Shown here: piece by piece, positions 1 through 33,736 of the stretch
Numbering within the stretch: the first letter of the stretch is position 1
Layout of the letters: every line of letters begins with the position of its first letter
Assembly: GCA_026398785.1 (NCBI GenBank)
Contig: JAPLSF010000002.1
Coordinates: 1-33,736, forward strand
Length of the DNA: 33,736 bases
Direction of reading: 5' to 3'
From: Pseudomonadota bacterium
GTDB taxonomy: Bacteria; Pseudomonadota; Gammaproteobacteria; Steroidobacterales; Steroidobacteraceae
Translations under genes and position numbers: made by a program
Notes under the pieces: generated by a model
What the model saw: the letters and a program-made list of their open reading frames with translations, nothing else
Databases searched by the model: none
Told to the model about the DNA's origin: nothing

Positions 1-111
1 GACAAGCGCAGCACGCTGCCCCCGGTGCTCGGCGGGCGCGGCAACCTGGTGGGCTCGTACGACCAGACGCTGTCAGTCGTGCTGACCGTGTACGGCAACT
101 GGGCCTTGTGA
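1..111 (+). CDS. C-terminal tail of an unidentified protein (partial)
   Basis: The window opens inside a reading frame of 36 codons that ends in TGA at 109-111. The tail reads GSYDQTLSVVLTVYGNWAL. Its alternating hydrophobic pattern near the C-terminus would suit a terminal beta-strand of an outer-membrane protein, but it ends in Leu rather than the usual aromatic residue. The next gene codes for an outer-membrane protein and starts about 60 bases downstream, so the two could share a transcript. The family cannot be recognised from this fragment. Confidence 0.45.
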   Translation, partial: DKRSTLPPVLGGRGNLVGSYDQTLSVVLTVYGNWAL

Positions 112-173
112 CCGGACGCCGTCCGCCGGGCATCGTTCGAATCGTTGCGCTCGTCGTCACCTCGGAGATTGCC

Positions 174-997
174 ATGAGTTACCGGATTCGGCAGGCGCAC
201 TTCGCCGGCGCCGTGCTGCTGTGCGTCATCGTGCCGGCCCTGCCGGCGTCCGCGGACGAAGCAGGCGAGGCGTACGAGTACAGCCTCGCGATGCAACTGT
301 CGAACCCGGTGGCGGCGCTCATCAGCGTGCCGCTGCAACTGAACTACGACCAGGACATCGGCCCGGCTGACGACGGGGACCGCTGGCTGCTCAACGTGCA
401 GCCCGTCATCCCGTTTGACCTGAACGACGACTGGAACCTGATCTCGCGCACCATCCTGCCGGTGGTGCGGCAGTCGGACATCTTCCCTGGCGCCGGAACG
501 CAGACCGGGGTCGGCGACGTGGTCCAGAGCATCTTCTTCTCGCCCAAGGCGCCAACGGCTTCGGGCTGGATCTGGGGCGCCGGCCCGGTGCTGCTGCTGC
601 CGACCGGCTCGAACGACCTGCTGACCACCGACAAGTGGGGCGCGGGGCCGACCGCGGTGGTGCTCAAGCAGTCGAACGGCTGGACGCGCGGCGTGCTCGC
701 CAACCACATCTGGTCGTTCGCGGGTGACGGCGATCGTGCCGACGTCAACGCGACCTTCCTGCAGCCGTTCCTCACCTACACCACGCCGACCCAGTGGACG
801 TTCGCCGTCACTACCGAGGCTGGCTACGACACGAGCAGTGGTCGGTGCCGGTCAACGCCAGCGCCTCGAAACTGCTGCGGTTCGGCACCCAGCTGGTGAG
901 CCTGGGCGGCGGCGTGCGGTACTGGCTCGACAGTCCGGACAGCGGCCCGGAAGGCTTGGGGCTCCGCTTCACGATGACGCTGCTGTTCCCCCGGTGA
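174..997 (+). pseudogene. Outer-membrane transporter-like protein ('neuromedin U' family), frameshifted
   Basis: ATG at 174 follows a GGAG at 164-167 and begins a signal peptide (MSYRIRQAHFAGAVLLCVIV...ASA). The body matches the bacterial beta-barrel family often labelled 'neuromedin U' or transporter: NPVAALISVPLQLNYD, NVQPVIPF, DDWNLISRTILPV, GDVVQSIFFSPK, GPVLLLPTGS, LANHIWSFAGD. This frame runs to about 830 and then reads nonsense to a stop at 899. The family C-terminus (EQWSVPVNASASKLLRFG, GGVRYWLDSPDSGPEG, ending FTMTLLFPR) resumes at 833 in another frame and stops at 997. A loss of one base, or of four, near 831 explains this. It is either a recent pseudogene or a sequencing error. The function of the family is unproven. 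The role of an outer-membrane barrel is inferred from the repeated amphipathic strands and the signal peptide. Confidence 0.75.
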
Positions 998-1450
998 TTG
1001 CCTCGATCACGTGGCAGGGCCCGCATGAATTCCGCGTAGCTTCCCGCGCAGCGACGACACCTTCTACCCCGTGGTCATGGGATAGGAAATGGTATGGAGG
1101 CCTACGGACTGCGTGGCTTGCTCGCCGAGTACGGGGAAGTATGCCGGCCCCTCAAGTTGACCGTAGAGCGCCTGTTTTCAGCGTGACGAACTCCTGCTGC
1201 AGGTCGATTTGAGACGTACCCGGCTTCGACAAGCGGACATTTCGCGGCGCCCAATCCCGGGAATGAATCGCGCCTCACCGCGAGACGGCTCGCATCCGGC
1301 AGACTTTGCGTATGGCGCCTTTCCGTTGACGCACCAAGGCCGTTCACCGCACAGCATGATCGACTCGACGCAAACACCGGCCGCCAGCCATGACGCGCCG
1401 CCGGTCCGGGGCTAGCATCGCGGGCTGCGACTAAGTGGCAAGGATGGGGG
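998..1450. other. Intergenic gap without a supported gene
   Basis: About 450 bases lie between the broken outer-membrane gene and the methyltransferase-like gene. Short frames are open on both strands, but none has a ribosome binding site plus a recognisable protein. I see no tRNA, terminator with a T-run, or clear promoter boxes. A sequence resembling a Shine-Dalgarno site (GGGGGATGAGC) lies at the very end, just before the next gene. Confidence 0.5.
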
Positions 1451-2242
1451 ATGAGCATGAACGCACTTCGAATCCTGATGCTCTGCACGGCATTTTCATG
1501 GCCGGTAGCACAAGCGGCCGATCCGGTGGACGCAGCCGTTGCCAGCGGTGCCGCGGTCGCCGCAGCCATTGCCAGCCCCGATCGGCCCAAGGCCGACCTC
1601 GAACGGGACGCCGTCGCCAAGCCGGCCGAAGTGCTTGCATTCATGGGTGTCGCGCCCGGCATGCGAGTGGCCGACATGTTCTCGGCCGGCGGCTACTACA
1701 CCGAACTCCTCGCCCGCACGGTCGGCGTGAAGGGCCACGTGATCGCGTACAACAACCCGCCGTACGCCAGGTTCGCGGAGAAGGGCATCGCTCAGCGCTA
1801 TGCCGACGGGCGGCTCGGCAACGTGCAGCAGATCACGGCCGAAGTAGGTGACTTGCAGCTGGCGCCGGCATCGATCGATGCCGCATTGTTCGTGATGAGC
1901 TACCACGACGCGTACTGGCGTCCGGAGGACGGCTCCTGGAACAAGACCAACCCGGACGAACTGCTCAAGCGGCTCTTCGCCGGGCTCAAACCGGGTGGCG
2001 TGGTCGTCGTCCAGGATCACGTCGCGAATCCAGGCGGTGACGTCGCCAAGGTGGTGGATACGCTGCACCGGATCGATCCGGTGCTCGTGCAGCGGGACTT
2101 TGCCAAGGCCGGGTTCGTCCTCGACGGCGAGAGCAAGGTGCTGGCGCACGCCGCAGACGACCATACCAAGCTCGTGTTCGACGAGTCCATCCGCGGCAAG
2201 ACGGACCAGTTCATCTACCGCTTCCGCAAGCCAATCCCCTAA
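1451..2242 (+). CDS. Exported class I methyltransferase-like protein
   Basis: This 263-residue protein has an N-terminal signal peptide (MSMNALRILMLCTAFSWPVAQA, cleavage likely before ADP). It then has a Rossmann-like fold typical of the predicted methyltransferases of COG4798. The SAM motif I region is VAPGMRVADMFSAGGYYTELLA at about residues 67-88, and a GLKPGGVVVVQDH strand follows near residues 180-192. A YHDAYW segment near residue 155 matches the family. The start is ATG 1451 after a GGGGGA stretch. A second ATG two codons later is possible. The gene is single, with 42 bases to the next gene. An export signal on a SAM-dependent enzyme is odd, because SAM is cytoplasmic. The glycine-rich loop is also degenerate. 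Substrate is unknown. A related gene lies at 13278-14168. Confidence 0.8.
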   Translation: MSMNALRILMLCTAFSWPVAQAADPVDAAVASGAAVAAAIASPDRPKADLERDAVAKPAEVLAFMGVAPGMRVADMFSAGGYYTELLARTVGVKGHVIAYNNPPYARFAEKGIAQRYADGRLGNVQQITAEVGDLQLAPASIDAALFVMSYHDAYWRPEDGSWNKTNPDELLKRLFAGLKPGGVVVVQDHVANPGGDVAKVVDTLHRIDPVLVQRDFAKAGFVLDGESKVLAHAADDHTKLVFDESIRGKTDQFIYRFRKPIP

Positions 2243-2284
2243 GATGCCGGCGCGCGGCGGTGGCTGCGCGTCAGGCTGTACAGA

Positions 2285-3061
2285 ATGGAACGGACGGTAT
2301 CCGCAGCGGGTGACGGAGTGCTGCGGCTCGCGATGTGGTCGGGTCCGCGCAACCTTTCGACGGCGTTTATGCGCTCGTGGGAAAACCGCGGCGACACGCT
2401 CGTCATCGACGAGCCGTTCTATGCGCACTACCTGAAAGTCACCGGCCTGGACCATCCCGGCCGCGACGAGATCATTGCGCACCAGGAATCCGACTGGCGT
2501 CGCGTAGCCGACTCGCTGCTGGCCCCGGTGTCGTCCAACATCCGGGTCTTTTACCAGAAGCAGATGTCGCACCACCTGCTGCCGCACATGGGGCGCGAGT
2601 GGCTCGACTCGGTGACACACGCCTTCCTGATCCGCGATCCGTCCGCGATGCTGGCGTCGCTCGGCGGCAAGCTCACGAATTTCGATCTGCTCGCCACGGG
2701 CCTGCCGCAGCAGGTCGAGATCTTCGAGCACGTGTTGCTGCGCACGGGCAAGGTGCCGGCCGTGCTCGACTCCGCCGACCTGCTCGAACGCCCCGAGCCG
2801 ATGCTGCGTGCGCTCTGTGCTGCGCTCGGAGTGCCGTTCACGGATCGGATGCTGTGGTGGCCCGCCGGGCGGCGTGAATCGGACGGTATCTGGGCCAGGC
2901 ACTGGTACGACCGGGTCGAGCGATCGACCGGCTTCGAAACGTCGTCGCCGAACACACCGGAGGCCGCTGCGGTGCAACCGCTTCCCCCCGCCGTCGCGGA
3001 GATCGCGGCGCGGTGCCGTCCCCTGTACGAGAGGCTGCGCGCGCACCGTCTGCGCGCCTGA
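2285..3061 (+). CDS. Sulfotransferase-like P-loop protein
   Basis: The 258-residue product begins with the phosphosulfate-binding type loop LAMWSGPRNLSTAFMRSW at about residues 15-32, the position and style seen in PAPS-dependent sulfotransferase-like proteins. A second conserved stretch, THAFLIRDPSAMLASL, near residues 111-126 matches the 3'-phosphate-binding Arg/Ser region of the fold (xxRDPxxxxxS). The remainder is alpha-helical with no membrane segment, so it is probably cytoplasmic. The start at ATG 2285 has only a weak upstream AGG. An internal ATG at 2333 would cut the P-loop strand and is less likely. The stop is 9 bases ahead of a class IV aminotransferase, so the two are almost certainly co-transcribed. 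Whether it transfers sulfate at all, and to what, is unknown. Confidence 0.75.
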   Translation: MERTVSAAGDGVLRLAMWSGPRNLSTAFMRSWENRGDTLVIDEPFYAHYLKVTGLDHPGRDEIIAHQESDWRRVADSLLAPVSSNIRVFYQKQMSHHLLPHMGREWLDSVTHAFLIRDPSAMLASLGGKLTNFDLLATGLPQQVEIFEHVLLRTGKVPAVLDSADLLERPEPMLRALCAALGVPFTDRMLWWPAGRRESDGIWARHWYDRVERSTGFETSSPNTPEAAAVQPLPPAVAEIAARCRPLYERLRAHRLRA

Positions 3062-3070
3062 GGTGATCCA

Positions 3071-4000
3071 GTGCTGCAGAAATTCGACGAACGTAATCGC
3101 AACCTGATCGTGAACGTCAGCGGCGAACTGGTGCATCGTGACCAGGCGCGCATCAGCCCGTTCGACTCGTCCGTGCAGGGCGGCGACGCAGTCTGGGAAG
3201 GGTTGCGGCTGTACAGCGGCCGCATCTTCCGGCTCGAACAGCACCTCGATCGCCTGGTGAATTCGGCGAAGGCGCTGGCGTTTGCGCAGATTCCGACGCG
3301 CGAGGCGATCACGCACGAGATTCGTCGCACGCTCGAGGCCAACGGGATGTTCGACGGCGTGCATATCCGCCTCACGCTCACGCGTGGCGTCAAGATCACC
3401 TCAGGGATGGATCCCCGGCTCAATACGCAAGGGCCGACCCTCATCGTGCTCGCCGAGCACAAGGTGCCCGTGTATGCGAAGGGAGGCCTGAGCCTGGTGA
3501 CCAGCAGCCTGCGGCGCTTCCCGCCCGACTGCCTGGACCCGAAGATCCACCACAACAATCTGGTCCAGTCGATCCTCGCCAAGATCGAGGCGAACGTGGC
3601 GGGTGCCGACGACGCGCTGATGCTCGATCAGCGCGGCTTCATTGCCGAGACCAACGCGACACACGTGTTCATCGTCCAGCAGGGTTTGCTGCGTACTCCG
3701 CGGCTGGTGGCCTGCCCGGAGGGAATCACGCGCGCGACCGTGCTCGAACTCTGCCGCACGCATGGCATCCCGCACGAGGAAGTCGATCTGACCCTGAGCC
3801 AGGCGTACTGCGCCGACGAGATGTTCTGCACTGGCACGATGGGTGAGCTCGCGGCGGTCACGAAGGCGGACGGCCGGCAGATCGGTGACGGCCAACCCGG
3901 ACCGCTGACGCAACGTCTGTCGGCATTGTTCCGCGAACTCACGGCGCGCGAAGGAACGATCGTGGCCCAAGCCCATGGCTGGCCTCGGGCAACAGACTGA
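3071..4000 (+). CDS. Class IV (branched-chain-type) PLP aminotransferase
   Basis: This 309-residue protein has the fold-type IV aminotransferase layout. QGGDAVWEGLRLYSGRIFRLEQHLDRL near residues 36-62 is the small-domain motif. The candidate PLP lysine lies in DPKIHHNNLVQSILAKIEA near residues 157-175. GFIAETNATHVFIV and CPEGITRATVLEL are the conserved cofactor-phosphate-binding loops. Enzymes of this family act on branched-chain amino acids, D-amino acids or aminodeoxychorismate. The KIHHNN lysine context differs from the classic IlvE KxxNYL, so substrate is not settled. The start is GTG 3071 with GAGGTGA just upstream, overlapping the preceding stop codon. It forms a two-gene unit with the sulfotransferase-like gene. 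It ends 11 bases from the convergent S-formylglutathione hydrolase gene. Confidence 0.88.
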   Translation: MLQKFDERNRNLIVNVSGELVHRDQARISPFDSSVQGGDAVWEGLRLYSGRIFRLEQHLDRLVNSAKALAFAQIPTREAITHEIRRTLEANGMFDGVHIRLTLTRGVKITSGMDPRLNTQGPTLIVLAEHKVPVYAKGGLSLVTSSLRRFPPDCLDPKIHHNNLVQSILAKIEANVAGADDALMLDQRGFIAETNATHVFIVQQGLLRTPRLVACPEGITRATVLELCRTHGIPHEEVDLTLSQAYCADEMFCTGTMGELAAVTKADGRQIGDGQPGPLTQRLSALFRELTAREGTIVAQAHGWPRATD

Positions 4001-4011
4001 CCGGTCTCAAC

Positions 4012-4854
4012 TCAGGCGTGACGCAGCGAAGCTGCATGGAATGCGACGTGGTCCGGCATGAAGGTCTGGATGAAGTAGTAGCCGTGGTCGTACTGCGCAT
4101 GACGCCGCAGCTGCAGCTTCTGTCCGGATCTTCCGCAGGCATCTTCAAAGAGTTCCGGCCGCAGTTGCTCAGCCAGGAATTTATCGCCGAGGCCCTGGTC
4201 GATCAGGATAGTGTCGGTACGTGGCGCCTGTTGCACTAGGTGCGTCGCGTCATAGGCCAGCCAGTCGCCGCGATTCGCGCCGAGGTAGTTGCCGAACGCC
4301 TTGTGGCCCCACGGCACCTGCGACGGCGCGACGATCGGTGAGAACGCCGACACCGACTGATACTGCTCCGGATTGCGCAAGGCGCAGACCAGCGCGCCGT
4401 GGCCGCCCATCGAGTGGCCCATGATCGATTGGCGGCCCGTATCGGCCGTCTTGAACTCGCGGGCGATCAGCGCGGGCAGTTCGCGCGTCACGTAGCTGTA
4501 CATGCGGTAGTGCGCCGACCACGGTGCCTGCGTCGCGTCCACGTAGAAGCCGGCCGCGAGTCCGCAATCCCAGCTGGCATCGTCACCGGGCAGTCGCGGC
4601 TCGCGCGGGCTGGTGTCGGGCGCTACCAGCATCAGGCCGTGCTCGGCTGCGCGCCGCTGCGCGCCTGCCTTGATCGAAAACGTCTCTTCCGTGCAGGTCA
4701 GGCCCGCGAGGTAGTAGAGCACGGGCACGGGACCGGCTTGCGCCTGCGGCGGTTCGTACACCGCGAACCGCATCGGGCCCGCACACTCGATCGACTCGTG
4801 CTGGAGGAAGCGCTGCGTACCGCCCCAACACGCGTGCTCTGAAAGTAGTTTCAA
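4012..4854 (-). CDS. fghA: S-formylglutathione hydrolase
   Basis: The enzyme hydrolyses S-formylglutathione to formate and glutathione, the second step of glutathione-dependent formaldehyde oxidation in the cytoplasm. The 280-residue length is normal for the esterase D family. The nucleophile Ser sits in GHSMGG near residues 146-151. The catalytic Asp is in the DQGLGDKFLAEQL segment near residue 225, and the His is in YDHGYYFIQ near residue 257. The family signature YLAGLTCTEETFSIKAGAQR is present near residues 48-67. The gene lies 9 bases downstream of the class III alcohol dehydrogenase gene on the same strand, the usual operon. No FrmR-type formaldehyde sensor is visible nearby. Confidence 0.96.
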   Translation of the reverse strand: MKLLSEHACWGGTQRFLQHESIECAGPMRFAVYEPPQAQAGPVPVLYYLAGLTCTEETFSIKAGAQRRAAEHGLMLVAPDTSPREPRLPGDDASWDCGLAAGFYVDATQAPWSAHYRMYSYVTRELPALIAREFKTADTGRQSIMGHSMGGHGALVCALRNPEQYQSVSAFSPIVAPSQVPWGHKAFGNYLGANRGDWLAYDATHLVQQAPRTDTILIDQGLGDKFLAEQLRPELFEDACGRSGQKLQLRRHAQYDHGYYFIQTFMPDHVAFHAASLRHA

Positions 4855-4863
4855 GCGGCAGCC

Positions 4864-5973
4864 CTAGAAGGTGACGACGGATCGAATCGACTCGCCGGAG
4901 TGCATCAAATCGAAGGCCTCGTTGATGCGATCGAGCGGCAGCGTGTGCGTGATCAGCGGATCGATCGCGATCCTGCCGTCCATGTACCAGTCGACGATCT
5001 TCGGCACATCGGTGCGGCCGCGAGCGCCGCCGAACGCCGTGCCCTTCCAGGTGCGGCCCGTGACGAGCTGGAAAGGCCGCGTCTTGATTTCCTGGCCCGA
5101 TCCTGCGACGCCGATGATGACCGACACGCCCCAGCCGCGATGGCAGCACTCGAGCGCCTGTCGCATCAGGTCGACGTTGCCGACGCACTCGAAGCTGTAG
5201 TCGGCGCCGCCATCCGTCAGCGCGACGAGGTAGGGCACGAGGTCGCCCTTTACCTCCTTCGGATTGACGAAGTGCGTCATGCCGAACTTCTCCGCGAGGC
5301 GCTTGCGGGCCGGGTTGATGTCCACACCCACGATCTTGTTGGCGCCGGCGAGCCGCGCACCCTGGATCACGTTGAGGCCGATACCGCCGAGTCCGAACAC
5401 CACGACATTCGCGCCCGGCTCGACCTTGGCCGTGTTGATCACCGCGCCGATGCCGGTCGTCACGCCGCAGCCGATGTAGCAGATCTTGTCGAAGGGCGCG
5501 TCTTCGCGGACCTTGGCGACGGCGATTTCGGGTAGCACGGTGAAGTTGGAGAACGTCGAGCAACCCATGTAGTGATGAATCTTCTCGCCGCCGAGTGAAA
5601 AGCGGCTGGTGCCGTCCGGCATCACCCCCTGGCCCTGGGTCGAGCGGATCGCCGTGCACAGGTTCGTCTTGTGCGACGTGCAGCTTTTGCACTCCCGGCA
5701 TTCCGGTGTGTAGAGCGGGATCACGTGGTCGCCCTTCCGCAGCGACTTCACGCCGGGGCCCACGTCCACCACGATGCCTGCGCCTTCGTGGCCGAAGATG
5801 ACTGGAAACAGGCCCTCCGGGTCAGCGCCGGAGCGGGTGAATTCGTCCGTGTGACAGACGCCCGTGGCCTTGATCTCGATCAGGACTTCGCCGGCCCTGG
5901 GTCCGTCGAGGTCCACCGTTTCGATGACGAGGGGCTTACCGGCCTGGTGGCAGACGGCGGCACGGGTCTTCAT
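4864..5973 (-). CDS. frmA: S-(hydroxymethyl)glutathione dehydrogenase / class III alcohol dehydrogenase
   Basis: This 369-residue zinc-dependent enzyme oxidises S-hydroxymethylglutathione (formaldehyde plus GSH) to S-formylglutathione with NAD. It has the expected order of motifs. GVCHTDEFTRSGADPEG carries a catalytic-zinc cysteine near residue 39. GHEGAGIVVDVG follows near 61-72, and four structural-zinc cysteines lie in CRECKSCTSHKTNLC near 92-106. The NAD Rossmann motif VFGLGGIGLNVIQGARLAGA is near 192-211. The length equals that of typical AdhC/FrmA proteins. The start at 5973 begins MKTRAAVCHQ. It is the first gene of a two-gene operon with the hydrolase, and shares a 148-base divergent promoter region with the VNGS-repeat gene. 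Confidence 0.97.
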   Translation of the reverse strand: MKTRAAVCHQAGKPLVIETVDLDGPRAGEVLIEIKATGVCHTDEFTRSGADPEGLFPVIFGHEGAGIVVDVGPGVKSLRKGDHVIPLYTPECRECKSCTSHKTNLCTAIRSTQGQGVMPDGTSRFSLGGEKIHHYMGCSTFSNFTVLPEIAVAKVREDAPFDKICYIGCGVTTGIGAVINTAKVEPGANVVVFGLGGIGLNVIQGARLAGANKIVGVDINPARKRLAEKFGMTHFVNPKEVKGDLVPYLVALTDGGADYSFECVGNVDLMRQALECCHRGWGVSVIIGVAGSGQEIKTRPFQLVTGRTWKGTAFGGARGRTDVPKIVDWYMDGRIAIDPLITHTLPLDRINEAFDLMHSGESIRSVVTF

Positions 5974-6015
5974 GGTCGATGCTCCGGTCGGTCGGCGGGA
6001 TGACGCGGGAGCCTA

Positions 6016-6086
6016 GCGCATCGAACGCCCGGTTGCAGCGGTGGCCCGGGACCGTTGCAACCTTTGGCGGCGTTGGCGCATCGAAC
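6016..6086. repeat. Direct repeats flanking a hairpin in the divergent promoter region
   Basis: The 11-mer GCGCATCGAAC occurs at 6016-6026 and again at 6076-6086, 60 bases apart in the same orientation. The palindrome at 6031-6062 lies between the two copies. Both copies lie between the divergent start codons at 5973 and 6122. The arrangement could be a pair of regulator half-sites or chance. No regulator gene is adjacent. Confidence 0.45.
6031..6062. promoter_or_regulatory. 12-bp inverted repeat (operator or RNA hairpin) between divergent genes
   Basis: GGTTGCAGCGGT at 6031-6042 is followed by an 8-base GC-rich spacer and then ACCGTTGCAACC at 6051-6062. The arms are complementary at 11 of 12 positions, and the exception is a G-T pair in RNA. 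It sits about 60 bases upstream of the VNGS-repeat gene and a similar distance upstream of the formaldehyde dehydrogenase gene. It has no T-run, so it is unlikely to be a simple terminator. It could be an operator or a 5'-leader hairpin. Confidence 0.5.
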
Positions 6087-6121
6087 CCACAACAGGAAAC
6101 GTCCCGGCCGGAGGCCACGCC

Positions 6122-6787
6122 ATGAATTTCGTCACTCGCTGTGCGCTGACTGTCCTCTTTGCCCTCTCGGCCGTCGTGCTTGGCGATGCTGCCCATGCGG
6201 CGGAGGACATCAGCAAGGTCAATGGCAGCGTGAAAGTCGAGCCGGGCCAGCAGGTCGGCGACGTCGATACCGTGAACGGCTCCGTGACGATCGGCGCCGG
6301 CGCCCGCGCCGGGGACATCGAAACGGTCAACGGCTCGCTGAAGATCGAGGACAAGGCCGTCGTCGGATCTGCCGAGACCGTCAACGGCTCGATTACGGTC
6401 GGTGCCGAGGCCGAGGTTCAGAAAGGCATCGAGGCCGTGAACGGCAGCCTGACGCTGCGCAAGGATGCCAAGGTCGCCGGCGGCCTCGAGAACGTCAACG
6501 GCTCGATGCTGGTCGAAGGCGCGCAGGTGGGCGGCGGCATCGAGACCGTCAACGGCGACATTCGGCTCGCCACGGGTTCGCACCTGACGGGCGGCATCCA
6601 CGTGAACGAGCACAAGTCGTCGTGGTGGAAGGGCAAGGATTCCCGCAATCCGCGCATCACGATCGAGCAGGGCGTGACGGTCGAGGGGCCGCTGCACTTC
6701 GAGCGCGAAGTCGACCTGTACGTCGCGCCGGGCGTGAACCTGCCGCCGGTCGAAGGCGTGCAGCCGCAGCGTTTCACGCTGCAGTAA
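6122..6787 (+). CDS. Exported VNGS-repeat protein, probable beta-solenoid
   Basis: The product is about 221 residues. It has a clear signal peptide (MNFVTRCALTVLFALSAVVLGDAAHA) and then seven copies of a 15- to 18-residue unit centred on (K/T/A/N)VNGS(V/L/I/M): KVNGSV, TVNGSV, TVNGSL, TVNGSI, AVNGSL, NVNGSM and TVNGDI. Alternating small, hydrophobic and Gly residues between the units suggest stacked beta-strands, as in bactofilin-like or DUF4097-type solenoids. A non-repetitive tail with a WWKGK segment and RITIEQGVTVEGPLHF follows. ATG 6122 has GGAGG-type sequence (CCGGAGGCCACGCC) just upstream and begins the signal peptide. The frame stays open upstream to 6041, but that part is not protein-like. 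The gene stands alone. Function is unknown, and a periplasmic or envelope scaffold is only a guess. Confidence 0.8.
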   Translation: MNFVTRCALTVLFALSAVVLGDAAHAAEDISKVNGSVKVEPGQQVGDVDTVNGSVTIGAGARAGDIETVNGSLKIEDKAVVGSAETVNGSITVGAEAEVQKGIEAVNGSLTLRKDAKVAGGLENVNGSMLVEGAQVGGGIETVNGDIRLATGSHLTGGIHVNEHKSSWWKGKDSRNPRITIEQGVTVEGPLHFEREVDLYVAPGVNLPPVEGVQPQRFTLQ

Positions 6788-6853
6788 GAAAGGGGTTTTG
6801 GGATAGGGGTCAGTCGGAAGAACAGGCCCTGATTCATCACCTGACGCCAGTTG

Positions 6854-7828
6854 TCAGTCATACAGTCTTGCGGCAGCGCGGAGCTTGTCCGCGACTGCCT
6901 TGCGCAGTGATTCCGGCGCGAGCACCTGCACGTCGGCACCGTACTTCAGGATGTCCATCACCAGTTCGGGCTCCTGCGCATACGGAAACTGCAGCAGGTA
7001 CGTGCCGTCGAGCTGCGGCGTGCCGATCTGCGCCGGGTGCCAGGTCTCGCGCGACACCCAGCGCGCGCTGCTGGCGCCGAACTGCAGTACGGCGTCCTGC
7101 GTTGCCGTTCCGGCGAAGATGCCGTAGCCGCTCGCGTAATGACGTTCAAGCGTGTCGTCGCCGATCTCCTTCACTTCCTTGTCCGGCACCACCACCGCCG
7201 TCTCGATGGCGTCGAGCCCGAAGGTCCGCAGCGCCTGTCGCTGGTGGCAAAAGGCATCGAGGTACCAGTTGTCGCGGTAATGCACGAGCCGCTGCGGTGA
7301 CACCTCGCGGTCGATCATTTCGCCGTCCTGGCGGCGCTGGTGACGCAGCTTGAGGCGCTTGCGCGTGAGCACCGCCGTGGCGATCGTGCGGAAGTGGGCC
7401 GGCGCCACGCGTCGCGATCCCATCGACAGGATCTTGATCCGCCGCGCGATGTCCTCCGCCGAATGTTCGCCCGATTCGAGCAGGCTCTTCAGGCGTTTGC
7501 GCAACGGTTCGATCAGTTCACTGAGCACGCCCGGCTGCAGGTCGCCGAGCAGGCGATCCATCGTCAGCAGCGCCTGCAGTTCGTCCGCCGAGAACCAGAG
7601 TCCCGGTAATTGCCAGAGTTCGCTGTCCGCGATGGCGGGATCGAAGCCGTAGGCTTCCTGGTCGCGGTCGTACACGATTGGCGCGTGCATGCGGTCGCGC
7701 AGGTACTCGAGGTCACGCTTGAAGGTCGCGCGCGAGATGCCGAGTTCCGCCATGAAGTCCTGCGTGCTGACGAAGTGGCGGCTCCGCAGCAGGTTCTGGA
7801 TCTTGTAGAAGCGTTCCGTCCTTTCCAT
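6854..7828 (-). CDS. WYL-domain transcriptional regulator (HTH + WYL)
   Basis: The 324-residue protein starts MERTERFYKIQNLLRSRHFVSTQDFMAELGISRATFKRDLEYLRDR, an N-terminal winged helix-turn-helix of the DeoR/YafY type (residues 1-60). The WYL core with RLVHYRDNWYLDAFCHQRQALRTFGLDAI spans about residues 180-208. A C-terminal WCX-like part includes RWVSRETWHP and ends near ...RKAVADKLRAAARLYD. Such regulators bind DNA and sense a ligand or nucleic acid through the WYL domain. The gene lies 23 bases downstream of the DUF2891 gene and is likely in one transcript with it and perhaps the M16 gene. What it regulates is unknown. Confidence 0.92.
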   Translation of the reverse strand: MERTERFYKIQNLLRSRHFVSTQDFMAELGISRATFKRDLEYLRDRMHAPIVYDRDQEAYGFDPAIADSELWQLPGLWFSADELQALLTMDRLLGDLQPGVLSELIEPLRKRLKSLLESGEHSAEDIARRIKILSMGSRRVAPAHFRTIATAVLTRKRLKLRHQRRQDGEMIDREVSPQRLVHYRDNWYLDAFCHQRQALRTFGLDAIETAVVVPDKEVKEIGDDTLERHYASGYGIFAGTATQDAVLQFGASSARWVSRETWHPAQIGTPQLDGTYLLQFPYAQEPELVMDILKYGADVQVLAPESLRKAVADKLRAAARLYD

Positions 7829-7851
7829 CCGTCACCGCCGTCTCAAAGTGA

Positions 7852-8979
7852 TCACGGCGCCCGCAGCCCGGCGCGCGTCGTCAGGTAAACAGCGAACGTG
7901 CCGAGCCAGTGTCCGCCTTCGTAGTGCTCGCCGGTCACGGCGGGGAGCGCTGCGGCAGCGTGAGCCTCGGCGGCCGCGTTCAATGCGCCGATGCGCCGGT
8001 CGCCCTGCGGCAGCCCCGACGCGATCCCGAGCAGCATCCAGCTGCGACTGAGGTTGAGGCCGTCGATGTGCGCGAGTTTCGGATCGCTGCGGTCGGTCAC
8101 TTCGCCGGGTGCGAGCCATGTCCGCTTCGCGCTCGTCGGGATGACCGGCAGGAAATGGCGCAGCCAGGCACCGTACTCGCGCGGCGGCAGGATGCGCCGC
8201 ATGAGGTCTGCTTCGGCGAGGCAGGGCGAAAGGAAGTCCTCGCCCGAGGGCTCGTAGGCCAGCGGGCAGTTCCTGTCGCCCGCGTAGAACGCGCGCGCCT
8301 TCGATTCGATCAGCGACTGCATCGCGGCATCATGGGTAACGCGAGCCCAGTCATGCACGAGTCCGAAAGCGAAGGCGGTCTGGCTGTGTTCGCCGACCCT
8401 GATCGGATAACGCAGCTTGGGCAGCCAGTTGCCCAGGCGCTGGACGACTTCCGCTTCGAGTGGCGAGAGAGTCTGCGACCACGCATGCGCTTGCGGGTCG
8501 TCCCACGCGCGCAACTCCGCCGCCAGCAGCAGCAGCCACGCGAGCCCGTAAGGGCGCTCATACGACGCGCGCCCTGGCGTCTGGAAGTAGGCGACCTCGC
8601 CTGCGATGTGGGCGGGGGTCAGGCTCTGCGCCAGTGCTGCACGCGCCTCCGCTGCGAACGGCGCCTGCGGAAATTGCCGGGCAAGACGCACGAGCAGCCA
8701 GTGCGCATGCACGGAAGAATGCCAGTCGTAGCAGCCGAAAAACGCGGGCGCGAGTTCACGCGGCGGACGCACGTCGGCATCGCTGCCGAGCGTGTGCGAA
8801 ATCTTGTTGGGGTACTCCATGTGCGCGCAATGCAGCGCGAGGTTCGCAAAACTCCCCGCCGCGGCTGCGTCCAGCGATGGCACGGCGACGCCTACGCCGG
8901 GCACCGCGAGCAGACTGATCAGACCGAGCGGCCGCACCGCGAGCGCGATGCGGGCCAGCGGTGCACGTTGCGCAGCCAT
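7852..8979 (-). CDS. DUF2891 family protein
   Basis: The 375-residue product matches the DUF2891 family: EYPNKISHTLGSDADVRPPRELAPAFFGCYDWHSSVHAHWLL near residues 54-95, RPYGLAWLLLLAAEL near 142-156, RVGEHSQTAFAFGLVHDWAR near 196-215, and CPLAYEPSGEDFLSPCLAEADLMRR near 237-261. The repeated helical pattern with conserved His and Trp suggests an alpha/alpha toroid, as in glycan-acting enzymes, but no activity is established. A hydrophobic N-terminus (LARIALAVRPLGLISLLAVPGVGVAVPSLDAAAA) looks like an export signal. The start at 8979 is supported by GGAGAG seven bases upstream. It sits 50 bases after the M16 peptidase gene and 23 bases before the WYL regulator. Confidence 0.85.
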   Translation of the reverse strand: MAAQRAPLARIALAVRPLGLISLLAVPGVGVAVPSLDAAAAGSFANLALHCAHMEYPNKISHTLGSDADVRPPRELAPAFFGCYDWHSSVHAHWLLVRLARQFPQAPFAAEARAALAQSLTPAHIAGEVAYFQTPGRASYERPYGLAWLLLLAAELRAWDDPQAHAWSQTLSPLEAEVVQRLGNWLPKLRYPIRVGEHSQTAFAFGLVHDWARVTHDAAMQSLIESKARAFYAGDRNCPLAYEPSGEDFLSPCLAEADLMRRILPPREYGAWLRHFLPVIPTSAKRTWLAPGEVTDRSDPKLAHIDGLNLSRSWMLLGIASGLPQGDRRIGALNAAAEAHAAAALPAVTGEHYEGGHWLGTFAVYLTTRAGLRAP

Positions 8980-9029
8980 GCTTCGACTCTCCGTCGACGA
9001 ACGTTCAGGCGTGGATCATAGCCCCGCCT

Positions 9030-11864
9030 TCAGCGCAGCACGTTACCGTCCGCGTCGAGCACCTGCACGTTGCCGAGCCCGAGCTGGCGAATGGGCGCCT
9101 CGATTTTCGACAGGTCGCCGACGATGACCCATGTGAGCGAGTCGGGTCGGAATGCCTGCGCCGCCGCTTGCCGGACTCCGGCATCGGTTTGCGCCTGGAG
9201 TAGTGACTGCAACGTGCGCACGTAATCGTCAGGCCGGCCGAATCGCACGATGTCGCCGATCGCGCCGCTCACGGCCGCGTTGGTCTCGTATTGTCCGGAC
9301 AGCGCGCGCACGTCACGGCTGCGGATCTTGTCGACCTCGTCCGCGGTGATGGGTTTCGCGGCGAGGAGTTCGGCCAGTTCGCGCCGGATTTCCTGGATCG
9401 ATTCCACGGTCTTGTCGGTCTGGACCGGTGCCGACAGCAGCCAGGGTCGCTGGCCGCGCGTTTCCGCCAGGCTCGAACGTGCGCCGTACGACCAGTGCTT
9501 GTCTTCGCGCAGGTTCATGTTGATTCGCGACGTGAAGGTGCCGCCGAGCACGTCATTGGCCGTATTGAGTTCGATGCGGTCCGTTGCGAGGCTCGACGGC
9601 ATCAGCTGTCCGGCGAGAATCGAGGTCTGCGGTGCACCCGGACGGTCGAGCAGGTAGACGCGCGTCCCGCTCGAAGCTGTCGCGGCAGCGATGGCAGCGT
9701 GGGTGGGTCTTGCGCCCGCCGGTGGTTGCCAGTGGCCGAAGTGCCGCTCCAGCAGCGGCAGGATCGTCGCGGGAGTCACCGCGCCCGTCACGATGATCGT
9801 CGCGTTGTCGGGCCGCAGGAAGTCCCGCTGGTAGGCGACGAGATCGTCGCGGGTCAATGCGGACACGGACGCCTCCGTGCCTGATCCCGAGAACGGAATG
9901 GCGTAGGGATGGCCTGCACCGTAGAGCAGCGGTGGCAGCACGCGCAGCGCAAGTGCATCCGGGCTCACCTTTTCACGCGCGATGCCGGCGATCCACTCCT
10001 TGCGCACGCGCTCGATTTCATTTGCGGGAAACGTCGGGCGCCGCACCACGTCGGCCAGCAGCGCGAGCGACGGGTCCGCCTGATCAGTCATCAGCGACAC
10101 GGCCGCGAATGCCGTGTCGAGGCTCGCCCCGCTGGCAATCTGCGCGCCTAGCCGCTCTGCGCGGTCGGCGATCGCGAGCGAGTCGAGCTTGCCGGCGCCT
10201 TCGTCGAGCAGCGACATCGCGAAGCTCGCGGTGCCCGGCTTGCGGCCCTGGTCGCCGACGAAACCGCCACCGAACAGCAAAGAGACGCGGGCGACGGGCA
10301 CGCCCGGACGTGTCGCTATGATCACCGGAATGCCGTTGCTGAGCTGCATGCGCTGCAGTTCGGGGAAAACGGTGTCGGGAAACTCGGTGGTGACCGGCGG
10401 GCCTTGCTTGCGGTCGACAGTGTCCGTCGCCGCCGCGGTATAGGGTGGCTGGGGCAACACTTCGAGGGTGTAGTCACCCTGCGAGAGCCACTGGCGCGCG
10501 ACGCGTTGCAGATCGGCTGGCTTCGCGGCATCGATCCATGCCAGCGACTGGCGATAACAGCCCGGATCGCCTGCAAACACCTCGCATGAGGCGAGCACGT
10601 CCGCCTTGCCGCCGAAGCCGCCGATGCGTTCCAGGCCGCGGACGAAACCCGCGCGAATCGCGATCCTGGCCCGCTCGAGTTCGGCCTGCGTCGGCCCGTG
10701 CTCGATGAAGCGCTGCAGTTCCTCCATCATCGCCGCCTCGACGCGCGCGACCGGAACGCCCTGTTTGACGTCGGCCGAGAGCGTAAAGAGCCCGGCGATT
10801 TCGAGCGGCGACTGGCCCGCGCCGGCGCTGTCGGCCAGTCGCTCGCGGTAGACAAGACGTTCGTAGAGACGCGACGTCTTGCCACCGCCGAGGATTTCGC
10901 CGACCAGGCCGAGGTACTCGGAGTCGCGGGTATTGTCGGGCGGCGTGTTCCAGTAGCGCTGCCAGCGCGGCTGCGCGACCTGGTCGTACATTCTTTCGCG
11001 ACGGCTGTCAGTGCGGGCAGCAATCCAGATGCCGGGCCGGGTGACGGCGGGGCCCGGAGCGATGTGTCCAAAATATTGCTCGGCTTTGGCGCGTGCCGTG
11101 TGCACGTCGATGTCGCCGGCCAGCACCAGGACGGCGTTGGCCGCGCCGTAATAGGTGCGGAACCATTCGCGCACGTCGTCGAGCGTCGCGGCGTCGAGGT
11201 CTGCCATCGAGCCGATCGGCAGCGTGCGGTACGGATGGCCCGGCGGGAAGCTTGCGCGGTACACCGTTTCGGACACGCGGCCGTAGGGACGATTCTCGCC
11301 TTGCCTCTTCTCGTTCTTGACCACGCCACGCTGCTCGTCGAGCCGTGGTTGCGTCACGACGCCGAGCAGATGGCCCATGCGGTCCGATTCCATCCAGAGC
11401 GCGAGGTCGAGTGCCGTCGTCGGCACGTTCTGGAAATAGTTGGTGCGGTCGAAGCTGGTCGTGCCGTTCATGCTGGTCGCGCCGACCTGCTCGAACGGCT
11501 TGAAGTACTCGTCGTCGTAATGCTCGGAGCCCTGGAACATCAGGTGCTCGAACAGGTGGGCAAACCCCGTCTTGCCGGGCAGTTCGTTCTTCGAACCCAC
11601 GTGGTACCAGACGTTCACCGCCACGATCGGCGCCTTGCGATCGGTGTGGACCACGACCGTCAGGCCATTGGCAAGCGTGAATTTCTCGTACGGGATCAGT
11701 TCTCCGCCGGCTGGGCCGGGGATGGCCACCGGCGCGGACACGCCCTGCGCTGCAGCCGCGACCGGGCCCAACAGACCCACCCCAGTGACCAGGAGCGCAC
11801 CCAATCGCCCGCTAACCGTCGTCCGGGGTTCAAATTGCGACTTCCTGTTGCCAAAAAACATCAT
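9030..11864 (-). CDS. M16 family zinc metallopeptidase, two-domain, exported
   Basis: This 944-residue protein has an N-terminal signal peptide (ending ...GPVAAAAQG) and two M16 halves in tandem. The inverted zinc motif HLFEH lies in KTGFAHLFEHLMFQGSEH near residues 99-116, with the third ligand Glu in VVKNEKRQ near residue 190. The second half carries the FTSRINMNLREDKHWSYGA segment near residues 790-808, the conserved Arg/Tyr substrate-binding site of the non-catalytic repeat. The full-length single-chain form is common in proteobacteria for periplasmic peptide degradation. The start at 11864 follows CGGAG. An alternative ATG is one codon later. It heads a likely three-gene minus-strand unit with DUF2891 and WYL genes and is divergent from the OmpW/OmpA gene. 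Confidence 0.93.
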   Translation of the reverse strand: MMFFGNRKSQFEPRTTVSGRLGALLVTGVGLLGPVAAAAQGVSAPVAIPGPAGGELIPYEKFTLANGLTVVVHTDRKAPIVAVNVWYHVGSKNELPGKTGFAHLFEHLMFQGSEHYDDEYFKPFEQVGATSMNGTTSFDRTNYFQNVPTTALDLALWMESDRMGHLLGVVTQPRLDEQRGVVKNEKRQGENRPYGRVSETVYRASFPPGHPYRTLPIGSMADLDAATLDDVREWFRTYYGAANAVLVLAGDIDVHTARAKAEQYFGHIAPGPAVTRPGIWIAARTDSRRERMYDQVAQPRWQRYWNTPPDNTRDSEYLGLVGEILGGGKTSRLYERLVYRERLADSAGAGQSPLEIAGLFTLSADVKQGVPVARVEAAMMEELQRFIEHGPTQAELERARIAIRAGFVRGLERIGGFGGKADVLASCEVFAGDPGCYRQSLAWIDAAKPADLQRVARQWLSQGDYTLEVLPQPPYTAAATDTVDRKQGPPVTTEFPDTVFPELQRMQLSNGIPVIIATRPGVPVARVSLLFGGGFVGDQGRKPGTASFAMSLLDEGAGKLDSLAIADRAERLGAQIASGASLDTAFAAVSLMTDQADPSLALLADVVRRPTFPANEIERVRKEWIAGIAREKVSPDALALRVLPPLLYGAGHPYAIPFSGSGTEASVSALTRDDLVAYQRDFLRPDNATIIVTGAVTPATILPLLERHFGHWQPPAGARPTHAAIAAATASSGTRVYLLDRPGAPQTSILAGQLMPSSLATDRIELNTANDVLGGTFTSRINMNLREDKHWSYGARSSLAETRGQRPWLLSAPVQTDKTVESIQEIRRELAELLAAKPITADEVDKIRSRDVRALSGQYETNAAVSGAIGDIVRFGRPDDYVRTLQSLLQAQTDAGVRQAAAQAFRPDSLTWVIVGDLSKIEAPIRQLGLGNVQVLDADGNVLR

Positions 11865-12047
11865 ATACTCCGGGTGAAACCGGCAAGCAGGCCGGGGCGA
11901 ATCGAGTCGGTCCAGCCCGCTGCGGTCAGACCTGATTTACCGCACTGGACTTTAGACCACGATTAAGCCGAAAATTGCGCCGCCGAGTTATGTCGTGCCC
12001 GTCTTGGGTGTGGTGACGGGCTGGTGGCCAGCGGCCGCCGTTGAATT

Positions 12048-12077
12048 TATAATGCATGGCATAAAAGCCACAAGGAG
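12048..12077 (+). promoter_or_regulatory. Probable -10 box and ribosome binding site of the OmpW/OmpA gene
   Basis: A perfect TATAAT lies at 12048-12053 in an AT-richer patch (TTGAATTTATAATGCATGG), unusual for this GC-rich window. AAGGAG at 12072-12077 is 9 bases ahead of the ATG at 12087. No convincing -35 hexamer is visible. The implied leader is only about 25 bases, as expected for a strongly expressed outer-membrane protein gene. Confidence 0.6.
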
Positions 12078-12086
12078 AACGCCTCA

Positions 12087-13143
12087 ATGTCATCTCGTTA
12101 TCTCATTCCTTTGGCTGTTGCCGCAGCCCTCGCGGCTCCGGTCGCTGCCCATGCCCAAGAAGGCACGTACGATCCGGGCAAGTGGTTGGTGCGCGTCGGT
12201 ATTGATCACTCCGCACATCGGCACTGAACTGCTGGTGGCGTGGCCATTTACGCACGGCCTCGACCTCGACAGCGGCAGCCGTCCGCTCGACCGCGTCGCG
12301 CATGTCGACGTGATGCCGCCGACGCTGAGCCTCAACTGGCACTTCAACCCGAACGGCCTGGTCCGCCCCTATATCGGCGCGGGCATCAACTACACGCTGT
12401 TCTCGGGCGAAGAGACCACGGGTGCCCTCAACGGTGCTAACTTGAAGCTCGACGACTCGATCGGCGCCGCCGGTCAGGTCGGTGTCGACATCGGCCAGCG
12501 CAACTGGTTCTTTAACGCGAGTGCGCGTTACATCGACATGTCGTCCGACGTTACGCTTAACGGCGCCGACGTTGGCACCGCCGACCTGAACCCGTGGGTG
12601 TACGGCGTCCACGTTGGCTATCGCTTCGGCCACATGATCCCGCCGGCCCCGGTGGCCGCCCCGGTCGTCGCCCCGCCCCCGCCGCCCCCGCCCCCGCCCG
12701 CCAAGTGCGCGGACTCGGATGGCGATGGCGTCTGTGACGAAGCGGACAAGTGCCCGGGCACCCCGGCCGGCACCAAGGTCGACTCGGTCGGCTGCCCGCT
12801 CGAGCAGACCCTCAAGCTCCTGTTCGACTTCGACAGCGCCGAGCTGCGCCCCGAGTCGATCACGGAACTCGAGCGCGTCGTGAAGTTCATGGGCGACGTG
12901 CCGTTTGCCAAGGCGATGGTTGAAGGCCACACCGACAGCGTCGGTGCGGAAGCCTACAACCAGGCCCTGTCGGACCGTCGCGCGAAGTCGGTGTTTGACT
13001 ACCTGTCGTCGCGTGGTGTTGACCCGGCTCGCCTGAGCTCGATCGGTCACGGCGAACTCAAGCCGATCGCCGACAACACGACGGCCGAAGGCCGCCAGCT
13101 GAACCGTCGCGTCATGCTGATCCGCACGGATTCGGGCATGTAA
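12087..13143 (+). pseudogene. OmpW-type barrel fused to OmpA C-terminal domain, N-terminal frame break
   Basis: From ATG 12087 a signal peptide is read (MSSRYLIPLAVAAALAAPVAAHAQ), then GTYDPGKWLVRVG, the first OmpW strand. This frame stops at about 12226. From about 12202 a second frame reads LITPHIGTELLVAWPF, then PPTLSLNWHFNP, RPYIGAGINYTLF, LDDSIGAAGQVGVD and DLNPWVYGVHVGYRFG, all OmpW barrel strands. After a proline-rich linker (PPPPPPPPP), a thrombospondin type 3 calcium-binding repeat (DSDGDGVCDEADKCPGTPAG) and an OmpA peptidoglycan-binding domain follow (LLFDFDSAELRPES, VEGHTDSVGAEAYNQALSDRRAKSV, GHGELKPIADN). Compared with OmpW, roughly 30-35 residues between GKWLVRVG and LITPHIG are missing and the frame changes. 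It is a deletion or an assembly error. The downstream frame alone would lack an export signal. Confidence 0.8.
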
Positions 13144-13172
13144 TCGACGCTGCAACCGCCCGCGGGTTGCAA

Positions 13173-13213
13173 ACGAGGCCCCGTCGCGCAAGCGCCGGGG
13201 CCTTCGTTTTTTT
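13173..13213 (+). terminator. Rho-independent terminator after the OmpW/OmpA gene
   Basis: ACGAGGCCCC pairs with GGGGCCTTCGT (one-base bulge) around a short loop and is followed at once by seven T at 13207-13213. A second, smaller stem (GCAACC...GGTTGC) precedes it at about 13152-13170. It lies 30 bases after the stop codon. Confidence 0.85.
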
Positions 13214-13277
13214 GGCAGGTTGAATCTGCCGGGCCGCTCCCGCCTAATTGCTGCCATACGGATCCAAAGGAGCGGAC

Positions 13278-14168
13278 ATGAAACTGGCGTTCACGAAAGC
13301 ACTGTTGCTTGGCATCGCGGCACTGCAGGGCGCCGCAGCGTTCGCGGCACCGGCGACCGGTCTCGACGACCAGGGCCGTTCGATGACGGACGACAAGGCG
13401 CTCTACGCCGTCGCGCATGGCGAGTGGCGCTCGGACGAGGCCAAGGCCCGTGATCGGTACCGCCACCCGATCGAATCGCTGACCTTCTGGGGCTTGAAGC
13501 CCGGCATGACGATTCTCGAGATCCAGCCGGGGTCGCAGTCGTGGTGGACCGACATCCTTGCTCCGTACGCGAAGAAGACGGGCGGCTCGTTCTATGTGAC
13601 AGGCGCCGACCTCGCGAACCCCAAGCTGTCCGAAGGCGCGCGCAAGTCGCGCAGCAGTTTCGAAGCGCGTTACCTGACCAAGCCGGAGCTGTACGGCGAC
13701 GTGCGCATCCTGAACTGGGGCGACGTGTCGAAGACACTGCCGGCCGAAACGTTCGACTTCATCCTGACCGCGCGCTCGATCCACGGCTGGATGCAGGACG
13801 AACCGAACACCGTGCACGACACCTTCGCCGAGTTCCACAAGGCGCTGAAGAAGGGCGGCATCCTGGCCGTCGAACAGCATCGCGCGAAGGCGGGCACCAA
13901 GCCCGAAAAGCCCGACACCGGCTACGTCACCGAGGCATACGTGATCGAACAGGCGAAGAAAGCTGGCTTCACGCTTGCGGGCAAGTCAGAAATCAACGCG
14001 AACCCGAAGGATACGACGGACCACCCGTTCGGGGTGTGGACGCTGCCGCCGAACCTGCGCTCGACGGCTTACGGCTCGGGCAATGAAGAGGATCCGACCT
14101 TCGACAAGAGCAAGTACATCGCGATCGGTGAGTCGGATCGGATGACGCTGAAGTTCGTGAAGAAGTGA
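13278..14168 (+). CDS. Exported class I methyltransferase-like protein (second copy of the family)
   Basis: This 296-residue protein has a signal peptide (MKLAFTKALLLGIAALQGAAAFA) and a COG4798-type predicted methyltransferase domain. YRHPIESLTFWGLKPGMTILEIQPGSQSWWTDILAPY spans about residues 57-93. The usual PGGGGWYT loop is here PGSQSWWT, so the glycine-rich SAM site is altered. LTARSIHGWMQDE near residues 163-175 and FHKALKKGGILAVEQHR near 186-202 match the family, and the C-terminus carries DHPFGVWTLPP. ATG 13278 has AAAGGAG upstream and begins the signal peptide. The gene is single, follows a terminator and precedes a long repeat hairpin. Substrate is unknown. It is more distant from the copy at 1451-2242 than a tandem duplicate would be. 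Confidence 0.82.
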   Translation: MKLAFTKALLLGIAALQGAAAFAAPATGLDDQGRSMTDDKALYAVAHGEWRSDEAKARDRYRHPIESLTFWGLKPGMTILEIQPGSQSWWTDILAPYAKKTGGSFYVTGADLANPKLSEGARKSRSSFEARYLTKPELYGDVRILNWGDVSKTLPAETFDFILTARSIHGWMQDEPNTVHDTFAEFHKALKKGGILAVEQHRAKAGTKPEKPDTGYVTEAYVIEQAKKAGFTLAGKSEINANPKDTTDHPFGVWTLPPNLRSTAYGSGNEEDPTFDKSKYIAIGESDRMTLKFVKK

Positions 14169-14170
14169 GG

Positions 14171-14249
14171 GGAAGGGCAGGAAGGGCAGGAAGGGGAGGA
14201 AGGGCAGGAAGGGCAGGAAGGACAGGAAGGACAGGAAGGGCAGGAAGGG
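14171..14249 (+). repeat. Tandem 9-bp repeat (GGAAGGGCA, about 8.8 copies)
   Basis: Eight full units starting at 14171 plus a seven-base partial unit at 14243-14249 follow the methyltransferase stop codon by two bases. Variation is limited: one GGAAGGGGA and two GGAAGGACA. The unit length is a multiple of three, so spurious PFL-repeat frames appear on the minus strand. The array is purine-rich on the plus strand. Confidence 0.95.
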
Positions 14250-14310
14250 ATTAGTGGCACTGCCTAACCCCTTCCTTCCCTTCCGCACCTTCCTGCCCTT
14301 CCGCCCCTTC
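14243..14310. terminator. Fold-back hairpin formed by the 9-bp repeat and its inverted arm
   Basis: The last repeat unit GGAAGGG pairs with CCCTTCC at 14269-14275, and the apex TTAGTGGCACTGCCTAA is itself self-complementary. Further CTTCC/CCCTTCC units to 14310 can pair with earlier repeat units, so up to about 40 bases per arm are possible in several registers. It lies between the convergent stop codons at 14168 and 14311. A bidirectional terminator or mRNA 3'-end stabiliser is plausible, though no long T-run is present. Confidence 0.6.
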
Positions 14311-15936
14311 CTAGATCTCCTCCGGCTGCGTCCGGATCGCGCCGCACGGGCACTCCGAGACGCACAGCCCGCAACCCTTGCAATAGTCGTAATTGAACGC
14401 ATAGCGGTTGCCCGCGCCGAGCTTGATCACCGCATTGTCGGGGCAGACGCCGTAGCAGTTGTCGCACTCGAAGCAATTGCCGCAACTCAGGCAGCGCCGC
14501 GCTTCGAATTGCGCGGTCGCGGGATCGAACCCGCCGACCACTTCGTCGAACGTTGATTGCCGGCGCACAATGTCCAGCACCGGACGCTGCGCTTTCGGCG
14601 CGTCCGAGTAGTACCAGGTGTTGAGCTTGTCGAACGAGGCGAGTTCGTGGCGTGGCGGATGCGTCCAGGTTTCGCCGCGCAGCCAGGCATCGATGTTGCG
14701 GGCGGCGAGCTTGCCGTGGCCGATGCCGACCGTGACCGTGCGCTCGCCCGGCACCATGTCGCCGCCCGCGAAGATGCCCGCGTGGCCGGTCATCATGTTC
14801 GCGTCGACCTTGACCACGCCGCCGTCGATCTCCAGGCCTGGCACGCCGTCGAGCAACGCAAGATCCACGTCCTGGCCGAGCGCGAGCACGACCGAATCCG
14901 CTTGCAGCGTCTCGAACTCACCGGTCGGCTGTGCGATGCCTTTGTCGTCGAGCGTCATCTTCTCGACCGTGATCGACGACTCGCCGGCCTCGCGGATGGT
15001 CGAGAGCCACTTCACCAGTACTCCTTCCTGCAGTGCTTCTTCGAGCTCCGACTCGTGCGCCGGCATCTTCTCGCGCGTGCGGCGGTAGACGATCACGGAT
15101 TCCTCGGCCCCGAGCCTCTTCGCAGTGCGCGCGACATCGAGTGCGGTGTTGCCGCCGCCGTAAACGACGACGCGCCTGCCGAGCAGTGGCTGGTCCGCAC
15201 CCTCCATGCTACGCAGCACGGCGACGGCATCGAGCATCTTTCCGGCGCTGCCGGCCGGCAAATATGCGCGCTTGGCGATGTGTGCCCCGACCGCGAGAAA
15301 GACGGCGTCGAAATGGCCGTCGCGCTTCGCGGCGAGCACGTCGTCGACCTTCGAATTCAGCTCGAGCGTCACGCCGAGTCCGACGATGCGCGCGATCTCT
15401 GCGTCGAGCACTTCGCGCGGCAACCGGTACTTTGGGATGCCAAAACGCATCATGCCGCCCGCCAGCGGGCCGGCTTCGCGGATCGTCACGGTGTGACCGG
15501 CGCGCGCGAGCTGGTACGCGGCAGACAGGCCTGACGGACCTGCGCCCACCACCAGCACACGCATGCCCGTGGCCTTCGCGACCGGCGCGAATTTCCAGCC
15601 GTACTTCAGTGCCTCGTCGCCGATGAAACGCTCGATCGCGTTGACGCCTACGCATTCGTCCAGTTGGGCGCGGTTGCACGCCGTTTCGCACGGGTGATAG
15701 CAGACTCGGCCCATGCAGGCAGGCAGGGGGTTTGCTTCGGTCATCAGCCGCCACGCTTTCTCATAGTCGCCGGATTCGGCGTGGAACAGCCACCCCTGGA
15801 TGTTCTCGCCCGAGGGGCATGCGTCATTGCACGGTGGCAGGCGATCGACATAGACGGGGCGCACCGTCCGCCACGAACCCGTGTGGTTGGCAAGGCTCGA
15901 GCCGGGGTCGAGTGTGATCGCAAACGGTTTCTTCAC
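14311..15936 (-). CDS. GltD-like FAD/NAD(P) oxidoreductase fused to a 2[4Fe-4S] ferredoxin domain
   Basis: The 541-residue protein has four parts. An N-terminal GltD-type Fe-S region has cysteines in PPCNDACPSG, PACMGRVCYHPCETACNR and ECVGVNAIERF (residues 36-107). An FAD-binding fold follows with VLVVGAGPSGLSAAYQLARAG near 124-144. An NAD(P) fold has VVVYGGGNTALDVARTAKRLGA and the YRRTREKMPA basic patch (about 258-292), which favours NADPH. A C-terminal ferredoxin domain has CLSCGNCFECDNCYGVCP and CKGCGLCVSECPCG (about 476-530). It is last in the 2-oxoacid oxidoreductase operon, starting with GTG that overlaps the beta-subunit stop by four bases. It likely serves as delta subunit and passes electrons from the oxidoreductase to NAD(P). 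PadH/PadF of phenylglyoxylate oxidoreductase supply the comparison. Confidence 0.88.
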   Translation of the reverse strand: MKKPFAITLDPGSSLANHTGSWRTVRPVYVDRLPPCNDACPSGENIQGWLFHAESGDYEKAWRLMTEANPLPACMGRVCYHPCETACNRAQLDECVGVNAIERFIGDEALKYGWKFAPVAKATGMRVLVVGAGPSGLSAAYQLARAGHTVTIREAGPLAGGMMRFGIPKYRLPREVLDAEIARIVGLGVTLELNSKVDDVLAAKRDGHFDAVFLAVGAHIAKRAYLPAGSAGKMLDAVAVLRSMEGADQPLLGRRVVVYGGGNTALDVARTAKRLGAEESVIVYRRTREKMPAHESELEEALQEGVLVKWLSTIREAGESSITVEKMTLDDKGIAQPTGEFETLQADSVVLALGQDVDLALLDGVPGLEIDGGVVKVDANMMTGHAGIFAGGDMVPGERTVTVGIGHGKLAARNIDAWLRGETWTHPPRHELASFDKLNTWYYSDAPKAQRPVLDIVRRQSTFDEVVGGFDPATAQFEARRCLSCGNCFECDNCYGVCPDNAVIKLGAGNRYAFNYDYCKGCGLCVSECPCGAIRTQPEEI

Positions 15937-16940
15937 GTCGCTTCCTCCGCGTGGTCGACCAGGCCGAAGCGCTTCACGTTGCGATCGGCAAGCGCTTGAA
16001 TCCGTGCGACGAGGTCCGCATGGCCCGGCGGCTTGAACAGGTGCGCGAACCGGGTTTGTGGCTTCAGGTAATCCTCGACCGGCAACTGCCGCCGGATCTT
16101 CGACACGTGCTTCACTTCACCGTGTTCGGCCTCGAAGACCGGAAACAACCCCGTCTCGTGCGCGAGTCGTGCCATCTTGATGGTCTCGGCGGAACCGTGA
16201 CCCCAGCCGAGCGGGCAGGGAACGAGCACGTGGATGTACCGCGCGCCGCGGAATTCCATGGCGCGCCGCACCTTGGCTTCGAGGTCGCGGAGTTCGGCCA
16301 CCGTTGCCGTTGCGACGTATGGAATCTCATGGGCCATGGCGATGAGCGGCAGGTTCTTGCCCTGGCCAAAACGGGCGCCGGTCGATTCACCAACCGGCAT
16401 CGTCGTGTTGGTTCGTGCGGTCGGCGGCGTGGCCGACGAACGCTGCACGCCCGTGTTCATGTACGCCTCGTTGTCGTAGCAGATGTAGAGCACGTCGTCG
16501 TTGCGTTCGAACATGCCTGACAGGCAGCCGAAGCCGATGTCGGTCGTACCGCCATCACCGCCTTGCGCAACGACGCGCACGTCACGTTTGCCCTGCACTT
16601 GCAGCGCCGCCGCGATACCCGTTCCGACGGCAGCCGCGTTGCCGAACAGCGAGTGAATCCAGGGAATCTGCCACGACGTTTCGGGGTAGGGCGTGGAGAA
16701 CACTTCCAGGCAGCCCGTGGCGTTCGCCGCGACGAGCTGGCGGTTCGTCGCCGCCATGGCTGCGTCGATCGCATAACGCGCGCCGAGCGCTTCACCGCAA
16801 CCCTGGCACGCGCGGTGTCCTGAATTGAGCGAGTTGGTGCGCTCACGACCTGATTGCACGGAGCGCTGTTCTTCCGTTAGCAGCCGGTTGCCGACCGTGA
16901 AAGTGCCGGTCTGGTAGAAGCGAATGGGTTGGTAGCTCAT
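15933..16940 (-). CDS. porB: 2-oxoacid:acceptor oxidoreductase beta subunit (TPP-binding)
   Basis: This 335-residue protein carries the thiamine diphosphate site of the pyruvate/2-oxoacid oxidoreductase family: GDGGTTDIGFGCLSGMFERNDDVLYICYDNEAYMNTGVQRSSATPP near residues 127-171. Cysteines at about 45 and 48 (ACQGCGEA), 77 (ATGCLEVF) and in VPCPLGWGHG match the four ligands of the subunit's [4Fe-4S] cluster. The MNTGVQRSSATP signature is typical of pyruvate-type enzymes, but the substrate could also be another 2-oxoacid such as phenylglyoxylate. It starts 10 bases after the alpha-subunit stop and overlaps the following flavoprotein start. It has a longer N-terminal extension (about 40 residues) than minimal PorB proteins. 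Confidence 0.92.
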   Translation of the reverse strand: MSYQPIRFYQTGTFTVGNRLLTEEQRSVQSGRERTNSLNSGHRACQGCGEALGARYAIDAAMAATNRQLVAANATGCLEVFSTPYPETSWQIPWIHSLFGNAAAVGTGIAAALQVQGKRDVRVVAQGGDGGTTDIGFGCLSGMFERNDDVLYICYDNEAYMNTGVQRSSATPPTARTNTTMPVGESTGARFGQGKNLPLIAMAHEIPYVATATVAELRDLEAKVRRAMEFRGARYIHVLVPCPLGWGHGSAETIKMARLAHETGLFPVFEAEHGEVKHVSKIRRQLPVEDYLKPQTRFAHLFKPPGHADLVARIQALADRNVKRFGLVDHAEEAT

Positions 16941-16950
16941 GCGTTGCGCC

Positions 16951-18204
16951 TCATCCGATCTTCGCGGCGACGACGCCGAGGTCCTTGAGGATGCCTTCCG
17001 CGATCGGTCCCGAGCGGCGATGCGCTCGCTCGCGTTCCAGCACGCGGTCGACCAGTGCCCGATCGAGATCGAGGAAGGTCAGGGGCTCGAGCGAGTCGGC
17101 CAGCGCCTGCCCGAAGACGCGGTGCAGCGAACCGCGCGTGATCGATCGACCACCGAGGCCGGCGATCACCGTGTGCACGCGATCCGACGCGCCGGCGAAC
17201 GACGCTGACACGTTGTTGCCGACGATGCCGCCCATGCCCACTGCCAGGCTCTTTTCGAGCACGACCACACGCTTCGCCCTTTGCAGGGCAGCACGGACGG
17301 CCACGGCCGGCCACGGCCGGAAGCACGTGATGCCGAGCACGCCGATCTTTTGCCCCTGCTCGCGCATCTCGTCGACCGTATCCTTGACGGTGCCGAGCAC
17401 GGAGCCCAGGGCGACGACGATCACGTCGGCGTCGCTGGTGCGGTATTCGTGCACCAGGCCACCGCTCGGTCGCCCGAACACGCGGCGGAATTCATCCGCC
17501 CAGGCGGGGATCAGTTCGAGGGCCTGCTGCTGCTTCGCGTGCGCGAGGTACCGCACTTCCATGAACGCTTCGGGACCGACCATGGCGCCGATCGAGACGG
17601 GATCTGCGGGATCGAGCACCTGTCGCGGCTCGTACGGCGGCAGGTACGAATCCACTTGCGCCTGTGTCGGCATGTCCACGCGCTCGTACGCGTGCGTCAG
17701 GATGAAGCCATCCATGCACACCATGACCGGCAGCGAGAGTTCTTCCGCGAGCCGGAAGGCCTGGATATGCAGGTCGAGCGCTTCCTGGTTGTCCTCGGCG
17801 AACAACTGCAGCCAGCCGCAGTCGCGCTGGCTGAGCGCGTCGGTGTGGTCGTTCCAGATGTTGATCGGCGCGCCGATCGCGCGGTTGGCAACCGTCATCA
17901 CGATCGGCAGGCCGAGGCCCGCTGCGTTGTATACCGCCTCCGCCATGAACAGCAGGCCCTGGCTTGCCGTCGCCGTGTAGGCGCGAGCCCCGGTCGCCGA
18001 AGCGCCTATCGCAACGGACATCGCCGCGAACTCCGACTCGACGTTGACGAACGCGCACGGCGTCAGTTCGCCGGCATCCACCCGCCGTCCGAGCGCCTCG
18101 ACGATGTGGGTCTGCGGCGAGATCGGATACGCGCAGATGACCTGCGGGCGGCAGAGCGCAATGGCTTCCGCAACCGCAGCCGAACCTTCAACCTGCTTGA
18201 GCAC
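16951..18204 (-). CDS. porA: 2-oxoacid:acceptor oxidoreductase alpha subunit
   Basis: The 417-residue subunit begins with LKQVEGSAAVAEAIALCRPQVICAYPISPQTHIVEAL, the pyrimidine-binding domain of the PFOR superfamily. It continues with VNVESEFAAMSVAIGASATGARAYTATASQGLLFMAEAVYNAAGLGLPIVM (residues 53-105). Domain II includes VIVVALGSVLGTVKDTVDEMREQGQKIGVLGITCFRPWP near residues 265-303. The length and order match separate-chain PorA. Together with the beta and gamma subunits it would oxidatively decarboxylate a 2-oxoacid to an acyl-CoA. It overlaps the gamma-subunit gene by 17 bases, a sign of translational coupling. Confidence 0.93.
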   Translation of the reverse strand: MLKQVEGSAAVAEAIALCRPQVICAYPISPQTHIVEALGRRVDAGELTPCAFVNVESEFAAMSVAIGASATGARAYTATASQGLLFMAEAVYNAAGLGLPIVMTVANRAIGAPINIWNDHTDALSQRDCGWLQLFAEDNQEALDLHIQAFRLAEELSLPVMVCMDGFILTHAYERVDMPTQAQVDSYLPPYEPRQVLDPADPVSIGAMVGPEAFMEVRYLAHAKQQQALELIPAWADEFRRVFGRPSGGLVHEYRTSDADVIVVALGSVLGTVKDTVDEMREQGQKIGVLGITCFRPWPAVAVRAALQRAKRVVVLEKSLAVGMGGIVGNNVSASFAGASDRVHTVIAGLGGRSITRGSLHRVFGQALADSLEPLTFLDLDRALVDRVLERERAHRRSGPIAEGILKDLGVVAAKIG

Positions 18205-18781
18205 CGGCGGCCTCCTTCTTCATCTCGCGCTGCACGAACTCATAGGCTTCCGTGGCTGCGGCGACGTTGCCGGCCGCGACCTTGGGTGGGAACTTTTCGC
18301 CGATGGCGGCGGCGACCGACTCGAGCGAGACGCGACCCGTCAGCGCGGCAAAGCCACCGAGCAGCGACGCATTCGGGAGCGGCCGTCCGACGTGGCGCAT
18401 GGCGATCTCGGTGGCGGGCACCGTGCAGAGGTGTGCCGCGGCGAATTTCTGCGCGAATTCGGCGAGGCCGAGATCCTCGAACGTCCGCGCGGTATTGATC
18501 AATATGTAGCCACCGGGCTGGAGGCCACCGAAGACGTCGACCTGGTGCAGCAGGGTGGGGTCCTGGATGATCAGCGCGTCGGGGGCGAGGATGGGCTCGC
18601 GCAGCCGGATCGGGCGGTCGTCGATGCGACAGAAGGCGACCACCGGCGCGCCGGTCCGCTCCGAGCCGAAGCTCGGGAAGGCCTGGGAATGCCGGTTCTC
18701 GCGGAATGCCGCCACCGAGAGCAACTCGGCCGCCGTCACCACGCCCTGGCCGCCGCGGCCGTGAATCCTGATCTGGAACAT
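18188..18781 (-). CDS. porG: 2-oxoacid:acceptor oxidoreductase gamma subunit
   Basis: The 197-residue protein starts MFQIRIHGRGGQGVVTAAELLSVAAFRENRHSQAFPSFGSERTGAPVVAFCRI, the hallmark of PorG/KorC-type gamma domains. PNASLLGGFAALTG follows near residues 136-149. The reading frame remains open far upstream, but ATG at 18781 has a strong GGAGG a few bases upstream and matches the family start. The subunit binds the acceptor/CoA side of the complex. It is the first gene of a four-gene minus-strand operon (gamma, alpha, beta, flavoprotein-ferredoxin) and is divergent from the DUF885 gene, with 180 bases between them. Confidence 0.93.
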   Translation of the reverse strand: MFQIRIHGRGGQGVVTAAELLSVAAFRENRHSQAFPSFGSERTGAPVVAFCRIDDRPIRLREPILAPDALIIQDPTLLHQVDVFGGLQPGGYILINTARTFEDLGLAEFAQKFAAAHLCTVPATEIAMRHVGRPLPNASLLGGFAALTGRVSLESVAAAIGEKFPPKVAAGNVAAATEAYEFVQREMKKEAAGAQAG

Positions 18782-18961
18782 GTTCCTCCCCGCCCGTCTC
18801 GGGCCAGGGAACAACCATGCCTTGGAATCGCGGGGTTGGGCATCGGGATTGTCACGGATGGGGTGGTCGCCACCGCGCGAACTTGCGAAACTGTGCCGCC
18901 ACATCGGGCGAGCCGCCGGCACCCGATCCGCCGATTCCCTGCCCCGCTTTCGGAAGACCCC
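18782..18961. promoter_or_regulatory. Divergent intergenic region between porG and DUF885 genes
   Basis: The 180-base region lies between divergent start codons at 18781 and 18962, so it should hold promoters for both the oxidoreductase operon and the peptidase operon. No clear -10/-35 pair or operator was recognised by eye. Confidence 0.4.
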
Positions 18962-20776
18962 ATGACCAGACCGTCCCGGTTCGTGTCGCTTGTTTCCGCC
19001 CTGCTCATGGCCGGCTGCGCTGTCATGCCCATGGGCGCGCTGGCCGCTGCCGCACCCGCCGCCGTCGATCGCGCGCAGGCCGAGTCGAGGAAGCTCAATG
19101 CGATCTTCGACGAGTACTTCGAGGAATACCTGCAGCAGAACCCGATCCTGGCGACCTCGATCGGCGATCCGCGCTACAACGACCGCTTCGTCGTCGGCAT
19201 CAGCCCGGCCGCCATTGCCGCCGAGCAGAAGCTGCAGCGCGATTACCTCGTCCGCGTGCAGACCGTGGATCGTGCCGCACTGCCGGCCGCCGACCAACTG
19301 TCGTACGACGTGTTCAAGAGTGGGCGCGAGCGCGAGATCGAGGGCTTCAGGTTCCCGGACGAGCTGATCCCGCTCAACCAGTTCTACTCGACGCCGAACA
19401 GCTTCGCCCAGCTCGGGTCCGGCACCGGCATGCAGCCGTTCAAGACGGTGCAGGACTACGACAACTTCCTGCAGCGCCTGGATGGCTTTGTCGCCTGGAC
19501 CGACCAGGCCATCGGCAACATGAAGCAAGGCGTAAAGCGCGGCTACACGCTGCCGAAGGTGCTGGCCGAGCGCACGCTGCCGCAGCTCGAAGCGCACATC
19601 GTCGCCAGGCCCGAGGACTCGCTGTACTGGGGCCCGATCGCGAGGATGCCGGAGGACTTTTCCGCTGCAGACCGCGAACGCCTGACCAAGGCTTATCGCG
19701 AAGCGATCGAGACCAAGGTCGTCCCCACGTATCGCAGGCTCCGCGATTACATGCGCGACGAATACCTGCCGAAGACGCGCCTCAGCGACGGCATGGAAGG
19801 CCTGCCGAACGGCAAGGCCTGGTACGCCTACAACGTGAAGCGCATCACCACGACGGACTACACGCCGGAGCAGATCCACCAGATCGGCCTCGATGAGGTG
19901 AAGCGCATTCACGGTGAGATGGAGGCCGTGATGAAGCAGGTGGGTTTCAAGGGCACGCGCGCTGAGTTCTTCAAGCACCTCAACACCGATCCGCAGTTCT
20001 TCTTCGACCAGCGCGCAGACCTGATCGCCGGCTACGATGCGATCCGCAAGCGGGTGAACCCGCAGCTACCGCAACTGTTCGAGATCCTGCCGAAGGCCGA
20101 TTATGAGGTGCGTGCCGTCGAGCCGTTCCGCGAGAAGAGCGCGGCGGGCTGGCAGTACCAGGCAGCGAACGAGGACGGCACGCGCCCGGGCATCTTCTAC
20201 GCCAATGCGTACGACCTGCGCGCGCGCCCGAAGTGGGCGATGGAGGCGCTGTCGCTGCACGAGGCGAACCCGGGTCACCACTTCCAGATCTCGATCCAGC
20301 GCGAACAGCAGGAGTTGCCGAAGTTCCGCCGGTTCGGCGGCTACACCGCCTACAGCGAAGGCTGGGCCCTGTACGCCGAATCGCTGGGCCAGGACCTCGG
20401 CATGTACACCGATCCGTACCAGTACTTCGGCCGCCTCGAAGGCGAGCTGTGGCGCGCCATCCGCCTCGTCGTCGACACGGGCCTGCACTCGAAAGGCTGG
20501 ACCCGTGAGCAGGTGCTCGAATACATGGACGCGAACAGCTCCGCGGCCGAGGCGCGCCGCGTGTCCGAGACGGAGCGCTACATGGCGATTCCGGGCCAGG
20601 CGCTCGCGTACAAGATCGGCCAGCTCAAGATCAGTGAGTTGCGCGCGCGAGCCGAAAAGGAACTTGGGCCCGGGTTCGACATCCGCAAGTTCCACACGGC
20701 CGTGCTCATCGACGGCGCGCTGCCGCTCGACGTGCTCGAAGCCAAGGTCGACCGCTGGATCGCCAGCCAGCGTTGA
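18962..20776 (+). CDS. DUF885 family metallopeptidase-like lipoprotein
   Basis: The 604-residue protein begins MTRPSRFVSLVSALLMAGC, a plausible lipoprotein signal (LMAGC), so it is likely tethered in the periplasm. It has the DUF885 layout: YFEEYLQQNPILATSIGDPRYND near residues 45-67, and LSHEANPGHHFQ-like sequence (LHEANPGHHFQISIQ near 431-445) as the metal-binding motif. GYTAYSEGWALYAESLGQDLGMY near 459-481 supplies the downstream glutamate. This arrangement resembles gluzincin peptidases, though the family's substrates are poorly known. The ATG at 18962 was chosen because the signal peptide begins there. The open frame upstream to 18044 overlaps the porG and porA genes. The next gene starts 17 bases after the stop, so it belongs to a peptidase operon. 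Confidence 0.9.
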   Translation: MTRPSRFVSLVSALLMAGCAVMPMGALAAAAPAAVDRAQAESRKLNAIFDEYFEEYLQQNPILATSIGDPRYNDRFVVGISPAAIAAEQKLQRDYLVRVQTVDRAALPAADQLSYDVFKSGREREIEGFRFPDELIPLNQFYSTPNSFAQLGSGTGMQPFKTVQDYDNFLQRLDGFVAWTDQAIGNMKQGVKRGYTLPKVLAERTLPQLEAHIVARPEDSLYWGPIARMPEDFSAADRERLTKAYREAIETKVVPTYRRLRDYMRDEYLPKTRLSDGMEGLPNGKAWYAYNVKRITTTDYTPEQIHQIGLDEVKRIHGEMEAVMKQVGFKGTRAEFFKHLNTDPQFFFDQRADLIAGYDAIRKRVNPQLPQLFEILPKADYEVRAVEPFREKSAAGWQYQAANEDGTRPGIFYANAYDLRARPKWAMEALSLHEANPGHHFQISIQREQQELPKFRRFGGYTAYSEGWALYAESLGQDLGMYTDPYQYFGRLEGELWRAIRLVVDTGLHSKGWTREQVLEYMDANSSAAEARRVSETERYMAIPGQALAYKIGQLKISELRARAEKELGPGFDIRKFHTAVLIDGALPLDVLEAKVDRWIASQR

Positions 20777-20793
20777 AGTCAGGGAGCAATCCG

Positions 20794-22206
20794 GTGCGCA
20801 GCAATGTTGGAACTGTCCGTGACGTTCGTAGAACCTGGTCGATGGTCACGGCATGGAGCGCCGCCGGGCTGGCGCTCGGGCTGATCTTCGGTGCCACCGC
20901 GCAGGCGGCGTCGCCCGCCGTCCCCGGTGCCAACCAGATCGTGACGCGTACGCTGCCGAACGGCATGAAGCTGGTCGTGTGGCCCGACAAGGACATCCCG
21001 AATGTCGCGATGTACACGTTTTATCGCGTGGGCAGCCGCAACGAGCGGCCGGGCATCACGGGCATTTCGCACTTTTTCGAGCACATGATGTTCAACGGCA
21101 CGAAGACCCGGGCGCCCGGCGAGTTCGACCGCGTGATGGAAGGCAACGGCGGCAGGAACAACGCCTACACCAGCTCCGACGTCACCGTGTACCAGAACTG
21201 GTTTCCCAGTTCGGTCACGGGCCTGATCTTCGACCTCGAGTCGGATCGCATGCGCAATCTCGACTTCAACGCCGGGAAGGTGGAAAGCGAGCGAGGCGTG
21301 GTGTACTCGGAGCGCCGCTCGTCGGTCGACAACGACAACTTCGGCACCTTGATCGAGCAGATGCAGGCGACCGCCTTTGTCGCGCATCCGTACCAGATAC
21401 CGACCATCGGCTGGCCTTCCGACATCGAGGGCTGGAAGGTCACGGACCTGCAGGATTACTACCGCCAGTACTACGCGCCCAACAACGCGGTGATGTTCAT
21501 CGTGGGCGACATCGAGCCCGAAGCCGCGTTCAAGCTGGCCGACCAGTACCTCGCCGGCATCCCGGCGCAACCCGCGCCGCCCGCCGTTACGACGCAGGAG
21601 CCGCCGCAACTCGGGGAGCGCCGGATCAGGATCGAACGCGATGCCCAGACGCCGTTGCTTGCCATGGCGTGGCACACGGCTGCGGCGTCCGCACGCGAGG
21701 CACGGGTGATGGAAGTGCTGTTGTCGATCCTCGGCGATGGCGACTCGTCGCGGCTCTACCAGCGACTCGTCGAAAAGGAGCAGGTCGCGGTCGACGTCGG
21801 CACGCAGTTCGACGCTGGCTTCGATCCGGGGTTGGCGTGGGTCTATGCGGTCGTGCCACCTGGTGGCGACGTGACCCGCACCGAGAAGCTCATCGACGAA
21901 GAGATCGCGCGTCTTGCGCAAGACGGCCCGACGGCCATCGAAATCACCAAGGCCCGCAACCAGGCGCTGGTCGGCTTCTGGCATGGACTCGAAACCATCA
22001 GCGGCAAGGCGCAGGCGCTCGGCGAATACGAGGTATTCCATGGCGATTACCGCAAGCTCTTCGCCGCGCCAGCCGAGTACGAGAGCATCACGGCCGAGGA
22101 CGTGAAGACGGCGGCCGCCAAGGTACTTCGCGGTGAAAACCGCACGGTCGGCGTGCTCGAGCCCAAGGTCGAGCCGAAGGTGCAGGCCAGGGAAGGTGCG
22201 AAGTGA
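20794..22206 (+). CDS. M16 family zinc metallopeptidase (catalytic subunit)
   Basis: The product of about 470 residues has a hydrophobic signal (TAWSAAGLALGLIFGATAQAA). It carries the M16 inverted zinc site HFFEHMMFNGTK near residue 90 and the third ligand Glu in ESERGVVYSERR. The start is uncertain. GTG 20794 follows AGGGAG at 20782-20787 with six-base spacing, while a TTG at 20773 overlaps the DUF885 stop codon and an ATG at 20842 also lies just ahead of the signal peptide. It is followed by a paired M16 gene with GTGA overlap. The arrangement matches the two-gene periplasmic M16A/M16B processing peptidase-like pairs. Confidence 0.92.
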   Translation: MRSNVGTVRDVRRTWSMVTAWSAAGLALGLIFGATAQAASPAVPGANQIVTRTLPNGMKLVVWPDKDIPNVAMYTFYRVGSRNERPGITGISHFFEHMMFNGTKTRAPGEFDRVMEGNGGRNNAYTSSDVTVYQNWFPSSVTGLIFDLESDRMRNLDFNAGKVESERGVVYSERRSSVDNDNFGTLIEQMQATAFVAHPYQIPTIGWPSDIEGWKVTDLQDYYRQYYAPNNAVMFIVGDIEPEAAFKLADQYLAGIPAQPAPPAVTTQEPPQLGERRIRIERDAQTPLLAMAWHTAAASAREARVMEVLLSILGDGDSSRLYQRLVEKEQVAVDVGTQFDAGFDPGLAWVYAVVPPGGDVTRTEKLIDEEIARLAQDGPTAIEITKARNQALVGFWHGLETISGKAQALGEYEVFHGDYRKLFAAPAEYESITAEDVKTAAAKVLRGENRTVGVLEPKVEPKVQAREGAK

Positions 22207-23618
22207 ATCGTCCTTCTGCCATGCGCGCGTTCGCGCTGTCTCTTGTGCTCTTGCCGGCGGCCACGGCGTTCGGCGCAGAGGGCGTGAAACTCCCCGCGTA
22301 CAAGTCCGCGACGCTGGCAAACGGCGCTGTCGTCGCCCTCGTCGAGAAGCGCGACACGCCACTGGTCTCGATGAACGTCACCGTCCGCGGCGGCGGGCTC
22401 GGTGACCCGGCGAACAAGGACGGCACCGCGTCGCTCTATGCCGATCTGATCCAGAAGGGCGCGGGCAACCGCACTGCCGCACAGTTCGCCGAGGCCATCG
22501 AGAACGTCGGCGGCTCGCTGTCGGCTGGCGCAGGCAGCGAAAGCGTCGGCATCAACGCCAGCTTCATGTCGCGCGACGTGGACCTGATGCTCGAGCTGGT
22601 CGCCGACGCCCTGCAGCGTCCAAGGCTCGACGCCGCGGAGTTCGAGAAGGCGCGCACACTGGCCGTGCAGTCGATCGTCGCGGCGAAGGACTCGGACCCG
22701 CGTGCCTTGATGAGCAGCTATGGCGATGCGTGGCTGTTTCGCGGACATCCCTACGGGCGTTCCGTGGGTGGCAGCGAGGCCTCGCTGGCAGCGGTCAAGC
22801 TCGACGACATCAAGCGCTATTACGCTGACCAGGTCGGCGGCGACCGGCTGATCATCACCATGGTCGGCGACTTCGATTCTGCGACGATGCTGCCAAAGCT
22901 CGAGCGTTCGTTCGGCACGTGGCGTAAGGCTGGCGCATCCGTGCCGACCGTGCCGCCTCCGGCGAAGGTCATGGGCCGGCCCGTGCTGCTGGTCGACAAA
23001 CCCGGCGCGACGCAGACGTACTTCTGGCTTGGCAACGTCGGCGCCTCGCGCACGGATCCGGCGCGTACCGCGCAGTCCGTGGTCAATACGGTCTTTGGCG
23101 GGCGCTTCACGTCGATGCTCAATACCGAGCTGCGAGTGAAGAGCGGGCTGACCTATGGCGCCAGCGCGTCGTTCAGCCGCCCCACGCAGCCGGGTTCGTT
23201 CCACATCGGCTCGTATACCGAAACGAGCAAGACGACGCAGGCGATCGACATGGCGCTCGACACGCTCGCGCGACTGCACAAGGACGGACTGGACGCCGAC
23301 CAGCTGAAATCGTCGCAGAGCTATATGCTCGGCCAGTTCCCGCCGACGATCGAGACCAACGGGCAGATCGCCGGGCGACTCGCGGACATGCTTTTCTATG
23401 GCCTCGGTCCAGAGGACGTCAACGAGTACGCGGAGCGCGTGCTGAACGTGGACGCCGTCGCGGTTCGCAGCACGATCGAGCAGTCCTTCCCGCAGCCGGA
23501 TGACGTGGCGCTGGTGCTGATCGGCGACGCGGCGAAAATCCGCGATGCGGTGCGGAAGTACGGGCCGGTGACGGAGATGAAGATCACCGATCCGCGCTTT
23601 ACCCCGGCGGCGAAGTGA
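22203..23618 (+). CDS. M16 family peptidase-like protein lacking the zinc motif (partner subunit)
   Basis: The 471-residue exported protein (MNRPSAMRAFALSLVLLPAATAFGAEG) has the M16 fold: PAYKSATLANGAVVALVEKRDTPLVSMNVTVRGGG, GRFTSMLNTELRVKSGLTYGASASFSRP, and VGDFDSATMLPKLERSFGTW. Where a catalytic copy has HxxEH it reads TASLYADLIQKGAG, so zinc binding is lost. The conserved Arg and Tyr of the partner subunit (RVKSGLTYG, near residues 317-325) are kept. It starts with GTG overlapping the previous stop and therefore is translationally coupled to the catalytic M16 gene. It probably forms a clam-shell heterodimer with it. Confidence 0.92.
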   Translation: MNRPSAMRAFALSLVLLPAATAFGAEGVKLPAYKSATLANGAVVALVEKRDTPLVSMNVTVRGGGLGDPANKDGTASLYADLIQKGAGNRTAAQFAEAIENVGGSLSAGAGSESVGINASFMSRDVDLMLELVADALQRPRLDAAEFEKARTLAVQSIVAAKDSDPRALMSSYGDAWLFRGHPYGRSVGGSEASLAAVKLDDIKRYYADQVGGDRLIITMVGDFDSATMLPKLERSFGTWRKAGASVPTVPPPAKVMGRPVLLVDKPGATQTYFWLGNVGASRTDPARTAQSVVNTVFGGRFTSMLNTELRVKSGLTYGASASFSRPTQPGSFHIGSYTETSKTTQAIDMALDTLARLHKDGLDADQLKSSQSYMLGQFPPTIETNGQIAGRLADMLFYGLGPEDVNEYAERVLNVDAVAVRSTIEQSFPQPDDVALVLIGDAAKIRDAVRKYGPVTEMKITDPRFTPAAK

Positions 23619-24262
23619 CGAAGCGCACCGCGCTGATTGCCGGCGCGTCCGGACTCGTCGGTGGCGAGTGCCTGCAGCGCCTGCTTGCATCCGGCGTGTA
23701 TTCGAAGGTCACGGTCGTTACGCGTCGTTCGCTCGGTGCTGCCGCAAAGCATGCGAAAATACGCGAGATCGTGGTCGATTTCGCGCAACTCGACAGTGTC
23801 CGTGCCGATCTTCGCGCCGACCACGTGTTCTGCGCGCTCGGTACCACGATTCGAAAAGCTGGATCGCAGGCAAAATTCCGCCAGGTGGATTGCGAGTATC
23901 CGCGCCGCTTTGCGGAACTGGCGCTCGCGAACGGGGCGAAGCATTTCTCGCTCGTGAGCGCGCTCGGCGCCAGTTCGAAGTCAGGGGTGTTCTATTCCCG
24001 CGTAAAAGGCGAATTGGAGGATGCTCTGCGCGCGATGAAATGGCCGAGCCTGTGCCTGGTGCGACCGTCCGTCATCGCCGGCGACCGGCAGGAGTCGCGG
24101 CCGCTCGAACGCCTGAGCGAGACGCTGCTCAGGTTCGGACCCGCGACTTACAGGCCGGTCGATGCCGGCAAGATTGCGGCGGCGATGATCGCGACCGCCC
24201 AGCGTGAGCCACGCGGCGTCACCGTCATCGAGTCCCGCGAAATCCCCCGGGTTGCCGGATAG
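23615..24262 (+). CDS. NAD(P)-binding oxidoreductase, HTATIP2/TIP30-like
   Basis: The 215-residue protein has a single atypical short-chain dehydrogenase fold: ALIAGASGLVGGECLQRLLASG (residues 5-26, Gly-rich loop), DHVFCALGTTIRKAGSQAKFRQVDCEY (about 69-95), and FSLVSALGASSKSGVFYSRVKGELEDALRAM (about 111-141), with the YxxxK motif as YSRVK. LVRPSVIAGDR is also conserved. The length fits the family. It starts with GTG overlapping the stop of the M16 partner gene, so it is the last gene of the peptidase operon. Its substrate and its tie to the peptidases are unknown. Confidence 0.88.
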   Translation: MTKRTALIAGASGLVGGECLQRLLASGVYSKVTVVTRRSLGAAAKHAKIREIVVDFAQLDSVRADLRADHVFCALGTTIRKAGSQAKFRQVDCEYPRRFAELALANGAKHFSLVSALGASSKSGVFYSRVKGELEDALRAMKWPSLCLVRPSVIAGDRQESRPLERLSETLLRFGPATYRPVDAGKIAAAMIATAQREPRGVTVIESREIPRVAG

Positions 24263-24302
24263 CTCTTCGGCGGCTGCGACCGTTGCCATCGGACGAAAGT
24301 GG

Positions 24303-24716
24303 CTACGGTGTCGCCGCGGTGGTTGCGATCAGCCGTGAGTCTTCCAGCGCGGCCGTCCGGTGCACCGTGATCGCCTGGTACTCGGGGTTGCCGATCATCT
24401 GCAGGAACGCCTGCTTGGAAGGGTACTGGACCAGCAATGCGTCGTCCCATCGTTCCGTCGACGGGCCAAGCAGGATCGCTTTGGCCGCACCCCGCCACAC
24501 AACACTGCCGCCGACGCCCTGCACGAACCCGAACGCATCCCTGGCATAGCGCGCATAGGCTTCGCTGCCACTGCACGGGTCCGCGGCAAATCCTGGCGGG
24601 TACAGTGCTTGGTTGCGGTAACACAGCAGGTTGATCATCACGACGGGTCGATCTGCCGCGACTCCTGCGAGCAAGGCTGCGACGTGCTCGATGAACTTCG
24701 ATGCGGCGTTGTTCAT
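24303..24716 (-). CDS. DUF1330 family protein
   Basis: The 137-residue protein begins MNNAASKFIEHVAALLAG and contains RPVVMINLLCYRNQALYPPGFA (about residues 23-44), GSEAYARYARDAFGFVQGVGGSVVWRG (about 49-75) and DALLVQYPSKQAFLQMIGNPEYQAITVHRTAALEDSRLIA (about 91-130). This is the DUF1330 dimeric alpha/beta-barrel pattern. The start codon overlaps the stop of the MscS-type channel gene by four bases (ATGA), so the two are coupled. No catalytic role is established. The gene ends 40 bases from the convergent oxidoreductase gene. Confidence 0.85.
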   Translation of the reverse strand: MNNAASKFIEHVAALLAGVAADRPVVMINLLCYRNQALYPPGFAADPCSGSEAYARYARDAFGFVQGVGGSVVWRGAAKAILLGPSTERWDDALLVQYPSKQAFLQMIGNPEYQAITVHRTAALEDSRLIATTAATP

Positions 24717-26413
24717 GCAGGTCTTGCCGTCTGGTTTGCCTGCGCCGCAGCCGGTTGCTCCACGGCCGCCTGCGCGGGCGCCTGGAACCACTGTTCCTTC
24801 GGCACGAACTTCTTGTCGGCCGGATCCGCCTCGTAGTTGGGCGACATGATCTGCACGCCGTATTCGTTGAAGACGTCCTGGATGTGCGCGTGCAGCTCGT
24901 TGAGCACGACGACCTTGTCGCGCGGGTTCGCCACGGCGACGACCAGCGTGTACTCGACGTAGAAATCCTGCAGTGCCGTTTGCAGCACCCGAGTCGGGGT
25001 TTCCCTGAACACGCCGGCCGTACGCTCGGCTGCGATCTGCAGCATCGCATGCACCTGGCGCCACGGAGTGTCGTAGCCGATCGTCACCGCGGTCGTGAGC
25101 CGCATGCCGCCATTGGACGCGAGCCGCGACAGGTTGCGCGTCACGTTGCTGACGAGGAACGCGTTCGGCAGCGTGACTTCCACGTTGCGCAGCGTCTCGA
25201 TGCGCGTCGTGAGAAACCCGACCGCGGTCACGGTGCCCTCGGTCTCGCCGACCTGCACGAACTCGCCCGGTCGCAGCGCCTTCGTGTACATCAGCATCAG
25301 CCCGCTCACGGCCTGGTTCACGACGCCCGACGCGCCGATCGACAGCATCAGGCCGACGAACACGCCGATGCCCTTGAAGGCCTCGCTGTCGCTGCCGGGA
25401 ATGTAGGGATAGGCCGCCACCAGCGAGAACAGCCAGATGATCGCGATCAGCAGGCGGCCAGTCGGGCGTGCAGTCGTCTCGTCGATCCAGTTGAGATGGA
25501 TGCGGCCCGCCTGCACGCCGTCGAAGAACGCGCGTATCACGCGCACGATGAAGCGCGTGACGAAAAAGATCAGCGCGACGAACAGCAGGCCCGGGACGGC
25601 AGCGAGAATGTTGCGTCCGAAGCGGCCCAGCGCGCTCAGCAGGTTGTCGAAGAGGCCCTCGCCCCAGGGCCGGGTGTATGGAAAGAACTCGAGGACCAGC
25701 GCCGCCCACTGGTAGACAAGGAGCAGGGCCGCCGCCCAGGTGGCCAGCTTGACCGGCACGACCGCGAGATCGGCGATGCCGGAGCGGCCCACAACCTGTC
25801 TGCTCCAGCTTGGCGCCAGCTTTTCTGACCGCACTTCGACGTATGCGCGTAAACGCCGGGAAACGGCTGAGTACCCGCGTATGACGGCCCACAACAGGAG
25901 GGCGAGGATTAGCGTCACCAGCAGCGTGTAGCCGACCGCCTTGAGCATTGCCTCGGAATTGCGGCTCTCGCGCATCTCGTCCAGCGCCTGCTGCAGGTTG
26001 CGCACCGCGACGTCGGCTGCCATCGCCGGCGTCTCGCCGGTTTCCCGATTCGCATCGTCGTTGAGGATCCGGAATAGGAACCTGCCGTCGATCAGGATCG
26101 CGAGGCCTTCCGGAATGGGTCGCGCCGAGACGACCAGGGGGCCGCCCCGTTGCAGCGTGACCTCGAGTCCGTCGGTGATTGCCTCGACCCGTTCGGCCGG
26201 GCTGGCGCCGAATGCCGTTGCACGCAGCGTCGTTATCGGCCGGTTTGCAACGATCAGTTCGCTGGGTTGTTTCGGATCGACGACGGCCGGCGTCGCCGCG
26301 CTGTCCTCGGCATGCGCGGGTGAGGGCGTTACCGTCGTCACCAGCATTGCAATCAGCAGTACGGGTGCGAGGACGCGCCCGGGAAAGATCAGCCATCGGC
26401 CGAATGCATGCAT
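24713..26413 (-). CDS. MscS-family mechanosensitive ion channel protein
   Basis: The 566-residue protein has an N-terminal signal (LIFPGRVLAPVLLIAMLVTTVTPSPAHA) and a periplasmic domain to about residue 155. Transmembrane segments follow (AVGYTLLVTLILALLLWAVI; AVVPVKLATWAAALLLVYQWAALVL; AVPGLLFVALIFFVTRFIV; LLIAIIWLFSLVAAYPYI). The pore helix and beta domain are AFKGIGVFVGLMLSIGASGVVNQAVSGLMLMYTKALRPGEFVQVGETEGTVTAVGFLTTRIETLRNVEVTLPNAFLVSNV, about residues 345-424. This is the MscS signature. It is an MscK/YbdG-like large variant that would respond to membrane tension or osmotic downshift in the inner membrane. A 113-base gap separates it from the transaldolase gene upstream. Confidence 0.92.
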   Translation of the reverse strand: MHAFGRWLIFPGRVLAPVLLIAMLVTTVTPSPAHAEDSAATPAVVDPKQPSELIVANRPITTLRATAFGASPAERVEAITDGLEVTLQRGGPLVVSARPIPEGLAILIDGRFLFRILNDDANRETGETPAMAADVAVRNLQQALDEMRESRNSEAMLKAVGYTLLVTLILALLLWAVIRGYSAVSRRLRAYVEVRSEKLAPSWSRQVVGRSGIADLAVVPVKLATWAAALLLVYQWAALVLEFFPYTRPWGEGLFDNLLSALGRFGRNILAAVPGLLFVALIFFVTRFIVRVIRAFFDGVQAGRIHLNWIDETTARPTGRLLIAIIWLFSLVAAYPYIPGSDSEAFKGIGVFVGLMLSIGASGVVNQAVSGLMLMYTKALRPGEFVQVGETEGTVTAVGFLTTRIETLRNVEVTLPNAFLVSNVTRNLSRLASNGGMRLTTAVTIGYDTPWRQVHAMLQIAAERTAGVFRETPTRVLQTALQDFYVEYTLVVAVANPRDKVVVLNELHAHIQDVFNEYGVQIMSPNYEADPADKKFVPKEQWFQAPAQAAVEQPAAAQANQTARPA

Positions 26414-26526
26414 CGTTTGTTGCCCCTATACCGCGTCGATCGGCGCGTGCCGCGCACCCCTATTCTGGTTTGCGTCGCCTGAAAGACATTGTAGGGCCAG
26501 CGCGCTGGCCCGTCATCGGACTGGAC

Positions 26527-27516
26527 TCAAACGGGCAGGGCGACAACGAGTGCCGCGAGCTTGCTTGCGTCCGCATCGAAGGCGCGGATTCCTTCCGCGA
26601 GTTTCTCGGTGGCCATCGCGTCTTCGTTGTGCTGCCAGCGAAACGCCGGTTCGTCGAGCGGCATGCGTTCAACGTTGCTCGAGCGCGCGCTTGCGACGGT
26701 CAGCTTCGCCTCCACCTCGCCCGTGGTCGCTGCGAGCTTCTGCAGCAGGTCGGGACTGATCGTGAGCAGGTCGCAGCCCGCGAGGTCCGTGATCTGCGTC
26801 GTCTTGCGAAAGCTCGCGCCCATGACCTGGGTGCGATGCCCGAACTTCTTGTAGTACTCATAAATGCGCGTGACCGATGCAACGCCCGGATCGTCGGCAG
26901 GAGCGATGTCTGCGACGCCGCGGGAATTCCTGTACCAGTCGTAGATGCGGCCGACGAAGGGCGAGATCAGCGTGACGCCGGCGTCGGCGCACGCCACCGC
27001 CTGCGCAAAGCTGAACAGCAGCGTGAGGTTGCAGTGGATGCCGTCGCGCTCGAGTCGTTCGGCGGCCTTGATGCCTTCCCAGGTGCTGGCGATCTTTATG
27101 AGGATGCGTTCGCGTCCGATGCCGCCTGCATCGTAGAGGTCGATGAAGCGGCGCGCCTTGCTCTCGGTCGCTGCGGCATCGAAGCTGAACCGCGCATCGA
27201 CCTCCGTTGATACCCTTCCAGGCACGAGCGCGAGGATTTCGCGCCCGAAGCCCACGAACAGGTGCTCGAGGACCGCTTCGTTCCAGCGGGCCGCGGAGCG
27301 TGAACCTGCGGCTGCGAGTGCGGCCTGCACGAGGTGCTGGTAACGCCCGCCCTGCGCCGCCTTGAGGATCAGGCTGGGGTTCGTCGTTGCGTCCTGCGGT
27401 CGGAAACGTGCGATCGAGTCGATGTCGCCGCTGTCCGCCACGATCACGGAGTGCCGGCGCAGGGATTCCAGTTGGCTCGTCACGGATGCTGCACTTGCAC
27501 GCTTCAGTACGGCCAT
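26527..27516 (-). CDS. tal: Transaldolase
   Basis: The 329-residue enzyme interconverts sedoheptulose 7-phosphate plus glyceraldehyde 3-phosphate with erythrose 4-phosphate plus fructose 6-phosphate. The signature [14 protein letters not shown] lies near residues 42-55, the Schiff-base lysine in [45 protein letters not shown] near 139-183, and [25 protein letters not shown] near 237-261. It is the TalA/TalB type by length. The start at 27516 ([19 protein letters not shown]) lies 13 bases inside the end of the phosphoketolase gene, so the pair is translationally coupled. Confidence 0.96.
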
Positions 27517-29900
27517 TTCCAGTCGCGTTCGGCGGGGCGGTCGATGCCGTGCTCGTGCGCGTAGTTGCGGCACTCGATCTGCAGGTTGCGGAGTTTCTCC
27601 TTCACGTGTGCGCCCGCCACCTGCAGCCTCGGCACGCGATCGATGACGTCGATCGCGAGGCTGAAGCGGTCGACTTCGTTGTTGATCGCGAGCTCGAGCG
27701 GCGTGTTGATGTTGCCCTTTTCCTTGTAACCGCGCACGTGCAGGTTCGCGTGGTTGCGGCGCCGGTAGGCGAGGCGGTGGATCAGCCACGGGTAGCCGTG
27801 GAAGTTGAAGATGATCGGCTTGTCCGTGGTGAACAGCGAGTCGAAGTCGCGGTCGGACAGCCCGTGCGGGTGTTCCTTGGGCGGCGTAAGCTTGTACAGG
27901 TCCACGACGTTCACGAAGCGGACCTTGAGATCGGGGAAATGCTGCTGGAGCAGCGCGGTGGCAGCGAGTGCCTCCTGCGTCGCGATGTCGCCGCAGCCTG
28001 CCATGACGACTTCCGGCTCGGCGCCCTGGTCGTTGCTCGCCCAGTCCCAGAGGCCGACGCCCTTGCTGCAATGCTTGATCGCGGCGTCCATGTCGAGGTA
28101 CTGCAGGTGCTGCTGCTTGTCGCAGACGATGACGTTGATGTTGTCGGTACTGCGCAGGCAGTGCTCCGACACCGCGAGCAGGCAGTTCGAATCCGGCGGC
28201 AGGTAGATGCGTGTCACGGTCGGGCTCTTGTTGACGACCACGTCGAGGAAGCCCGGATCCTGGTGCGTGAAGCCGTTGTGGTCCTGCCGCCAGACGGTCG
28301 AGGTGATCAGCAGGTTGAGCGACGACACTGACGCGCGCCACTGGATCTCTTCGCAGATGTCGAGCCACTTGGCGTGCTGGTTGAACATCGAGTCGATCAC
28401 GTGCACGAACGCTTCGTAGGTCGAGAAGAAGCCGTGGCGTCCGGTGAGCAGGTAGCCTTCGAGCCACCCCTCGAGTGTGTGCTCGGAGAGCATCTCCATG
28501 ACGCGGCCGTCGGATGCGAGCTCGCCGCCGTCGGCGTCCACCGGCAGGTAGTCCGCGAGCCAGGTCTTCTTGCTCGCCTGGTACACCGCGTCGAGCTTGT
28601 TCGACGTCGTCTCGTCCGGGCCGAACACCCGGAAGTTGTCGAGGTTGAGCTTGAGTATGTCGCGCAGGAATTCACCGAGCCGGCGCGTGTTCTCGGCCTC
28701 CGACCCGCCTGGCTTCTTAACCGCAACGGCAAAGTCCCGGAAATCAGGCATGCGCAATGGGCGGCGCAATTGGCCGCCGTTGGCGTGCGGATTGGCGCTC
28801 ATGCGGCGCCGGCCCTGCGGCGCCAGTGCCTTCAGCTCCTGGATCAGCTGGCCGTTCGCGTCGAACAGTTCCTGCGGGCGGTAACTTTTGAGCCACTTTT
28901 CGAGCAGCTTGAGGTTCGCCGGGTTGTCGCGCACATCCGACAGCGGCACCTGGTGCGCGCGCCAGTAGCCCTCGACGGCATGCCCGTTCACTTTCTTCGG
29001 TCCCGTCCAGCCCTTGGGACTGCGCAGCACGATCATCGGCCACCGTGCGCGCACCGCCTTGCCGGTGCGGCGCGCCTCCGACTGGATGCGACGGATCTCC
29101 TGCACGCAGCGCTCCATCGTTGCGGCCATGAGCGCATGCATGGTCATCGGGTCGTCGCCTTCGACGAAATGCGGGGTCCAGCCGTAACCGCGGAACAGGC
29201 TGTCGAGCTCCTCGTGTGAAATGCGCGCGAGGATCGTCGGGTTGTTGATCTTGTAGCCGTTCAGGTGCAGCACCGGCAGCACGGCGCCGTCGCGCACCGG
29301 GTTCAGGAACTTGTTCGAGTGCCAGGCGGTGGCGAGCGGACCGGTCTCGGATTCACCGTCGCCGACGACGACGGTCACTAGCAGGTCCGGGTTGTCGAAC
29401 GCCGCACCGAATGCATGCGAAACGCTGTAGCCGAGCTCGCCGCCCTCGTGGATCGATCCCGGGGTTTCGGGCGTGCAGTGGCTGCCGATGCCGCCGGGAA
29501 ACGAGAACTCCTTGAAGAACTGCCGCAGGCCTTCGATGTCTTCTCCCTTGTTGGGGTAGATCTCGGCGTAGGTGCCCTCGAGGTAGACAGGCGCCAGGAC
29601 GCCGGGAGCGCCGTGTCCCGGTCCGGCGAGAAAGATCGCGTCGAGGTCGTACTTCCGGATCAGGCGGTTCAGGTGGACATAGGTAAAGCTGAGGCCGGGA
29701 CTGGCGCCCCAGTGGCCAAGGAGCCGGCTCTTCACATGTTCCGGCTGCAGCGGTTCGCGCAGCAACGGGTTGTCGCGCAGGTAGATCATGCCGGCCGCCA
29801 GGTAATTGCAGGCGCGCCAATACGCATCGATCTGCCTGAGTTCGGTCGCCGTGACTGCTGCGTTGCGGCCCGGGGCCGTGCGTCCTGCCTGCTGCGCCAT
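27504..29900 (-). CDS. xfp: Phosphoketolase (xylulose-5-phosphate / fructose-6-phosphate)
   Basis: The 798-residue thiamine diphosphate enzyme cleaves xylulose 5-phosphate or fructose 6-phosphate with phosphate to acetyl phosphate plus glyceraldehyde 3-phosphate or erythrose 4-phosphate. Family signatures are clear: [87 protein letters not shown], and near the C-terminus [26 protein letters not shown]. The start is taken at 29900 (MAQQAGRT), because GAGGAAGAG sits just ahead. The frame continues 13 codons further upstream without protein-like sequence. Transaldolase follows with a 13-base overlap. No acetate kinase or phosphotransacetylase is seen in the window. Confidence 0.96.
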
Positions 29901-30036
29901 TTCTTCTCTTCCTCGCTGCGATGGTTGTCCTTGTAGCATCCAATAGAGTCGCGCGAGATACCAGACTCAAGCACTGATTCGCGGCAGCGAGACGCGCGGT
30001 AACATAAGTGCAATCGAATTCAGGGAGCGTCAGGCC
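29901..30036. promoter_or_regulatory. Divergent intergenic region between phosphoketolase and DUF481 genes
   Basis: These 136 bases separate divergent genes and should hold the phosphoketolase promoter and the DUF481 promoter. The only site that I can assign is the GAGGAAGAG Shine-Dalgarno sequence ahead of the phosphoketolase start and CAGGGAG ahead of the DUF481 start. Confidence 0.4.
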
Positions 30037-31125
30037 ATGATTTCTTCGTCGCAGCGCCGGCAGGCGAGCCGGGGCGATGCACTGGCAAGTGCATGGGTGG
30101 CTTCGTTGTTGCTGCTGGCATCGCTCCTTGCTTACTCCAGCGCGGTGTCGGCCGCGCCGAAGACCGACATCGTGGTGCTGATCAACGGCGACCACGTCAC
30201 CGGCGAAGTGAAATCCCTGGAGTACAACCAACTGAAGCTCAGTACCGAGCACATGGGCACGATCTACATCGAGTGGGACAAGATCGCGAGCCTGCAGTCC
30301 AACCAGTACCTGCTGCTCGAACGCACCGACGGCACCCGGTACTACGGCCAGCTGGTCGCGGGCGCTGACGATTCCACGTTGCAGGTCGCACGCTCGGTCG
30401 ACGAGCCGGCGGTGGCGGTCGACATGGCCGTCGTCGTGCGTGCCCAGCCGATCGAGGGCGGCGATTTCATCGACCGGCTCGACGGCTATGTCAGTGCGGG
30501 CTTCGACTTCGCCAAGGCGAACAATCGCAACAGCATCGATCTTGCCGGCGGGCTTTCGTCGCGCACACGGATTCGCGCCTGGGCACTCGACGGTTCGGCC
30601 AATCTCACCGACGACAGCACCGGCGCCACCAGCGAGCGCTACCAACTGCAGGGCAGCTACCGCCAGTTTGTCAGGCTCCGCGACTTTTACCAGGGCTTCG
30701 GCGGCTTCGATCGCAATACCGAACTCGACCTCAACCTGCGCACGACGGTGGGTGGCGGGTATGGCCGGTACTTCGTGCAGAACAATCACTCCGAGTGGCT
30801 GGGACTGCTGGGCCTTTCCTACGCGCACGAGAACTACACGGGCGGCGAAGTCGTCGACAGCGTCCAGGGCGTTCTGTCCACATCGTTCCGACTGTTCCGC
30901 TACGACTTCCCCGAGACCGACATCGGCGGCTCGCTGACGCTGCTGCCGAGTCTGACGGAGTCGGGCCGCTACCGCGCCGAGGGCGACCTGCGCGCCAAGT
31001 ACGAGTTCGTCGACGACCTGTACTTCGAACTCAAGGTCTACGGCAGCTATGACAGCAAGCCGCCGCTCGCGGACTCCCAGCAGAGCGACTACGGGGTTAC
31101 GACGTCGCTCGGCTATTCCTTCTGA
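30037..31125 (+). CDS. DUF481 outer-membrane beta-barrel protein
   Basis: The 362-residue protein has a long N-terminal region with an export signal (ASAWVASLLLLASLLAYSSAVSAA). A small domain follows (DIVVLINGDHVTGEVKSLEYNQLKLSTEHMGTIYIEWDKIASLQSNQYLLL, about residues 45-95), and then a DUF481 barrel (SAGFDFAKANNRNSIDLAGGLSSRTRIRAW... ending YGVTTSLGYSF). The C-terminal Phe and alternating pattern suit an outer-membrane beta-barrel. ATG 30037 has CAGGGAG upstream. It diverges from the phosphoketolase gene and is followed 37 bases later by a YncE-like gene. Its function is unknown. Confidence 0.88.
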   Translation: MISSSQRRQASRGDALASAWVASLLLLASLLAYSSAVSAAPKTDIVVLINGDHVTGEVKSLEYNQLKLSTEHMGTIYIEWDKIASLQSNQYLLLERTDGTRYYGQLVAGADDSTLQVARSVDEPAVAVDMAVVVRAQPIEGGDFIDRLDGYVSAGFDFAKANNRNSIDLAGGLSSRTRIRAWALDGSANLTDDSTGATSERYQLQGSYRQFVRLRDFYQGFGGFDRNTELDLNLRTTVGGGYGRYFVQNNHSEWLGLLGLSYAHENYTGGEVVDSVQGVLSTSFRLFRYDFPETDIGGSLTLLPSLTESGRYRAEGDLRAKYEFVDDLYFELKVYGSYDSKPPLADSQQSDYGVTTSLGYSF

Positions 31126-31162
31126 TCCATCGCCCCGCCTGATAGTCAGGACGGCTTCGGTC

Positions 31163-32236
31163 ATGCGATCCTGGAATGCGATTCTGCCGCTGGCCGCCGC
31201 GTTGCTCGCGGCAGTGCCCATCGCAGCCGAAACGCTGCTCGTCGTCCGCAAGACGGACAACGCCGTCGACTTCATCGATCCGGGCTCGGGATTGCGCCTG
31301 GCGTCGGTGCTGACCGGAAACGCGCCACACGAAGTCAGCGTCGCGCCCGACGGCAAGCGCGCAGCCGTGTCGAACTACGGCACGCGCGAGCAACCTGGTT
31401 CGACGCTCAGCATCGTCGATCTCGAGCAGCCGCATGAGATCCGGCGCATCAACCTCGCCCCGCACACGCGCCCGCACGGCGTGGCGTGGTTCGCAGCCGA
31501 TCGCATTGCCGTGACGACCGAAGGTTCGAAGCGCTTGCTCGTGGTCGATCCCGATAACGGCAAGATCACTGGCGAGATCGAGACGGCACAGGAGACCTCG
31601 CACATGGTGGTCGTCAGCTCCGACGGCAGTCGCGCGTACGTCACGAATATCGGGTCCGGCACGACGACGGCTCTCGACCTGACCGCAGGCCGCAAGCTCG
31701 CCGATCTGCCAACCGGCGCGGGCTCAGAGGCGCTTGCGCTCACACCGGACGGCCGCGAACTCTGGGTGGCTGCTCGCGCGGACGGGCACATCGCAGTCGT
31801 CGCTACGGCCGCGCTGGAAGTGAAGGCGCGCCTGCCGCTGCCAGGCATCCCGATCCGGATCGCGATGACACCTGACGGTCGCGCGGCGCTCGTCACCTGC
31901 GCGGGGTCGAGCGAGTTGGTGGCGTTCGACGTCGCCAGCCGCACGGAGCGAAGCCGGCGCAAGGTGGATGTGACGCTTGCGCCCGGCGCCGCCGAACGTC
32001 CGTTTGCCCGGCTCGCGCCGGGCAGCGTGCTGCCGGTGGGGCTCCTGGTGTCGCGCGACGGTAGCAGCGCCTACGTGGCAGCCACCATGGGCGATCGCGT
32101 CGTCCAGTTAGACACCCGCACACTCGAGGTCCTGCGCGGCGTCGACGTCGACGGCGAACCGGACGGTCTGGCCAGCACGCCGGTGATCCCGCGCGCCGTG
32201 TGTCACGGCTGCACGCCGCTCGACAATTCACGCTAG
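31163..32236 (+). CDS. Exported YncE-like beta-propeller protein (YVTN repeats)
   Basis: The 357-residue protein has a signal peptide (MRSWNAILPLAAALLAAVPIAA). Repeated propeller blades follow with the sequences VVRKTDNAVDFIDPGSGL, HEVSVAPDGKRAAVSNYGT, HMVVVSSDGSRAYVTNIGSGTTTALDLTAGR, ALALTPDGRELWVAARADGHIAVV, IAMTPDGRAALVTCAGSSELVAF and LLVSRDGSSAYVAATMGDRVVQLDTR. Conserved PDG and YVTN-type turns mark the YncE/YVTN family. It ends with CHGCTPLDNSR, a short cysteine-bearing tail. ATG 31163 begins the signal peptide. The open frame extends upstream into the DUF481 gene and is not real there. A periplasmic binding or scaffold role is likely, but its partner is not visible. Confidence 0.87.
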   Translation: MRSWNAILPLAAALLAAVPIAAETLLVVRKTDNAVDFIDPGSGLRLASVLTGNAPHEVSVAPDGKRAAVSNYGTREQPGSTLSIVDLEQPHEIRRINLAPHTRPHGVAWFAADRIAVTTEGSKRLLVVDPDNGKITGEIETAQETSHMVVVSSDGSRAYVTNIGSGTTTALDLTAGRKLADLPTGAGSEALALTPDGRELWVAARADGHIAVVATAALEVKARLPLPGIPIRIAMTPDGRAALVTCAGSSELVAFDVASRTERSRRKVDVTLAPGAAERPFARLAPGSVLPVGLLVSRDGSSAYVAATMGDRVVQLDTRTLEVLRGVDVDGEPDGLASTPVIPRAVCHGCTPLDNSR

Positions 32237-32261
32237 CAGCAGCTCAAAACCCAGCCGGTCC

Positions 32262-32276
32262 TGCTGCGGCGCAGCA
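32262..32276 (+). terminator. Weak hairpin after the YncE-like gene
   Basis: TGCTGC and GCAGCA flank a three-base loop to give a perfect six-base-pair stem about 25 bases after the stop codon. A short T-run (TTT at 32286-32288) lies about ten bases downstream, too far for a classic terminator. It is a weak call. Confidence 0.35.
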
Positions 32277-32386
32277 AGTTCGATCTTTAGGTACATTTAC
32301 GATTGAGGCTGCGGCGGTCTGAGTCGGACCATCCGTCTGTCAAATCAGGAGGGGGACCGCCTAAGCCCCGCGGCTTCGCGATCTCC

Positions 32387-32404
32387 CGTCTGGTGCGCCA
32401 GACG
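32387..32404. promoter_or_regulatory. Perfect 7-bp hairpin in the leader region of the hydrogenase genes
   Basis: CGTCTGG and CCAGACG flank a TGCG loop, 70 bases ahead of the hydrogenase small-subunit ATG at 32475. The intergenic stretch of 238 bases also holds another small palindrome, TGGCGAAATGCCA, at about 32443-32455. No classical -24/-12 sigma-54 promoter was found. The function is unknown. Confidence 0.35.
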
Positions 32405-32474
32405 ACCGCTTTGGTGGAAACCCAGAGCCATATCGGCCGCCCTGGCGAAATGCCACTACCAATGGGAGCACGAG

Positions 32475-33575
32475 ATGGGTCGTCAAGAAACTTTCTATGA
32501 GTTGATCCGCCGCCAGGGTATTTCGCGGCGCAACTTCCTGAAGTTCTGCTCGCTGAGCGCCGCCTCGCTCGGGCTCGCACCTCACTTCGCCGGCAAGATC
32601 GCGCATGCGATGGAAACCAAGCCGCGAGTTCCAGTCATCTGGCTGCACGGCCTCGAGTGCACGTGCTGCACTGAGAGCTTCATCCGTTCCGCGCACCCGC
32701 TGGCCAAGGACGTGATCCTGTCGATGATCTCGCTCGACTATGACGACACGATCATGGCCGCCGCGGGTCACCAGGCCGAGCAGGCAATCGCCGATGTCAT
32801 GCGCGACTACAAGGGTCAGTACATCCTTGCAGTCGAAGGCAACCCGCCGCTCGGCAACGACGGCACCTTCTGCATCCCGGGCGGCCGTCCGTTCGTGGAG
32901 AAACTGAAGGAGACTGCTGCGGACGCCGCTGCCGTGATCGCGTGGGGCTCGTGCGCCTCGTGGGGTTGCGTGCAGGCTGCCAAGCCCAACCCGACGACCG
33001 CGGTGCCGATCCACAAGGTCATCAAGGACAAGCCCATCATCAAGGTGCCGGGCTGCCCGCCGATCGCCGAAGTCATGACCGGCGTGATCACGTACTACGT
33101 GACTTTCGGCGCGTTGCCGGCGCTTGATCGCCAAGGCCGCCCGCTGATGTTCTACGGTCAGCGTGTGCACGACAAGTGCTATCGCCGCGGCCACTTCGAC
33201 GCCGGGCAGTTCTCCGAGACCTTCGACGACGAAGGCGCGCGCAAGGGCTACTGCCTCTACAAGGTGGGGTGCCGCGGGCCGACGACCTACAACGCCTGCT
33301 CCACCACGCGCTGGAACGAGGGTGTGTCGTTCCCGATCGGCTCCGGTCACGGTTGCCTCGGCTGCTCAGAGCCGGATTTCTGGGATAACGGGCCGTTCTA
33401 CCAGCGCCTCGAGACCTTCCCGCAGTTCGGCGCCGAAGCGACGGCGGTCAAGGTCGGCGCGGCGGCGGCGGCGATCGTGGGTGTCGGCATCGCGGCTCAC
33501 GCAGGCCTCACGGCGCTGCGCCAGGCCAAGGTGAAGCCGAACAGCCCCGTTGCCTCAGATGACCGCGTCGTTTGA
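32475..33575 (+). CDS. hyaA: [NiFe] hydrogenase small subunit, oxygen-tolerant group 1d type
   Basis: This 366-residue subunit carries electrons from the NiFe site through three Fe-S clusters. A Tat signal [10 protein letters not shown] is near residues 17-26, with cleavage after AHA (residue 45). Residues 62, 64, 65, 160, 165 and 194 are Cys ([25 protein letters not shown]). Subtracting 45 gives 17, 19, 20, 115, 120 and 149, the exact six-cysteine set of the [4Fe-3S] proximal cluster in E. coli Hyd-1 and Ralstonia MBH. Medial and distal cluster ligands lie in [26 protein letters not shown] and GHGCLGC. A C-terminal membrane helix (about 327-350) anchors it in the periplasmic membrane face. 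The large-subunit gene follows after 19 bases. The gene may equally be named hoxK or hupS. Confidence 0.96.
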
Positions 33576-33594
33576 CCGAGTGGAGATCCGAACA

Positions 33595-33736
33595 TGAGCA
33601 TCGCAACCCCCAATGGCTTCCAGCTCGACAACTCGGGCAAGCGTGTCGTCGTCGACCCGATCACGCGCATCGAAGGGCACCTGCGCATCGAGGTGAACGT
33701 CGACGCCAACAACGTCATCCGCAACGCGGTCTCCAC
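33595..33736 (+). CDS. hyaB: [NiFe] hydrogenase large subunit, N-terminal part (partial)
   Basis: The frame opens with ATG 33595 after GTGGAGATCCGAAC (GGAG) and reads [40 protein letters not shown]..., then runs off the window. [10 protein letters not shown] is the conserved start of the group 1 [NiFe] large subunit, upstream of the first CxxC metal ligands, which lie beyond the edge. It starts 19 bases after the small-subunit stop and belongs to the same operon. The maturation and cytochrome b genes expected next are outside the window. Confidence 0.95.

Follow-up and report, generated by a model that had tools for sequence, protein, structure and literature searches.

The locus described here joins a gene for a sulfotransferase (ST) to a gene for an aminotransferase homologue (ATL), and relatives have been described for each of the two proteins. 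Class IV branched-chain aminotransferases, such as E. coli IlvE and the proteins of PDB entries 5mqz and 5e25, share with ATL the fold, the phosphate cup and Glu193. ATL differs from IlvE (numbered counting Met) in that the catalytic Lys is replaced by His, Phe37 by Trp, Tyr96 by His and Tyr165 by Leu or Gln, and in its new K108 and C215. The solved protein closest to ATL by sequence is the 'aminotransferase-like protein from Variovorax paradoxus' (PDB 7z79; mutant N174K, PDB 9j32), which belongs to the same lysine-less clade and has the same fold, with 44% identity and a Z of 31.7 to the ATL model. However, 7z79 carries a type II-like Asn at the lysine site, where the ATL of the locus has His, and its neighbours in the tree come from G222 and G247, two genomes without a match to the sulfotransferase profile PF19798. 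Tyrosylprotein sulfotransferases and the sulfotransferase domains of CurM and of olefin synthases, on the other hand, share PAPS-type motifs and fold with ST. By analogy only, ATL also resembles ColD and E1, which act on nucleotide sugars, show a Lys-to-His exchange like that at H160 of ATL, and have fold type I (aspartate-aminotransferase-like), which differs from that of class IV. These nucleotide-sugar 3-dehydratases are presented as aminotransferase relatives whose catalytic lysine has become a histidine, and the family works with His in place of Lys by using PMP and expelling a hydroxyl group (PMC8987622). A fold search with the ATL model returned class IV type enzymes, and no fold type I entry, among the 50 matches listed.

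In plants, the 'branched-chain aminotransferase-like' proteins At3g05190 and At5g27410 (the latter presumably Q9ASR4) would be fusions of a sulfotransferase-like part with a class IV part, in the same order as the genes of the locus, and the bacterial pair might, as the initial annotation suggests, be their unfused ancestor. No paper was found under these two locus names in the open-licence literature. The one paper found with the accession Q9ASR4 places it in a tree of ADC-lyase homologues. PF19798 is one of nine profiles used in a plant survey, whose available sections name only SULT, TPST, NFST and algal CHST subfamilies (PMC12506393), and elsewhere it appears in a table only (PMC11625862). 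The open-licence literature yielded no functional study of the ST/ATL pair, of the function of PF19798, or of a lysine-less protein, 7z79 included.

The locus and its sulfotransferase

The window, that is, the whole stretch of 33,736 nucleotides analysed, contains both genes on the + strand. ST is encoded at 2285-3061 (258 aa, ATG start) and ATL at 3071-4000 (309 aa, GTG start); they are separated by 9 bases (3062-3070), and a candidate ribosome-binding site, GAGGTGA at 3060-3066, could serve ATL. The initial annotation had described two adjoining genes at this position, and both ORFs proved to be real: since their relatives stand side by side in many genomes, a chance pair of ORFs is excluded. 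A 622-aa ORF over the same bases on the minus strand (1496-3364) is taken as a high-GC shadow frame. The upstream gene (1451-2242) has weak methyltransferase matches, below the Pfam cut-offs, and a scan for promoters and terminators found none. Directly downstream, on the minus strand at 4012-5973, lie genes for an S-formylglutathione hydrolase and a glutathione-dependent formaldehyde dehydrogenase. Further along the window are genes of the 2-oxoacid:ferredoxin oxidoreductase type (14311-18204; POR_N and a TPP enzyme C-terminal domain) beside an oxidoreductase with a Fer4_20 domain, a phosphoketolase (XFP) gene at 27504-29939 next to a long frame on the minus strand that encodes a transaldolase domain (26527-28467), and, near the end of the window, a gene for a NiFe-hydrogenase small subunit (32475-33575).

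The assignment of the first gene to a sulfotransferase family was confirmed by its match over 2285-3061 to PF19798, Sulfotransfer_5 (E 1.1e-55; 188.9 bits against a cut-off of 23.2). The true start of ST is uncertain, because the matches of most relatives begin at residue 12-14. A structural model of the protein (mean pLDDT 91.7) is matched best in the PDB by the folds of TPST1/2 and the CurM sulfotransferase domain, and also by olefin-synthase sulfotransferase domains, with a Z of about 14 and 12-16% identity; a sequence search of the PDB found no credible relative, only weak matches to antibodies and one P450. Three segments on the + strand hold residues that are invariant in 67 aligned rows. 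The first, AMWSGPRNLST (2330-2362), with A16, W18, G20-R22, S25 and T26 invariant, is probably the 5'-phosphosulfate-binding loop, equivalent to a P-loop, a role assumed from its position and from the GPRNxST-type form of the motif. The second, K92...H97 (2558-2575), with K92, M94 and H97 invariant, is probably a catalytic Lys/His segment, by comparison with SULT-type enzymes. The third, R117...S125 (2633-2659), with R117, P119 and S125 invariant, is probably the 3'-phosphate-binding motif, its Arg and Ser standing eight residues apart as in SULTs.

By its predicted fold and invariant motifs, ST would be a PAPS-type sulfotransferase, and it looks competent. APS kinase is present in 21 of the 22 genomes with ST in a sample of Pseudomonadota, including that of the window (G032 is the miss), and also in 11 of 14 control genomes, so that its presence indicates only that PAPS can be made. 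None of 109 pattern matches examined for viral relatives of ST was confirmed. Two loci (L023, L024) contain divergent second PF19798 copies, with 29-32% identity to the ST of the window and a WAVPRSTST loop; within 1.5 kb of these copies no aminotransferase homologue was found.

An aminotransferase homologue without the catalytic lysine

The product of 3071-4000 (+ strand), a member of the type I clade, matches the Pfam profile PF01063, Aminotran_4 (E 3.4e-46; 158.3 bits against a cut-off of 28.5), and its AlphaFold model (mean pLDDT 84.5) is matched by class IV structures over 263-284 residues, with a Z of 32.1 to 5e25. The class IV fold expected for the second gene is thus borne out by both profile and structure. 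Against NCBIfam, ATL falls under the cut-off of each of the 23 families that it matches (for example, 262.8 against 363 for PRK08320, and 201.5 against 245.55 for TIGR01122), a shortfall that by itself is weak evidence against an ordinary aminotransferase.

When E. coli IlvE is aligned with these proteins, its catalytic PLP lysine, K160 (numbered with Met), corresponds to H160 of ATL (3548-3550, + strand). Among copies in the window's gene order, ST followed by ATL (ST>ATL), 42 of 43 have His at this site and one has Asn (L027), while in the reverse order (ATL>ST) the site is Asn in 44 of 45 copies and blank in the remaining one, a fragment. The initial annotation had called the second gene an aminotransferase, and in the sense of a working enzyme this is not supported, the catalytic lysine being absent from 87 of 88 coupled copies and the 88th being that fragment. 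Nine of the genomes supplied 34 other class IV rows; Lys stands at the site in 28 of them and Asn in six, and these six are unlinked ATL partners (family f49); a further 57 rows from genome searches show 27 His, 25 Asn and five Lys. Lysine is kept in all 33 other class IV proteins read. Over the whole alignment the site reads His in 69 rows (the window and 68 others of the clade), Asn in 76 and Lys in 33, IlvE included, these groups being defined by the letter itself. Two rows were left out of them: L150, in which the lysine is shifted by one column (T in the large alignment, K in an earlier one), and L081, which is blank there. With one fragment counted in, the lysine-less rows number 146 and represent about 123 distinct sequences, and 145 of them have a letter at the site.

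The assignment of H160 finds independent support in 7z79. Its N174 aligns to the lysine site, and the title of 9j32 names the mutant N174K, so that the depositors took the same position for the site of the lysine. When the lysine segment is left out of the tree, one branch sets off all His rows (local support 99, FastTree) and another all Asn rows (local support 100), and the minimum number of changes suffices to separate His, Asn and remaining rows. A smaller tree of 70 rows sets the 38 lysine-less proteins apart by one branch (SH-aLRT 98), which fits a single loss. On these two trees, both obtained by quick or FastTree searching with no bootstrap and both with long branches among the rows that keep the lysine, the lysine of the Schiff base seems to have disappeared a single time, in an ancestor of the clade. 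Another class IV protein of the window's genome (L125; G000:C357:11343-12002) keeps the Lys but is unique among the lysine-bearing rows read in having Cys where Glu193 would be.

The missing lysine bears directly on the simplest reading of the locus, in which a canonical branched-chain aminotransferase would stand beside an unrelated sulfotransferase by chance. The best NCBIfam subfamily for ATL is indeed a branched-chain aminotransferase model, and the nearest folds include many such enzymes. However, with the lysine absent, the NCBIfam scores below the cut-offs, the adjacency to ST conserved and the two proteins co-occurring in two phyla, this reading is hardly credible. More generally, profile libraries match the lysine-less proteins best to branched-chain aminotransferases, a label that their own active site contradicts.

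The remainder of the pocket is partly conserved and partly remodelled. Four elements correspond to positions with known roles in enzymes of this class. Three belong to the phosphate cup: R61 (3251-3253, + strand; R60 of E. coli IlvE), an Arg in all lysine-less and lysine-bearing rows that have a letter there; T220-R221 of the GITR motif (3728-3733, + strand), present in 145 of 145 lysine-less rows; and G255-T256 (3833-3838, + strand), with G in 145 and T in 144 of 145. The fourth, E193 (3647-3649, + strand), would be the equivalent of the Glu at the pyridine nitrogen, and it is kept in type I and replaced by Thr or Ser in type II. The PLP phosphate cup (Arg59, Thr221 and Gly256-Thr257 of IlvE without Met) and Glu193 are therefore all kept in type I, and R61, T220 and G255-T256 of the cup are kept in both types. 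Three further positions are specific to the clade. W42 (3194-3196, + strand; Phe37 of IlvE counting Met) is Trp in all 144 lysine-less rows that have a letter and Phe or Tyr in all 33 lysine-bearing rows, IlvE included; H98 (3362-3364, + strand; Tyr96 of IlvE) is found in 145 of 145 lysine-less rows and no lysine-bearing row; and K108 (3392-3394, + strand) is Lys in 141 and Arg in four of the 145 lysine-less rows. Together with Glu129, Asn195 and Cys215, these residues (Lys or Arg at 108) are common to at least 143 of 145 lysine-less rows across both types, and Trp42, His98, Lys108, Glu129, Asn195 and Cys215 were found in none of the lysine-bearing rows, where Arg108 was not tallied. The loop that bears K108 is poorly predicted in the AlphaFold model, so that its placement in the active site comes from the alignment. 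Both types have a His within the former lysine segment: it is H160 in type I and, for 75 of the 76 rows of type II, H162. Position 164 is Lys or Arg in type II and Leu or Gln in type I. Mean identity among type I ATL copies is 68%, against 55% among their STs. Decay of ATL is improbable, as there is almost no variation in the phosphate cup or in the clade-specific residues of the pocket.

It might be supposed that ATL still transaminates in a non-canonical way, by a migrated lysine or a PMP/PLP half reaction, and that the pair makes a sulfated amino or keto acid, which is close to the view of the initial annotation. The conserved cup, Glu193 in type I, the basic residue at 108 that is new in the clade and the Lys or Arg at 164 of type II are in keeping with this. 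On the other hand, four of 145 rows have Arg instead of Lys at 108, and so do 14 of the 76 type II rows at 164, and Arg cannot form a Schiff base. Position 164 holds Leu or Gln in type I, and the Glu is missing from type II. Such transamination is accordingly judged quite unlikely.

Inheritance of the pair

Relatives of ST were sought in one genome from each of 84,980 species, and the best 80 of at least 587 relatives were used. ST and ATL occur on one strand in one locus in 73 of these 80 best named loci, with their matches at most 100 bases apart in 63 and at most 1,261 apart in all 73. The organism names among the 80 span Proteobacteria, Planctomycetota, Verrucomicrobia, Acidobacteria, Gemmatimonadetes, Chloroflexi and Actinobacteria. 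The initial annotation had proposed to look for conservation as neighbours or as fusions across bacteria: the neighbourhood is conserved across phyla, but no ST-ATL fusion was flagged among the 80 best named bacterial loci. In the seven loci without ATL alongside, the contigs of two (L109, L110) end just past ST; four others have a lysine-less ATL elsewhere in the genome (L051, L071, L085 and L069, four of the five named genomes with the genes apart), and for the last, L120, a lysine-less ATL was not found in the genome. The two gene orders match two ATL clades (42 and 46 rows), with L027 as the exception, in which the window's order is combined with the other clade; the order of L022 was read as ATL>ST by the placement of its matches, as was that of L025 in the same genome. 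The ST tree tracks gene order only roughly, with 12 changes for three labels; this tree and the one that shows the two ATL clades also come from quick or FastTree searching with no bootstrap.

Clustering of the ORFs in 100 related loci found no other gene family that recurs with comparable breadth. The clusters that cover at least 62 of the 100 loci are made up of frames that overlap the ST/ATL pair; any other ORFs in them come from no more than 12 loci per cluster. The next cluster beyond the pair covers 13 loci, further ones at most 13. With no other pathway gene linked to the pair, nothing points to the substrate. As a unit of two genes with no other broadly recurring neighbour, the pair is easy to test.

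The two genes are also inherited together where they lie apart. In 299 genomes of Pseudomonadota, ST was found in 22 and a lysine-less ATL in 25, the site being read for all 25 (24 and the window's own), and all 22 are among the 25. The remaining three (G222, G247 and G280; loci L189-L191, L191 being that of G280) have no PF19798 match. Six of the 22, which all belong to family f49, have no ATL within 1.5 kb of ST but a lysine-less one elsewhere. Of 199 Planctomycetota genomes, 29 have ST and 28 have a lysine-less ATL, every one of the 28 being among the 29, with five matches of 242-244 bits (G475, G394, G311, G474, G429) counted as ordinary by score, without the site being read. Among the 28, the genes are adjacent in the window's order in 21 and in reverse in one, 2-3 kb apart in two and on other contigs in four; G424 has ST, and no lysine-less ATL was found in it. 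With genomes taken as independent though they are related by ancestry, Fisher's test gives p = 2.0e-30 for Pseudomonadota and 2.8e-33 for Planctomycetota.

Co-inheritance of this kind might arise if ATL were a pseudoenzyme, that is, a scaffold, a substrate-presenting subunit or a regulatory subunit of ST, which would sense an amino acid or PLP and catalyse nothing itself. This is the main rival. The lysine is gone from all 145 lysine-less rows with a letter, and the strictness of co-inheritance is such that a physical complex would explain it. Moreover, within-type distances of ST and ATL correlate (r 0.77 for 42 type I pairs and 0.40 for 44 type II pairs, with none of 2000 permutations as high), although shared descent alone can yield such values. 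Set against this are the very strong conservation of the pocket and its concerted remodelling, the three of 25 Pseudomonadota genomes that keep ATL without ST, and the unlinked genes of some genomes. On balance a pseudoenzyme is not very probable.

The reaction proposed

The reading preferred here, held at about an even chance, is that the two genes form a stand-alone metabolic unit, in which a PAPS sulfotransferase and a lysine-independent partner that is not a transaminase act on one small molecule. In a first step, ST would move a sulfuryl group from PAPS to the small molecule, as its conserved motifs and predicted fold suggest. In a second, ATL would act on the same molecule or on its precursor, by a reaction other than transamination; two successive steps are the most economical reading. 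As the phosphate cup is kept, ATL probably still binds PMP/PLP, or another phosphate or sulfate ligand, non-covalently. A role as both acid and base could fall to the His of the former lysine segment (type I, H160; type II, H162), by analogy with ColD and E1, and the invariant basic residue at 108 may bind a sulfate or carboxylate group. The likeness to ColD and E1 is suggestive in the case of type I and weaker in that of type II. Type II is without both the lysine and Glu193, so that one PLP/PMP chemistry shared by both types is not obvious.

Some genomes speak against a two-gene unit. Lysine-less ATLs occur without ST in the three Pseudomonadota genomes named above, with 7z79 placed beside those of the first two in the tree; G424 and L120 have ST with no lysine-less partner found; and G032 has ST with no APS kinase match.

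A bolder form of the proposal extends it to a lysine-free family of fold type IV, widespread in bacteria (and in plants, if the fusion is real), that would use PMP or PLP without an internal aldimine, with His as acid/base and with a substrate activated or marked by a dedicated PAPS sulfotransferase, the sulfate possibly being the leaving group; in this extended form it is considered unlikely. A cysteate or taurine route, with ST making a sulfonated amino acid, was also considered and set aside as speculation, no literature having been found that ties such a route to PF19798.

A clade without its defining lysine, its pocket nearly unchanged across phyla and its members inherited with a PAPS-type sulfotransferase, would mark a defined and undescribed reaction. 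If the plant fusions belong to the same unit, plants too carry out this reaction, and the names of their genes are likewise wrong.

Some minor observations concern the three ATLs from Pseudomonadota without a PF19798 match. That of L189 (8076-9119) adjoins genes for a solute-binding protein, a permease and an ABC ATPase, and that of L190 (7438-8367) is accompanied by ORFs homologous to those beside the L189 gene. The ATL of L191 groups in the tree with the unlinked f49 copies.
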